Of a DNA stretch of 64,000 bases, positions 1-64,000 are shown piece by piece. Every line of letters starts with the position of its first letter. Position 1 is the first letter of the stretch. The position numbers were made by a program, and so were the translations under genes. Under the pieces are notes generated by a model, which saw only the letters and a list, made by a program, of their open reading frames with translations, did not search any database and had not been told where the DNA came from. This stretch comes from Lysobacter sp. Root76 (lineage in GTDB: Bacteria > Pseudomonadota > Gammaproteobacteria > Xanthomonadales > Xanthomonadaceae), in the NCBI RefSeq assembly GCF_001428685.1, contig NZ_LMIK01000001.1, forward strand, positions 471,288 through 535,287, given 5' to 3'.

Positions 1-1341
1 GTGTTCAAGGGCAACACCCGCACCGGCGACGAGGTCATGCGCCGCGAGATGCGCCAGTTCGAAGGCAGCTGGTACTCGCAGGCCGCGATCGACCGTTCCA
101 AGATCCGTCTGCAGGGCCTGGGCTACTTCGAGACCGTCGACGTCGAGACCCAGCCGGTGGCGGGCAGCAACGACGAAGTCGACGTGGTCTACAACGTCAA
201 GGAAACCACCTCGGGCAGCTTCGTGTTCGGCCTGGGCTTCTCCCAGCTGACCGGCCTGACCACGCAGATCCAGCTGTCGCAGAGCAACTTTCTCGGCAGC
301 GGCAACCGCGTGTCCGTGCAGGCCAGCCGCAACGACTACCTGCAGCGCTACGACTTCTCGTACACCAACCCGTACTTCACCGACGACGGCATGTCGCTGG
401 GCTACAACCTGTGGTGGCGCGAGTTCGACAACTCCGACTACAACACCGCCCAGTACTCGACCACCAGCGGCGCGGCCCAGGTCGTGCTCGGCCTGCCGAT
501 CACCGAAACCGACACCGTCTCGGCGATGTTCGGCATCGACAGCAACGAGATCCTGGTGACCCGCGGCGGCACGCCGTTCAGCCTGGTCGACTACATCGAC
601 GCCCTCGGCACGCGCACCTTCCACGCCTGGCGCGCGGAGTTCGGCTGGTCGCGCAACTCGCTCGACAACCTGCTGACCCCGACCCGCGGCATGCAGCAGC
701 GCGTCTGGCTGGAAATGACCCTGCCCGGCTCGACCGTCGAGTACTACAAGCTCAACTACAACATCTCCAAGTTCTGGCCGATCTCGCGCCACTTCGTGCT
801 CAACACCCGCGCCGAACTCGGCTACGGCGATAGCTACGGCGACGCGGTCACCCGCGTGATCCCGGACCCGGACGGCGCCGGCCCGCTGACCGGCCGCACC
901 GTCACCGCCGACGGCCTGCCGTTCTTCGAGAACTTCTACGCCGGCGGCGTGCGCTCGGTGCGCGGTTTCACCGACAACACCCTGGGTCCGCGCGAAGGCG
1001 CCACCCCGACCAGCAGCTTCACCCAGCCGGTCGGCGGCTCGTTCAAGACCGTCGGTTCGCTGGAAATGTACTTCCCGACCCTGCTGGACACCCCGCAGGC
1101 GCGCGTGTCGGCCTTCATCGACGTCGGCAACGTCTACAAGAACTACGACGCCTTCGACGCCGGCGAACTGCGCGCGTCCACCGGCATCTCGCTGATGTGG
1201 CGTTCGCCGATGGGCCCGATCTCGATCAGCTACGCCTTCCCGTTGAAGAAGGAGGACGCGGTGTTCAACGCCTCCGGCCAGAAGATCAAGGAAGGCGACG
1301 AGCTCGAGCGCCTGCAGTTCACCTTCGGCGGCACGTTCTGA
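1..1341 (+). CDS. bamA: Outer membrane assembly factor BamA (C-terminal part, 5' cut by window)
   Basis: Only the last 446 residues are present; the gene begins before the window. BamA is the outer-membrane core of the BAM complex, which folds and inserts beta-barrel proteins. The visible part starts in the last POTRA domain (about residues 1-75, including RSKIRLQGLGYFETV, typical of POTRA5) and continues as the 16-strand barrel. The barrel-locking VRGF motif lies at about residues 320-323, and the protein ends in Phe, as outer-membrane barrel proteins do. The lpx genes follow 28 bases downstream, the usual gammaproteobacterial order linking barrel assembly to lipid A synthesis. The first codon shown is an internal GTG, not the start. 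Confidence 0.97.
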   Translation: MFKGNTRTGDEVMRREMRQFEGSWYSQAAIDRSKIRLQGLGYFETVDVETQPVAGSNDEVDVVYNVKETTSGSFVFGLGFSQLTGLTTQIQLSQSNFLGSGNRVSVQASRNDYLQRYDFSYTNPYFTDDGMSLGYNLWWREFDNSDYNTAQYSTTSGAAQVVLGLPITETDTVSAMFGIDSNEILVTRGGTPFSLVDYIDALGTRTFHAWRAEFGWSRNSLDNLLTPTRGMQQRVWLEMTLPGSTVEYYKLNYNISKFWPISRHFVLNTRAELGYGDSYGDAVTRVIPDPDGAGPLTGRTVTADGLPFFENFYAGGVRSVRGFTDNTLGPREGATPTSSFTQPVGGSFKTVGSLEMYFPTLLDTPQARVSAFIDVGNVYKNYDAFDAGELRASTGISLMWRSPMGPISISYAFPLKKEDAVFNASGQKIKEGDELERLQFTFGGTF

Positions 1342-1369
1342 CGGCGGCGGTCGCCCCCGGCACCGCCCC

Positions 1370-2407
1370 GTGTTGACGCCCGACTACACCGCCCGCGAGC
1401 TGGCCGAGCGTTTCGCGCTCGGCCTGCGCGGCGACGGCGAGGCGCGCGTGCGCGGCGTCGGCACGCTCGCGCGTGCCGGCGGCGACCAGCTCGCGTTCCT
1501 GGCCAATCCCAAATACCGCGGCCAGCTCGCCGACAGCGGCGCCGGCGTGGTGGTGATGCGCGAGGACGACGCCGAAGCTTACGCCGGCACCGCCCTGATC
1601 GCGCGCGACCCCTACGTCGCCTTCGCCCATCTGGCCGCCCTGTTCGAGCCGCGCCCGCTGCGCGAGCCCGGCATCCACCCTTCCGCCGCGATCGACCCCA
1701 GCGCCCAGGTCGCCGACGACGCCCACATCGGCGCCTTCGTCAGCATCGGCGCGCGCAGCCGGGTCGAATCCGGCGCCAGCATCGGCCCCGGCTGCGTGAT
1801 CGGCGACGACTGCGTGGTCGGCGCCGGCAGCGAGCTCGTCGCGCGCGTCACCCTGGTCACGCGCGTGCGCCTGGGCCGGCGCGTGCTGGTGCACCCCGGC
1901 GCGGTGCTCGGCGCCGACGGCTTCGGCCTGGCCTTCGAACGCCTGCCCGACAGCGAGCCGCACTGGATCAAGGTGCCGCAGCTGGGCGGCGTGTCGGTCG
2001 GCGACGATTGCGAGATCGGCGCCAACACCACCATCGACCGCGGCGCGATTGAGGACACCGTGCTCGAAGACGACGTCCGCCTCGATAACCAGATCCAGAT
2101 CGGCCACAACGTCCACATCGGCGCCCACAGCGCCATGGCCGGCTGCTCGGCGGTGGCCGGCAGCGCCCGGATCGGCCGCTACTGCATGATCGGCGGCGCC
2201 GCCGGCGTGCTCGGCCACCTGGAAATCTGCGATCGGGTCACGGTCACCGCCATGAGCCTGGTGACCAGCTCGATTCGCGAGCCCGGCGAGTATTCCTCGG
2301 GCACCCCGTTGATGGACAATCGCAGTTGGCGCAAGAACGCCGCCCGCTTCAAGCAGCTCGACGCGCTCGCAAGGCGTGTGGCGGCTGCCGACAAGGAACC
2401 GAAATGA
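1370..2407 (+). CDS. lpxD: UDP-3-O-(3-hydroxyacyl)glucosamine N-acyltransferase LpxD
   Basis: Third step of lipid A synthesis: it transfers a 3-hydroxyacyl chain from acyl carrier protein to the 2-amino group of UDP-3-O-acyl-glucosamine in the cytoplasm. At 345 residues it has normal LpxD length. An N-terminal uridine-binding domain (about 1-100) is followed by left-handed beta-helix hexapeptide repeats (for example IGAFVSIGARSRV) and a helical C-terminus. The catalytic His is in IQIGHNVHIGAHS. The start is GTG at 1370, with a TTG at 1373 as an alternative. The stop overlaps the fabZ start in ATGA, which indicates translational coupling. Confidence 0.96.
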   Translation: MLTPDYTARELAERFALGLRGDGEARVRGVGTLARAGGDQLAFLANPKYRGQLADSGAGVVVMREDDAEAYAGTALIARDPYVAFAHLAALFEPRPLREPGIHPSAAIDPSAQVADDAHIGAFVSIGARSRVESGASIGPGCVIGDDCVVGAGSELVARVTLVTRVRLGRRVLVHPGAVLGADGFGLAFERLPDSEPHWIKVPQLGGVSVGDDCEIGANTTIDRGAIEDTVLEDDVRLDNQIQIGHNVHIGAHSAMAGCSAVAGSARIGRYCMIGGAAGVLGHLEICDRVTVTAMSLVTSSIREPGEYSSGTPLMDNRSWRKNAARFKQLDALARRVAAADKEPK

Positions 2408-2859
2408 GCCCTACCGTGCAACTCCCGATCGATGTCCCCGCGATCCAGAACCTGCTGCCGCACCGCTACCCGTTCCTGCTGGTCGACCGCGTGGTCGAGT
2501 TCGAGCCCTTCAAGCGCGTGCTCGCGTACAAGAACGTGACCGCCAACGAACCCTTCTTCAACGGCCACTTCCCCGGTCACCCGGTGATGCCGGGCGTGCT
2601 GGTGGTCGAGGCCCTGGCCCAGGCCGGCGGCATCCTGACCCAGCTGTCGACCCAGTCCAGCGCCGACGGCCGCCTGTTCTACCTGGTCAAGATCGACGGC
2701 GCCAAGTTCGTCAAGATGGTCGTCCCCGGCGATCGCCTGGAGCTGGACGTGACGGTCAAGCGCGTGATCCGCAATGTCGCCATCTACACCGGCATCGCCC
2801 GCGTCGACGGCGAGCAGGTCGCCTGCGCCGAGATCGTCTGCGCCGAGGCCAAGGCCTGA
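2404..2859 (+). CDS. fabZ: 3-hydroxyacyl-[acyl-carrier-protein] dehydratase FabZ
   Basis: Dehydrates 3-hydroxyacyl-ACP in type II fatty acid synthesis. It competes with LpxA and LpxD for 3-hydroxyacyl-ACP, which explains its place in the lpx operon. The 151-residue protein has the hot-dog fold signatures: [14 protein letters not shown] near the N-terminus, [11 protein letters not shown] with the active-site His, and [10 protein letters not shown] with the catalytic Glu. A longer in-frame start at 2326 exists, but ATG 2404 overlaps the lpxD stop and gives the normal family length, so I chose it. Confidence 0.97.
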
Positions 2860-2878
2860 ACCGCGTGAGCAAGATCGT

Positions 2879-3676
2879 ATGAGTGAGCCGACCTCCTCCA
2901 GCGCGATCCATCCCAGCGCGGTGATCGAGCCGGGCGCCAGGCTCGGCGCCGGCGTGCGCGTGGGCGCCTTCAGCTACATCGGCGACGAGGTCGAGATCGG
3001 CGACGGCACCGTGGTCGGTCCGCATTGCGTGATCCGCGGTCCGACCCGGATCGGCCGCGACAACCACTTCGTCGCCCAGTGCGCGATCGGCGGCGACCCG
3101 CAGGACAAGAAGTTCGCCGGCGAACGCACCGAACTGGTGATCGGCGACCGCAACACCTTCCGCGAATTCGTCACCGTCAACCGCGGCACCGGCAACGGCG
3201 GCGGCGCCACCCGCATCGGCGACGACAACTGGCTGCTGGCCTACGTCCACGTCGCCCACGACTGCGTGGTCGGCAACCAGTGCGTGTTCTCCAACAACGC
3301 GACCCTGGCCGGCCACGTCGCGGTCGGCGACCACGTCATCCTCAGCGGCTTCGCCGGCATCCACCAGTTCTGCCGGATCGGCGCGCACGCCTTCATCGGC
3401 ATGGGCGCGTTCGTCAACGGCGACGTGCCGCCGTTCGTGATGGTCGCGCAGGACGGCTACGGCCGCCCGCGCGGCATCAACAGCGAAGGCCTCAAGCGCC
3501 GCGGCTTCGACGCCGAGCGCATCGCCGCGATCAAGCGCGCCTACCGCGCCCTGTACATGTCCGGCACCTCGCTGGAAGAAGCGCGCGGCAAACTGATCGC
3601 GCTGGCCGGCGACAGCGACGACGTGCGCGCGCTGCTGGCCTTCATCGACGCCGGCGAGCGCCCGCTGCTGCGCTGA
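2879..3676 (+). CDS. lpxA: Acyl-ACP:UDP-N-acetylglucosamine O-acyltransferase LpxA
   Basis: First step of lipid A synthesis: O-acylation of UDP-GlcNAc from 3-hydroxyacyl-ACP. The protein has 265 residues, normal for LpxA. It is a left-handed beta-helix with many hexapeptide repeats, the His-rich active-site segment [20 protein letters not shown] and the LpxA landmarks IHQFCRIG and [12 protein letters not shown]. The start ATG 2879 lies 19 bases after the fabZ stop. An upstream in-frame start at 2774 would overlap fabZ and add unrelated residues, so I rejected it. Confidence 0.97.
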
Positions 3677-3678
3677 GC

Positions 3679-4167
3679 ATGGCCGCGGCCGTACATCGCC
3701 TGCGCATCGGCGAGGCCGTCGCCGAAGACCGCATCGACGGCCGGCCGCAGCGCTGGGCGGTCACCGAACTGTTCATCGACGAACGCCCGCTGTGCCAGTG
3801 GCTGGGCATCGCCCGCGACCTGCGGCGCCACGGCACCGATCTCGACCCCGAACTGCCCCCGCCCGAGCGCGAGCTCGGTCGGGACGCGTTCCTGGGCCGC
3901 ATCCCGGCGCCCAATCAATTCGGCTCCGGTCGCCTGGTCCTGTACCGCTGCCACTGCGGTAGCGACTACTGCGGCGTGATCTCCTGCCGCCTGGAAACGG
4001 ACGGCGATCACGTGCTTTGGCAGGATGTGACCCATGAGGACGACGATGGCCCCTCGGCAGGGCACAATGCCGCCGACAGCTCAGCCCCCGAGCTGACGCC
4101 CGTGGCGCGCTTCGTGTTCGACCGCGCGCAGTACGAGCAAGAACTGGAGCGCCATTTCCCCCGATGA
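3679..4167 (+). CDS. Uncharacterised protein with CxCGx4C motif inside the lpx operon
   Basis: A 162-residue soluble protein of unknown function between lpxA (2 bases upstream) and lpxB (ATGA overlap), so almost certainly co-transcribed. It has no signal peptide or membrane segment. The striking feature is CHCGSDYCGVISC (Cys 91, 93, 98, 103), followed by VLWQDVTHED and, near the end, FVFDRAQYEQEL. This layout resembles a widespread uncharacterised bacterial family with a Cys motif, a Trp-Asp stretch and a final FxFDRAQY segment; that resemblance is from memory and not searched. Metal binding is possible but unproven. lpxA and lpxB are usually directly adjacent, so this is an insertion in the operon. 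Confidence 0.85.
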   Translation: MAAAVHRLRIGEAVAEDRIDGRPQRWAVTELFIDERPLCQWLGIARDLRRHGTDLDPELPPPERELGRDAFLGRIPAPNQFGSGRLVLYRCHCGSDYCGVISCRLETDGDHVLWQDVTHEDDDGPSAGHNAADSSAPELTPVARFVFDRAQYEQELERHFPR

Positions 4168-5387
4168 ACGCCACCGCCCCCGCTGCCGCCGTCGAAGACA
4201 TCTTCCCGGCCCCGCCGCCGCCCCCGCTGCGCATCGCCCTGGTCGCCGGCGAGGCCTCCGGCGACCTGCTCGGCGCCGGCCTGATCGCCGAACTCAAGCG
4301 CCGTCATCCCGGCGCGCTGTTCGTCGGCGTCGGCGGCGAACAGATGCAGGCCGCGGGCCTGGATTCCTGGTACGACGCCTCCGAACTGGCGGTGATGGGC
4401 ATCGTCGAAGTGCTCAAGCACCTGCCGCGGCTGCTGAGCCTGCGCAGCGAGCTGCGCAAGCGCGTGCTCGACTGGAAGCCCGACGTGTTCATCGGCATCG
4501 ATGCGCCGGACTTCAACCTCGGCGTCGAACGCTGGCTCAAGCAGCGCGGCGTCAAGACCGTGCACTACGTCAGCCCCTCGGTCTGGGCCTGGCGCGAGAA
4601 GCGCGCGGAGAAGATCGGCCGTTCCGCCGACCGCGTGCTGTGCCTGTTTCCGATGGAGCCGGCGATCTACGAGCGCCACGGCGTCGATGCGCGCTTCGTC
4701 GGCCATCCGCTGGCCGACGAGATGCCGCTGCAGCCCGACCGCGAAGAAGCGCGCATGCGCCTGGGCCTGGACGACGAGGCGCCGGTGCTGGCGCTGCTGC
4801 CGGGTTCGCGGGTCGGCGAGGTCGAACGCCTGAGCGGCGACTTCCTCGCCGCCGCGGCGCGCCTGCGCGCGGCCGAGCCGCGCCTGAGCGTGGTCGCGCC
4901 GATGGCCAACGCCCAGGCCCGCGCCGCCTTCGAGCGCGTGCTGGCCGCGCACCCGGACGCGGCCGCCCTGCGCCCGGCGCTGCACGTCACCGACGGCGGC
5001 GCACGCACGGTGATGGTCGCCAGCGACGTGGTCCTGCTGGCCTCCGGCACCGCGACCCTGGAAGCGATGCTGGCCAAGCGGCCGATGGTGGTGGCCTACA
5101 AGATCGCGCCGCTGACCTACACCCTGGTCAAAACCTTCGGCCTGCTCAAGACCGACACCTACTCGCTGCCCAACGTGCTCGCCGGCGAGCGCGTGGTGCC
5201 GGAGCTGATGCAGCACGACTGCACGCCCGAGAAGCTGGCCCAGGCCACGCTCGCGCTGCTGCGCGACCGCACGCTGGCGGCGGCGCTGCCGGCGCGCTTC
5301 GAACGGATCCACGCCAGCCTGCGCCGCGACGCCTCCGCGCGCGCCGCCGACGCGGTCGCCGACCTGCTGCCGACCGGCCATGACTGA
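4164..5387 (+). CDS. lpxB: Lipid-A-disaccharide synthase LpxB
   Basis: GT19 glycosyltransferase that joins UDP-2,3-diacylglucosamine and lipid X to form the lipid A disaccharide at the inner membrane. At 407 residues it is slightly long because of a Pro-rich N-terminal extension before [13 protein letters not shown] (GEASGD at residues 29-34). Family landmarks include [14 protein letters not shown], the [13 protein letters not shown] loop, [11 protein letters not shown] and [19 protein letters not shown]. The start overlaps the preceding gene by four bases and the end overlaps rnhB by eight. Confidence 0.96.
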
Positions 5388-6033
5388 GCTCCCAGGCCAG
5401 ATGACGCTCGACCTGGCCGTGGCGCGCGGCGCGCAACGCATCGCCGGCGTCGACGAAGCCGGACGCGGCCCGCTCGCGGGCCCGGTGGTGGTCGCCGCGG
5501 TGGTGCTGGGCCCGGGGCGCACGCCGGTCAACGGCCTGGACGATTCCAAACAACTTAGCGCGCAGCGCCGCGAAGCGCTGTACGCGCGCATCGTCGAACG
5601 CGCGCTGGCCTGGAGCGTGGTCTACGTCGAAGTCGACGAGATCGACCGCATCAACATCTTCCAGGCCACCATGGCCGGCATGCGCCGTGCGGTCGAAGCG
5701 GTCGCGCACGCCGCCGAACTGGCGCGCATCGACGGCAACGCCCTGCCGCGCGGCCTGCCCTGCCCGGCCGAGGCGCTGATCGGCGGCGACGCGCGCGACC
5801 GCGCGATCATGGCCGCATCGATCCTGGCCAAGGTCTCGCGCGACCGCCACATGCGCGAACTGCATGCGCAGTGGCCGCAGTACGGCTTCGACGAACACAA
5901 GGGCTACGGCACGCCTGCGCACCTGGCCGCGCTGGCCGCGCACGGCCCCTGCCCGCAGCACCGCCGCAGCTTCGCTCCGGTGCGCGCGGCGCTGACGCCG
6001 CAAGCCTTCGCCGAAGCGATCGCGGTCGGCTGA
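5380..6033 (+). CDS. rnhB: Ribonuclease HII RnhB
   Basis: Removes ribonucleotides and RNA from RNA:DNA hybrids in genome maintenance. The 217-residue protein carries the type II RNase H signature [13 protein letters not shown], with catalytic Asp25 and Glu26, then [20 protein letters not shown] and KGYGTPAH. The start overlaps lpxB by eight bases, in the conserved lpxB-rnhB-dnaE order. About 18 extra N-terminal residues precede the core, which is common. Confidence 0.96.
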
Positions 6034-6378
6034 GCGCGGCCTGCGCCACCGCCACAACCTCCACCGACCACGTCTTCGCCGAACTGCCCGGCTAGCGCCA
6101 CCCGCAAAGCCGCCCGCGGCGCGCGCCTTCCGCGAGCCTTCCACGATCGCGACGACGCCCAGGGAAGTAGCGCTACACTACGCAACAGATCGAGCGGTCT
6201 TCGCGGCGACCGCCCGTCGGCTGAACAGCCGCCCCATGCCCTACGTCACGGCGACTTTCCGCAGGCGCGCCCAGGCTTGGCAACCACGCATGCTGCCGCG
6301 GCGTCCTTAAGGATGAGGGTCGACGCACTCCGGCCGTGCCCGACGCCCCGCTCCCATGGCCGGCCCCGGAGGTGCACC
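6034..6378. other. Intergenic gap rnhB to DUF1232 gene
   Basis: About 345 bases with no supported gene. A TACACT hexamer at 6174-6179 could be a -10 element, but no convincing -35 accompanies it. The last bases carry the ribosome binding site of the next gene. I see no terminator with a T-run after rnhB. Confidence 0.5.
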
Positions 6379-7008
6379 ATGCGCACGCCCCATCCGACCC
6401 CGACTTCGCAGCCCCTGCCGTTCGAATCCGATCACGCCGCAGCGTCCACGCCGGAACCGGCGATGGCGCTCACGCCTGCAGCGATCGCCGCCTTCGACGC
6501 CCTGGTCCACGAACTCCACCCCGACGCCGCACGCGTCGACGCCACCCGCCTGCAGCGCCTGGCCGCCTGGCTGAGCGCGATGCCGACCGAGCAGGCGCGC
6601 GCCGTCGTCGACGAGCGCCTGCAACGCTTGCAGGAGCTGCGCGGCATGCTCGCCGATCCCGACTGGGACTGCGACGAGGCCATGCGCGCGCGCCTGGCCA
6701 AGCTGTTCGCCTACATCGAGAACGACGACGGCCTGATCCCCGACCGGATGCCTCTGCTGGGCCTGCTCGACGACGTGCTGCTGATCGAATTGGCCTGGCC
6801 GGCCTTCGCCGAGGAGGCCGAGGACTACCGCGATTTCTGCGCCTACCGCGAGGTCAGCCATCCGGACGGCAACGGCGCCGAACTGCGCGCGGCCTGGGTG
6901 CGCGAGCGCCTGGACGAGATCGCCCTGTTGCAGCAGCGCGTGCGCATCCACGATTATCACTATGCGCCGGCGTTCCACGCCGCCGAATCGCCGTTCCGGG
7001 TGACCTGA
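6379..7008 (+). CDS. DUF1232 (YkvA-type) domain protein
   Basis: A 209-residue protein of unknown function. Residues from about 105 to 140 (RLAKLFAYIENDDGLIPDRM, then LGLLDDVLLI) match the DUF1232/YkvA signature, a short helical domain found in small membrane-associated proteins. Here it sits in a longer, mainly helical and acidic protein without an obvious transmembrane span. The ATG at 6379 is preceded by GGAGGTG at a good distance; an upstream in-frame ATG at 6277 lacks a site. It lies between rnhB and dnaE, which are often adjacent. Confidence 0.8.
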   Translation: MRTPHPTPTSQPLPFESDHAAASTPEPAMALTPAAIAAFDALVHELHPDAARVDATRLQRLAAWLSAMPTEQARAVVDERLQRLQELRGMLADPDWDCDEAMRARLAKLFAYIENDDGLIPDRMPLLGLLDDVLLIELAWPAFAEEAEDYRDFCAYREVSHPDGNGAELRAAWVRERLDEIALLQQRVRIHDYHYAPAFHAAESPFRVT

Positions 7009-7119
7009 CGCCCGTGGCGGGCGCGGCCGAACGCGCGCGAAAGCGCAGCGATCGGCGCGCAACGGCAGCGATTCGCGCCATCCGGCGCGGGCGTCGGACG
7101 GCGGCCGCGATGTCAAGCC

Positions 7120-7147
7120 TTGTACCCGGCGGCCGGGCTGCTAACCT
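7120..7147 (+). promoter_or_regulatory. Possible dnaE promoter
   Basis: TTGTAC (7120-7125) and TAACCT (7142-7147) are 16 bases apart and end about 25 bases before the dnaE ATG. This is a sigma-70-like match read by eye only. Confidence 0.3.
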
Positions 7148-7171
7148 GCTGGCTGTCACGCCGGTTGTCGC

Positions 7172-10100
7172 ATGTCCGCACGCTTCGTTCATCTCCACCT
7201 GCACAGCGAATACTCGCTAGCCGACTCGACGATCCGCATCGGCGAGCTGGTCAAACGCTGCGCGAGCCTGGGCCAGCCCGCGGTCGCCCTGACCGACATC
7301 GACAACCTGTTCGCCACGGTCAAGTTCTACAAGGCCGCCGAAGGCGCGGGCCTGAAGCCGATCATCGGCGCCGACATCGGCATGGCCGACGGCAACGAAA
7401 CGCCCTCGCGCATGACCCTGCTGTGCCGCGACCGCGGCGGCTACCTGACCCTGTCGCGCCTGCTCAGCCGCGCCTGGCTGGAAGGCCAGCGCATCGACGG
7501 GGTGGTGCTGCGCCCGGAATGGCTGCGCGAGGACAACGCCGGCCTGTTCGCCATGGCCGGCCGCCACAGTCTGGGCGGACGCCTGGCGATCGGCGGACGC
7601 CACGAGCTGGCCGAGGCCTGGATCGCCGACTGGCAGAGCGTGCTCGACGACCGCCTGCACCTGGAACTGACCCGTACCCGCCGCGACGGCGAGGATGCAT
7701 TCAACGCCTTCGCCCTGCATGCGTCCAGCAAGCGCGGCCTGGCCGTGGTCGCCAGCAACGACGCCCGCTTCCTCGACCGCGACGGTTTCGAAGCGCACGA
7801 GGCGCGCGTGTGCATCGCGTCGGGCCGCGTGCTCGACGACCCCAAGCGTCCGCGCGACTACAGCGAAGAGCAATACCTGAAGTCGTCGGAGGAGATGGCC
7901 GAGCTGTTCGCCGACATCCCCGACGCGATCGACAACGCGCTGGCGCTGGCGACGCGCTGCAACGTCGAACTCAAGCTCGGCGAATACGCCCTGCCCGCGT
8001 TCCCGGTGCCGAGCGAGCACACCATCGAGAGTTGGCTGCGCAACTCCGCGCGCGAAGGCCTGGAAAAGCGCCTGGAAAAAGCCCCGTTGGCCGAGGGCAA
8101 GAGCCGCCAGGACTACGACGAGCGCCTGGAGATCGAGCTCGACGTCATCATCAAGATGGGCTTCCCCGGCTACTTCCTGATCGTCGCGGACTTCATCAAC
8201 TGGGCCAAGGACCACGGCATCCCGGTCGGTCCGGGCCGCGGTTCCGGCGCCGGTTCGCTGGTGGCCTGGGCGCTGGGCATCACCGACCTCGACCCGCTGC
8301 CCTACGACCTGCTGTTCGAGCGCTTCCTGAACCCGGAACGCGTGTCGATGCCCGACTTCGACATCGACTTCTGCATGGACCGCCGCGACGAAGTCATCGA
8401 CTACGTCGCCGCCAAGTACGGCCGCGACCGGGTCAGCCAGATCATCACCTACGGCACCATGGCCGCCAAGGCGGTGGTGCGCGACTCCGGACGCGTGCTC
8501 GGCCATCCGTACGGCTTCGTCGACGGCATCGCCAAGCTGATCCCGAACACCCTGGGCATCAGCCTGGACGACGCGCTCGGCAATTCCGACGCGGCCAAGC
8601 AGAACCCGATGCTGGCTTCGGCCGACCTGATCGACCGCTACCGCACCGAAGACGACGTGCGCGACCTGCTCGACCTGGCGCTGAGCCTGGAAGACCTGAC
8701 CCGCAACGCCGGCAAGCACGCCGGCGGCGTGGTGATCGCGCCCTCGCCGCTGAGCGACTTCTGCCCGCTGTTCGCCGAACACGACGGCGAGGGCCGCGGC
8801 AGGAATCCGGTCACCCAGTTCGACAAGGACGACGTCGAAGCGGTCGGCCTGGTCAAGTTCGACTTCCTCGGCCTGCGCACGCTCACCATCATCGATTGGG
8901 CGGTGAAGGCGATCAACGTGCGCCGCGCCGCCGCCGGCGAAGCGCCGCTGGACATCACAGCGCTGGAGCTCGACGACAAGCTCAGCTACGAGCTGTTCGC
9001 GCGCGGCGACACGGTCGCGGTGTTCCAGTTCGAATCGCGCGGCATGCGCGAGCTGCTCAAGCGCGCCAAGCCCGACACCTTCGAAGACATCATCGCGCTC
9101 GCCGCGCTGTTCCGCCCCGGCCCGCTGGGCTCGGGGATGGATCGCGAATGGGTCGACCGCAAGCACGGCAACACCGAAGTCAGTTACCCGCACCCCTCGC
9201 TGGAACCCGTGCTGTCGCCGACCTACGGCGTCATCGTGTACCAGGAACAGGTGATGCAGATCGCGCAGGTACTGGCGGGCTATACGCTCGGCGGCGCCGA
9301 CATGCTGCGCCGCGCGATGGGCAAGAAAAAGCCCGAGGAGATGGCCAAGGAGCGCGCCAAGTTCGAGGCCGGCTGCGCCGAGCGCGGCATCCCGGCCAAG
9401 CAGGCCAGCCCGATCTTCGACTTGATGGAGAAGTTCGCCGAGTACGGCTTCAACAAGTCGCACTCGGCCGCCTACGCCCTGGTCGCCTACCAGACCGCCT
9501 GGCTCAAGGTGCATTACCCGGCCGAGTTCATGGCCGCGGTGCTGTCCTCGGACATGGACAACACCGACAAGATCGTCGGCTTCCTCGACGAAGCCCGCAC
9601 CATGGGCCTGGACGTGCTGCCGCCGGACGTGGACGCCTCGGCCTACATGTTCGAAGCCAAGGACGCGCGCACCATCCGCTACGGCCTGGGCGCGGTGAAG
9701 GGCGTCGGCCGCGGCGCCTGCGAGGCCATCGTCGATGCGCGCCGCGCCGGTCCCTTCGACGATCTGCTGGATTTCTGCAAACGCGTCGACAGCGGCAAGC
9801 TCAACCGGCGCGCCCTGGAAGCGCTGACCCAGGCCGGCGCGCTCGACCGCCTGGGCAAGAACCGCGCGAGCCTGATGCTGCAATTGCCGGAAGTGCTCAA
9901 GGCCACCGACCAGCTCGCGCGCGAGCGCGACGCCGGCCAGGTCTCGCTGTTCGGCGGCTTCGAAGCCGCGGCGCCGGCGCTGCACCTGGACCTGTCGGAG
10001 GCCGACGAATGGCCGCTGGCGCAGTTGCTGGCCGGCGAACGCGAAACCCTCGGCCACTACCTCAGCGGCCATCCCTTCGATCCCTACCGCGACGAACTGC

Positions 10101-10693
10101 GCGGCCTGGTCGGCAACGACCTGGGCGAGCTCGACCGGATCTGGGAAAACCGCCCGGAAAGCGCGCGCAGCGGTTGGCGCCCGGAGCTGGAAGTGGTGGT
10201 CGCCGGCCAGGTCGTCGGCCTGCGCAAGAAGGGCGACAGCCAGATGTTCGTGCAGATCGAGGACGGCCGCGGCCGTCTGGAATGCGCCTTCTTCGCCGAG
10301 ACCTACAGCGAATTCGCGTCCATGCTCGCCCGCGACCGTCTGCTGGTCGTGCAGGGCGGCCTGCGCGAGGACGCCTTCAGCGGCGGCTTCGCCCTGCGCG
10401 CGCAACGCTGCTGGGACTACTCGCAGGTCTGCGCCAAGCACGCCCAACGCCTGTCGATGCGCCTGGACCTGCGCGTGCCCGGCACCTGGCAGCGCGTCGA
10501 TGCCCTGCTGGCCAAGAACCGCCCCGGCCAGACCCCGATCCGCCTGGACCTGCTGCGCACCGGCGCGGCCGGCATGCTCGACCTCAACGGCAGCCAGTCG
10601 GTGCGTGTGGACGCCGACCTGGTCGGCACCTTGCGCGCCCAGCCCGGCGTGCGCGCGGTCAAGCTGACCCTGGCCAAGCCCTGGGCGAACTGA
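7172..10693 (+). CDS. dnaE: DNA polymerase III alpha subunit DnaE
   Basis: Catalytic subunit of the replicative polymerase. The 1173-residue protein is typical of gammaproteobacterial DnaE. It opens with the PHP domain (HLHLHSEYS at residues 7-15). The palm motif PGRGSGAGSLVAW is followed by PDFDIDF near residue 395, holding two catalytic Asp residues. FRPGPLGSG, YQEQVMQIAQ and HSAAYALVAYQTAWLK mark the fingers region. A helix-hairpin-helix region and an OB-fold (about 985-1070, QMFVQIEDGRGRLE) follow. The 3' end is 130 bases before accA, the usual neighbour. A very long antisense ORF here is a codon-bias shadow. Confidence 0.98.
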   Translation: MSARFVHLHLHSEYSLADSTIRIGELVKRCASLGQPAVALTDIDNLFATVKFYKAAEGAGLKPIIGADIGMADGNETPSRMTLLCRDRGGYLTLSRLLSRAWLEGQRIDGVVLRPEWLREDNAGLFAMAGRHSLGGRLAIGGRHELAEAWIADWQSVLDDRLHLELTRTRRDGEDAFNAFALHASSKRGLAVVASNDARFLDRDGFEAHEARVCIASGRVLDDPKRPRDYSEEQYLKSSEEMAELFADIPDAIDNALALATRCNVELKLGEYALPAFPVPSEHTIESWLRNSAREGLEKRLEKAPLAEGKSRQDYDERLEIELDVIIKMGFPGYFLIVADFINWAKDHGIPVGPGRGSGAGSLVAWALGITDLDPLPYDLLFERFLNPERVSMPDFDIDFCMDRRDEVIDYVAAKYGRDRVSQIITYGTMAAKAVVRDSGRVLGHPYGFVDGIAKLIPNTLGISLDDALGNSDAAKQNPMLASADLIDRYRTEDDVRDLLDLALSLEDLTRNAGKHAGGVVIAPSPLSDFCPLFAEHDGEGRGRNPVTQFDKDDVEAVGLVKFDFLGLRTLTIIDWAVKAINVRRAAAGEAPLDITALELDDKLSYELFARGDTVAVFQFESRGMRELLKRAKPDTFEDIIALAALFRPGPLGSGMDREWVDRKHGNTEVSYPHPSLEPVLSPTYGVIVYQEQVMQIAQVLAGYTLGGADMLRRAMGKKKPEEMAKERAKFEAGCAERGIPAKQASPIFDLMEKFAEYGFNKSHSAAYALVAYQTAWLKVHYPAEFMAAVLSSDMDNTDKIVGFLDEARTMGLDVLPPDVDASAYMFEAKDARTIRYGLGAVKGVGRGACEAIVDARRAGPFDDLLDFCKRVDSGKLNRRALEALTQAGALDRLGKNRASLMLQLPEVLKATDQLARERDAGQVSLFGGFEAAAPALHLDLSEADEWPLAQLLAGERETLGHYLSGHPFDPYRDELRGLVGNDLGELDRIWENRPESARSGWRPELEVVVAGQVVGLRKKGDSQMFVQIEDGRGRLECAFFAETYSEFASMLARDRLLVVQGGLREDAFSGGFALRAQRCWDYSQVCAKHAQRLSMRLDLRVPGTWQRVDALLAKNRPGQTPIRLDLLRTGAAGMLDLNGSQSVRVDADLVGTLRAQPGVRAVKLTLAKPWAN

Positions 10694-10732
10694 GCCGCGG
10701 CGCGGATTTTCCGCTGCAGAAACCGTCGCTTA

Positions 10733-10754
10733 CGTATCGCAACACCGCGATACG
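10733..10754. other. Hairpin between dnaE and accA
   Basis: Perfect 8-bp inverted repeat CGTATCGC / GCGATACG with a six-base loop, 40 bases after the dnaE stop. There is no T-run, so it is not a standard terminator. It could be an attenuator, a binding site or an RNA-stabilising hairpin. Confidence 0.4.
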
Positions 10755-10823
10755 CTACCCAACCCCTCGGTACGGTCGTGGTCGCTGGGCTAGACTGTGC
10801 CCCTTTCCGGCCCCGGCCCGAGC

Positions 10824-11783
<960 letters not shown>

Positions 11784-11796
11784 GCGCGCGGCCGTC

Positions 11797-12486
11797 ATGA
11801 GCGGCTGGCTGAAGGGGATCGTCGGCGCGGCTTTGCTGCTGATCGCGGCGTTCGTGTCGCTGGTTTACGGCATCTATTGGCAGGGTGCGAGCGAGCTTCC
11901 CGATGAGCTTCCGCTCGTGCAGCACCGATATCCCGCCGAACTGCATGCGATCTACTGGGTATCGTTAGGCGGCGAAGGCCCGATGCGAGTCGAGCGCCTG
12001 GATCCGCTCAAATGGTGCTGGGAGTTCTACCGCGAAATAAGTCGCGCAACGGCACCAGGCCGCCCTGTTGGAGCGGCCTCGTTATCGACCTTCGCAGCGC
12101 GCTCGATCGCGTCCAACCCCGGCAACCCGACGCGCAACACGAACCGCTTGGCGGCGGAAATCGCCGCAACTATCCGCTTGAGCAACGAGTGGACGCCCGA
12201 ACAGATCGCCGATTACTCCTTGGACCAGGCTTGGTTCGGCCGCGGTGCTCGCGGCCTTCAAGCCGCCGCGCCAGCGTATTTCGGTGTTTCCGCGGATCAG
12301 CTGACAAGAGCTGAAGCCATTGCTTTGGTGGGACTGATGAAGTTCCCTTCCCGCGATCCCGTACGCGATCGCGAGCGGTTCAACGAGCGTTACGCGTATC
12401 TAGCCGGCAAGTTGGGAATCGATCCGGCGCACATCGACCCAGAGCGCGATCTGGCGCGGCTCAAGCCCGCAGCGACCGCGCGCTAG
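11797..12486 (+). CDS. Short GT51 (peptidoglycan transglycosylase)-like membrane protein, degenerate
   Basis: A 229-residue protein 13 bases after accA. One N-terminal membrane helix (about residues 7-27) is followed by a periplasmic domain. The stretch from about 135 to 190, with SLDQAWFGRGARGLQAAAPA, YFGVSADQLTRAEAIALVG and FPSRDPVRD, matches the second half of GT51 glycosyltransferases (YLN..FG.GA.GI..AA..YF, then L...E.A.L.G, then P). The first half is eroded. GGEGPMRVERLDP may stand for the catalytic EDxxFxxHxG segment, and AASLSTFAARS for GGSTITQQLA. It is half the size of a working MtgA catalytic domain plus anchor. It could be an inactive relative, a regulator or a decaying gene. The domain match is by eye. 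Confidence 0.7.
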   Translation: MSGWLKGIVGAALLLIAAFVSLVYGIYWQGASELPDELPLVQHRYPAELHAIYWVSLGGEGPMRVERLDPLKWCWEFYREISRATAPGRPVGAASLSTFAARSIASNPGNPTRNTNRLAAEIAATIRLSNEWTPEQIADYSLDQAWFGRGARGLQAAAPAYFGVSADQLTRAEAIALVGLMKFPSRDPVRDRERFNERYAYLAGKLGIDPAHIDPERDLARLKPAATAR

Positions 12487-12549
12487 TCGCGTTATCGGAA
12501 TGCCCCGCATTCCGCCCCCCCCAAAGCATAAGCAGAACATTTCTCACGA

Positions 12550-13050
12550 ATGATGCCCGACCTTTACTGGGTGAGCGACCTGTCGCCCTTGCGCCTGGCC
12601 TTGGCGCCCCGACCGCGTGCAGGCGAATGGCTGGAAGACGAATTGGCGGGATGGAGACGCGCCGGTGTCGACACGGTCGTCTCATTGCTGGAACCCGATG
12701 AAGCGCGCGGGCTCGGCCTTGCCGACGAAGAGCGCATTTGCCGTGCCTGCGACATCGACTACCTGTCGTTCCCGATCCCGGATCGGCAGACACCTCCGTC
12801 GGTGGACGAGACCCGTCGCCTCGTCGCCGAGCTAGCGACGCGACTTCGCTGCGGACGCGCGATCGTTCTGCACTGTCGCGCCGGCATCGGACGCACTGGA
12901 CTGATCGCGGCCTGCGTGCTTTGCGAGCTCGGCATCGGCAGCGCGAAAGCCTTCGCCATGCTCAGCACGGCGCGTCGGGTCCAGGTGCCCGATACCCAGG
13001 AGCAAGAAACCTGGGTCAGCGAGTATGCGCGTCGTTCGTCGCTGAAGTGA
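12550..13050 (+). CDS. Protein tyrosine / dual-specificity phosphatase
   Basis: A 166-residue cytoplasmic phosphatase of the compact dual-specificity type. The P-loop HCRAGIGRTG (residues 108-117) has nucleophile Cys109 and Arg115. A likely general-acid Asp is Asp78 in IPDRQTP. The N-terminus (VVSLLEPDEA) fits the usual beta-strand before the loop. Two ATG codons begin the ORF, at 12550 and 12553. It lies 63 bases after the GT51-like gene and converges on the Old Yellow Enzyme gene. The substrate cannot be inferred. Confidence 0.88.
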   Translation: MMPDLYWVSDLSPLRLALAPRPRAGEWLEDELAGWRRAGVDTVVSLLEPDEARGLGLADEERICRACDIDYLSFPIPDRQTPPSVDETRRLVAELATRLRCGRAIVLHCRAGIGRTGLIAACVLCELGIGSAKAFAMLSTARRVQVPDTQEQETWVSEYARRSSLK

Positions 13051-13072
13051 CGAACGAAGGCACGTCTCTGGG

Positions 13073-15536
<2,464 letters not shown>

Positions 15537-15593
15537 GCGCCGCCCGGCCGCGCATGCGTTGACCCCGCCGACCCCGCGCCGCACACTAATCGC

Positions 15594-15852
15594 ATGCCCC
15601 GCAAAGCCGCCACCGAGCCCTCGCCCGTGACCGATTTCGAGCAGTCCCTGGACGCGCTCGAACAACTGGTCGAAAAGATGGAACACGGCGAGATGAGCCT
15701 GGAAGACTCGCTCGCCGCCTACGAACGCGGCGTGGGTCTGTACCGCCGTTGCCAGAGCGCGCTGGAACAGGCCGAACTGCGCGTGCGCCTGCTCAGCGAT
15801 CCGCAGGACCCGGCCGGCGCCGAACCCTACTCCGGCTCGCACAACGCCTCCG

Positions 15853-15860
<8 letters not shown>
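15594..15860 (+). CDS. xseB: Exodeoxyribonuclease VII small subunit
   Basis: Small regulatory subunit of ExoVII, which degrades single-stranded DNA together with XseA (not in this window). The 88-residue protein has the typical sequence [20 protein letters not shown], then [20 protein letters not shown]. Its last eight bases overlap ispA, the usual xseB-ispA pairing. Confidence 0.95.
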
Positions 15861-16734
<874 letters not shown>

Positions 16735-16800
16735 GGTCGGCGAGAGGGCCGGCAGGCGAGGTTGTCCGTAGCGCCTGCAGCGGATGCGGCTCGCGCGGCG

Positions 16801-16832
16801 ATGCGGTTCGCCTGCGGCTCACCGCATCCTAC
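16801..16832 (-). repeat. Dispersed palindromic element, GTAGGATGCGGTGAGCC type
   Basis: Read on the minus strand it is GTAGGATGCGGTGAGCCGCA followed by GGCGAACCGCAT. The GCGGT...ACCGC ends can pair around GAGCC/GGCGA. A second, slightly diverged copy is at 46438-46470. Confidence 0.65.
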
Positions 16833-16882
16833 AAAGCACTCATTCAGCGGCAGCGCCGTTGGCATTGGCCATTGGCATTAGT

Positions 16883-16908
16883 CGTTGCCGTTGCCGTTGC
16901 CGTTGCCG
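16883..16908. repeat. CGTTGC hexanucleotide tandem repeat
   Basis: Just over four perfect copies of CGTTGC in noncoding DNA, next to loosely related GGCATT/GGCCATT repeats at 16860-16880. This is a likely slippage site. Confidence 0.75.
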
Positions 16909-16962
16909 CGGCATTGAAATCCATTGAGCCGCACCATGACGAATAACCGTAGACCCGAAGGG

Positions 16963-17015
16963 CGGCGCGCAGGACGCGCGCCGTTTTTCGAGGAACAGGA
17001 TGTTCCTTCGAAAAA
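16963..17015 (+). terminator. Composite hairpin: terminator-like stem plus second inverted repeat
   Basis: Perfect 8-bp stem CGGCGCGC / GCGCGCCG with a five-base loop, followed by TTTTTC (16963-16989), which looks like an intrinsic terminator on the + strand. Overlapping it, TTTTTCGAGGAACA (16984-16997) pairs with TGTTCCTTCGAAAAA (17001-17015). The two stems share the T-run, so they could be mutually exclusive. No clear gene precedes it within 200 bases; ispA ends at 16734. Confidence 0.55.
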
Positions 17016-17130
17016 TCCCAGCGCCACCTCCGATCTCGCACGGGAGGGTTGTCTAGGCAAGCCCTTCTCTTTGGTTACTTTCTCTTGGGCTAGCAAGAGA
17101 AAGTGACCCGCACGCGCAGCGGGCGGAGCG

Positions 17131-17358
17131 ATCGCGGCTCACGCCGCTCCCACAGAAAGCAAAAAGCAGAAGCGAAGCCGATCCACATCGAAACTCATGC
17201 GGCAGCCGGAGGTCGTGGTCGCGGCTCACGCCGCTCCTACCCCAAGGCAAGTGGCAAGAGAAGTGATCCGCATGCGCAGCGGGCGGAAGCCTTTGACTTG
17301 GGAATCGAAACCTTCGCCGAACCTCGGAGTTCGCAATCGCGGCTTACGCCGCTCCCAC
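17131..17358. repeat. Three copies of the GGAGCGGCGTGAGCCGCGA palindromic element
   Basis: Copies at 17131-17150, 17218-17240 and 17336-17358 share CGCGGCTCACGCCGCTCC or its CTTACG variant. Each is a GC palindrome (GCGGC..GCCGC) followed by CCACAGAAAGC or CTACCCC. Another copy is at 32671-32693. They behave like REP-type extragenic elements. Confidence 0.7.
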
Positions 17359-17409
17359 AGAAAGCGACGGCGGGCCCCAGGCGAAAGGTAATCGGCCCCC
17401 AAAACGAAA

Positions 17410-17432
17410 CGGGCCCGGCAATGCCGGGCCCG
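17410..17432 (-). terminator. Intrinsic terminator of the DUF4870 gene
   Basis: Perfect 10-bp stem CGGGCCCGGC / GCCGGGCCCG with loop ATT on the minus strand. It is followed on that strand by GTTTCGTTTT and lies 24 bases after the stop codon. Confidence 0.85.
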
Positions 17433-17456
17433 CAATACCGCATTCCCGCTCGCCGA

Positions 17457-17819
17457 TTACTTGATCAGACGCAGCGTAACCGGGTAACGGTAGCGTTCGC
17501 CCTTGTTCGCAGCCAGACCGGCCATGATGAAGAGAATCAGCGACACCACCCACACCAGCATCGACACCAGACCGGTGAGCCCCAGGGTGAAGGGAGCGAG
17601 AACGGTCAGCACGACATAGACGATCAGCAAGGTGATGGTGAAGTTCAGCGCTTCCTTCGACTGATCGATCAGGAACGCCTTCTCCGGCTTGTCCTTGTTG
17701 ATCAGCCAGATGATCAGCGGGACGATGAAGCCCAGCAAGATTCCCGACAGATGGGTGATCAGCGCCAGGGTGCGGTCTTCGGAGTTACCGTCGACCGATG
17801 ATTCGTTGATATCGCTCAT
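17457..17819 (-). CDS. DUF4870 domain membrane protein
   Basis: A 120-residue inner-membrane protein of unknown function. After an acidic N-terminus it shows the DUF4870 pattern: LALITHLSGILLGFIVPLII (first helix), the conserved loop NKDKPEKAFLIDQSKEALNF, then two more helices and a short positive tail ending in PVTLRLIK. I chose ATG 17819 because it begins the conserved part; an ORF extension to 17981 is not homologous in character. It has its own terminator at 17410-17432 and appears monocistronic. Confidence 0.9.
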   Translation of the reverse strand: MSDINESSVDGNSEDRTLALITHLSGILLGFIVPLIIWLINKDKPEKAFLIDQSKEALNFTITLLIVYVVLTVLAPFTLGLTGLVSMLVWVVSLILFIMAGLAANKGERYRYPVTLRLIK

Positions 17820-18046
17820 TCCTTGTTTCCCCTTTCCAGTTCCAGTTTGGATGGCCTTGCGGCGACCATTGGCGGCCGCCCCAGCCGGCCCACTCTCAGC
17901 CGCGTTGCCACCGCTGTCAAGGACGGCGGCGCATGGTCCGCGGGGCGCGGCCTTCGAAGCAACGCGGCAGCGGTCCCGCAACGGCCGGACCGGCGCGGTC
18001 GCGCAGCATGACCGGTCCGCGTTACAGGCCGGCGTCGGCGCGGGAC

Positions 18047-19450
18047 TCAGTCTTCGCCGGTATCGCCGGCGACGGTCATGCGTCCGACCAGGATCGAGCC
18101 GGTGCGCAGGTGCGAACGCAGGTCGACGTCGCTGCCGACCGCTTCGATCGATTCGAACATGCTGCGCAGGTTGCCGGCGATGGTGATGCCGTCGACCGGG
18201 TGCTGGATCTGGCCGTTCTCGACCCAGTAGCCCGCGGCGCCGCGCGAGTAGTCGCCGGTGACGGTGTTGACCCCCTGCCCCATCAGCTCGGTGACCAGCA
18301 GGCCGCGGTCCATGCCGCGCAGCATGGCGTCGAAGTCGCCGCCATTGGCGGCGACCTGCAGGTTATGCACGCCGCCGGCGTTGGCGGTGGTCTGCAGGCC
18401 GAGCTTGCGCGCCGAATAGCTGCCCAGGATGTAACGCTGCAGCACGCCGTCCTGGACCAGCGCCGACTCGCGCGTGGCCACGCCTTCGGCGTCGAAGGCG
18501 CTGGAACGGAAGCCGCGCACCAGGAACGGCCGCTCTTCGATCGAGAACCACTCCGGGAACAGCCGGGTGCCGGCGGAATCGAGCAGGAAGCTGGCGCGCC
18601 GGTACAGCGCGCCGCCGGACACCGCGCCCAGCAGGTGGCCGATCAGCGAGCGCGCGGATTCGGCCGCATACAGCACCGGGTATTCGCCGGTGGCGATCTG
18701 GCGCGGCGCCAGTCGCGACACCGCACGCTGCGCGGCGTGGCGGCCGATCGCGGCGGTGGCTTCGAGGTCGCCTTCGGCCAGCGCGATGCTGTACCAGCCA
18801 TCGCGCTGCATGGCGTCGCCGCGGCCGGCGATCAGGGCGCAGCCGACGCTGTGCTGGGTGCTGCCCTCGCGGCCGATGAAGCCGTGCGAATTGGCGTAGA
18901 CGCCCAGGCTGGCGCCGGTACCGACCGAGGCGCCGTCGGAATTCTCGACCCGGGCGTCGTACTCGCGGCCGGCGTTTTCGCAGGCCAGGGCCAGGTCGAC
19001 CGCGCGGTCGGCTTCCAGCATCCACGGGTGCCAGCTGTCGAACGCGCGCCAACCGCCCTCGGCCTGGGCTGCGGCCATCAATTCGGCGTCGGCCAGGCCG
19101 GCGGCGGGGTCGTCCTCGGTGTAGCGCGCGATCGCGCACGCCTGCTCGACGGTGGCCTCCAGGCTGTCCTCGCGCAGGTCGGCGGTGCTGGCGCTGCCCT
19201 TGCGGCGGCCGAAATAGACAGTGACCGCGATGCCGCGGTCGCGGGTGGCTTCGACCGTCTCGACCTCGCCCATGCGCACGTTGACGTTGAGCCCGGTCTC
19301 TTCCGAGCACGAGACCTCGGCCTGGCTGGCGCCGCGCGCGCGCGCGGCGGCGAGCAGGCGCTGGGACAGCTCGGACAGGGCGTCCAGGCGCGCTTCGGGG
19401 TCGGCGATGACGTGGGCCGGAGCGGTCTGACGGAGGGCGACTGCGTTCAA
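18047..19450 (-). CDS. pmbA: Metalloprotease PmbA/TldE
   Basis: Partner of TldD in the TldD/TldE heterodimeric zinc protease, which trims unfolded peptides, matures peptide antibiotics such as microcin B17 and degrades the CcdA antitoxin in E. coli. About 467 residues. Family features include SEETGLNVNVRMGEVETVE, RDRGIAVTVYFGRRKGSAS, NAGGVHNLQVAANG and, near the C-terminus, TGDYSRGAAGYWVENGQI. PmbA lacks the HExxxH motif of TldD, as expected. The TTG at 19450 has AAGGA seven bases upstream; an upstream GTG at 19486 has no ribosome site, so I prefer TTG. It is divergent from darP, with tldD beyond. Confidence 0.93.
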   Translation of the reverse strand: MNAVALRQTAPAHVIADPEARLDALSELSQRLLAAARARGASQAEVSCSEETGLNVNVRMGEVETVEATRDRGIAVTVYFGRRKGSASTADLREDSLEATVEQACAIARYTEDDPAAGLADAELMAAAQAEGGWRAFDSWHPWMLEADRAVDLALACENAGREYDARVENSDGASVGTGASLGVYANSHGFIGREGSTQHSVGCALIAGRGDAMQRDGWYSIALAEGDLEATAAIGRHAAQRAVSRLAPRQIATGEYPVLYAAESARSLIGHLLGAVSGGALYRRASFLLDSAGTRLFPEWFSIEERPFLVRGFRSSAFDAEGVATRESALVQDGVLQRYILGSYSARKLGLQTTANAGGVHNLQVAANGGDFDAMLRGMDRGLLVTELMGQGVNTVTGDYSRGAAGYWVENGQIQHPVDGITIAGNLRSMFESIEAVGSDVDLRSHLRTGSILVGRMTVAGDTGED

Positions 19451-19527
19451 TGTCTTATCCTTGGCTGCCGTGGCGCTGGACGCCACGGGATTTCGATTCA
19501 GTTTGACGGTACGAGAGGTGGTTTGCG

Positions 19528-20100
19528 ATGCGCGGCAGAGACGACGAAACCGGTGAATTCTTCAGCCCCAGCCGCAGCCAGAACCGGCGCGAGGCGCTGG
19601 AGGTGCTGGCCCTGGGCGACCAGCTGTCCAAGCTGACCGACGCCCAGCTGGCGCGGCTGCCGATCCCGGAGGGCCTGCTGCCGCACATCCGCGAATGCCG
19701 GCGCATCACCGCGCACATCGCGCACAAGCGCCAGCTGGCGTTCCTGGCCAAGCAGATGCGGCGCGAGGACGACGCCACCCTGGAAGCGATCCGCGACGCG
19801 CTCGACGTCAACGGCGAGGCCGGCCGGCGCGAAGTCGCGGCGATGCACCGGGTCGAGGCCTGGCGCGAGCGCCTGCTCGCCGACGGCGACGCCGCGCTGG
19901 CGACGCTGCTCGATGAGTATCCCGAAGCCGACCGCCAGCGCCTGCGCCAATTGGTGCGCAACACGCTCGAGGAGCGCAAGCGCAACAAGCCGCCGCATTC
20001 GTTCCGCGAGCTGTACCGCGAACTGCGCAGCCTGGTGCTGGGCGCGAACGAGGCCGGCGACGACGACAGCGACGAACTCGCGAGCGACGACGAGAACTGA
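19528..20100 (+). CDS. darP: Ribosome biogenesis factor DarP (YjgA, DUF615)
   Basis: Binds the large ribosomal subunit precursor and promotes late 50S assembly. The 190-residue protein has the DUF615 features [50 protein letters not shown] and [14 protein letters not shown], and an acidic tail. It is divergent from pmbA (77 bases between starts), the standard yjgA-pmbA arrangement of gammaproteobacteria. Confidence 0.94.
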
Positions 20101-20431
20101 GCCGCATACAGTGAGCCCCCTCCCGCCTGCGGGAGAGGGGTTGGGGTGAGGGCCCGCCGCGAGCGTTGAACGCCCACCGCCTGCGCCGCCCTCATCCGCC
20201 CTGCGGGCCCCTTCTCCCGCAAGCGGGAGAAGGGAGGATCAAAAGTCAGTAGCCCCTCTTCCGCTTGCGGGAGAGGGGTTGGGGTGAGGGCACGCCGCGA
20301 GCGTCGAACGCCCACCGCCTGCGTTGCCCTCATCCGCCCTGCGGGCACCTTCTCCCGCAAGCAGGAGAAGGGAGGACCGAAGCGTCGCGCTATTGGACCT
20401 GCTCCCGCCGGGACCAGGACGCCGGCACCAC
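20101..20431. repeat. Two tandem copies of a CTCTCCCGC hairpin repeat
   Basis: This 330-base gap between darP and tldD (convergent) is almost entirely repeat. Copy 1 is at about 20115-20238 and copy 2 at 20251-20376. Each starts CCCCTC..CCGC..GCGGGAGAGGGG, then TTGGGGTGAGGGC, CGCCCACCGCCTGCG, CCTCATCCGCCCTGCGGGC, and ends CTTCTCCCGCAAGC.GGAGAAGG. The start and end of each unit are strong hairpins. A fragment also occurs at 22146-22166. It may double as a bidirectional terminator. Confidence 0.85.
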
Positions 20432-21874
20432 TCACGACTGCGTGCCACCCACCGTAAGCCCATCGATCAGCAGCGAGGGCTGGCCCACGCCGACCGGGAC
20501 GCTCTGGCCGTCCTTGCCGCACACGCCCACGCCTTCGTCCAGGGCCAGGTCGTGGCCGATCATGCGCACCTTCTGCATGGTTTCCGGGCCGTTGCCGATC
20601 AGGGTCGCGCCCTTGACCGGCGCGGTGATCTTGCCGTCTTCGATCAGGTAGGCCTCGGTGGCCGAGAACACGTACTTGCCGCTGGTGATGTCGACCTGGC
20701 CGCCGCCGAAGTTGACCGCGTACAGGCCCTTCTTGACCGAACGGATCATTTCTTCCGGGTCGTGCGTGCCCGCCAGCATGTAGGTGTTGGTCATGCGCGG
20801 CATCGGCAGATGCGCGAAGGACTCGCGGCGGCCGTTGCCGGTCGGCGACATGCCCATCAGGCGCGCGTTGAGGGTGTCCTGCATGTAGCCGACCAGGACG
20901 CCGTCCTCGATCAGGGTGGTGCAGTTCGTCGGCGTGCCTTCGTCGTCGATGTTGAGCGAACCGCGGCGGCCCGGCAGGGTGCCGTCGTCGACGATGGTGA
21001 CGCCGGGCGAGGCCACGCGCTGGCCCATGCGGCCGGCATAGGTCGACGTGCCCTTGCGGTTGAAGTCGCCTTCCAGACCGTGGCCGACCGCTTCGTGCAG
21101 CAGCACGCCGGGCCAGCCGCTGCCCAGCACCACCGGCATCACGCCGGCGGGGGCGGCGATCGCCTCCAGGTTCACCAGCGCCTGACGCAGCGCTTCGCGC
21201 GCCAGCGACTCGGGCTTGCCGCCGGCGAACAGCTCGGCGTAGCCGTAGCGGCCGCCGCCGCCGGCGTAGCCGCTCTCGCGGCGGCCGTTCTGCTCGACGA
21301 TCACCTGCACGTTGAGCCGCACCAGCGGGCGCACGTCGGCGGCGAGCACGCCGTCGCTGCGCGCGACCAGCACGGTGTCGACGCCGCCGGACAGGCTGAC
21401 GGTGACCTGCTGCACGCGCGGGTCGGCGGCGCGCAGCAGGCGATCGATCTTGCGTAGCTCTTCGACCTTGTCTTCGTTGCCGATGCCGTCGATCGGATCC
21501 TCGGCCGGGTACAAGGCACGCCCTGCGCCGCGCACCAGCGCGCGCGGCTCGTGCGCCGAACCGTCGCGCGAAATCGCCCGCGCCGACTTCGAGGCCGCGA
21601 TCAGCGCTTCGCCGTTGATCTCGTCGGAATAGGCGAAGCCGGTTTTCTCGCCGCTGATCGCGCGCACGCCGACGCCCTGCTCGATCGAATGCGAACCGTC
21701 CTTGACGATGCCGTCCTCGACTGTCCAGCTCTCGCGGCGCGCGTGCTGGAAATACAGATCGCCGAAATCCACGCCCGGTCCCAACAGGGTGCCGAAGGTG
21801 CGGTCCAGGCCGTTGGCGTCCAGGCCGGCGGGCAGCAGCAGGCGGGTTTCGGCGAGTTGCAGGGGCAGCGTCAT
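20432..21874 (-). CDS. tldD: Metalloprotease TldD
   Basis: Catalytic subunit of the TldD/TldE zinc protease. The 480-residue protein has the zinc motif [11 protein letters not shown] near residue 259, [15 protein letters not shown] just before it, [15 protein letters not shown], and at the C-terminus [20 protein letters not shown], all characteristic of TldD. The start ATG 21874 matches the family N-terminus. It lies downstream of yhdP on the same strand in the conserved rng-yhdP-tldD order, separated here by 306 bases. Confidence 0.96.
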
Positions 21875-22180
21875 GGGGTGTCCGGGGGCGATGAAGGAGA
21901 CATGCTAACCAACGAGCGCCGGGCTGGGTCTGGCGGGCTGGATGGTGGGGGCGGTGCAATTAGAGATGGAGTCTGGGCGGGGCGGGTTCAACCGTGTGGG
22001 GTTTGGCGCCAAGTGGATCGGTTTGGGGCGTATTTCCCACGAAAGGTGGGAAGCAGTACGGTTTTGGTTCGCACTGGTACCTCGCACTCCGGGATTTTGG
22101 ACGAAACCAGGCCGAGACCGCGCTTGCCCGGGCCCTGCGCCCAACCCCTCTCCCGCGGGAGAGCGGCTGATCTTGCGCGG
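21875..22180. other. Intergenic gap between yhdP and tldD
   Basis: About 306 bases, less GC-rich than the genes and T/G-rich on the + strand. It contains a small hairpin CCCACGAAAGGTGGG near 22037 and a fragment of the CTCTCCCGC repeat near 22146. No gene is supported. It may hold a separate tldD promoter, which I cannot place. Confidence 0.5.
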
Positions 22181-25100
22181 CTAGCCGGCCGGAGGCGCGC
22201 TGTTGCCGGCGCTGCGCGTCTGCTCGCGGGTCATGACCTCGACCTTGGGCTCCTTCCAGGGGCCGGTCACCCGGTAGGTCTTGGCGCCGATCTGGCTCAG
22301 CGGTTTCTGCAGCACGGTGCCGGCGGCGGCGCCGATGGCCGCGCCGACCGGGCCGGCCGCGATCGCGCCGACCGCGGTCAGCAGGTTGCCGGTCTTGGGC
22401 CGGACCTCGATGGTCTGGTCGTAGCTCTGCGCGCGCAGATTGGTGGAGCCGCGGATGTTCACGGTCGCCGCGGGGCCGTCCATGACCAGGTCGTCGCTGC
22501 GCGCGCTGCCGCCGCCGATGGCGATGTGGCCGCCGACGCGGTTGAAGGCGAAGCCCTTGGAGAACAGGTCGCGGAAATCCAGGCCCAGGCGCCGCGGCAG
22601 CTGGGCGATGCTGAGCAGGCCGATCACCCGCCCGGTGCCGGGCTCGACCTCGAGCAGGCGCCCGTCGCGCACGTCCAGGGTCAGGCTGCCGTCCAGCGAA
22701 CCCAGCGCGAACGTGGCCGGGCTGCCGGGCCAGCCCGCATCGAAGCGGACCTTGGCCTTGCCGCCGGCGACCAGGCCGCCGAAGCCGAAGCCGCTCAGCA
22801 AGGCGCCGGTGTCGCCGCTGTCGATGTTCATCGTCAGGCGCGTGCGCGCCGCCGCGCCGCGGCCGTTCCAGTCGCCACTGATGTCGATACTCTGCTTGTC
22901 GGCGCGCGTCTGGATCTGTTCCAGGCGCATGCCGAGCGCGGTCGGCCGGGTACGGACGCGGGCGCTGCCCATGCGCGCGTCGCCCAGGCGAAGATCGGCG
23001 ATGTCGATGGTCAACGGCGGCACCTTGGCCGGGTCGAAGCCGGCGTCGATCGCGCGCGCGGCCGGTGCGGGAATCGCGGCGGCAGGCGCAGCCGATGCCG
23101 TGCCGTTGTCGGCCACCGATGCGGTGGGCGCGCGCCAGTACACGCGCTCGAACTTGCCGGCCAGCGGCGCGGCCGGATCGGCCGGGGCCAGCACGGCGCC
23201 TTCCAAGGCAGGGCCTTCGACCCGCACCGCGGTGGCGCCGCGCGGTGCCGGCACGACGACCAGGCGGGTGTCGGCGAACACACCGCCCAGCAGTTGCAGC
23301 TTCTGCGCGGTCACGTCCACGCGCTGCAGCGGCAGGCCCTCGCCTTCGCCCTTGCCGCCGCCGGCGAACGCCATCCATTCGATCGCGTCCAGCACGCCGG
23401 TGCGGCCGGTCGCGACCAGACCGTGCGCCGGCGGGACTTCGTCGACACGGGTGGCGCCGAGCGCGACGCGCACGCCGGTGCGGCCGTTGACGGTGCGCGC
23501 GCGCAGCGCCATCACGTTGCCGAACCCGACCCGGATGTCGCCGCTGCCCACCGGCAACGGCGTTTCCACCGTCGTCGCCAGGCCGCCCGCGGCCGGCTTG
23601 TGCAAGGGCGCCGGCAGTTCCAGGGCGGTGCCGACCAGGTTGGAATGCAGTTGCAGCAGGGTCGGCGGGGTGGCGCCGGCGAGCGCCTTGGGGATCGCTA
23701 TGCCGATGGTCCAGTTCGAACGCCCGTCCAGATAGGGCTTGAGCCAGCCCAGTTCCGGCGCGCGTTCGATCAGCGACTGCGCGCCGACGCTGGCGTCCAA
23801 CCCGGCCTCGAACACATTGCCGCGGTCGCGCACGTAGTCGCCCGCGCGCAGCGAGAGCTTGCCGGGCTGGCCTTCGTGGCGCACCGCCAGATCGTTGGCG
23901 CCGAAGCCGCCGCGCGCGTACTCGGCGCGTCCGCGCACGTCGTCGAAAGCGAGTTTCCAGCGCGCGTCGGCGAGCTTGGCGCCCTGCAATTCGACCGAAC
24001 CCGAAATCGCGGTGACGCTGCCCGGCTTCAGCGGCAGTTTCATATCAAAGCCGACCTGGGCCGGACCGCTGGCGGTGAGATTGGCGAAGGTGTCGGCGTG
24101 CTGCTTCTGCAGCGGGCTCAGGCGCAGCATGCTTAGCAGCTGCGCGGCGTCGGACGTAGTCCGCGCCTGCACGCTCAGCGCGCCGTCCTTGTAGTGATCG
24201 ATGCCAGCATGGATCTTCTGCACGCCGACACCGGCGAGCCTGGCGACGCCGTCGACGCTGAAGCCGTCGGCGATGAAGGCCACGTCCGCATCCAGGCCCT
24301 CGGCCGCCGGCCATTCGGGCTGGAACTTGACCACCGCCTGGTGCAGCTTCGCGGTCGCCTCGAAACGTCCGTTGCGGTCGCGGAACGGCCAGTTGTCGAG
24401 ATCGCCGGACACGATCGCGTGGCCGTCGCGCACGCTGCCGCCGATCAGGGCCGAATCCAGCCACTTCACCAATGCCGGCGACATGCTGTGGCGAATCCAG
24501 AAGCCCTTGGCGACCGGCACCCGCGCCTCGTCGAGGTCGGCGGCGATGTCGATCCACGGCCGCGTTCCATCGCCCTGCCACCACAGGCCGCCGCGTGCGC
24601 GCGCGCCGAAACCTTCGCCCTTGATCGTCAGGGCATGGGTGCCGACGCGCCAGCCCGCGCCCTCGCGCCAGCCGGCGACGGTGCCGTCGAGGTTCACGGT
24701 GTGGGCCACGCCGAAACCGGCCGGCCAGTCGAACCGCATCGGCGAGGCCGAATCCAGGCGCAGGCTGAAACCGTCGGCGTCGCCTTCGATATCGCCCGAC
24801 AGGCCGCTCAGGCCCGGTGCGGTGCCGATCGCGGCGAAACCCAGGCCGTCGATGCGCGCGCTGGCGTGCAGCGGCCCGTCGCGGCGGCCGGCGACCGAGA
24901 TGCGTTGCAGCGACATCTGCGGCTTGGTCCGGTGCAGCCAGCGGCGCAGGCCGGCGGGCACGCGGTCGCTGAGCGCGGCCGCCTGCAGCAGCGGCCCGGC
25001 GTCGATGCGGTCGGCGAGCAAGGCGTAGCGTTCGCCGCCGGCCAGCGCGAGGCCGTCCAGCACTTGTTGCCTGGGCGCGCCGCCGATGCGCAGATGCGGC

Positions 25101-26050
25101 GCATCGAAGCGCCAGCCGCCGCGGTCCAGGCGCCAGCGCGCACGCGCTTCGACGCGGTCGAACTCGATCCGCGGCAGCGCGGCGGCGCCGTCGCCCAGCG
25201 GCGCGCCGCGCAACGCGACCCGCTCCAGCGCGGCGTCGACGGTGACCATGGCGACGCGGTGATCGCGCAATTCGGCCCAGGCCTCGGCGCGGCCCTGCCC
25301 GCTTTCGGCGCCGATGCCGGCGACCTGCAGCAGCGCCGCCCAGGCGCTGAGGTCGGCGCGGCGCGCGCCGGCGTAGGCGCGGCCGTCGCCGCGCTTGCGA
25401 TCGAAGTCCAAGGCCGCGTCCAAGGGCGAGGAAGCCGCGCCGGCGACGCCTACGCTGGGCCAGGCGCGCAGGCCCGCACGCACGCGGTTGCCGTCCACGC
25501 GCAGGCGCAGGTTGATCTTGGGAATGCGCGCATCGACGCCGAGCTTGGGCGCGATCACCGCGAGCTTGCCGTCGATCACCTGCAACTCGCCCAGGCCTTC
25601 CAGCGCGGCCAGCGGGTCCTTGCTCGGCTGCTCCTGGCCGGGCAGGCCGCGTACCTTCCAGCGGCCGTCGTCGGCGCGCTCCAGGGTCAGGTCGAGGCCG
25701 TGCAGGCGCAGCTCGGAAAAGGAATGACCGGGCAAAAGGCCGGCGTAGATCGACACCAGCATTTCGGCATCGCCGACCACGAAGGCCTGCGCGCCCTCGC
25801 CGACCCGCAGGCCGTCCAGACGCAGCAAGGGCCCGCGTCGGGTCCATTGGGTTTCTACCCGGTCGAAGGCGACCGGACGGCCGGCGCGCTGGCTCAGCCA
25901 GGCCGCGATCCGGTCCGGATTGCGCTCGGCCATCGGCAGGATCTGGCTGGCCACGCCCAGCGCCAACGCCAGCAATACCAGCAGTACCGCGCCGGTATAG
26001 GCGACGCTGCGGCGGGCGAAGCGCAAACGGCGGCGCAGCGGGGTCGGCAT
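22181..26050 (-). CDS. yhdP: YhdP family AsmA-like protein (phospholipid transport)
   Basis: A giant inner-membrane-anchored periplasmic protein of the AsmA-like group (TIGR02099), about 1289 residues. In E. coli, YhdP with TamB and YdbH moves phospholipids to the outer membrane. One N-terminal helix (about residues 17-37, AYTGAVLLVLLALALGVASQ) is followed by a long bridge-forming beta domain. The C-terminal part includes GQGRIS-like family features such as LRDGRLLEVEPGTGRVIGL and DLFSKGFAFNRVGGHI. I chose ATG 26050 (MPTPLRRRLRFARRS) because a GGAG precedes it; the upstream in-frame start at 26122 falls inside a repeat. Confidence 0.93.
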   Translation of the reverse strand: MPTPLRRRLRFARRSVAYTGAVLLVLLALALGVASQILPMAERNPDRIAAWLSQRAGRPVAFDRVETQWTRRGPLLRLDGLRVGEGAQAFVVGDAEMLVSIYAGLLPGHSFSELRLHGLDLTLERADDGRWKVRGLPGQEQPSKDPLAALEGLGELQVIDGKLAVIAPKLGVDARIPKINLRLRVDGNRVRAGLRAWPSVGVAGAASSPLDAALDFDRKRGDGRAYAGARRADLSAWAALLQVAGIGAESGQGRAEAWAELRDHRVAMVTVDAALERVALRGAPLGDGAAALPRIEFDRVEARARWRLDRGGWRFDAPHLRIGGAPRQQVLDGLALAGGERYALLADRIDAGPLLQAAALSDRVPAGLRRWLHRTKPQMSLQRISVAGRRDGPLHASARIDGLGFAAIGTAPGLSGLSGDIEGDADGFSLRLDSASPMRFDWPAGFGVAHTVNLDGTVAGWREGAGWRVGTHALTIKGEGFGARARGGLWWQGDGTRPWIDIAADLDEARVPVAKGFWIRHSMSPALVKWLDSALIGGSVRDGHAIVSGDLDNWPFRDRNGRFEATAKLHQAVVKFQPEWPAAEGLDADVAFIADGFSVDGVARLAGVGVQKIHAGIDHYKDGALSVQARTTSDAAQLLSMLRLSPLQKQHADTFANLTASGPAQVGFDMKLPLKPGSVTAISGSVELQGAKLADARWKLAFDDVRGRAEYARGGFGANDLAVRHEGQPGKLSLRAGDYVRDRGNVFEAGLDASVGAQSLIERAPELGWLKPYLDGRSNWTIGIAIPKALAGATPPTLLQLHSNLVGTALELPAPLHKPAAGGLATTVETPLPVGSGDIRVGFGNVMALRARTVNGRTGVRVALGATRVDEVPPAHGLVATGRTGVLDAIEWMAFAGGGKGEGEGLPLQRVDVTAQKLQLLGGVFADTRLVVVPAPRGATAVRVEGPALEGAVLAPADPAAPLAGKFERVYWRAPTASVADNGTASAAPAAAIPAPAARAIDAGFDPAKVPPLTIDIADLRLGDARMGSARVRTRPTALGMRLEQIQTRADKQSIDISGDWNGRGAAARTRLTMNIDSGDTGALLSGFGFGGLVAGGKAKVRFDAGWPGSPATFALGSLDGSLTLDVRDGRLLEVEPGTGRVIGLLSIAQLPRRLGLDFRDLFSKGFAFNRVGGHIAIGGGSARSDDLVMDGPAATVNIRGSTNLRAQSYDQTIEVRPKTGNLLTAVGAIAAGPVGAAIGAAAGTVLQKPLSQIGAKTYRVTGPWKEPKVEVMTREQTRSAGNSAPPAG

Positions 26051-26072
26051 CAGCGTCGCGCTCCGCGCGCCG

Positions 26073-26162
26073 CCGGGATTCGGCATTCGGGATTCGGGAT
26101 TCGGCAAAGCACGGGCCGGCATTCGCCTCTGCGAATCGCGAATCCCGAATGCCGAATCCCGG
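26073..26162. repeat. Perfect 24-bp inverted repeat of GGGATTCGG units between rng and yhdP
   Basis: Left arm 26073-26096 and right arm 26139-26162 are perfect reverse complements over 24 bases, separated by 42 bases. The arms consist of GGGATTCGG / GGCATTCGG units, and further GATTCGG units continue after the left arm. The right arm begins two bases before the rng stop, so on the minus strand it forms a strong hairpin just after rng. ATTCGGGATTCGGG strings are common xanthomonad extragenic repeats. Confidence 0.8.
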
Positions 26163-26164
26163 CT

Positions 26165-27652
26165 TTAAAGCAGCACGACATCGAACTGCTCCTGCGCGTA
26201 CTGGTCGTCGGGCTGGAAGCGGATCGATTTGCCGAGGAACTCCTCCAGCTCGGCCACCGCCGCCGACTCCTCGTCGGTGATGCGTGCGACCACTTTCGGC
26301 GAGGCGATCACCAGCAGCCGCGGCGCGTCGAACTGGCGCACCTGGCGGACGATGTCGCGGAAGATTTCGTAGGTCACCGTTTCCGGCGTCTTCAAGGTGC
26401 CGCGGCCGCCGCACTCGTGGCAGGGCTCGCTGAGCTGGCGCTCCAGGCTTTCGGTGGTGCGCTTGCGGGTCATCTCGACCAGGCCCAGCGGCGAGAACTC
26501 GTAGACCGTGGTCTTGGCGTGGTCGCGCGCCAGCGACTTCTCCAGCTGACGCAGCACCTGGCGCTTGTGCTCGGCGTCGGTCATGTCGATGAAGTCGATG
26601 ATGATGATGCCGCCGAGGTTGCGCAGGCGCAGCTGCCGGGCCACCGACTGCGCCGCTTCCAGATTGGTCCGGTAAACGGTTTCCTCGAGATTGCGTTGAC
26701 CCAGGAAGGAGCCGGTGTTGATGTCGACCGTGGTCATGGCCTCGGTCTGGTCGATCACCAGGTAGCCGCCCGACTTCAGCGGCACCTGCTTGTCGAGCGC
26801 GCGCTGGATCTCGTCCTCGACCCCGTACAGGTCGAAGATCGGGCGCGCGCCGGTGTAGTGCTCGATCTTCTCGTCCAGGCCCGGCATGTATTGGGCGGCG
26901 AACACGCGCAGGCGTTCGCAGGTCTCGCGCGAATCGACCTTGACCTTCTCGACGTCGCGCCGCATCAGGTCGCGCACCGCGCGCAGCGGCAGGCTCAGGT
27001 CCTCGTACACGCGCTCGCCCACGCGCGAGCTTTGAGATTTCTCGGCGATCAGGGCCCAGGCCCGGCTCAGGTAGGCCACGTCCTCGGCCAGGGCCTCGGC
27101 GGGCTGGCTCTCGGCATTGGTGCGCACGATGTAGCCGTGGTTCTCGCCGGCCGGCGCCAGTGCGGTCACGTGCGACTTCAGGCGCTGGCGCTCGCTTTCG
27201 TCCTCGATCCGCGCCGATACCCCGACCACGCGCGTGCGCGGCAGCAGCACCAGGTAACGCGACGGAATGCTGAGCTGGGTGGTCAGGCGCGCGCCCTTGG
27301 TGCCGATCGGGTCCTTGACCACCTGGACGATGATTTCCTGGCCCTCGCGCAGCAGCTCGGCGATCGGCCGGGTCGGGGCCGGCGGCAGCGGCGCCTGGTC
27401 GCCCTCGCCCTCGCCGACCTGGGCCGGCTTGACGATGTCGGCCGCGTGCAGGAACGCGGCGCGCTCCAGGCCGATCTCGACGAACGCCGCCTGCATGCCC
27501 GGCATCACCCGCTGGACCCGGCCCTTGTAGATGTTGCCGACCACGCCGCGGCGCCAGCCGCGCTCGATGTGCAGCTCCTGCAGCATGCCGTTTTCGACCA
27601 CCGCGACTCGGGTTTCGCGCGGGGTGACGTTGACGAGTATTTCTTCGGTCAT
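26165..27652 (-). CDS. rng: Ribonuclease G
   Basis: Endoribonuclease that matures the 16S rRNA 5' end and turns over some mRNAs. The 495-residue protein has the RNase E/G N-terminus (MTEEILVNVTPRETRVAVVE), an S1 domain (about 35-120, GNIYKGRVQRVMPGMQAAFV), and the catalytic-domain Asp segments VIDQTEAMTTVDINTGSF and GGIIIIDFIDM. The Zn-link region CHECGGRGTLKTPETV is near residue 410. It has no long C-terminal scaffold, so it is RNase G rather than E. maf is 66 bases upstream. Confidence 0.96.
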   Translation of the reverse strand: MTEEILVNVTPRETRVAVVENGMLQELHIERGWRRGVVGNIYKGRVQRVMPGMQAAFVEIGLERAAFLHAADIVKPAQVGEGEGDQAPLPPAPTRPIAELLREGQEIIVQVVKDPIGTKGARLTTQLSIPSRYLVLLPRTRVVGVSARIEDESERQRLKSHVTALAPAGENHGYIVRTNAESQPAEALAEDVAYLSRAWALIAEKSQSSRVGERVYEDLSLPLRAVRDLMRRDVEKVKVDSRETCERLRVFAAQYMPGLDEKIEHYTGARPIFDLYGVEDEIQRALDKQVPLKSGGYLVIDQTEAMTTVDINTGSFLGQRNLEETVYRTNLEAAQSVARQLRLRNLGGIIIIDFIDMTDAEHKRQVLRQLEKSLARDHAKTTVYEFSPLGLVEMTRKRTTESLERQLSEPCHECGGRGTLKTPETVTYEIFRDIVRQVRQFDAPRLLVIASPKVVARITDEESAAVAELEEFLGKSIRFQPDDQYAQEQFDVVLL

Positions 27653-27718
27653 GGCGTGGATGGCGCTCTGCGTTCGTCAACGGTGGGGGAAGGTCGCGCG
27701 GCGGCCGGCGCGCGCGGG

Positions 27719-28288
27719 TCACGCATCAAGGCCGGCCTCGCGCAGCAGGCGTACGGTTTCGTGCAGGGGCAGCCCCATCACGCCGGAGTAGCTGCCCGAC
27801 AATCGGCTGACGAAGGCCTCGGCGCGGCCCTGGATCGCGTAGGCGCCGGCTTTGCCCTGCCACTCGCCGCCGGCGATGTAGCCGGCGATGCGCGGCTCGT
27901 CCAGGGTCTCGAACACGACCTCCGACACCGACACCGCCTGCGCTTCGCGCGCCGGCGAGACCAGCGACACCGCCGAGATCACCCGGTGGCTGCGCCCGGA
28001 CAGCCGGCGCAGCATGGCCGCGGCGTCCTGCGCATCGCGCGGCTTGCCGAAGACCTCGTCGTCGAGCACGACCTCGGTGTCCGCGCCCAGCACCAGCGCG
28101 CTCGGGTTGGCGACCACGCTCAGCAGACCGGCGCCGGCCTTCTCGCGCGCGACCCGGCGCACGTAGTCCTCGGCGGGCTCGCCGGGCTGGCGGTGCTCGG
28201 GTATGTCGAGGTCGAGCACGCCGAACGGCAGGCCCAGGCGGCCGAGCAACTCGTGCCTGCGTGGCGATTTGGAGGCGAGATAGAGCAT
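27719..28288 (-). CDS. Maf family nucleotide pyrophosphatase (YhdE type)
   Basis: House-cleaning nucleoside triphosphate pyrophosphatase of 189 residues. YhdE-type Maf proteins hydrolyse dTTP/UTP and modified pyrimidine nucleotides. Motifs: [16 protein letters not shown] at the start, [31 protein letters not shown] and [21 protein letters not shown] chose ATG 28288 ([11 protein letters not shown]); ATG-like codons upstream to 28342 add sequence outside the family. It precedes rng, the conserved maf-rng pair. Confidence 0.94.
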
Positions 28289-28411
28289 TCTGCGAAGCAT
28301 AACCCGCGCTGACTGAGCGCCGGCCGACGCGACGGGCGCCAACCCCGCCGCGGATCACGGTTCGTTAACCAGCTCGGCAACACCCTATTCCCACATCAAC
28401 AGGAGTTGAAC

Positions 28412-29191
28412 ATGTCGTCCTCGCCAAGCTGGCACCGTACCTCCACATCCCGTTTCGCCCTGCGCCCCCTGGTGCTGGCCGCCACTCTCGCCCTCGGAGC
28501 CGTCACCGCCATGTCCGCCACCGCCCAGACCGCTCCGGCCTACGTGGCCACCGACGGCACCCTGCTCTCGGTGTCGGCCCAGGCCGAGGCCAAGCGCGTC
28601 CCCGACATCGCCACCGTCTCCACCGGCGTGGTCACCCAGGCCGCCGACGCCAACGGCGCGATGCGCGCCAACGCCGAGCAGATGGCCAAGGTGGTGGCCG
28701 CGATCAAGGCCGCCGGCATCGCCGACCGCGACGTCCAGACCAGCGGCGTCAACCTCAACCCGCAGTACCGCTACGCCGAGAACCAGCCGCCGGTGATCAC
28801 CGGCTACCAGGCCAGCAACAACGTCAACGTGACCGTGCGCGATATCGCCAAGGTCGGCAAGATCCTCGACGCCCTGGTCGCCAACGGCTCCAACCAGATC
28901 AACGGCCCGACCTTCGACATCGACGAGAAGATCAAGGAAACCGCCTACGACGAAGCCCGCCGCAGTGCGATCGAGAAGGCCCAGGCGCGCGCCGAGATGT
29001 ACGCCAAGACCCTGGGGCTGAAGGTGCGCCGCATCGTCAGCGTCAGCGAGGGCGGCCGTTTCAGCCCGCCGATGCCGATGATGACGATGGCGCGGATGGA
29101 GAAGGCCGGCGCCGCCGCCGACACCTCGATCTCGCCGGGCGAAAGCGCGCTGTCGATCAACCTCGACGTGGTCTTCGAGCTGGGCAAGTGA
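28412..29191 (+). CDS. Exported SIMPL domain (DUF541) protein
   Basis: A 259-residue secreted or periplasmic protein. A signal peptide (about residues 1-37, ending SATAQT) is followed by a SIMPL/DUF541 domain: LLSVSAQAEAKRVPDIATVS, VQTSGVNLNPQYRYAEN, GYQASNNVNVTVRDIAKVG and DEARRSAIEKAQARAEMYAK. Relatives (such as YggE of E. coli) are linked to oxidative stress protection and outer-membrane assembly, but no enzymatic role is established. The start ATG 28412 has AGGAG six bases upstream. Its strand is opposite to the maf-rng block. Confidence 0.92.
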   Translation: MSSSPSWHRTSTSRFALRPLVLAATLALGAVTAMSATAQTAPAYVATDGTLLSVSAQAEAKRVPDIATVSTGVVTQAADANGAMRANAEQMAKVVAAIKAAGIADRDVQTSGVNLNPQYRYAENQPPVITGYQASNNVNVTVRDIAKVGKILDALVANGSNQINGPTFDIDEKIKETAYDEARRSAIEKAQARAEMYAKTLGLKVRRIVSVSEGGRFSPPMPMMTMARMEKAGAAADTSISPGESALSINLDVVFELGK

Positions 29192-29358
29192 GCTCCCCGG
29201 CCGCCCCCGACCCGCGCAAACCCGCGCCCGGCTACGCCGAGCCGCAGCCGCGCAACCCGGACGACGCGCGCCAGCCGCATCCCAAGCGGCCGCCGAATCC
29301 GGACGAGGGCGGCCTGGAACGCGAGCCGGACCCGGCGCCCGATCCGGCCGAGGAGTGA
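29188..29358 (+). CDS. Small Pro/Asp-rich hypothetical protein
   Basis: A 56-codon ORF whose GTG start overlaps the stop of the SIMPL gene (GTGA). The product is hydrophilic, rich in Pro, Asp, Glu and Arg, with repeated PNPDE/PDP-like units (NPDDARQPHPKRPPNPDEGG). It has no signal or membrane segment and is probably disordered. Support comes from the coupling overlap and from the terminator directly after the stop. No function can be assigned, and it could be a spurious ORF. Confidence 0.45.
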   Translation: MSSPAAPDPRKPAPGYAEPQPRNPDDARQPHPKRPPNPDEGGLEREPDPAPDPAEE

Positions 29359-29382
29359 TCGCCCGGCACCCGCAGCACCGAC

Positions 29383-29411
29383 GGCCCGCGCAAGCGGGCC
29401 TTCTTCATTTT
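29383..29411 (+). terminator. Intrinsic terminator after the SIMPL transcription unit
   Basis: Stem GGCCCGC / GCGGGCC with loop GCAA (29383-29400), then TTCTTCATTTT. It lies 24 bases after the small Pro-rich ORF. Confidence 0.8.
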
Positions 29412-29642
29412 GCGGCGCGCAGACGGCTGACCGGCCGCGCCGCGCTCTTTGCCGATCGGCTTGGCGGCGGTGTTTGCCTGCCAGACCACTACGCTGGAGC
29501 AGTCCCCGCGCCAGCGCCGTGCCGCACGTCCCCAGGCGCCGACGAGGCGCCGACGCGCCATCGAAAAAAATTCCGCGCGGCTTAACCCCGCCCGCGATCC
29601 CGGCCCGTTTCGATCCGTGCAGACCACACCAGGAGAGCTTCC

Positions 29643-30314
29643 ATGGCGCACGCGATCCCGCATCCCGACCGTCCGCAACTGGACTACAACCGCATCGCCG
29701 GCAACGCCGGGGCGATCGCCGTCAACGCGGTGCTGCTGATGTTGCTGCTGGTGCCGCTGTCGGCGCCGCAGCTGATCGAGAAGCCCGACGAGTTCATCAC
29801 CGACGTGTTGTTCCGCGATAAGCCCAAGGTGACCGAGCCGCCGCCGAAAGTGGTCGAGCGCGAGATCCGCAAGGAGCCCAAGCCGAACCCGACGATCGCG
29901 CCGAAACAGGTGCTGGTGGAGACGCCGCCGCGGCCCGTGGTCGACCCGATCGAGACCGACAGCATCTACGTGCCGGAAACGCCGCAGCAGCCCGAAGTGT
30001 TCGCCAAGAACGACATCGGCCGCGGCGAAATCCTGACCGGCGCGACCCTGCAGGTGGTCAACAACCCGCCGCCCAGCTATCCCGGCGAGGCGGTGCGCAA
30101 CAACCTCACCGGCACAGTGATGCTGGAAATCCTGGTCGGCATCGACGGCAAGCCGGTCGAGGTGACCGTGGTCAAGAGCAGCGGCCACCGCGTGCTCGAT
30201 CAGGCCGCACGCCGCGTGGTGATGTCGCGCTGGACCTTCCAGCCGGCGATGGAAGGCGGCCAGCCGGTGCAGGCGCGCGGACGGGTGCCGATCGAATTCA
30301 CTCTGGAACGTTGA
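29643..30314 (+). CDS. tonB: TonB energy transducer
   Basis: A 223-residue TonB-type protein that carries proton-motive energy from ExbB/ExbD to outer-membrane receptors. One N-terminal membrane helix (about residues 22-40, AGAIAVNAVLLMLLLVPLSA), a Pro/Lys/Glu-rich periplasmic linker (PKVTEPPPKVVEREI) and a C-terminal TonB domain (about 140-223) are present. The latter has the family signatures NPPPSYPGEAVRNNLTGTVM, DQAARRVVMSRWTFQPAM and a final IEFTL strand. An AGGAGAG ribosome site precedes ATG 29643. No exbB/exbD is adjacent, so this is a stand-alone tonB, common in genera with many TonB receptors. Confidence 0.93.
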   Translation: MAHAIPHPDRPQLDYNRIAGNAGAIAVNAVLLMLLLVPLSAPQLIEKPDEFITDVLFRDKPKVTEPPPKVVEREIRKEPKPNPTIAPKQVLVETPPRPVVDPIETDSIYVPETPQQPEVFAKNDIGRGEILTGATLQVVNNPPPSYPGEAVRNNLTGTVMLEILVGIDGKPVEVTVVKSSGHRVLDQAARRVVMSRWTFQPAMEGGQPVQARGRVPIEFTLER

Positions 30315-30331
30315 GTCCCTTGGCGAGGGAG

Positions 30332-30366
30332 CGGCCCGGGCCGGTATGGCCGGGCCGTTTTTTTTT
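30332..30366 (+). terminator. Intrinsic terminator of tonB
   Basis: CGGCCCGGGCC pairs with GGCCGGGCCG (one bulged G), loop GGTAT, followed by nine T residues. It starts 17 bases after the tonB stop. Confidence 0.88.
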
Positions 30367-30379
30367 GCGTGTCGCCTCG

Positions 30380-30470
30380 CTCAGGCGCGGCGATGCTCAG
30401 GCGCGGTGTGCCCCGGCGCGGTGTGCTCAGGCGCGGTGTGCTCAGGCGCGGTGTGCTCAGGCGCGGTGGT
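30380..30470. repeat. 15-bp tandem repeat re-duplicating the end of rlmH
   Basis: Six copies of CTCAGGCGCGGTGTG at 30380, 30396, 30411, 30426, 30441 and 30456; the first is 16 bases and the third begins CCCC. On the minus strand each unit reads as the last codons of rlmH plus stop (His-Arg-Ala-TGA). The array therefore begins inside the rlmH 3' end and extends 80 bases beyond it. Confidence 0.9.
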
Positions 30471-30927
30471 ACGGATGGTTCGCCAGCAGCGCCGCCGCGC
30501 GGTACAGCTGCTCGGCCGCGACCAGGCGCACCAGCATGTGCGGCAGGGTCAGCGGCCCCAGCGACCACTGCTCGTCGGCGCGCGCGAGCGCATCGGGCGC
30601 ATGGCCTTCGGGGCCGCCGATCAGGAACGCCAGATCGCGACCCTGGCCGCGCCAATGCTCCAGGCGCTGCGCCAGCTGTTCCGAGGTCCACAGCCGCCCG
30701 CGCCCTTCCAGCGCGACCACGCAGGCGTTCTTGGGCAAGGCCGCGATCACGCGCGCGCCTTCGTCCGCGGTCGCGCGCGCGGCATCGCGGCCCTTGCCGC
30801 GCAGACCCGGCTCGATCTCGACCAGGTCCAGCGGCAGCCAGTGCGAGAGCCGCTTCTGGTATTCGCCGAAGCCCTCGGCGACCCAGCGCGGCGCGCGTTC
30901 GCCGACGGCGATCAGTTTCGCTTTCAT
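30457..30927 (-). CDS. rlmH: 23S rRNA (pseudouridine1915-N3)-methyltransferase RlmH
   Basis: SPOUT-class methyltransferase that modifies pseudouridine 1915 in helix 69 of 23S rRNA, using SAM. The 156-residue protein has the normal length. Landmarks: MKAKLIAVGERAPRWVAEGF at the start, FLIGGPEGHAPD (SAM-binding knot) and the C-terminal LPHMLVRLVAAEQLYRAAAL. The final residues NHPYHRA and stop lie in the first unit of the 15-bp tandem array. ATG 30927 gives the family N-terminus; upstream codons to 31146 are not homologous. rsfS, its usual neighbour, lies 1.9 kb away behind a phoX-like gene. Confidence 0.96.
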   Translation of the reverse strand: MKAKLIAVGERAPRWVAEGFGEYQKRLSHWLPLDLVEIEPGLRGKGRDAARATADEGARVIAALPKNACVVALEGRGRLWTSEQLAQRLEHWRGQGRDLAFLIGGPEGHAPDALARADEQWSLGPLTLPHMLVRLVAAEQLYRAAALLANHPYHRA

Positions 30928-31069
30928 CGCGACATGGTAGCGGTCCGCGACGCATGCACGGGCCAAACCGCGCCTGCGTCGCATTTGGGCGCTGTGACAC
31001 GCTCGCGTCATCGAACGGTTACCGCGCCGACCTAGCGTGCAGGCTCCCCCAGCCAGCAGGAGCTGCACC

Positions 31070-32617
31070 ATGGATGCTTTCGATCCCTCCCGCCGCCAGG
31101 TCCTCAAGGGCAGCGCCGCCGCGATGGCGGTCGGCGCGATGAGCACGCTGGGCGCGTTGTATTCGCGCCAAGCGCTCGCCGCCCAAGACCCGACCCGGCT
31201 CGCCCCCGTTCCCAGCCGCTACGGCCCGCTCGCCCCGGTCGCCGATCGCAGCACCGGCCTGCCGCTGCTGCAGCTGCCGCGCGGCTTCAGCTACCGCTCC
31301 TTCGGCTGGAGCGGCGACCGCATGGACGACGGCCAGCCCTGCCCCGACCGCCATGACGGCATGGCCGTGGTCGGCGTGCGTCCGGGCGGGCGCCGGCCGC
31401 ACGAGATCGGCGCCGGCCGCCTGCGCCCGCACGGCCCCGAATACGTGCTGATCCGCAACCACGAGCGCGGCGCGGCGACGCCGATCCAGGCCCCGGGCAT
31501 GTACGACAAGGGCGACCTCGGCGGCGGCAAGTTCGCCGGCGGCGGCACCACCACGCTGAGCTACCGCAACGGCGAATGGGGCAGCCTGGAACCCAGCCTG
31601 GGCGGCACCCTGGTCAACTGCGCCGGCGGCCCCACGCCCTGGGGCACCTGGCTGAGCTGCGAGGAGATCAAGAGCGACGCGGTCTCCAGCGCCGGCCGCA
31701 AGCACGGCTACGTGTTCGAGGTCGATCCGCGCAGCGAACGCACCACCGGCCGGCCGCTGATCGGCCTGGGCCGCTTCAGCCACGAGGCGGTGGCGATCGA
31801 CCCGCGCACCGGCATCGTCTATCTGACCGAGGACGACCGCAACAAGGCCGGCCTGTACCGCTTCATTCCCAACGACCGCGCCGGCCGCAACGGCTCGCTC
31901 GAGCACGGCGGCCGCCTGCAGGCCGCGCGCGTACGCGGACGCCGCAACGCTGATCTCACCGTCGCCAGCATCGGCACCGAGTACGCGCTGGAGTGGGTCG
32001 ACATTGCCGATCCGGATCTGGATTCGATCACCGCCCCGGCCGGCTTCCCCGACATCTCCGCCGGCGACACCCTGAGCGGCACGTTCGCGCAGGCCTGGAG
32101 CGACGGCGCGCTGCGCATGAGCCGCGGCGAAGGCATCTGGTACAGCTACGGCAAGATGTTCATCGTCGACACCAGCACCGGCGTCGACAGCCAGGGCCGC
32201 AAGGGCCGCGGCAACGGTTCGGTATGGGTGCTGGACCTGGCCAGCCAGCGCTTGCGCGCGCTGTTCGTGAGCGGCAACCAGCTCGCCGCGCACAACCCCG
32301 ACAACGTCAGCGTCAGCGCGCGCGGCGGCGTCATCCTGTGCGAGGACGGCGGCGAAAGTCCGGACGAATACGGCCCCGGCGCACGCCTGATCGGCCTGAC
32401 CCGCGCAGGCGAATCGTTCTATTTCGCCAAGAACAACGTCGCCCTGACTTCGCAGCAGATCGCCGACGCCGGCAAGTCGGTGCCGGAAGGCGACTACCGC
32501 GACACCGAGTTCTGCGGCGCCTGCTGGGACCCGTTCGCGCGCACCTTGTTCGTCAATATCCAGACGCCGGGGATCACCGTGGCGATCACGGGACCGTGGG
32601 AACGCGGCCCCTTGTAA
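31070..32617 (+). CDS. PhoX-like (DUF839) phosphatase, Tat-exported
   Basis: A 515-residue exported protein of the PhoX/DUF839 group, calcium- and iron-dependent phosphatases of the periplasm or cell surface. The N-terminus carries a twin-arginine signal (PSRRQVLKGSAAAMAVGAMS, cleavage near RQALAAQD). Family segments: LPRGFSYRSFGWSG, GGGTTTLSYRNGEW, NCAGGPTPWGTWLSCEE, GRFSHEAVAIDPRTG, YLTEDD and CEDGGESPDEYGPG. The start ATG 31070 has AGGAG seven bases upstream; an in-frame codon at 31037 adds 11 residues without a signal function. It splits rlmH from rsfS on the opposite strand. Phosphatase activity is inferred from the family. Confidence 0.9.
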   Translation: MDAFDPSRRQVLKGSAAAMAVGAMSTLGALYSRQALAAQDPTRLAPVPSRYGPLAPVADRSTGLPLLQLPRGFSYRSFGWSGDRMDDGQPCPDRHDGMAVVGVRPGGRRPHEIGAGRLRPHGPEYVLIRNHERGAATPIQAPGMYDKGDLGGGKFAGGGTTTLSYRNGEWGSLEPSLGGTLVNCAGGPTPWGTWLSCEEIKSDAVSSAGRKHGYVFEVDPRSERTTGRPLIGLGRFSHEAVAIDPRTGIVYLTEDDRNKAGLYRFIPNDRAGRNGSLEHGGRLQAARVRGRRNADLTVASIGTEYALEWVDIADPDLDSITAPAGFPDISAGDTLSGTFAQAWSDGALRMSRGEGIWYSYGKMFIVDTSTGVDSQGRKGRGNGSVWVLDLASQRLRALFVSGNQLAAHNPDNVSVSARGGVILCEDGGESPDEYGPGARLIGLTRAGESFYFAKNNVALTSQQIADAGKSVPEGDYRDTEFCGACWDPFARTLFVNIQTPGITVAITGPWERGPL

Positions 32618-32640
32618 GGCCGGCGCAGGAAGCGCCGGCC
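32618..32640 (+). terminator. Hairpin directly after the phoX-like stop
   Basis: Perfect 9-bp stem GGCCGGCGC / GCGCCGGCC with loop AGGAA, beginning one base after the TAA. There is no T-run, so it may be a weak or factor-assisted terminator. Confidence 0.5.
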
Positions 32641-32670
32641 CACGGCGCTCCCTGCGGCGACGGATGCCCT

Positions 32671-32760
32671 GTAGGAGCGGCGTAAGCCGCGATTGAAACC
32701 TCAGTCGCGGCAGAATTCGTCGCTTGAGGCTGTCCAATCGCGACTCGCGTCGTTCCCACA
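32671..32760. repeat. GTAGGAGCGGCGTAAGCCGCGAT element with a diverged inverted partner
   Basis: Element at 32671-32693, same family as 17131-17358 in opposite orientation. A diverged inverted partner (AATCGCGACTCGCGTCGTTCCCACA) lies at 32736-32760, so the 90-base unit has terminal inverted symmetry reminiscent of a non-autonomous palindromic element. Confidence 0.6.
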
Positions 32761-32797
32761 CGCGAAGGCGTTCGCATGGCAACAGGCAGCGGACGCA

Positions 32798-32824
32798 AAC
32801 GAAAACGGCGCCCTCGGGCGCCGT
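32798..32824 (-). terminator. Intrinsic terminator of rsfS
   Basis: Perfect 8-bp stem ACGGCGCC / GGCGCCGT with loop CGAG on the minus strand, followed by TTTTCGTTTG. It is about 40 bases after the rsfS stop. Confidence 0.8.
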
Positions 32825-32863
32825 CGTCTGTTACGAATCAGGTGTTACGGATGAGGAACGGCC

Positions 32864-33289
32864 TTACAGCCGATCCTCCTCGTCGGTCTCCAGCGCATCG
32901 CCGAATTCCGGCGGCTGATCGCCGACCGTCCACAGGCGCTCCAAGGCGTAGAACTCGCGCACGCGCGGCAGCATCACGTGCACGACCACGTCGCCCAGAT
33001 CGACCAGCACCCATTCGGCCTCGCGCTCGCCTTCCACGCCCAGGGGCATGACATCGAGGTTCTTGGCGAACTTGACCACTTCGTCGGCGATCGACTTGAC
33101 GTGGCGGGTCGACGTGCCCGACGCGACCACCATGTAGTCGGTGACGCTGCTCTTGCCGCGCACATCGATCTCGACGACGTCCTTGGCTTTGAGTTCCTCG
33201 ACCGCCGCGCGCACCGTGCTCAGCAGAGCGTCGGTCGACGGGGGAGGGGTCGGCATGCGGGTCTTGATGACGTGGGCTTGGCTGGTCAA
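32864..33289 (-). CDS. rsfS: Ribosomal silencing factor RsfS
   Basis: Binds L14 on the 50S subunit and blocks subunit joining in starvation. 141 residues from a TTG start at 33289, or 130 from ATG 33256; neither has a clear ribosome site. The longer form keeps a conserved-looking SQAHVIKTR head. Core: VRAAVEELKAKDVVEIDVRG, SSVTDYMVVASGTSTRHVKS, GVEGEREAEWVLVDLGDVVV, HVMLPRVREFYALERLW. nadD is 40 bases upstream, the conserved nadD-rsfS pair. Confidence 0.95.
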   Translation of the reverse strand: MTSQAHVIKTRMPTPPPSTDALLSTVRAAVEELKAKDVVEIDVRGKSSVTDYMVVASGTSTRHVKSIADEVVKFAKNLDVMPLGVEGEREAEWVLVDLGDVVVHVMLPRVREFYALERLWTVGDQPPEFGDALETDEEDRL

Positions 33290-33329
33290 GGAAAGGACTC
33301 TGGGGGACTAAGCGGGGTTGCGTCGGAGA

Positions 33330-33995
33330 TTATAACGGAGCGCCGGCCGCCGCCTGGCCTCCGTACAGGCCATGGCGCTCGATATAGACGGCCACCGGCG
33401 CCGGCACCAGGTCCTGCCAGGGCCGGCCGGCGGCGATGCGCTGGCGCACCTCACTGGCCGATTCGGCGTGCAGAGGCTGGTTCAGGCGCAGTACCCGGCC
33501 GGCCGGGGCGGCGCGCAGGGCGGCCGCGTCGGCCGCGTCGCGGCCGGCGACCAGGGCCGCCAGTTCAGGCGCCAGGCCCTGCTCCAGGGGGCTGCCGGGG
33601 CGCTGGGCGACGACGAAATGGGCCAGGTCGAACAGCGCCCGCCATTCGTGCCACTGCGGCAGGCCCAGGAAGCTGTCGGCGCCGACCAGCAGCGCGACCG
33701 GCGCGGCGTCGCCGATCTCCCGGCGCAGCTCGCGCAGGGTCTCGACCGTGTAGGAGCGGCCGGCGCGGGCGAGTTCGCGGGTGTCGACGAGCAGCCGCGG
33801 TTCTCCGGCCACCGCGAGATCGAGCATGCGCGCGCGTTGCGCGGCGTTCGCGCCCGGCGGCGCGCGATGCGGCGGATCGGCCGCGGGCATCAGGCGGATG
33901 GTCGCGTCCAGGGCGTCGCGCGCGGCGCGCGCGATCGCGAGGTGGCCGTCGTGGACCGGATCGAAGGTGCCGCCGTAGTAGACCCGCAAGCTCAT
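33330..33995 (-). CDS. nadD: Nicotinate-nucleotide adenylyltransferase NadD
   Basis: Adenylates nicotinate mononucleotide to deamido-NAD, a central step of NAD synthesis. The 221-residue protein has the nucleotidyltransferase motif GGTFDPVHDGHLA (residues 8-20), then MPAADPPHR, RSYTVETLRELRRE, LLVGADSFLGLPQWHEW and the ATP-binding ESASEVRQRI segment near the end. It lies 49 bases downstream of holA in the leuS-lptE-holA-nadD-rsfS series. Confidence 0.96.
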   Translation of the reverse strand: MSLRVYYGGTFDPVHDGHLAIARAARDALDATIRLMPAADPPHRAPPGANAAQRARMLDLAVAGEPRLLVDTRELARAGRSYTVETLRELRREIGDAAPVALLVGADSFLGLPQWHEWRALFDLAHFVVAQRPGSPLEQGLAPELAALVAGRDAADAAALRAAPAGRVLRLNQPLHAESASEVRQRIAAGRPWQDLVPAPVAVYIERHGLYGGQAAAGAPL

Positions 33996-34044
33996 CGTCC
34001 GGCCGCCGTCGAACGCAGGCGGCGATCGCGCGGGGCGACCGCGC

Positions 34045-35091
34045 TCACGCGCCGCCCGACACCAGCAGCCGCGCCGCGCGCGGTTCGGCGACGGCCAGCA
34101 ACAGGCGTTCCAGCGCGATCCAGGCGTCGCCGGCTTCGCGGCCCTTGGCCATGCGATCGACGCGCCCGGCCTGGGCCACGAACGCGTCCCAACGGCGCGC
34201 GTCGTGGCGCTGCAGCGCGCGCCGGTACATCGGCTGTTTGGAATCCCACACCCGCTGCGCCTTGAACTCCGCCGACAGATTGCCGCCGCGCGCGTTGACC
34301 CGCGCCAGCGCGGCGCCGCGCTGCAGTTCGATCACCACCATGCCCAGCAGCGCCGGCACCGCTTCGCCTTCCGCGCGCAGGCCGGCGAGCATGCGCGAGA
34401 CCTGCGCGCCCTGCCCGTTCATGGCCGCATCCACGACCCGGAACACGTCGTAACGCGCGGCGTCGGCGACCAGCGATTCCATCCGCGCCAGGTCGATGGC
34501 TTCGCCGTCGGACAGCAGGGCGAGCTTGTCTACTTCCTGGGCGGCGGCGAGCAGGTTGCCCTCGACCCGGTCGGCCAGGCTCTGCACCGCGTCGCGGTCG
34601 GCGCGCAGGCCGCGCGCGCGCAGGCGGCGCTCGATCCATTCGGGCAATTCGTGCGGCTTGATCTGCCAGGCGATCGCGACCCGGCCGACCCGGCCGATCG
34701 CCTCGCTCCACTTGCCGCCGTGCTGCTTGCTCCATTCGCCGCAGCTCACCAGCAGGCACACGTCCTGCGGCGGATCGGCGCAGAAGCCGGAAATTACCTC
34801 GGCGCCGTCCTTGCCGGGCTTGCCGGTGGGCAGGCGCAATTCGACCAGGCGCCGGCTGGCGAACAGGCTGGGCGCACGGAAGCTGGCCTCGAGCGCGTTC
34901 CAGTCCGGTTCGCGCTGGTTGCCTTCGGCTTCGAACACTTCGCGCTCGGCGATGCCCTGCTGGCGGGCGGCGGCGCGCACGGCATCGGCGGCTTCCAGCA
35001 CGCGCAGCGGCTCGGGGCCGGCGATCAGGTAGGCCGGACGCAGCGGCTCGGACGCGACTTGGGCGGCCAGCTGTTCCGGCTTGAGTTCCAT
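34045..35091 (-). CDS. holA: DNA polymerase III delta subunit HolA
   Basis: Clamp-loader subunit that opens the beta sliding clamp. The 348-residue protein begins MELKPEQLAAQVASEPLRPA and follows the HolA pattern: YLIAGPEPLRVLEAADAVR, the clamp-contact region SLFASRRLVELRLPTGKPGK, the AAA+-like LLVSCGEWSKQ, and the C-terminal collar helices (LADRVEGNLLAAAQEVDKLA). The start lies two bases before the lptE stop, so the two genes are tightly coupled. Confidence 0.95.
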   Translation of the reverse strand: MELKPEQLAAQVASEPLRPAYLIAGPEPLRVLEAADAVRAAARQQGIAEREVFEAEGNQREPDWNALEASFRAPSLFASRRLVELRLPTGKPGKDGAEVISGFCADPPQDVCLLVSCGEWSKQHGGKWSEAIGRVGRVAIAWQIKPHELPEWIERRLRARGLRADRDAVQSLADRVEGNLLAAAQEVDKLALLSDGEAIDLARMESLVADAARYDVFRVVDAAMNGQGAQVSRMLAGLRAEGEAVPALLGMVVIELQRGAALARVNARGGNLSAEFKAQRVWDSKQPMYRRALQRHDARRWDAFVAQAGRVDRMAKGREAGDAWIALERLLLAVAEPRAARLLVSGGA

Positions 35092-35093
35092 CG

Positions 35094-35741
35094 TCAGCGC
35101 GGCGGCTTGGGCGGCGCCGGCTCGGTCTTCGCGGGGGCCTGCGGCGCGGCCGAGCCGGCCGCTTCCATCGCCGCCTGCGCGGCGTCGGTGGCGATCGGAG
35201 GCTCGCCCTGCGCGCTGGGCGCGGCGGCACCGCCGTCGACCTTCTTCACCACCGCATCGATGCGGCGCAGCACCGAGGCGCTCATCTCGCGGCGCATTTC
35301 GCGCTGCAGGGTTTCGCGTTCGCCCTCGGTACCCAGCGAGGTCACCGGGTTGGAGACGTAGTCCCGCGACAGTTCGACGGTCTGGCGCGGCACCAGCGGG
35401 CTGCCGTCGGCCTTGCGCAGTTCGAAGATCACCGCGTAGCGCAGGCTGTATTCCTGGGCGCGGCCGAGCTGGTCGAGCGCGACCGGGGTATCGCCCCAGC
35501 GCTCCGACATCAGGTCCAGCACCGCGGCCGATTCGGTGTCCGCCGAGGCCGGCACCGCTCCGGCGCGGGTCAGCGCCTGGGCCAGCGATTCGGCCAGCGG
35601 ACTGTAGCGATCCACCGACACCACCCGCACCGGACCCAGGTCCGGCGGCAACGTCAGAGCGCTGCGCAGTTGGAAACCGCAGGCCGACAAGGCCAGCGCG
35701 AGGGTGGCCGTGGCGACGGCGATGAACGGACGAGGGGTCAT
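35094..35741 (-). CDS. lptE: LPS assembly lipoprotein LptE
   Basis: Outer-membrane lipoprotein that plugs LptD and helps insert LPS into the outer leaflet. The 215-residue protein has a signal peptide with lipobox LALSAC (Cys about residue 21) followed by GFQLRSALTLPPDLGPVRVV, the usual LptE start. The last 45 residues are a Pro/Ala-rich tail, longer than in E. coli and probably disordered. It is between leuS and holA, as in other gammaproteobacteria. Confidence 0.94.
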   Translation of the reverse strand: MTPRPFIAVATATLALALSACGFQLRSALTLPPDLGPVRVVSVDRYSPLAESLAQALTRAGAVPASADTESAAVLDLMSERWGDTPVALDQLGRAQEYSLRYAVIFELRKADGSPLVPRQTVELSRDYVSNPVTSLGTEGERETLQREMRREMSASVLRRIDAVVKKVDGGAAAPSAQGEPPIATDAAQAAMEAAGSAAPQAPAKTEPAPPKPPR

Positions 35742-36000
35742 GCGCGAAGTCTGGACGAGCGGGCCGCGCGCATCAATAGCGGCGCCGGATTCGGCTGAAC
35801 GAGGCTTCAGGGGTCTGAGCCGCTACTCCGGCCTCCGCACGAATGGAGGGCCGCAAGTTTCAGAAGAATCGAAATTTTCGCAGGCGCCGCCGTGGGCGCT
35901 GCGAAACACCCGGGCTTGCGACACCCCATCCCTGCCCGCGTGCCGCGAACGCCGCGGCCCCGCTCCCCGTGCAGCGGGGAGCGAGGGAATCGCCGCGGCC
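35742..36000. other. Gap between leuS and lptE
   Basis: About 259 bases with no gene. A hairpin GCTCCCC / GGGGAGC near 35960-35981, about 20 bases beyond the leuS stop on the minus strand, may be the leuS terminator, though no T-run follows. The rest is unremarkable. Confidence 0.45.
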
Positions 36001-39106
<3,106 letters not shown>

Positions 39107-39283
39107 GGACGACCTCCAGTTGATTTCCGCAAAGGTTCGCTTGCATGCTGCGGCGGCCATTCCCGGACCGCGCGGGCGATTGTCCCTGCATTCGTCCCCG
39201 CATGTGCGAAGTCGGTCGCACTATTTGCCGGTGCGCCAGCGTATGGCGCATCGATTCCTCCACGAGCACCGCCGGAATCCACG

Positions 39284-40591
<1,308 letters not shown>

Positions 40592-40703
40592 ACCTGGTCG
40601 CGACGTCGCGCCGGCAGCCCCGGCCGGCGTCGCGGCCGTGCCCGCGACAACAGACACACCGATAGCCGGATCGATAGCCACACCGACAGCCAGGAGAACG
40701 CCC

Positions 40704-40955
40704 GTGGACCTGGAATGGATGGGTTACGTCGGCGCCACGCTGACCACGCTGTCGTTCCTGCCGCAGGCGGTAAAGACCATCCGCAGCCGCGACACGCGCG
40801 GCATTTCCCTGGGCATGTACGTGGTGTTCACCGTCGGCGTCGGCTTCTGGTTCGGCTACGGCGTGGCGCTGCAGTCCTGGCCGATGATCGTGTCCAACGC
40901 GATCACCTTCGTGCTGGCGGCGACCATCCTCGGGCTCAAGCTCAAGCACGGCTGA
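40704..40955 (+). CDS. SemiSWEET sugar transporter (PQ-loop)
   Basis: An 83-residue three-helix half-transporter of the SemiSWEET family, which works as a dimer and carries small sugars. The PQ-loop signature SFLPQAVKTIRSRDTRGIS is in the first part, and GMYVVFTVGVGFWFGYGVAL and IVSNAITFVLAATILGL form helices two and three. The GTG at 40704 has AGGAG seven bases upstream. It follows the amidohydrolase by 112 bases on the same strand. Confidence 0.92.
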   Translation: MDLEWMGYVGATLTTLSFLPQAVKTIRSRDTRGISLGMYVVFTVGVGFWFGYGVALQSWPMIVSNAITFVLAATILGLKLKHG

Positions 40956-40985
40956 GGCCGCGCGCCGCCCTGCCCCAGCGCAAGC

Positions 40986-41603
40986 TCACGATGGGCGCGG
41001 CGCCGCCTGCGCGCGCGCCGCGGCCAGCCACCACAGCAGCCAGGCGCCGAACGCCGCGCGCTGGGCCAGGCCCACCGGCAACAGCGACGGCAGCACCAAG
41101 GCGAACAGCAGCACCGCCAGCGCCGCGATCAGGCTGGCCTGGCTGAAGCCGCGCAGCTCCGGCCGCGCGCGGCTGCGGCTGCCGATCGCGATCGCCAGCG
41201 CACCGGCGGCGAAGGCCAGCCACCACAGCAACCACACGGTCGCGTGCAGGCGGCTGGGCGCGGCGTCGAAATCCTGCGGGTCCAGCGGCAACAGGCCCTG
41301 CGCCGCGAACGCCAGCGCCGACAGCAGCACCAGCTGCGCACCCACGCGCACGCTCCAGCGCGTGCCGGCCAGCGACTGGCGCAGGCCCACCGCGACCGCC
41401 GCGGCGAGCACGCCCGGCAGCACGAACGCCAGCAGGTTGAACCACAGCGCATACGGCACGCCGGCGGCGCCCAACAGCGCGACCGGATGGCGGCTGTGCG
41501 CATAGCCGTCCAGGACCGCGCCGAAGCCGGCCAGGGCGAGCGCGAACGACACCAGCGCCGCCGCGGCCACGATCGATTTCCAGGATTTCACGTCGTCTCC
41601 CAT
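40986..41603 (-). CDS. DUF998 membrane protein
   Basis: A 205-residue integral membrane protein with about six hydrophobic helices, of the DUF998 family (unknown function). Family pattern: N-terminal helix followed by [17 protein letters not shown], then [34 protein letters not shown] and [14 protein letters not shown]. The last three residues are APRPS before the stop. The first 16 bases overlap the stop of the HTH gene, so it is the third gene of a compact minus-strand operon (membrane protein, regulator, DUF998). Confidence 0.85.
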
Positions 41604-41803
41604 GCGAATACGTCTTCGACTCCGACCCCGAACGCGCGCGCGATCCGGAACGCCAGCTCCAGCGACGGCGCGTAGCGTCCGGCCTCCAGCGCGATGATGG
41701 TCTGCCGGGTCACGCCGCAGGCATCGGCCAGCGCCTGCTGGGTCATTTCGCCGCGCTCGAAGCGCAGGCGGCGGATCTGGTTCGCGATCGGTGTGCTGCC
41801 CAT
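41588..41803 (-). CDS. XRE-family small HTH regulator
   Basis: A 71-residue Cro/CI-like DNA-binding protein: [20 protein letters not shown] then [20 protein letters not shown] form the HTH, and [20 protein letters not shown] ends it. This is the YozG-like type often paired with small membrane proteins. It begins eight bases after the membrane protein gene and its end overlaps the DUF998 start. It is the likely binder of the paired ATGT-N12-ACAT palindromes at 42464-42515, by operon context only. Confidence 0.92.
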
Positions 41804-41811
41804 GCGCGCGC

Positions 41812-42441
41812 TCAGTGCCGGCCGCGCCAATAGTGGACTGCGCTGGCCGCATATTCGAACAGCCAGCCGCACATCAACGCGAACACCAGCAGACTGGACA
41901 CCATCGCCGGCGTCGCCCAGTCCAGTCGCCCGGCGGGGCTGAAACCCAGCGTCACCGCCATCGCGATCACGCTCAAGGTCAGCGCGCCGCGGCCCCAGTC
42001 GGCGGCGCGGCGGGCGATTTCGCGGTCGCGCTCGTCCTCCTCGACCGCACCTTGCCAGCGCGAGCTCAGCAACTGCGACAGCACCGCCCATGCCGCCAGC
42101 AGCAGGACCAGATGGCGGCCGACCGCGCCGGCCTCGGGGTTGCGCCAGATTTCCGCGCCCTGGAAGGCTTGCAGCTTGGCCAGGTAATAGGCCACCGCCA
42201 CGGCCATGAAGCCCAGGCCGATCCAGGCCCGCCATTCGGCCGGCGCGGCGCGGCCTTCGAACTCCGCGCGCGGCACCCGCTGCAGCCGCCACAGCGACAC
42301 CCAGGCGGTGGCGACCAGCAGGGCCACGCCGATCTTGCCGCCGTCGAAACCCAGCACCGCCGACGGGCTCGCGATCAGCAGCCACAAGGCCAGCCCCGCC
42401 ACCGCCAACAGCCCGGCCAAACTCCAGGTACGCGTCATCAT
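41812..42441 (-). CDS. Membrane protein of XRE-linked operon
   Basis: A 209-residue integral membrane protein of unknown family with about five or six helices: [71 protein letters not shown] and [21 protein letters not shown] charged loop between helices ([17 protein letters not shown]) is present. Two ATG codons (42441 and 42438) follow AGGGAAG. The pair with a downstream YozG-type regulator resembles DUF2178-like modules, but I do not claim the family. Confidence 0.8.
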
Positions 42442-42463
42442 GATGTCTTCCCTGCCAGACAAT

Positions 42464-42515
42464 ATGTACGCTTCACATTACATTCGCTGCGGCGCATGTC
42501 AAGTATCTTTTACAT
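42464..42515 (-). promoter_or_regulatory. Promoter framed by two ATGT-N12-ACAT palindromes
   Basis: Site A (42464-42483) and site B (42496-42515) are both ATGT-N12-ACAT, ending TTACAT on the + strand, with centres 32 bases apart. Read on the minus strand, a perfect TTGACA (42497-42502) lies inside site B and TAATGT (42475-42480) inside site A, 16 bases apart. This gives a promoter whose two core elements are each covered by an operator. The transcription start would be about 25 bases before the membrane protein ATG. Confidence 0.65.
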
Positions 42516-42573
42516 GCCTTGGATTCCCCCGCGACTGGCACCATGTCCGCTGGATCGCTTTCCGGGACCACCC

Positions 42574-43449
42574 ATGACCGCCTCCGCCACCGCCTCGCCG
42601 CACGTCTTCGACGCCACCACCGACCGTTTCGAAGCCGACGTCATCCAGAAATCCGCGCAGACGCCGGTGCTGGTCGACTTCTGGGCCGAATGGTGCGAAC
42701 CCTGCAAGACCCTGGGCCCGCTGCTGGAAAAACTGGCCGCCGAGTACAACGGCGCCTTCGTCCTGGCCAAGGTCGACGTCGAAGCCGAGCAGCAGCTGGC
42801 CGGCATGTTCCAGATCCGCTCGATCCCGACCGTGTACCTGGTCAAGGACGGTCAGCTCGTCGACGGTTTCCCCGGCGCCCTGCCCGAAGGCCAGTTGCGC
42901 GAGTTCCTGAGCCACCACGGCATCCAGCCGGCCGCGGCCGCCGAGGAAGCCGCGCCGGTCGCCGCGGAAGCCGAACTGGACCCGCACGCCGAAGTGGTGC
43001 GCCTGCGCGCCGAGGTCGCGGCCGAGCCCGGCCAGGACGAACGCAAGCTCGACCTGGCCCTGGCCCTGCTGCGCACCGGCGCGGCGACCGAGGCCGAACA
43101 CCTGCTGGACGCCCTGCCCGCCAACCTCGCCACCGACGACCGCGCCCTGCGCGCCCGCGCACGCCTGGGCTTTGCCGCTGTGCTCAAGGACGCGCCGCCG
43201 CCGGAAGTGCTGGAGGCGGCGATCGCCAGCGACGAAAGCGACCTGCGCGCGCGCCACCTGCTCGGCGCGCACCGTCTGGTCGGCGGCCAGTCCGAGGCCG
43301 CGCTGGAGCAGTTCATCGAGATGCTGCGCCGCGACCGCGCCTACCAGGACGGCCTGCCGCGCAAGGTCCTGATCGACGCCTTCCGGGTGGTCGAGGACGA
43401 GGACCTGGTCGGTCGCTACCGCCGCAAGATGTCGTCGCTGCTGTTCTGA
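42574..43449 (+). CDS. cnoX: CnoX/YbbN-type thioredoxin-TPR chaperedoxin
   Basis: A 291-residue fusion of an N-terminal thioredoxin domain and a C-terminal TPR-like region. In E. coli, CnoX holds proteins damaged by bleach and works with GroEL. Thioredoxin part: VLVDFWAEWCEPCK with Cys41 and Cys44, and SIPTVYLVKDGQLVDGF. The CEPC pair is intact, whereas the E. coli protein lacks a CxxC; this suggests possible redox activity here. TPR part: AEVVRLRAEVAAEPG through LLGAHRLVGGQSEAALEQF. ATG 42574 is chosen; upstream codons belong to a different frame context. It shares the intergenic region with the XRE operon. Confidence 0.92.
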   Translation: MTASATASPHVFDATTDRFEADVIQKSAQTPVLVDFWAEWCEPCKTLGPLLEKLAAEYNGAFVLAKVDVEAEQQLAGMFQIRSIPTVYLVKDGQLVDGFPGALPEGQLREFLSHHGIQPAAAAEEAAPVAAEAELDPHAEVVRLRAEVAAEPGQDERKLDLALALLRTGAATEAEHLLDALPANLATDDRALRARARLGFAAVLKDAPPPEVLEAAIASDESDLRARHLLGAHRLVGGQSEAALEQFIEMLRRDRAYQDGLPRKVLIDAFRVVEDEDLVGRYRRKMSSLLF

Positions 43450-43540
43450 GACGCGGCGCCCCGGCGCACCGTCCCGAACGCAAACCCGAGGCGGCGCCCG
43501 CGCGGCGCCGTCGCGCGGCTTGACCATCCGCGGCTTGACT

Positions 43541-43554
43541 ATACGCATGCGTAT
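43541..43554. promoter_or_regulatory. Perfect palindrome ATACGCATGCGTAT upstream of DUF4442 gene
   Basis: A 14-base perfect palindrome 38 bases before the ATG. Just upstream a 13-base direct repeat GCGGCTTGACYAT occurs twice (43516 and 43531), each holding a TTGAC -35-like core. This could be an operator, but no regulator is evident. Confidence 0.4.
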
Positions 43555-43591
43555 GGCAGGCTGGGCGCCTCTCACCGCTCCCCGGCCGCGC

Positions 43592-44044
43592 ATGAAAGCC
43601 AGCACCCTCAAACTCGGCCTCAACCTGTGGCCGCCGTTCCTGTTCAGCGGCATCCGGGTGCGCAAGATCGCGCCCGATTACCGCCGGGCCCAGGTCGAGC
43701 TGCGGATGCGGCCGTGGAACCGCAACTACGTCGGCACCCACTTCGGCGGCAGCCTGTTCGCGATGACCGATCCGTTCTGGATGCTGCTCACGCTGAGCGC
43801 GCTGGGCCGCGACTACATCGTCTGGGACAAGATGGGCACGATCGAATTCGTCAAACCCGGGCGCGGCACGATGCACGCCGAGTTCGCGCTCGACGAACAG
43901 GTACTGGAGCAACTGCGCGCGGCCACCGCCGGCGGCGACAAGACCCTGCACTGGTTCGACACCGACGTGATCGACGCCGACGGCGAAGTGGTCGCACGCG
44001 TGCGCAAGCAGCTTTACGTGCGCCGCAAGCCGGGCCGCGGCTGA
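43592..44044 (+). CDS. DUF4442 hot-dog fold protein
   Basis: A 150-residue protein of the DUF4442 group, relatives of acyl-CoA thioesterases. Pattern: KLGLNLWPPFLFSGIRVRKI, then RMRPWNRNYVGTHFGGSLFA with the central Asn/Gly-rich region, and VWDKMGTIEFVKPGRGTMHA. The catalytic residues of true thioesterases are not obvious. ATG 43592 starts the conserved part; the longer ORF from 43520 contains the palindrome and lacks homology. Confidence 0.85.
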   Translation: MKASTLKLGLNLWPPFLFSGIRVRKIAPDYRRAQVELRMRPWNRNYVGTHFGGSLFAMTDPFWMLLTLSALGRDYIVWDKMGTIEFVKPGRGTMHAEFALDEQVLEQLRAATAGGDKTLHWFDTDVIDADGEVVARVRKQLYVRRKPGRG

Positions 44045-44312
44045 CGCCCCTCCGCGCCGTGCCCGACGTGGCGGCGTTCACGATGCGCAGACCGGCGACG
44101 GTCGATTTCTGACGCAATGGGGCCAATCCCGACGCGCCAGCGGCAGGACGCAGGCGCACCGCCACACGCGGCCTGTCGCCTTGCGCTCGCAACGAGGCAC
44201 AATAGGCGTGCGCGCCAATGGATGGCGCGTCTTCACGTAATTTGCGTGATGTGAGTGTGGTCAGTCCCGGCACGCATCGGCGTATGCTGGGCACTCGCGA
44301 CAGGGGGCCGCG
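44045..44312. other. Gap upstream of the kinase gene
   Basis: About 268 bases without a gene. It contains an imperfect palindrome CACGTAATTTGCGTG near 44235 and a TATGCT hexamer at 44283-44288, a possible -10 for the kinase. These are weak by-eye signals. Confidence 0.4.
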
Positions 44313-46334
44313 ATGTCCAGGTCTACACAAAACCCGCACGAAATCGCAGCACCGTTGCCGGAGATCACCGGCTATCGCCTGCTGCGCGTGATCAATCACG
44401 GCGGCATGTCGACCGTGTACCTGGGCGAACAGATCGGCCTGGCGCGCGAAGTCGCGATCAAGGTCATGCAGCCGATCGCGCTGGCCGACGAAGTCAGCCG
44501 CCGCCGCTTCGAGAACGAAGTGCGCACCATCGCGCGGCTCGAACACCCCAACGTCGTCGTGATCCACGAAGTCGGCCGCACCCGCGAGGGTCTGCCCTAC
44601 TACGCCATGCCCTACCTCTCGCGCGGCCACCTCGGCCAGCGCGATCTGAGCAAGGACGAACCGCGCGCGATCTCGATCATGGAGACGCTGCTGTCGGCGC
44701 TGGACTACGCGCATGCGCGCGGCGTCGTGCATCGCGACGTCAAGGCCGAGAACGTGCTGTTCGACGATGCCGAACGTCCGCTGCTCGCCGATTTCGGCAT
44801 CGCCCTGCGCCGTGGCTTCGGCCCGCGCGTGACCGCCGCCGGCCTGGCCGTGGGCAGCACCGCCTACATGGCGCCGGAACAGGCGCGCGGCGAAGACGTC
44901 GACGGCCGCGCCGATCTCTACAGCCTGGGCGTGCTGGGCTGGGAAATGCTCACAGGGCGCCTGCCGTTCGAAGCCGCCGATGCGCTGTCGATGGCGGTGA
45001 TGCACGCCCAGGATCCGATTCCGAAACTGCCGCAGCACCTGCGCCACTGGCAGCGCTTCATGAATCGCGCCCTGTGCAAGCAGCCCGGGCAGCGTTTCCA
45101 GGACGCCGCCGAGATGGCCGAAGCGCTCGCCGACGTGCAGCGCAGCGGCCTCAAGCACACCATCAAGCGCATGATTCCGCGCGCCAGCCGCCTGCGCCAA
45201 TGGGCGGTGCCGCTGTGGGCCGGCATCGCGGCCGCCGCGGTCGCGGTGGTCGCGATCGGCTTCGGCCTGAACAATCGCCAGGACGACGGCTTCTTCCGCG
45301 TCCAGGCCGGCACCGCCGCGCCGGTCGGCGCCGCCGCAGCGGTCGCCACCCCCGGCGATCCCACCGATGCGATGCTCGCGCCGTTGCCGGAAGCGCCGCT
45401 GCAACGCTCGCTGGAAGAAGCGCGTCGCTACATCCGCCAGGGCAAACTGACCGCGCCGGCCGACGGCAACGCCTATAACAGCCTGCTCACCGCCTGGCAC
45501 GCCGACAGCACCAGTCCGGACGTGCGCGCCGGCGTGACCGAACTCACCCACGCGCTCGGCGACCAGATCGCCGTCGCGGTGCGCGAACGCAACGACCAGC
45601 GCGCGCGCGAACACCTGCTCAACGCCACCACCCTGGCCCAGCAGACCGGCAGCGCCGACTCGCCCGCGATGCGCGCATTGCGCGAGCAGGCCGCGGCCGC
45701 GCTGCAGGCGCGCCTGGAACTGGACGCCAAGCGCAACGACCGCGAGGACGCGCAACGCACCGCCGCGCTCGCCGCCGGCTTCGACCTGCCCAAGGCCACC
45801 GCCACCCGCCTGATGGCCCAGGCCCGGGCCGTCGGCGGCGTCGCCGCCGGCGAACCGATCGCGGTCGGCAGCCTGATCCAGGACAACAGCCGCGTCACCG
45901 TCGCGCTCAGCCCGCGCCCGGTCAGCCGCGCCGAGTACGCGCGCTTCGCCAGCGCCAGCGGCCGCAGCCCGGCGCTGTGCCGCGAACGCGCCTCGCTGCT
46001 GCGCGTGCTGGCGCCGCGCAACTGGGAGTCGCCGGGCTTCAAGCAGGCCGACGCCGAACCGGTGGTCTGCGTCTCGCAGGCCGACGCCGAAGCCTATGCG
46101 CAGTGGTACAGCCAGCAGACCGGCCGCCGCTACCGCCTGCCCAGCGCGGCCGAAGCCGAACACCTCAACGACACCCCCGGCCGCGCGCTGTCGATGTGGC
46201 TGCGCGACTGCGGCCGCGACTGCCAGCAGCGCCAGGCCAGCGGCGCCTCCTGGCGCAGCAACCAGGCCCAGCGCCCGCTGGCCGCCGCGCGCGGCTACGA
46301 CGACGTCGGCTTCCGTCTGGTACGCGAGCGCTAG
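44313..46334 (+). CDS. Transmembrane Ser/Thr kinase with C-terminal FGE-sulfatase domain
   Basis: A 673-residue eukaryotic-like kinase. Kinase domain about residues 20-285: glycine loop NHGGMSTVYLGE, Lys50 in VAIKVM, HRDVKAEN (His140), DFGIALRRG and APEQARGE. A Lys/Arg-rich juxtamembrane stretch (LKHTIKRMIPRASRLRQ) precedes one membrane helix (about 298-319). The extracytoplasmic part has an Ala-rich helical region and, from about residue 525, an FGE-sulfatase (SUMF1) domain: SRAEYARFASASG, EPVVCVSQADAEAYAQWYSQ, YRLPSAAEAEHL and GYDDVGFRLVRER. Ligand-sensing by that domain is inference. The ATG follows AGGGGG. Confidence 0.92.
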   Translation: MSRSTQNPHEIAAPLPEITGYRLLRVINHGGMSTVYLGEQIGLAREVAIKVMQPIALADEVSRRRFENEVRTIARLEHPNVVVIHEVGRTREGLPYYAMPYLSRGHLGQRDLSKDEPRAISIMETLLSALDYAHARGVVHRDVKAENVLFDDAERPLLADFGIALRRGFGPRVTAAGLAVGSTAYMAPEQARGEDVDGRADLYSLGVLGWEMLTGRLPFEAADALSMAVMHAQDPIPKLPQHLRHWQRFMNRALCKQPGQRFQDAAEMAEALADVQRSGLKHTIKRMIPRASRLRQWAVPLWAGIAAAAVAVVAIGFGLNNRQDDGFFRVQAGTAAPVGAAAAVATPGDPTDAMLAPLPEAPLQRSLEEARRYIRQGKLTAPADGNAYNSLLTAWHADSTSPDVRAGVTELTHALGDQIAVAVRERNDQRAREHLLNATTLAQQTGSADSPAMRALREQAAAALQARLELDAKRNDREDAQRTAALAAGFDLPKATATRLMAQARAVGGVAAGEPIAVGSLIQDNSRVTVALSPRPVSRAEYARFASASGRSPALCRERASLLRVLAPRNWESPGFKQADAEPVVCVSQADAEAYAQWYSQQTGRRYRLPSAAEAEHLNDTPGRALSMWLRDCGRDCQQRQASGASWRSNQAQRPLAAARGYDDVGFRLVRER

Positions 46335-46638
46335 GCGCAGTCCCGACGTTATTGCCGGTATCGCCGCGCGATCCGGCCGATGACGATGGTGCGGTGGTCG
46401 CCGTACCCTACGTCCCACGCCCACCCCACCCTCCACCGTAGGAGGCGGTGAGCCGAAGGGCGAACCGCATGCCGCGCGATCCGGCGGACGACGACGATGC
46501 GAGCCCACGGCCCCACCGTCCCAGCCGTTCGCGCCGAGTCTGTAGAACCACGACGCGGCGGCCCGCACAGCCGCTTTTCCCGCCAAATCGCCACCACGCA
46601 CCGCCGCCCTTGCCCGCGCTCGCCTACAATCTGGCGCC
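46335..46638. other. Gap between kinase and DUF502 genes with repeat
   Basis: About 304 bases without a supported gene. It holds the GTAGGAGGCGGTGAGCC element (46438-46470). A block GCCGCGCGATCCGGC.GA.GACGA is repeated at 46362-46384 and 46470-46491. Confidence 0.6.
46438..46470 (+). repeat. Dispersed palindromic element, GTAGGAGGCGGTGAGCC type
   Basis: GTAGGAGGCGGTGAGCCGAA, then GGGCGAACCGCAT; second, slightly diverged copy of the element at 16801-16832, in the opposite orientation. Confidence 0.65.
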
Positions 46639-47304
46639 ATGCGCATGTCCAGCCTGCAACGCCTGTTCCTCACCGGTCTGCTGACCCTGCTGCCGATATG
46701 GCTGACCTGGGTCGTGGTCAAGTTCGTGTTCGTGCTGCTGTCCGACACCAGCCGCCCGCTGATCGATCCGCTCCTGGCCAACCTCGCCGCGACCAATCCG
46801 CAGGCGCTGGGCTGGCTCACCGAACGCTGGTTCGCCACCGCGCTGGCCCTGGCCGCGACGCTGGGCGTGATCCTGCTGTCCGGGGTGATGGCGCGGCGCG
46901 TGGTCGGACAGACCGCGCTGCGCGGTTTCGAATCGTTGATCAAGCGCATCCCGCTGGCGAACACGATCTACTCCAGCGCACGCCAGCTGCTCGACATCCT
47001 GCAGACCAAGCCCGACGGCACCCAGCGCGTGGTCCTGATCGACTTCCCGCACACCGAGATGAAGTCGATCGGCTTCGTCACCCGCGTGCTCAAGGAACAG
47101 GGCACCGGCCGCGAGCTGGCCGCGGTGTACGTGCCGACCACGCCCAACCCGACCTCGGGTTATCTGGAAATCGTGCCGGTGGAAAAGATCACCCCGACCG
47201 ACTGGACCGTCGATCAGGCGATGAGCTTCATCATCTCCGGCGGCGCGGTCTCGCCCGAAACCATTCCCTTCTCCGTCCCCGCCGACGTCAAAGCCGCGAG
47301 CTGA
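46639..47304 (+). CDS. DUF502 membrane protein
   Basis: A 221-residue inner-membrane protein of the DUF502 family, function unknown. Two N-terminal helices (LFLTGLLTLLPIWLTWVVVK and ALALAATLGVILLSGVMAR) are followed by the conserved soluble part RIPLANTIYSSARQLLDI, RVVLIDFPHTEMKSIGFVT, AAVYVPTTPNPTSGYLEIVP and a final GGAVSPETIPF. Two possible ATG starts lie six bases apart (46639, 46645). The sugar dehydrogenase follows after five bases, so they are probably co-transcribed. Confidence 0.93.
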   Translation: MRMSSLQRLFLTGLLTLLPIWLTWVVVKFVFVLLSDTSRPLIDPLLANLAATNPQALGWLTERWFATALALAATLGVILLSGVMARRVVGQTALRGFESLIKRIPLANTIYSSARQLLDILQTKPDGTQRVVLIDFPHTEMKSIGFVTRVLKEQGTGRELAAVYVPTTPNPTSGYLEIVPVEKITPTDWTVDQAMSFIISGGAVSPETIPFSVPADVKAAS

Positions 47305-47309
47305 CCCGC

Positions 47310-48515
47310 ATGAATCTGCAAGGACGCTTCCACTTCCGCCCGTTGTTGCTCGCCGCCGCGCTGCTGTGCGCCGCGATCGCCGCGCCCGCCGCCGCCGCCG
47401 CGCCTGCGCCGCTGGTCGCGCAGACCGTCAAGCTCGACGACGGCCGCAGTTTCCAGCTCAAGCTGCCGGCGAACCTGGAGATCGTGCCGGTCGCGCAGGG
47501 TTACAAGCGCATCCGCTTCTTCGCCCGCAGCCCCGACGGCCGCCTGTTCCTCACCGACATGCGCGACCTCAGCGACAACAGCAAAGGCCGGGTATTGATC
47601 CTCGACGGCTGGGACGAGAAGAAGGCCAAGTTCGCCAGCATCACGCCCTACCTCACCGACCAGCGCAATCCCAACAGCCTGGCCTTCCATACCGACCGCG
47701 ACGGCCAGCAATGGCTGTACCTGGCCCTGACCGACAAGCTGGTGCGCTACCGCTATCGCGCCGGCGACCTCAAGCCCAGCGCGGCGCCGCAGACCCTGGC
47801 GACCTACCCCGACTACGGCCTGAGCTACAAATACGGCGGCTGGCACCTCACCCGCACGGTCGCGTTCGCCAACAACGGCAAGATGTACGTCTCGGTCGGC
47901 AGCAGCTGCAATGCCTGCATCGAGAAGGAAGCCGTGCGCGCAACGGTGATGGAGTACAACCCCGACGGCAGCGGCGCGCGCGTGTATGCGCGCGGCCTGC
48001 GCAACGCGGTCGGGCTGATCGCCCACGACGACCGCCTGATCGCGACAAACCAGGGCTCCGATCACCTCGGCAACGACAAGCCCGACGAGACCTTCTTCAA
48101 GCTCAGCGACGGCGCCGACTACGGCTGGCCGCACTGCTACCACAGCGCTGGCAAGGTCTACGCCGATCCCAAGTTTCCGCGACCGGCCGGCTGCGCCAAG
48201 GTGCCGCGCGCGTTCGGCTGGTTTCCCGCACACGCGTCCGCGCTCGGCGTCGACTGGTTCCCGGCCGGCGACAGCACCCTGTCCAGCCAGTACGTGGTCG
48301 CCCTGCACGGCTCGACCAACGCCAAGATCGGCCACGGCTACAAACTGGTGCGGGTCAACGCCGACGGCAGCAGCGGCGGCGACCTGATCACCGGTTTCCT
48401 CGACGGCGCCAAGGTCAACGGACGCCCCTGCGGCGTGCTCCGCATGGGCCGCGACGCGTTCCTGTTCACCGACGACAAGTACGGCGTGATCTATTACGTG
48501 AGGCCGAAACGATGA
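47310..48515 (+). CDS. Exported PQQ-dependent sugar dehydrogenase-like beta-propeller
   Basis: A 401-residue secreted protein with a signal peptide (cleavage after AAAA, about residue 30) and a six-blade propeller of the glucose/sorbosone dehydrogenase type. Segments: GYKRIRFFARSPDGRLFLTD, GGWHLTRTVAFANNGKMYVS, GLRNAVGLIAHDDRLIATNQ, DGADYGWPHCYH and DWFPAGDSTLSSQYVVALHG. It has Cys pairs (CNACIEK, PRPAGCAK). PQQ binding and substrate are inferred from the family only. The stop overlaps the next start in ATGA. Confidence 0.85.
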   Translation: MNLQGRFHFRPLLLAAALLCAAIAAPAAAAAPAPLVAQTVKLDDGRSFQLKLPANLEIVPVAQGYKRIRFFARSPDGRLFLTDMRDLSDNSKGRVLILDGWDEKKAKFASITPYLTDQRNPNSLAFHTDRDGQQWLYLALTDKLVRYRYRAGDLKPSAAPQTLATYPDYGLSYKYGGWHLTRTVAFANNGKMYVSVGSSCNACIEKEAVRATVMEYNPDGSGARVYARGLRNAVGLIAHDDRLIATNQGSDHLGNDKPDETFFKLSDGADYGWPHCYHSAGKVYADPKFPRPAGCAKVPRAFGWFPAHASALGVDWFPAGDSTLSSQYVVALHGSTNAKIGHGYKLVRVNADGSSGGDLITGFLDGAKVNGRPCGVLRMGRDAFLFTDDKYGVIYYVRPKR

Positions 48516-49318
48516 ACCACGAAACGATGAACCAAGTGCAGACCGGTATCGGCGCCAAGACGCTGGAAGACCGCGCGCTGCGCTTGTTCATCGTGCTGTC
48601 GGCGTTCTTCTGCGTGAACGCCGTGCTGGCCGAGTTCATCGGGGTCAAGATCTTCGCGCTCGAAGACACCCTGGGCATCGCTGCGCTGCAGTGGAACCTG
48701 TTCGGCCAGAGCGGCTCGCTCAGCTTCACCGCCGGCACCCTGCTGTGGCCGGTGGTGTTCCTGATGACCGACGTCATCAACGAGTTCTTCGGCCGCCGCG
48801 GCGTGCGCACGATTTCCTGGCTGGCCGCGCTGCTGATCGTCTACGGTTTCGTGTTCGCGTTCGCGGCGATCTCGCTGGCGCCGGCCGACTGGTGGGTCAA
48901 GGCCGCGCAGTCGCAGGGCGTGGACGACTACCAGGCCGCATTCTCCGCGGTGTTCGGCCAGGGTCTGTGGACCATCGCCGGTTCGCTGGTCGCATTCATG
49001 CTCGGCCAGCTGATCGACGTCGCGGTGTTCCACCGCATCCGCAACGTCACCGGCGAAAAGCACATCTGGCTGCGCGCGACCGGCTCGACCGCGGTCTCGC
49101 AGCTGGTCGACAGCTTCGTGGTGCTCTACATCGCCTTCGTGCTGGGGCCGCAGAAGTGGCCGACCTCGCTGTTCCTGGCGGTGAGCACGGTCAACTACGC
49201 CTACAAGATGCTCGCCGCGATCGCGATGATCCCGCTGATCTACCTGGTGCGCGCGGCGATCGTGCGCTACCTCGGCCAGGCCCGCGCCGAACAGCTGCGC
49301 GACGAAGCCGCCGTCTGA
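48512..49318 (+). CDS. Queuosine precursor transporter family (YhhQ/VUT)
   Basis: A 268-residue membrane transporter of the Vut_1/YhhQ family, which carries queuosine precursors (preQ0/preQ1) in E. coli. Markers: NAVLAEFIGVKIFAL, LLWPVVFLMTDVINEFFGRR, GQLIDVAVFHRIRNVTGEKH, WLRATGSTAVSQLVDSFVVL and NYAYKMLAAIAMIPLIYL. ATG 48512 overlaps the preceding stop. The shared operon with a secreted sugar dehydrogenase has no obvious functional logic. Confidence 0.92.
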   Translation: MNHETMNQVQTGIGAKTLEDRALRLFIVLSAFFCVNAVLAEFIGVKIFALEDTLGIAALQWNLFGQSGSLSFTAGTLLWPVVFLMTDVINEFFGRRGVRTISWLAALLIVYGFVFAFAAISLAPADWWVKAAQSQGVDDYQAAFSAVFGQGLWTIAGSLVAFMLGQLIDVAVFHRIRNVTGEKHIWLRATGSTAVSQLVDSFVVLYIAFVLGPQKWPTSLFLAVSTVNYAYKMLAAIAMIPLIYLVRAAIVRYLGQARAEQLRDEAAV

Positions 49319-49443
49319 ACGCGACGCAGGCCGCGATTCGGGCCATCGGCGCGGCGCATCGCCAGCGACCCGTGACTTCCGACCGGGGCGGCTGAGCGGG
49401 CGCTCGGCCATGCTGGGGCACTCATCGCTCCGGGGAACCCGTA

Positions 49444-51249
49444 ATGACCTTGCGTCCGCTCGCTCTCGCACTCGCTCTGACCGTCGCCGCCGCGGCCATC
49501 GCGCCCGGCCATGCAGCCGAAACGCCCAAGGCCGCCGCCGTCGACCAGGCCAAGGCCGCCAAACTGACCGCGCTGTACGGCCAGTACTGGGAGGAAGTGC
49601 TCAAGCTCAACCCGGTCCAGGCCACGTTCCAGGGCGACAACCGCTACAACGACCAGTTGCCCGACTTCGGCACCGCCCAGTACCGCCAGGAATCGCACGA
49701 CTTCACCGTGCGCTGGCTCAAGACCGTGCAGGACATCGGCCCGGCCGGCCTGCAGGGCCAGGACCTGCTGAGCTACGAGACCTTCGTGCGCGACTCGAAG
49801 ATGTCGCTGGAGTCCGAGCAGTTCCCCGACTGGATGATGCCGATCAACCAGATGGGCAGCATGGCCAGCTTCGCCGTGCAGATGGGTTCGGGCACCGGCC
49901 CGCAGCCGTTCAAGACGGTCAAGGACTACGACAACTGGCTCGCCCGCGGCAGCAAGCTGCCGGGGCTGTTCGACACCGCGATCGACAACATGCGCCAGGG
50001 CATGAAGGCCGGCGTGGTCCAGCCCAAGGCGCTGATGATCAAGGTCATCCCGCAGTTCGACGCGCTGATCAAGGACAAGCCGGAAGAGACGCTGTTCTGG
50101 GGCCCGATCACCAACCTGCCCAAGGACTTCTCCGACGCCGACAAGCAGCGCCTGACCGCGGCCTACCGCGAGATGATCGGCACCCGTCTGATGCCGGCCT
50201 ACAAGAAGCTGCGCGCCTTCATCAACGACGAGTACCTGCCGGCCACGCGCGACAGCGTCGGCCTGGACAAGCTGCCCAACGGCCAGGCCTGGTACGCGTT
50301 CAACGCGCGCCAGCGCACCACCACCGACCTGAGCCCGGCGCAGATCCACCAGATCGGACTGGACGAAGTCGCGCGCATCCACGGCGAGATCCGCAAGGTG
50401 ATGACGCAGGTCGGCTTCAAGGGTTCGCTGCAGGACTTCTTCAAGTTCATGCAGACCGATCCGCGCTTCGGCTTCAAGAGCGAGGACGCCCTGCTGGCGC
50501 ATTACCGCGCGCTGGAAGCCAAGATCAACCAGAAGATCCCGCAACAGTTCTCGCTGGTGCCGAAGGCGCCGTTCGAGATCCGCGCGGTCGAACCGTTCCG
50601 CGCCCAGTCCGCGGCCGGCGGCGAATACCGCAGCCCGAGCGAGGACGGCAGCCGTCCGGGCGTGTTCTACGTCAACACCTACGACCTGCCCACGCGCAAG
50701 ACCTGGGACGCCGAGGACCTGTACCTGCACGAAGCCATCCCGGGCCACCACTTCCAGCTCGCGCTGCAGCAGGAACTGACCGGCATTCCGGCGTTCCGCC
50801 GCTTCGGCGGCGAAACCGCCTTCATCGAAGGCTGGGGCCTGTACGCCGAATCGCTGGGCAAGGACCTGGGCGTCTACACCGACCCTTACGACTACTTCGG
50901 CTACCTGCAGAACGAACTGTGGCGCGCGATCCGCCTGGTCACCGATACCGGCCTGCACAGCAAGGGCTGGACCCGCGAGCAGGTGATCAAGTACATGCTC
51001 GACAACTCGGCCGAGAGCGAAACCCAGTCCACCGCCGAAGCCGAGCGCTACATCGCCTGGCCGGGCCAGGCGCTGGCGTACAAGATCGGCGAACTGAAGA
51101 TCCAGGAACTGCGCCGCAAGGCCGAAAAGGAACTGGGCACGAAGTTCGACGTGCGCGAGTTCCACGCCGAAGTGCTGAAGGACGGCTCGGTGCCGCTGGA
51201 AGTGCTGCAGCAGAAGGTCGACCGCTGGATCGCCAGCAAGAAGGGCTGA
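49444..51249 (+). CDS. Exported DUF885 metallopeptidase
   Basis: A 601-residue secreted protein with a signal peptide (cleavage near GHAAE, residue 25). The DUF885 domain carries the zinc-like motif HEAIPGHH at residues 429-436, preceded by YVNTYDLPTRKTWDAEDLYL and followed by GGETAFIEGWGLYAESLGKD. A third ligand Glu is probably in that segment. Peptidase activity is inferred from the HExxxH-like motif. The + strand start at ATG 49444 lacks a strong ribosome site but is the only one giving a signal peptide. An intrinsic terminator follows 21 bases after the stop. Confidence 0.92.
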   Translation: MTLRPLALALALTVAAAAIAPGHAAETPKAAAVDQAKAAKLTALYGQYWEEVLKLNPVQATFQGDNRYNDQLPDFGTAQYRQESHDFTVRWLKTVQDIGPAGLQGQDLLSYETFVRDSKMSLESEQFPDWMMPINQMGSMASFAVQMGSGTGPQPFKTVKDYDNWLARGSKLPGLFDTAIDNMRQGMKAGVVQPKALMIKVIPQFDALIKDKPEETLFWGPITNLPKDFSDADKQRLTAAYREMIGTRLMPAYKKLRAFINDEYLPATRDSVGLDKLPNGQAWYAFNARQRTTTDLSPAQIHQIGLDEVARIHGEIRKVMTQVGFKGSLQDFFKFMQTDPRFGFKSEDALLAHYRALEAKINQKIPQQFSLVPKAPFEIRAVEPFRAQSAAGGEYRSPSEDGSRPGVFYVNTYDLPTRKTWDAEDLYLHEAIPGHHFQLALQQELTGIPAFRRFGGETAFIEGWGLYAESLGKDLGVYTDPYDYFGYLQNELWRAIRLVTDTGLHSKGWTREQVIKYMLDNSAESETQSTAEAERYIAWPGQALAYKIGELKIQELRRKAEKELGTKFDVREFHAEVLKDGSVPLEVLQQKVDRWIASKKG

Positions 51250-51270
51250 CCGCGAATGCGGTGATGCAAG

Positions 51271-51296
51271 AAAAAGCCGGGCATGCCCGGCTTTTT
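51271..51296. terminator. Bidirectional intrinsic terminator after DUF885 gene
   Basis: Perfect 26-base palindrome: AAAAAGCCGGGCA with TGCCCGGCTTTTT, followed by CTTTG. It can serve both the DUF885 gene and, on the other strand, the WG-repeat gene that ends at 51419. Confidence 0.9.
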
Positions 51297-51418
51297 CTTT
51301 GTCCGCGACCAGCGCGGGCGATGCTGCGAGGTGGCGCGCCTGCCGGCGCGGCAGACGCACGCCACTTATCGGATCGGCGGAAAAGCGGATTGCACCTCAC
51401 GTCACGCGTTTCAGAAGT

Positions 51419-52654
51419 TCAGCCGCCATACCGGGGATAGCCAGCGGGCACGGCCATCGGACCTCGTTGTCGGCGCTCGCGCTTGCCTGCGTCCTTCCTA
51501 GTGGCGGCCTTCGCGCAGTCGCGCGCGGCCCGCTCCGTGCCCGGCGGATCGGCGGCATCGATGCACACCGTACGGCCGGAAGAGGTCATCAGGGCCTGCC
51601 CGCCACCGTAGTCCTTGATCTCGTCGTACTTGAAATCGGTCAGCGGCCGGCCATCGGCATCCAGCAGGGCTATCTTGTTCGCTCGCCACACCGCGGTGAG
51701 TCCGCTCAAGTCCCAGGTATCGCCGATATCGCCCTGGTCGTAGACCAGCTTGCCATACATATCGAACAACTCCAGCCGATAACGTTCGTCGTGGTCCTTG
51801 CGCCACTGAATTTTTTCGTACGGGTTGAGCGTTTCAGGCTCTGGATTGAGCAGGGTGCTATAGCCCACCGTCCGGCCGTAATAGCTGCCGCCCGGCCGTT
51901 GCATGCGCAAGCCGGTGATGAAATTCACAGTGATGCTCTTGTGCTCCTGTTCGGACACGCGGGCCCAGCCGTTATCCAGACCATCGAGCGCGTAGCCCGG
52001 CGAAACTTCGTAGTACTCGCTCGGTAGCACGACCCGACCTCGGGCATCGAGCAAGCCCCGGCGGACCTTTCTCGGCTCTCCCGGTTTGGCGACATCGCGC
52101 TGCACCTGATACCAGGAGACGTCCGGTCGCAACTTGGTGCTGACTTCGACGATGTTGAGATACTCGAAGGGGATGACAGTACTTCCGTCCTGGCCGATGA
52201 CGCCGTAGCGATCGTCCCTGAAATCCCCGTCCGAAGGCTTGGTGATGGCAACCGCCTGACCGTTGACGAAATGCAGTTCCCTGGCGAACAAGGTGGCCGA
52301 CAATTCATTTCCTTGACGATCGAATTTGCGCACGCTCTGCAGGCCGATAGCGCGCAGGCCCTCGTCGCCCAGATCGGCAATGTGCTGATAGCCGATGGGG
52401 ATGACGACGAGATTGCGTTGATCCACCACGCCGAAGGCGGATCGGCCTTTCCTGTCGATCCGGGCCAAATACAGGCCGCCGCCGAGCGATGCGACCTTCC
52501 GATGCGATGGCGCGCGTTTCCCGCGCTCTGATATCGAAACAGGTTCAGGCTCCGGACTCTCCTTGCCGGTCATCGCCTGATAGAAGCGAACCGGCGCGCA
52601 AGCCGCCAAGAGGCAAAGCAGAACTACTGAGGCGATCCTGGCCATCTTTCTCAT
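51419..52654 (-). CDS. WG-repeat lipoprotein
   Basis: A 411-residue predicted lipoprotein: short signal with lipobox LLAAC (Cys19), then a variable linker and repeated WG-type beta units such as RSAFGVVDQRNLVVIPIGYQ, DRYGVIGQDGSTVIPFEYL, RRGLLDARGRVVLPSEYYEV and NKIALLDADGRPLTDFKY. WG-repeat proteins have no single known function. The base composition is less GC-rich than the neighbours. It converges with the DUF885 gene across the shared terminator. Confidence 0.85.
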   Translation of the reverse strand: MRKMARIASVVLLCLLAACAPVRFYQAMTGKESPEPEPVSISERGKRAPSHRKVASLGGGLYLARIDRKGRSAFGVVDQRNLVVIPIGYQHIADLGDEGLRAIGLQSVRKFDRQGNELSATLFARELHFVNGQAVAITKPSDGDFRDDRYGVIGQDGSTVIPFEYLNIVEVSTKLRPDVSWYQVQRDVAKPGEPRKVRRGLLDARGRVVLPSEYYEVSPGYALDGLDNGWARVSEQEHKSITVNFITGLRMQRPGGSYYGRTVGYSTLLNPEPETLNPYEKIQWRKDHDERYRLELFDMYGKLVYDQGDIGDTWDLSGLTAVWRANKIALLDADGRPLTDFKYDEIKDYGGGQALMTSSGRTVCIDAADPPGTERAARDCAKAATRKDAGKRERRQRGPMAVPAGYPRYGG

Positions 52655-52758
52655 GCGTCCGATGTTTGCATGCGCACGCGCGCCCGGAAAGGGCCGCGCG
52701 CGGCCCCTATGGCTGCGATCACGGCGATCCGCGCACGTCCCACATCTCTCGCGACGAC

Positions 52759-53469
52759 TCAGAACTTCTCGCCCACCGGCAGGTAGCGCCACTCGCCTAC
52801 CGGCATCTTGCTCAGCGAAATGCGTCCGATGCGCAGCCGCTTGCTGGAAACGACCTCCAGGCCGACCTGGGCGCACATATGCCGCAACTGCCCGCCCATC
52901 ACGTTCTTGATCGCGAAGCGCAGACGGGTTTCGCTCGCCCAGCTGACCTTGCACGGCGCCAGCGGCCGCCCGCGGTACTCCAGGCCGTGCGCGAGCCGCT
53001 TCAAGCCGTAGGGCCCCAACTCGCCGCTCACTTCGACCACGAACTCCTGCTCGATCTGCGCATAGTCCTCGGTCAGGCGGCGCCAGGTCCGGCCGTCCTG
53101 ACTCAGCACCACCAGGCCGGAGGCCTCCGCGTCGATCGGCATCAGCGGGGTCAGGTTGTGGAAATGGCGCTTGAGCAGGCGCACGCCGGACAGGTCGCCC
53201 TCGGCGTGGGCCGCCGCCAGGGCCAGGCCGGGGGCGTCCTTGAAGTCCACGCCGGCCGGCTTGTGCAGCAGCATCGTCGCCGGCTCGGCCGGCTCCAGCC
53301 GCGCATCCGGGTCCAATTCGACCTGTTGGGTCGAGATCGGCGCCTGGGGCTCTTCCACGACCTCGCCGTCGACCCGGACCCAGCCGCCCTCGATGTATTG
53401 CTGGGCTTGCGCGCGCGAACAGCCCGTCAGTTCTGCGACGCGTTTATCTAGACGTAGGGGTTCGGACAT
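52759..53469 (-). CDS. RsuA-family rRNA pseudouridine synthase (RluF-like)
   Basis: A 236-residue pseudouridine synthase with an N-terminal S4 domain (LDKRVAELTGCSRAQAQQYI through VRVDGEVVEEP) and a catalytic domain. The motif normally written GRLDxxTxGL appears as MPIDAEASGLVVLSQDG, with the catalytic Asp kept. Later: GQLRHMCAQVGLEVVSSKRL RIG, matching the family end motif QIRRM.E. The order of substitutions favours an RluF/RluE-like enzyme; the modified base is not certain. Confidence 0.88.
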   Translation of the reverse strand: MSEPLRLDKRVAELTGCSRAQAQQYIEGGWVRVDGEVVEEPQAPISTQQVELDPDARLEPAEPATMLLHKPAGVDFKDAPGLALAAAHAEGDLSGVRLLKRHFHNLTPLMPIDAEASGLVVLSQDGRTWRRLTEDYAQIEQEFVVEVSGELGPYGLKRLAHGLEYRGRPLAPCKVSWASETRLRFAIKNVMGGQLRHMCAQVGLEVVSSKRLRIGRISLSKMPVGEWRYLPVGEKF

Positions 53470-53565
53470 GGAAAAAAGTCGGCGGGAAAGGCGTTAAGTG
53501 TAAAGATACGCCGGCGCCCGGCGGAAAACCCTTCTCCGCCGGACCGATTTCGTTCATAGGATTAG

Positions 53566-54423
53566 ATGAAGACTCCCTCCGGCTTGCAGGCGCTGATCGA
53601 CGACGGCGTGATCGATGAAGTGATGCGTCCGCTGAAAAGCGGCAAAGAGGCGTCGGTGTACGTGGTGCGCTCCGGCAACGACGTGCGCTGCGCCAAGGTC
53701 TACAAGGACATGGCCCAGCGCAGCTTCCAGCAGCGCGTGCAGTACCAGGAAGGCCGCAAGGTGCGCGGCAGCCGCGAGGCGCGCGCGATCGGAAAAGCCA
53801 GCAAGTACGGGCGCAAGCAGCAGGAAACCGCCTGGAAGAACACCGAGGTCGATGCGCTGTACCAGTTGCGCGAGGCCGGCGTGCGCGTGCCCGAGCCCTA
53901 CGGCTATTTCCACGGCGTGCTGGTGATGGAACTGGTGACCGACGCCGACGGCCACTCCGCGCCGCGCCTGGGCGAGGTCGAGCTGGCGCCGGATCAGGCG
54001 CGCGGCTTCCACCGCTTCCTGGTCCGCCAGGTGGTGAAGATGCTGAGCGTGGGCCTGATCCACGGCGACCTGTCCGAGTACAACGTGCTGGTCGCGCCCG
54101 ACGGCCCGGTCATCATCGACTTCCCCCAGGTCGTCAGCGCAGCCGGCAACAACGCCGCGCGCACGATGCTGCTACGCGACGTCAACAACCTCACCGCCAG
54201 CCTCGGCGCCTGGGCGCCGGAACTGCTCGACACCTGGTACGCCGAAGAAATGTGGGCGCTGTTCGAAGCCGGCGAGCTGCATGCCGACAGCGAACTCACC
54301 GGGACCTTCGTCCACGACGAGTCGACGGTCGATCTGAACAGCGTGCGCGATGCGATCAACGATGCCCGCGATGAAGCCCTGATCCGCCAGCAAGGGCGCG
54401 AAGCGGCGGCTGCGGAAGAGTGA
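53566..54423 (+). CDS. RIO-type serine protein kinase
   Basis: A 285-residue RIO1-like kinase. N-terminal helices (GLQALIDDGVIDEVMRPLKS), ATP loop GKEASVYVV (residues 26-34), Lys44, the catalytic HGDLSEYNVLV (His166, Asp168) and metal-binding Asp185 in VIIDFPQVV. Proteobacterial relatives (PA4780-like) are soluble and have reported autophosphorylation activity. The TGA is followed by a perfect hairpin GCCGCGCGATCGCGCGGC without a T-run. Confidence 0.9.
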   Translation: MKTPSGLQALIDDGVIDEVMRPLKSGKEASVYVVRSGNDVRCAKVYKDMAQRSFQQRVQYQEGRKVRGSREARAIGKASKYGRKQQETAWKNTEVDALYQLREAGVRVPEPYGYFHGVLVMELVTDADGHSAPRLGEVELAPDQARGFHRFLVRQVVKMLSVGLIHGDLSEYNVLVAPDGPVIIDFPQVVSAAGNNAARTMLLRDVNNLTASLGAWAPELLDTWYAEEMWALFEAGELHADSELTGTFVHDESTVDLNSVRDAINDARDEALIRQQGREAAAAEE

Positions 54424-54724
54424 GACACGACGCCGCGCGATCGCGCGGCGAATCGCTCAAGCGCGATGGGCCATCACAAAGCGCTCGCTCGACGACATCG
54501 CTCGGTGATCGACCTGTCTCGACCGGTTTCGCCACCGGCTGGAGCTATGGCGCAGTCCGAAGCGAGAACATGATCGTGGCCTACGCAGGCTATTGCTGGC
54601 GCCCCGGTTTCCGGGGCGCTGCTTGGGTTCTCGCGGAAGAAGGCCTCTACACAGGCACCGCTTGGGTGTCATCGTTCGCTGCGTGGGCGGCATCAGTGGC
54701 GTGGCGTCGCCAAAACACGGGCGA
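54424..54724. other. Gap between RIO kinase and the next gene; no supported gene
   Basis: A 301-base convergent gap. It contains a hairpin GCGCCCCGGTTTCCGGGGCGC (54600-54620) and ORFs on both strands that end in the neighbouring genes. Codon use is atypical in both directions. I see nothing I would call. Confidence 0.55.
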
Positions 54725-55831
54725 CTAACCGCCGAAGATCTCTTCCGTGCAGACCAATTTGTCGCCTGGCTTAAGGGCAATGACATTGGTGCCGCCGGGC
54801 TGCACCAGCCAGGATGATTCACCAGAGGCGGTGACTTGTCCGGTGTAAGTGCGATTCTTTCCGGCCTGGGCGAAACCGAACGCTTGAGCGACCTGCTTAC
54901 CGTTGATTGCGCAGCCGACAATCACGTCTCCCTGCTCGGGACTCGACGCGACAAAGCGCAGTTTTCCGGCATTGGGCGCAGCTTGACGTACGTCGACCAC
55001 ACGTTGCGTTTGGTCGTCCGCCGTAGCGGCCACGACCACATAGCGCCCACCACCCTTGCGAACCGGATAGACCATGACCTTGCCTTCCGGCATTTCGTTC
55101 ATGGAAATGGGTTCGAGCTCGGCGTCGTATGCATCGAATCCAAAGGCTTGATAGGGGAGTTGCATTGCAGGGAAGCGCTTGCCGATCAGGCCGGAAAACG
55201 CAGCGCCATTGCCCCTGGCTGGCGTGGAGCCGGCCATCGCGCTTTGCGTTACGCCAGTGCTGCCTTTCAATTCCGCACGTTCGCTATCGCGCAACGGGCG
55301 GGTAAAGCGCAGTACGGTATTCGCGCGCGGCCAAGCCATCTCTCCCAAGTTCCCGGCGTCTTTACAGCGGCCGCCGAGATGCTTGATCGCCGCGCCTTCG
55401 ACGACAAAGCGGCTTTCGCACTCACCGTCTTCACTCTTGCCTCTCAGCACCCACGCCCCATTGCTGAATGTGGCGATGCCGGAGGTCTCAACCGTTCCAT
55501 TCATCACGCCGCCGAAGCCGCCGGGGTCGGCAGCGCTGGCGTCACCAATGAATTTGACCAGAGCGCGTCCACTACCGATGTCTTCAATGGAGTAGCTGAA
55601 CTCGGCGCCCTCATTCTGCAGCTTTCCCTTGCCATCTTTGTGTCGCGACTGTGCTTGGTAGCTGTAAACGCCTGAGGCCGGTGCACCAACAGCCCCTCGC
55701 TGATTGACCGATACCGCAGCGCCGCCCTGGGCCACAAGATTGACTAAGGCCGTTTGTCCGCCAGAGGTTCCAGCGGAGACTTGATAACTAAGCAGAGCGA
55801 TAGATGCCGCCAGAAGAGCCAATCTTTTCAT
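54725..55831 (-). CDS. Exported hypothetical protein
   Basis: A 368-residue secreted or periplasmic protein of unknown family. Signal peptide MKRLALLAASIALLSYQVSA, cleavage after SAG. The mature part is Gly/Ala-rich with predicted beta strands and four or so Cys (for example GECESRFVVEG, GGRCKDAG, VIVGCAINGK, KLVCTEEIF). The last half has RGNGAAFSGLIGKRFPAMQL and DDQTQRVVDVRQ. GC is lower than neighbours and codons are less biased, which fits horizontal gain. An AAGGA precedes the start. Function not recognised. Confidence 0.75.
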   Translation of the reverse strand: MKRLALLAASIALLSYQVSAGTSGGQTALVNLVAQGGAAVSVNQRGAVGAPASGVYSYQAQSRHKDGKGKLQNEGAEFSYSIEDIGSGRALVKFIGDASAADPGGFGGVMNGTVETSGIATFSNGAWVLRGKSEDGECESRFVVEGAAIKHLGGRCKDAGNLGEMAWPRANTVLRFTRPLRDSERAELKGSTGVTQSAMAGSTPARGNGAAFSGLIGKRFPAMQLPYQAFGFDAYDAELEPISMNEMPEGKVMVYPVRKGGGRYVVVAATADDQTQRVVDVRQAAPNAGKLRFVASSPEQGDVIVGCAINGKQVAQAFGFAQAGKNRTYTGQVTASGESSWLVQPGGTNVIALKPGDKLVCTEEIFGG

Positions 55832-55943
55832 TCGAAATGCGTCCTTTTCCTTGGATGATGAGTTTCACGGCGCGCCATATCTTGCCGAACATTTCCAGCG
55901 TAAATCGCGGGGTAGGAACAAACCTGCGATCACGCCCATACCC

Positions 55944-56258
55944 CTACACCGCCGCCTGCTGCAACAACTTCGCCAGTTCTTGCGCCTGAGCCCTGCTCAG
56001 CCGGTAGGGCACCATGCTGATCGCCAACGGCGCCTTGGACACCACGGACAGCGCAACGAAATCTTCGCCTTCCGCTTCCTCCATGCGGATCACGTTGAGC
56101 GTCTGCGAGGTCATCACACGGCCGGTCAGTTCGACCTTGCCCACCTCGCGCTTGATGGTGCCGCCCAACAGCGCGCCGACCAGACTGCCGCTGCGCGCGT
56201 AGCGCAGGATGAAGTAGCCGATGATGCCTAGAAACAGGATGGGGAACAGGTAGTCCAT
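55944..56258 (-). CDS. Small membrane-anchored hypothetical protein
   Basis: A 104-residue protein with one N-terminal helix (YLFPILFLGIIGYFILRYA), a glycine patch, and a cytoplasmic or periplasmic part with strand-like sequence (KVELTGRVMTSQTLNVIRME) and a C-terminal helix RAQAQELAKLLQQ. Function unknown. It lies in a small minus-strand series of poorly known genes. Confidence 0.65.
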   Translation of the reverse strand: MDYLFPILFLGIIGYFILRYARSGSLVGALLGGTIKREVGKVELTGRVMTSQTLNVIRMEEAEGEDFVALSVVSKAPLAISMVPYRLSRAQAQELAKLLQQAAV

Positions 56259-56315
56259 TCGATCCTCTTCGATGCTTGCCCAGAATTCGCAGATCGGCGC
56301 AGCGGGTCGCTGCGG

Positions 56316-56687
56316 TTACATCTCCCAGCTCGCCTTCGACACGATGCGCCGGCCTTCCAGAGTCAACGTCGCCTCGGTCGCGGTCATGACCAGCGTGAAC
56401 GAGGGAATGCCGGGGGCTTGGTCGGTCGCGGTGTAATGCAGTTCGAGCCGCTTGCGCTGGGTATCGAATTCCTTGACGCGCACCTGCTGCCTGGGCACCG
56501 GCCGGTAGTCCTTGTCGCCGGGCTGGCCGATGCGGACGGTCGAGATCACGGGACGTTCGTCGTCGCCGATTTCCAGGTCCACCGAATACCCCTCGCCGTC
56601 GAACTGCAGGGTCGAGGTGGCGTGCGCGGACCGCGTGGGCGCGAAGGCCAGCACCAGGGCGGCGAACAGGGCGAGCAGTGGCTTCAT
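56316..56687 (-). CDS. Exported hypothetical protein (123 aa)
   Basis: A 123-residue protein with a signal peptide (MKPLLALFAALVLAFAPTRS, cleavage near SAHA) and a beta-rich mature part: TSTLQFDGEGYSVDLEIGDD, ERPVISTVRIG, KEFDTQRKRLELHYTATD and LVMTATEATLTLEGRRIV. No Cys. ATG 56687 is the start that gives a signal peptide; the ORF continues upstream without one. Function unknown. Confidence 0.7.
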   Translation of the reverse strand: MKPLLALFAALVLAFAPTRSAHATSTLQFDGEGYSVDLEIGDDERPVISTVRIGQPGDKDYRPVPRQQVRVKEFDTQRKRLELHYTATDQAPGIPSFTLVMTATEATLTLEGRRIVSKASWEM

Positions 56688-56762
56688 CGGTGCGTTCCTT
56701 GCGTTCCGTAGGTACCCCATCCTAGCGCGCGCGGCAGGTTGCCCGCCTGCGCGCCGGCAAAG

Positions 56763-56789
56763 AAAAAGGCCGGCGATGCCGGCCTTTTT
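56763..56789. terminator. Bidirectional intrinsic terminator
   Basis: Stem AAAAAGGCCGGC / GCCGGCCTTTTT with loop GAT. On the minus strand it terminates the helicase gene (stop at 56809) and ends in a T-run. It closely resembles the 51271-51296 terminator. Confidence 0.9.
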
Positions 56790-56808
56790 CATCGACGCTG
56801 CGAAACGC

Positions 56809-58140
56809 TTACACGCCTTCGCGACGCTGGCCGTTGCCCGAACCCGAGCGGCCGCCGCTGCGGTGCTGCGGACCGGCGTGGGCGTGGCGCGGGGCCGGCT
56901 TGCCGTGCGGACGATGCGAGGGCTTGCGCGGGCCGTTGTTGCCGCCCGGACGCTGACCGCCGGGGCGACGGGCGCCCGGTGCATCGGAACCCATGCGGAT
57001 CGGGCGGCTCGGCTCGAAGCCCTCGACCGTGACCATCTGGATGTCGTCCTTGAGGATGCGCTGGATCTGGCGCAGCAGGCCGCCTTCGTCCGGCGAGACC
57101 AGCGACAGGGCTTCGCCGGTCGCGCCGTTGCGGCCGGTGCGGCCGATGCGGTGGACGTAGTCTTCGGCGACCATCGGCAGGTCGAAGTTGATCACCAGCG
57201 GCAGGCTGGGGATGTCGAGGCCGCGCGCGGCGACGTCGGTGGCGACCAGCACGCGGGCCTTGTTGGCCTTGAAATCGCGCAGGGCTTTCTGGCGCTGGGC
57301 CTGGCTCTTGTTGCCGTGGATGGCGACGGCCTTGAAGCCGGCGTCTTCCAGCTGTTCGGCCAGCCGGTTGCAGCCGTGCTTGGTGCGGCCGAACACCAGC
57401 ACCTGGTCGGTGCTGCGCTCGGCGAGGATGCGGACCAGCAGATCGCGCTTGCGGCCGCCGTCGACCGGATGCGCCTTGTGGGCGATGGTGTCGGCGATGG
57501 TGTTATTGGCGGCGACCTGGACCTGCTGCGGCTCGCGCATGAACTCCAGGGCCAGCTTCTTGATCTCGGTTTCGAAGGTGGCCGAGAACAGCATGGTCTG
57601 GCGCTGCGGCGGGACGCGGCCGAGGATGCGCTTGATCGCGGGCAGGAAGCCCATGTCGAGCATGCGGTCGGCTTCGTCCAGGACCAGCACTTCGATCGCG
57701 TCGAGCTTGGCGGTGCCGCGCTCCATGTGATCGATCAGGCGGCCGGGGGTGGCGACGAGCACGTCGACACCGCGACGCAGCATGTCGACCTGCGGGCCCA
57801 TGCCGGCGCCGCCGTAGATCGAACAGATGCTCAGGCGCAGATGCTTGGCGTAGCTGCGCAGGCTGTCGTTGACCTGCACCGCGAGCTCGCGGGTCGGCAC
57901 CAGCACCAGCGCGCGCGGCTTGCGCGGGCCGTTGGCGCCGGTGAGCTTGGACAGGCGGTTCAGCAGCGGCAGGCCGAACGCGGCGGTCTTGCCGGTACCG
58001 GTCTGGGCGCCGCCCAGCAGGTCGTGCCCGGCCATCGCCAGCGGAATCGCTTCGGACTGGATCGGGGTCGGGGTGTTGTAGTTCTGCTCGACGAGCGCGC
58101 GCAGCAACGCGGGCGCAAGCCCGAGGGATTCAAACGTCAT
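56809..58140 (-). CDS. rhlE: DEAD-box RNA helicase RhlE
   Basis: ATP-dependent RNA helicase, 443 residues, used in ribosome assembly and RNA turnover. Motifs in order: NTPTPIQSEAIPLAMAGHD (Q motif), AQTGTGKT (residues 45-52), PTRELAVQV, GGAGMGPQVDMLRR, ATPGRLIDH, VLDEADRMLDMGF, FSATFETEIKKLA, QVLVFGRTKHGCNRLAEQLE, VATDVAARGLDIP and HRIGRTGRNG. The C-terminal tail is basic and rich in Gly, Arg and Pro (GARRPGGQRPGGNNGPRKP), typical of RhlE. ATG 58140 has GGAG seven bases upstream. A 729-base gap lies upstream. Confidence 0.97.
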   Translation of the reverse strand: MTFESLGLAPALLRALVEQNYNTPTPIQSEAIPLAMAGHDLLGGAQTGTGKTAAFGLPLLNRLSKLTGANGPRKPRALVLVPTRELAVQVNDSLRSYAKHLRLSICSIYGGAGMGPQVDMLRRGVDVLVATPGRLIDHMERGTAKLDAIEVLVLDEADRMLDMGFLPAIKRILGRVPPQRQTMLFSATFETEIKKLALEFMREPQQVQVAANNTIADTIAHKAHPVDGGRKRDLLVRILAERSTDQVLVFGRTKHGCNRLAEQLEDAGFKAVAIHGNKSQAQRQKALRDFKANKARVLVATDVAARGLDIPSLPLVINFDLPMVAEDYVHRIGRTGRNGATGEALSLVSPDEGGLLRQIQRILKDDIQMVTVEGFEPSRPIRMGSDAPGARRPGGQRPGGNNGPRKPSHRPHGKPAPRHAHAGPQHRSGGRSGSGNGQRREGV

Positions 58141-58869
58141 GGTGGAACTCCAAGTGCTAAGGATCCGCGGACCGAAGTCGCGGAGTCACTCGGAGCGTTC
58201 CCTAGAACCGCGCTGCGAGTAATCGAAATGACGGTGCCGGATGCTCCGGACCGTGTCGGCGCTACGAAAGACGTGCGGGATAAAAGCCGATCGGCGAGTC
58301 CTGGACTCTTGCGATACGGCGGGCAACCTGGGAAACGTACCCCTTGCGGGGAGGCAGCCGTGCGCTGAACAGGCGGAACTGTACGCGAAAGCCGGCGCTT
58401 CCGCCAGCGCTAAATTCTTGTCGGGATTAGGAAAACGGGCGCTGGGCAGGAACGGGCGGTTCGCCGGCCGGCCCGGTGGGTGGTGCCTGGCGCCCTGGGT
58501 ACCGTGGCCTCGCGGTACCGATCAGCCCGCCCGGTAAGCCGGTGGAGGCCGCCCTGGCCAGGACGGAAAGTTAAATCTGCGTTAAATGTCAACGGACGTA
58601 CCAGAGGTGCGAAGTCTCAGGATGCGGCCACCGCTCGCGCCGATTCGACCGGCCTTCGCCGATCTTCGCCAGCCGGTGCCGGAAGGCTCCCTGGATTCGC
58701 GCTCCACGACCGCGCCCGCTCGCCGCAGCCATCGCCGCCCCCTTGCTCACTCGACCTGCATGCCGTCGCCCACAGCCATGCATGATCGCGCGCAGACTGG
58801 TAGAAAGGGGCGGAGGCGCGCGTCCGTCGGGCGCGCGGCGCAGCACCACCGCAGCCTGGGGAGCAGGCC
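58141..58869. other. Large gap upstream of rhlE; structured, no gene called
   Basis: About 729 bases separating rhlE (minus) from the DoxX-like gene (plus). ORFs here (for example 58241-58537 and 58586-58888) look like shadows. GC is lower than average. It has a hairpin GGTACCG / CGGTACC (58498-58519) and a TTGACA on the minus strand (58588-58593) without a good -10. A long leader for the helicase mRNA is possible. Confidence 0.5.
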
Positions 58870-59226
58870 ATGGACAACCGCAGCCTAGCCACGACCGCAC
58901 GCACGCTGATCGCCAGCGTCTTCAGCGTCATGGGCCTGTACCGCCTGCTCACCGCCTGGGGAGGTGCGGCAACGCCGGTCGCGACCCTGGTCTTCAGCGC
59001 GGTCGAACTGGTCCTGGGCCTGCTGATCGCCAGCGGCTGGAAACTGCGCTGGACCGCCGGCCTGGCCGCGCTGCTGATGGCCGTGGACGCGCTGATGTCG
59101 CACCCGTTCTGGAGCCTGGCCGGCGCCGAACGCGGCGCCCAGTTGCTGCACTTCATGAAGAACGTCGGCCTGATCGGCGGCCTGTTCTTGCTGATGGCCC
59201 ACGCCGGCCATCCGCCGCGACGCTGA
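58870..59226 (+). CDS. DoxX-like small membrane protein
   Basis: A 118-residue inner-membrane protein with four predicted helices (TLIASVFSVMGLYRLLTAWG, LVFSAVELVLGLLIASGWK, GLAALLMAVDALMSHPFW, LHFMKNVGLIGGLFLLMAHA). The layout matches DoxX-type proteins (the GLI..GL..LL..H..F pattern and MKN near the last helix), but the match is by eye. Start at ATG 58870 after GGGAG. ltrA follows 16 bases later, so co-transcription is likely. Confidence 0.75.
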   Translation: MDNRSLATTARTLIASVFSVMGLYRLLTAWGGAATPVATLVFSAVELVLGLLIASGWKLRWTAGLAALLMAVDALMSHPFWSLAGAERGAQLLHFMKNVGLIGGLFLLMAHAGHPPRR

Positions 59227-59241
59227 GCGGGGCCGCGCACC

Positions 59242-60435
59242 ATGAGCGACGCCTCCGCACGCAGCCTGCTGCGCACCCGCAACGCGCACGAGCACGGCCG
59301 GGTGACTATGGTCGAGCTGTTCTTCGACCTGGTGTTCGTATTCGCCGTCACCCAGATTTCGCACACCCTGCTCGAACACCTGACACTGGCCGACGCGCTG
59401 CGGACGGTGCTGCTGTTCGTGGCCGTGTGGTGGGTCTGGATCTACACCTCCTGGTGCACCAACTGGCTGGACCCGGAAACCGCGCCGGTGCGGCTGCTGC
59501 TGTTCGCGCTGATGCTGGGAGGGCTGTTGCTGTCGAGTTCGCTGCCGCAGGCGTTCGGCGAGCGCGGACTGCTGTTCGCCGCGGCCTACGCGGCGATGCA
59601 GGTCGGGCGCACGCTGTTCATGCTGTACGCACTGCACGGCGTGCACGCCGCATGGTTCCGAAGCTTCCTGCGCATCGCGGTGTGGCTGCTGGTCTCGGGC
59701 CTGCTCTGGATCGCCGGCGGCCTGGCCGAAGGCGAGGCGCGCGTCGCCTGGTGGGCGGGCGCTTTGTCGATCGAGTTCGTCGGGCCGATCGCGTACTTCT
59801 GGGTGCCGGGCCTGGGCCGCTCGACCATCGGCGATTGGAACGTTGATGGCGGCCACCTGGCCGAACGCTGCGCGCTGTTCGTGATCATCGCCCTGGGCGA
59901 GTCGATCCTGGTCACCGGCGCGACCTTTGCCGGGCTACCGTTGGACGCCAGCCATACTTCTGCGTTCGTGTTCGCCTTCGTCGGCAGCGTGGCGATGTGG
60001 TGGATCTATTTCGACAGCGGCGCCGAGCGCGCGAGCCGGCGCATCGTCCATGCCGCCGATCCTGGCCGGCAGGCGCGCATGGGCTATACCTACCTGCATC
60101 TGCTGATCGTGGCCGGCGTCATCGTCTGCGCGGTCGCCGACGAAATCGTGCTGGTGCATCCGGGCCATGCCGACAACGCCGGCATCGCCGCGATCCTGGG
60201 CGGGCCGGCGCTGTACCTGCTCGGCAACGCGCTGTTCAAGTGGACGACGAACGACCGCCGGACTCCGCCTTTGTCGCATCTGGCGGGTTTGATCCTGCTG
60301 CTGGCTTTGTCGTTGACGGCGCGCTCTCTGCATCTGTCGGCGCTGGCGCTGGGCGGCGCCACCACCGCGATCCTGGTACTGGTGGCGACGTGGGAGCGCC
60401 TGGCGCTGTCGCGCGAGGCGCAGGCGGCGCATTGA
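59242..60435 (+). CDS. Low temperature requirement protein LtrA
   Basis: A 397-residue membrane protein of the LtrA family. N-terminal signature VTMVELFFDLVFVFAVTQIS (about residues 22-41) and a set of about 11-12 helices: LADALRTVLLFVAVWWVWIY, LLLFALMLGGLLLSSSL, LSIEFVGPIAYFWVPGLG, HLAERCALFVIIALGESILV and GPALYLLGNALFKW. HLAERCALFVIIALGES is the hallmark. LtrA function is unknown; the name comes from Listeria, where loss slows cold growth. Confidence 0.93.
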   Translation: MSDASARSLLRTRNAHEHGRVTMVELFFDLVFVFAVTQISHTLLEHLTLADALRTVLLFVAVWWVWIYTSWCTNWLDPETAPVRLLLFALMLGGLLLSSSLPQAFGERGLLFAAAYAAMQVGRTLFMLYALHGVHAAWFRSFLRIAVWLLVSGLLWIAGGLAEGEARVAWWAGALSIEFVGPIAYFWVPGLGRSTIGDWNVDGGHLAERCALFVIIALGESILVTGATFAGLPLDASHTSAFVFAFVGSVAMWWIYFDSGAERASRRIVHAADPGRQARMGYTYLHLLIVAGVIVCAVADEIVLVHPGHADNAGIAAILGGPALYLLGNALFKWTTNDRRTPPLSHLAGLILLLALSLTARSLHLSALALGGATTAILVLVATWERLALSREAQAAH

Positions 60436-60495
60436 ACGAACGACAGCGTCGCCGACAGGAGCCCGAGACCGCGCGACACCACGGCGTAGAAGCGC

Positions 60496-61869
60496 TCACA
60501 CCTCCAGGGTCATGCCCGGCCGCGCCAGCGCCGCTTTGATGCCATAACGCTCGCCGATCTCCCCGGCCAGCGCCTCGCGTGCCTTGTCTTCGCTGTGCAC
60601 CAGGGCCAGCGGCGGATGCCCGGCGATCGCACCGTACCAATCCATCAGCCCGCGTTGATCGGTATGCGCGGACAAGCCGCCGACGGTATGGCGCTGCGCG
60701 TTGACGCGCACGTCGCGGCCATGGATACGCGCCCACTGCGCGCCGTCGACCATGCGACGCCCCAGCGTGCCTTCGGCCTGATAGCCCACGAACACCACCC
60801 GCGTCTTCGGGTTGTCGAGGCGATGGCGGAAGTGGTGCAGGATGCGGCCGGCGTTGGCCATGCCGGAGCCGGCGATCACGATCGCGCCGCGCTCGATGCG
60901 GTTGATCGCGATCGAATCCTCGCTGGACTCGGTCAGCTGCAGGTTCGGCAACCGGAACGGATTGGGTTTGTCGCGCCAGACCTGCTGCGCGTCCTCGTCG
61001 AACAGACCGGCATGCCGGTCGTAGACGGCGACGACTTTGGCCGCCATCGGGCTGTCGAGAAAGATCTTCCAGCGCGCCATCTGCCATTCGTCCCAGTGCT
61101 TGGCGAACCAGTACAGCAGCTCCTGGCTGCGCCCGACCGCGAACGCGGGGATCAGCACGTTGCCGCCGTCGTTCCAGGCCTGATCGAGGATGCGGCCGAG
61201 TTCGCGAATGGTCTCGGCGCGGTCGCGGTGCAGGCGATCGCCGTAGGTCGATTCCATCAGCACCAGGTCGGCGCTGTCGATGCCGGCGGGATCGCGCAGG
61301 ATCGGCGTGCCCTTGGGGCCGAGGTCGCCGGAGAACACCAGCTTGCGGCCGTCGGCCCAGACTTCGACCGCGGCCGAGCCGAGGATATGACCGGCATCGC
61401 GGAACGCGATCTCGACGCCGGGCAGGATCTCGCTGCGTTGGTCGTAAGGCAGCGGCCGCACCAGCGCCATCGCGGCTTCGACATCGGTCTGGGTGTACAG
61501 CGGCAGCGCTTCGGGTTCGTCGCGGCCACGCCGGCGATTGCTGCGCTCGGCCTCGCTTTCGGCAATATGGGCCGAGTCCAGCAGCATGATCCGCATCAGT
61601 TCGGCGGTCGCGGTCTGGGCGTGGATCGCGCCACGGAAACCGCGACGCACCAGCAGCGGGACCCGGCCGATATGATCGATGTGGGCATGACTGATCACCA
61701 GCGCGTCGAGCGCGGCCGCATCGAACGGGAACGGATCGGCGTTGCGGCGCTCGCCCTCGGGGCTGCCCTGGATCATGCCGCAGTCCAGCAGCACGCGCCG
61801 GCCGGCGGCCTCGACTTCGTGCAGGGAGCCGGTGACTTCGCCGGCGGCGCCGTGGAAATGAACTCGCAT
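60496..61869 (-). CDS. Metallo-beta-lactamase fold beta-CASP nuclease (CPSF73-like)
   Basis: A 457-residue RNA-processing type nuclease. MBL motifs: SHAHIDHIG (His61, His63, Asp65, His66), FRDAGHILGSA, FSGDLG and a late His. The beta-CASP part is present: MESTYGDRLHRDR, IPAFAVGRSQELLYWF, IVIAGSGMANAGRILHHFRH, then DVRVNAQRHTVGGLSAHTD (motif B/C). This is the bacterial CPSF-like group (similar to E. coli ElaC-unrelated, YsaA-type proteins). The RNA target is unknown. Adjacent ltrA is convergent. Confidence 0.9.
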   Translation of the reverse strand: MRVHFHGAAGEVTGSLHEVEAAGRRVLLDCGMIQGSPEGERRNADPFPFDAAALDALVISHAHIDHIGRVPLLVRRGFRGAIHAQTATAELMRIMLLDSAHIAESEAERSNRRRGRDEPEALPLYTQTDVEAAMALVRPLPYDQRSEILPGVEIAFRDAGHILGSAAVEVWADGRKLVFSGDLGPKGTPILRDPAGIDSADLVLMESTYGDRLHRDRAETIRELGRILDQAWNDGGNVLIPAFAVGRSQELLYWFAKHWDEWQMARWKIFLDSPMAAKVVAVYDRHAGLFDEDAQQVWRDKPNPFRLPNLQLTESSEDSIAINRIERGAIVIAGSGMANAGRILHHFRHRLDNPKTRVVFVGYQAEGTLGRRMVDGAQWARIHGRDVRVNAQRHTVGGLSAHTDQRGLMDWYGAIAGHPPLALVHSEDKAREALAGEIGERYGIKAALARPGMTLEV

Positions 61870-61933
61870 CTCAGCACCGCATATCGGGGACTGTGGTCAC
61901 CTTGGCCGAAGACTCGGCGGCCCACAAGAGGAA

Positions 61934-61951
61934 GGCCCGCTCGCGCGGGCC
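61934..61951 (-). terminator. Hairpin after the secreted paralogue 1 gene
   Basis: Stem GGCCCGC / GCGGGCC with loop GCGA, about 30 bases after the stop on the minus strand, followed by TTCCTCTTGT. Probably an intrinsic terminator, with a poor T-run. Confidence 0.65.
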
Positions 61952-61982
61952 TCCCGGATACGGCATACGAACTGCGTCACGA

Positions 61983-62969
61983 TCAGCGGCCAGGCACGCG
62001 GCAGCAGGTGCGCGAGGCGCGCAGGCTGGCCGTGCCGGCGGAGTTGTTCTGCGCCGAGCAGGTGCCGCCGGAGAAGAAGACGAACGGCATCTGCCAGGTC
62101 GAGGACTCGCAGTTGGTCGCGGTCTGGGTGTAGCCGGCGGCGCAGGCCGGTGCCACGGCATTGGCGGTGGCGCCGGCGGCGACGTTGACCGTGGTATCGG
62201 CGGTATCCACGCAGTTCAGGGCGGTGGCAGCCGGGTTGATGAAGTAGCCGACGATGTCGCCGACCAGATGCGTCTGGGCGAACGTATACACCGACAGTTC
62301 GTTGGCCGACGCGCCCTGATCGAGCGCGACGGTGGCGAGATTTCCGCGGATGTCGCCACCAGCGTAGTTCACCGTCGCCGCGAGCGGCTGGGTGGTGCCG
62401 AACGGGAAAGCGGTGATGTAGCCGGCGGCCGCGGGCGTGACGGTGGTGAAGTTGATGACCGCCGCGGCGAACGAGCCGGCTGCGCCGACGCCGTTGCAGT
62501 TGCTGGCGGCGCCGCCCTGGAAGCTGTAGTCGGACACCGCCGTCACGTCGAAGCTGCGCACCGTGTTGGCCGCGATCGCACCGCCGGCCAGGCGGGTGTC
62601 GAACAAACGGCAGGGCGAGATCGGCACGAACACCAGATCGGTGGCGGCGTCGCCCAGGCTGTTCGGCGAGATGTCGGCGCCGGCCTTGCTCGCCGCCGGA
62701 GCGCCCAGCAGCGCGTCGGTCATGGCGTCGAAGTTCGACGCGTCCGCTGCGCTCTGCAGCGCGCTCAGCGGCGCCTTGGCGAAGGTCGGGCCCATCTGCT
62801 GGGCCCAAGTGCCGATGTCGGCGCGATAGGCTTCCTGCACGTACGGCCCCCACTTCTTGACGACCTGATAGACGAGTTCGCCGCGGGCGCCACGACCGGC
62901 GGCATCCGCAGGCTGCGACAGCAAAGGCGCAAGCGCGAATAGACCGGCGGCCAGAATCAACTTGTTCAT
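61983..62969 (-). CDS. Secreted protein with PCRxxDTR domain and Cys-rich CCRVPGR tail (paralogue 1)
   Basis: A 328-residue exported protein. Signal peptide MNKLILAAGLFALAPLLSQP, cleavage after ADAA. Region 1 (about 25-115) is helical with WAQQMGPTFAKAPLSALQSA. The domain at about 118-255 has VPISPCRLFDTRLAGG, NCNGVG, AGYITAFPFG, NYAGGDI and AQTHLVGDIVGYFINP. This is the same pattern as the PxRLLDTR..AGYLT..P..N..NLV..DVAGYF domain of many actinobacterial secreted proteins (family knowledge). A Cys tail (CAAGYTQTATNCESS, GTCSAQ, then CCRVPGR) ends it. Tandem to paralogue 2, same strand. Surface or adhesion role is inference. Confidence 0.85.
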   Translation of the reverse strand: MNKLILAAGLFALAPLLSQPADAAGRGARGELVYQVVKKWGPYVQEAYRADIGTWAQQMGPTFAKAPLSALQSAADASNFDAMTDALLGAPAASKAGADISPNSLGDAATDLVFVPISPCRLFDTRLAGGAIAANTVRSFDVTAVSDYSFQGGAASNCNGVGAAGSFAAAVINFTTVTPAAAGYITAFPFGTTQPLAATVNYAGGDIRGNLATVALDQGASANELSVYTFAQTHLVGDIVGYFINPAATALNCVDTADTTVNVAAGATANAVAPACAAGYTQTATNCESSTWQMPFVFFSGGTCSAQNNSAGTASLRASRTCCRVPGR

Positions 62970-63272
62970 GGTGTATCCCCTCTTGGCTCGATTCGCGGGT
63001 CGGGTCCCCCTTGGACCCGATCGCCGACACTCCAAAGGGACGAGAACCAAAACGAAAACAGGACACACACCTCAAAATCGCAGTGACGGAATACGCATAA
63101 CGGCCTCCATCCTTCTCCGCGTTTCCAAGGGGACCGCGCATGCAAACGCTTGCAGCCGCCGCGGCCTGAGGGAAAACACCCAACCGGTGCCGCGACTGCG
63201 CCTCAGCAATGCGAAAGGCCCGCACGAAGCGGGCCTTTTTATGAGGGTTACGCAAAAGCGCGCCGCTACCGG
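62970..63272. other. Gap between the two paralogues with terminator
   Basis: About 303 bases. It holds the terminator of paralogue 2 at 63214-63238 and probably the promoter of paralogue 1. No gene is supported. Confidence 0.6.
63214..63238 (-). terminator. Intrinsic terminator of paralogue 2
   Basis: Stem AAAGGCCCGC / GCGGGCCTTT with a five-base loop, 35 bases after the stop. T residues flank it on both strands, so it may act in both directions. Confidence 0.85.
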
Positions 63273-64000
63273 TCAGCGTCCGGGCAGACGACAGCACTCG
63301 GCGTAGACGGTCACCTGCATGGCGGTCGGGCTTTCGTTGGCGAAGACGCATTGGTGCAGCGTGCCGTTGGGATAGGACGCGACCACGCGGCCAGCCGTGC
63401 CCGCTGCCTGGCAATAACCGCCCGTCTTGGTGTAGCCGGCCGGGCAGCTCGGCGAAGTACCGGTGAACGAAGCGCTTCCGTTCATGGTGCTCACGTTCGA
63501 CACCGTCGTGCATTGCAATGCGGTCGGAGTCGGCGCGATGAAATAACCCACGATGTCGCCCACCAGATGCGTCTGCGCGTACGAATACACGCTCATGTCG
63601 CTGGCCGCGGCGCTTGTATCCAGCGCGACCACGGCCAGGTTGTTGACGATGTCGCCGCCGGCGTAGTTCGCGCTCGCCGCCAGCGGACGCGCGCCCTGGT
63701 ACGGAAAGGCGGTGATGTAGCCGGCCATGCTGGGCGTGATCACGGTGAAATTGATCATCGCCGCACCGATCGCTCCGGCGGTCCCGACGCCGTTGCAGTT
63801 GCCCGCGCTGCCGCCCTGGAAGCTGTAGTCGGTCACCGCCGCCACGTCGAAATCGCGCGTGCCGTTGGCCGGGATGACACCGCCGGCCAGGCGCGTGTCG
63901 AGGATGCGGCAGGGCGCGATCGGCACGAAGGTGAGATCGGCGGTCAGATTGCCGATCGCGCTCGGCGTGATCTGGCCCGCCGCCGTCGCGCGCGCGCCGG
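63273..64000 (-). CDS. Secreted protein with PCRxxDTR domain and CCRLPGR tail (paralogue 2; 5' cut)
   Basis: The 5' part is beyond the window; about 242 codons are visible. The frame remains open to the edge: the part before the first GTG (63926) reads ITPSAIGNLTADLTFVP, homologous to the same segment in paralogue 1, so the true start lies outside. Matching blocks: PCRILDTRLAGG, DYSFQGGSAGNCNGVG, AGYITAFPYQG, NYAGGDI, AQTHLVGDIVGYFI. The tail CPAGYTKTGGYCQAAG ... CVFANES ... CCRLPGR mirrors paralogue 1. It is the upstream member of a tandem pair; its function is unknown. Confidence 0.85.
   Translation of the reverse strand, partial: GARATAAGQITPSAIGNLTADLTFVPIAPCRILDTRLAGGVIPANGTRDFDVAAVTDYSFQGGSAGNCNGVGTAGAIGAAMINFTVITPSMAGYITAFPYQGARPLAASANYAGGDIVNNLAVVALDTSAAASDMSVYSYAQTHLVGDIVGYFIAPTPTALQCTTVSNVSTMNGSASFTGTSPSCPAGYTKTGGYCQAAGTAGRVVASYPNGTLHQCVFANESPTAMQVTVYAECCRLPGR

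Follow-up and report, generated by a model that had tools for sequence, protein, structure and literature searches.

The C-terminal part of PCSK9, an animal protein, consists of three Cys-His-rich modules behind a subtilisin-like protease. Module 1 is described as acting in LDL binding (PMC9515655), and a disulfide bridge joins Cys608 to Cys679 (PMC7929951). The likeness in fold between PCSK9 and resistin is already known; entry 2qtw states it in its title, as does a title among the references of PMC9515655. Resistin and RELM-beta (PF06954) have a single module behind a helical part (PMC4474570); resistin is called naturally trimeric (PMC8576046), and hexamers and higher multimers are also reported (PMC4474570). 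The APC-beta domain of Toxoplasma PLP1, whose authors tie it to the PCSK9 V-domain and find the disulfide positions conserved, has three repeats with two disulfides each and acts in membrane binding (PMC6294395). No bacterial resistin-like domain is described in the titles and abstract openings among the matches listed, most subscription journals being outside their scope.

The window analyzed here is a stretch of 64,000 nucleotides from Lysobacter sp. Root76. At its end lie two adjacent minus-strand genes, copies A and B, which bear the motifs that a preliminary description of this DNA had reported and end in CCRVPGR and CCRLPGR, respectively. Their architecture comprises a putative signal peptide, a predicted helical N-domain, a predicted jelly-roll core, and a Cys tail of about 80 amino acids. 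They belong to a real family, present in several Lysobacterales genera, whose tail looks like a bacterial resistin/PCSK9 module and seems to have been re-paired with its platform, i.e., the N-domain and core. The features are as follows.

61983..62969, minus strand: copy A, complete gene, 328 aa (ATG at 62969, stop included)
62901..62969, minus strand: copy A, putative signal peptide, residues 1–23 (hydrophobic N-terminus, by eye)
62706..62888, minus strand: copy A, predicted helical N-domain, residues 28–88, four helices (model)
62232..62633, minus strand: copy A, core, predicted beta jelly roll, residues 113–246, with C120 and C158 (alignment and model)
61986..62231, minus strand: copy A, tail, residues 247–328, predicted PCSK9/resistin-type Cys module with C253, C276, C287, C304, C322, and C323
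61986..62006, minus strand: copy A, CCRVPGR terminus
63273..64000, minus strand: copy B, window part; ends in CCRLPGR, the other end being cut by the window edge
63531..63953, minus strand: copy B, core
63276..63530, minus strand: copy B, tail ending in CCRLPGR, of a type unlike that of copy A
L002:4561-5577, minus strand: copy B, full gene, 338 aa, GTG start (from the genome; 289 bp beyond the window)
60496..61869, minus strand: flanking gene, metallo-beta-lactamase-fold protein (named by eye)

Copies A and B are 57% identical overall, with 70% identity in the N-domain, 68% in the core, and 19% in the tail without CCRxPGR. The pair lies between the metallo-beta-lactamase-fold gene and genes of M13-like peptidases (named by eye). 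A search of the genome gives five copies, 5/5 ending in CCR[VL]PGR: A and B, a single one at C1:358832, and two in tandem on C8 next to a parE-like gene (by eye). Hence, the tandem arrangement noted earlier is seen at a second site, and copy B, being one of five, is not the local artefact that had been considered. The shared pattern is beyond chance, given the five genome copies and the residues C120, C253, C276, C322, and C323, all Cys in 75/75 rows of the family alignment. The count of copies in Lysobacter proposed in the preliminary description gives, besides these five, full-length profile matches in 9 of 20 same-genus genomes, where G007 and G008 have the tail and a short core fragment only.

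Among the 55 loci L010–L064, a metallo-beta-lactamase-fold neighbor is seen in 7 and an M13-like protein (at least 66% identity) in 9; the PhoH-like neighbor of the C1:358832 copy is seen in 3, and the parE-like neighbor in 0. Since neighbors recur in loci of relatives, two of the copy sites are common to relatives. Scanning for promoters gave 0 sites and for terminators 1, which does not exceed the level in shuffled sequences, and no conclusion on transcription units is drawn.

The AlphaFold2 model of the whole copy A (pLDDT 88.7, pTM 0.60) shows four helices at residues 28–88, a beta core at residues 113–244, and a beta tail at residues 252–324, in agreement with the folded beta core and Cys tail proposed earlier. 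Model confidence is low at residues 1–20, and this, with the hydrophobic N-terminus seen by eye, agrees with the putative signal peptide. The tail modeled alone reaches pLDDT 96 and pTM 0.81. Thus, the structure prediction suggested as a check on a disulfide knot yields a confident, PCSK9/resistin-like tail fold with putative disulfide pairs.

The family alignment has 75 rows, i.e., copy A, the window part of copy B, and 73 of 139 non-redundant stretches of relatives; the rows kept start by model position 35 and reach 335, and stretches that scored below 40, were repeated, or contained X had been taken out beforehand. Of the relatives from the genome scan, 80 of 120 were used. Sets chosen for diversity contain 27 tails and 28 cores; a larger set of 69 tails leaves out several near-identical ones and adds L053 and L054. 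In the alignment, the N-terminus is variable and the N-domain conserved, with W40, W55, and M59 nearly invariant. In the core, C120 is Cys in 75/75 rows and C158 in 73/75. In the tail, C253, C276, C322, and C323 are Cys in 75/75 rows, C287 in 63/75, and C304 in 61/75. The latter two occur together in 61 rows and are missing together in 12; in the 2 rows where they disagree, a Cys lies a few residues off and misalignment is likely. This co-loss (Fisher p 3e-12, a value inflated because the 12 co-losses come from few related lineages) fits one disulfide pair, and the other two pairs are taken from PCSK9, whose Cys608–Cys679 bridge maps to C253–C323 of the tail. The six Cys would thus form three disulfides, C253–C323, C276–C322, and C287–C304, the last being dispensable.

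Known sorting tags have a hydrophobic segment with a basic end. The possibility that CCRxPGR is such a short C-terminal sorting or secretion tag, and not the end of a folded domain, is suggested by its position, which in most rows is the terminus or a few residues from it (P326 in 69, G327 in 67, and R328 in 64 of 75). However, the CCRxPGR end comes without a hydrophobic segment plus basic end, some copies end otherwise, and the CC pair lies within the final strand of a fold that is predicted with confidence; we regard a tag as very unlikely.

The family is without a curated name, as expected from the preliminary description: no Pfam or NCBIfam family is above cut-off in either window protein or in the remaining copies, and no PHROGs family was found for the three copies tested. 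Nor was the tail found to be a known Pfam domain. Weak matches only (E <= 10) are seen among the 27 tails: the CC domain in 8 (best 0.011), PCSK9_C3 in 6 (best 0.0084), and Resistin in 5 (best 0.57). The tail of copy A scores 11.8 bits against PF18463 (PCSK9_C3), under the curated cut-off of 26.7. In 17 genomes, PF18463 has 0 matches above cut-off, and alone it is at noise: at E <= 1 it matches 7/17 genomes, where 2/7 matches are tails, and 5/14 control genomes match too. Sequence search of the PDB gives, for the core profile, one match (obscurin, E 1.3); for the tail profile, two matches, to the collagen IV chain Viking (E 0.44 and 0.62); and for the tail of copy A alone, no match.

Support for the PCSK9/resistin fold is stronger from the predicted structure than from sequence, where the profile scores are mostly higher than those of shuffles. 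For the tail model, rows 1–25 of the second VIA alignment list are all PCSK9 (residues 602–683), the best being 3bps_A (Z 8.6, 1.8 A, 66 residues). Behind them come MUC5AC CysD7 (Z 6.3), RELM-beta (5.7), and resistin (5.7 and 5.2), with the next row at 4.5. The list for the whole-protein model also has PCSK9 in its top two rows, 3bps_A (Z 8.6) and 7anq_A (Z 7.9). A family's absence from the VIA lists does not exclude it, and the one tail type that was folded is that of copy A. Foldseek has no match of the tail to the PDB at E <= 0.001; its top seven include, at E 0.41–0.74, RELM-beta (from 0.41), resistin (from 0.49), and PCSK9 (from 0.57). Against viral structures there is no match of the tail model at E <= 0.001 (best 0.035).

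Profile comparison by hhalign pairs all six tail Cys, C253/276/287/304/322/323, with PCSK9 C608/626/635/654/678/679. The tail profile scores 22.3 against PCSK9 module 3 (0/150 Cys-fixed shuffles as high) and 21.6 against all three modules (1/150); the scores of 17.9 for module 1 alone and 15.4 for module 2 alone are without shuffle controls. The score is 17.4 for mouse RELM-beta (1/200 Cys-fixed shuffles as high) and, more weakly, 14.6 for mouse resistin, reached by 8/200. Against RELM-beta, sub-profiles of four-Cys tails and of stand-alone tails are matched by 7/200 and 10/200 shuffles, respectively, and the TGG-type sub-profile by 0/200, a post hoc result, as the sub-profiles were picked by motif from data already seen. 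The tail type of copy A itself scores 12–18 against all five targets, and the core profile 7–12.

The tail is thus similar to PCSK9 module 3 (PF18463) in its predicted fold, the six aligned Cys, the CC pair near the end, and the C-terminal position. Unlike PCSK9, it is single and follows a jelly roll. With resistin and RELM-beta it shares the arrangement of one module behind a helical part, an adjacent CC pair with R or K after it close to the C-terminus, and a fold match at Z 5.2–5.7, but their module has more Cys and no jelly-roll core, and the sequence signal for mouse resistin is weak. The APC-beta domain, set beside the tail by description, resembles it through the link to PCSK9 and differs in its repeats, its number of disulfides, and its membrane binding. 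Hence, the tail, which had seemed to resemble nothing nameable, matches the PCSK9/resistin module in predicted fold and Cys order. That it has this module fold we propose with good confidence from the models; that it shares ancestry with the module we hold with moderate confidence, judging from weak profile scores.

Small disulfide-rich beta domains might also arrive at a resistin-like shape and Cys spacing by convergence, without common ancestry, an explanation that is compatible with a platform carrying exchangeable heads. It agrees with the Foldseek E-values of 0.41 and above, the weak Pfam matches, PF18463 being at noise in genomes, and several sub-profiles near shuffle level. However, six Cys align, including the adjacent CC pair, and beyond the Cys the scores for PCSK9 module 3 and RELM-beta exceed those of nearly all Cys-fixed shuffles. 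Convergence is, in our estimate, somewhat unlikely.

The core is predicted to be a jelly roll. In Foldseek, two phage depolymerase entries and a nodavirus rank highest, and the lectin BC2L-C (E 0.0025) comes next; in VIA, the F-BclA C-terminal domain (Z 6.5), Ena proteins (6.2–6.3), C1q-type domains (6.0–6.2), and viral jelly rolls score alike. As many jelly rolls are at this level (Z 6–7), no family is assigned to the core, and these matches may reflect just a common jelly-roll arrangement. The fold is similar to that of TNF/C1q-type jelly rolls, e.g., BclA and the N-domain of BC2L-C, although their scores are no better than those of other jelly rolls; BC2L-C, described as a trimeric TNF-like lectin (PMC12914763), binds sugar and is compared here in fold only.

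The likeness to the jelly rolls of spore surfaces, F-BclA and Ena, and the several copies per genome would also be seen if these were structural or matrix proteins, with the jelly roll and the Cys module helping to stabilize and pack an extracellular layer or fiber and the tail types reflecting different assembly partners, not ligands. Such a role we consider unlikely, since the conserved neighbors at two sites are housekeeping-like (by eye) and not assembly genes, and short proteins exist that have a signal-like N-terminus and the tail alone.

The core had been thought mainly actinobacterial; its loci are also found in Acidobacteria, Cyanobacteria, Nitrospirae, and Proteobacteria, and the core stands either by itself or as repeats in Acidobacteria, Actinobacteria, Cyanobacteria, and others. 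Proteins with three cores each are encoded at L062:3755-6310 (plus strand), L061, L067, and L079, the first also with RCC1 repeats; for L062 and L067, Pfam names other parts of the protein and not the core. In a Casimicrobiaceae MAG, the platform recurs with different C-terminal parts: at L059:592-2562 (plus strand), UspA1-like repeats (below cut-off) and a Peptidase_S74 chaperone domain (E 2.8e-6) come after the N-domain and core, and at L056:3794-5143 (plus strand), in the same MAG, UspA1-like repeats, again below cut-off, take this place. Peptidase_S74 and UspA1-like parts are trimeric in known proteins. A phage or mobile origin was considered and rejected: there is no match in 50,697 phage records, and the plasmid and viral contig matches are to the core only (four Streptomyces plasmids; two viral contigs, L162 and L163, with a core-like stretch).

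Among core-pattern loci, core ORFs with a tail are 75/78 in Lysobacterales, 5/8 in beta- and unclassified Proteobacteria, and 0/31 in other phyla, where the ORFs are not deduplicated, taxa follow the record titles, L014 (titled only Proteobacteria) is counted as Lysobacterales, and the tail in other phyla was looked for within core-bearing loci only. The three tail-less Lysobacterales ORFs are cut by a sequence end or are fragments. Genomes were drawn from the family, order, and class as samples of larger groups, with 13–26 candidates scored per genome, so that copies may be missed. In the family draw, the tail profile matches 37/297 genomes (E <= 0.001) in 13/54 genera, with up to 11 matches per genome, although the weakest match, a partial one in G022, is unlikely to be a tail. 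The order draw gives 4/200, including the genome studied here, and the class draw 1/369 at E <= 1e-5, this genome only. The core profile matches 31/297 genomes of the family draw at E <= 1e-5, G007 and G008 by a 39-column fragment only. The Cys tail is thus not restricted to the genus, as had been considered: besides the 13 family genera, it occurs in two further families of the order and in betaproteobacterial MAGs.

Stand-alone tail proteins, with a signal-like N-terminus and the tail, occur in eight same-genus genomes (G005–G008, G014, G016, G017, and G019), in G016 alongside a full-length copy. Stand-alone tails at L147–L151, L093, L094, and L100 have the ends CCRTP, CCKVI, CCKTF, and CCKTI, and in these the inner Cys pair is missing. 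Some copies are broken: in Lysobacter sp. Root916 (L011:3896-5089 and L011:5313-6493, both plus strand), the core start is partly duplicated or split between two frames, by decay or assembly error, and in G201 (L146:3702-5209, plus strand) a copy is split across two frames.

Comparison of copies points to different histories of tail and platform. In all 42 within-locus pairs, the N-domain and the core are each more alike than the tails, and in 5/42 both reach 80% identity or more, against 21–41% for the tails. Fast evolution is not the whole explanation for the divergent tails, since a given tail type is conserved from genome to genome. In multi-copy genomes, 12/64 copies have a core closer to a copy in their own genome than to the foreign copy with the best tail match, discordance here requiring a lead of more than 15 points for the foreign tail match over the own-genome one. 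For the core, the margin is at least 18 points in 4 of these copies and at most 7 in 8. The nearest match lies inside the same genome for 8/64 cores and 3/64 tails; these are few, and homogenization is therefore not general.

Copy A is among the discordant cases. Compared with a same-genus copy that stands beside a B-type gene (G010), its core shares 94% of residues and 88% of bases, and its tail 36% and 53%, respectively. Compared with a Pseudoxanthomonas copy (L012), the core shares 69% and the tail 91% of residues; these tails share only 74% of bases, which argues for an old conserved tail type and not for recent transfer. The switch between tail and core in copy A is near residues 247–255, just past GYFINP, at the domain boundary. 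Copy B and its counterpart in Lysobacter sp. cf310 are alike along the whole length (88/80/96%). Judged by these alignments, the history of the tail differs from that of the core in some copies, copy A included, and expansion by tandem duplication alone, as first proposed, is insufficient. An exchange of tails and a conversion of cores both fit the data.

We propose, as a somewhat probable reading, that these genes form a family of exported, disulfide-bonded, probably trimeric proteins made of a platform and an exchangeable head. Its basis in sequence is the shared N-domain and core, the C-terminal Cys module, and the discordant histories; that the N-domain is helical, the core a jelly roll, and the tail of the PCSK9 C-terminal (resistin-type) fold is prediction only. 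The N-terminus and the Cys content suggest export by Sec, after which three disulfides would lock the tail. The platform would trimerize and bring three heads together, as in resistin or the three PCSK9 modules. A trimer is proposed mainly because N-domain and core precede the S74 (L059) or UspA1-like (L056) parts, and also because resistin is called naturally trimeric. Each tail type may have a ligand of its own, either on the cell surface or in the environment, a binding role suggested by the conserved platforms with several tail types and by the related folds, PCSK9 module 1 and the membrane-binding APC-beta as their sources describe them. Recombination or gene conversion near the core–tail boundary would join tail types to platforms.

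A further-reaching reading, possible in our view although more doubtful, is that bacteria own true relatives of the resistin/PCSK9 module as interchangeable heads on a trimeric platform, where tail types persist across genera and platforms are homogenized or re-paired at the boundary. If true, the presence of a resistin-type module in bacteria would be relevant to how a domain important in cholesterol and inflammation biology arose and would provide a simple bacterial system for studying it, while exchange between platform and head would be a testable case of modular evolution in exported binding proteins.
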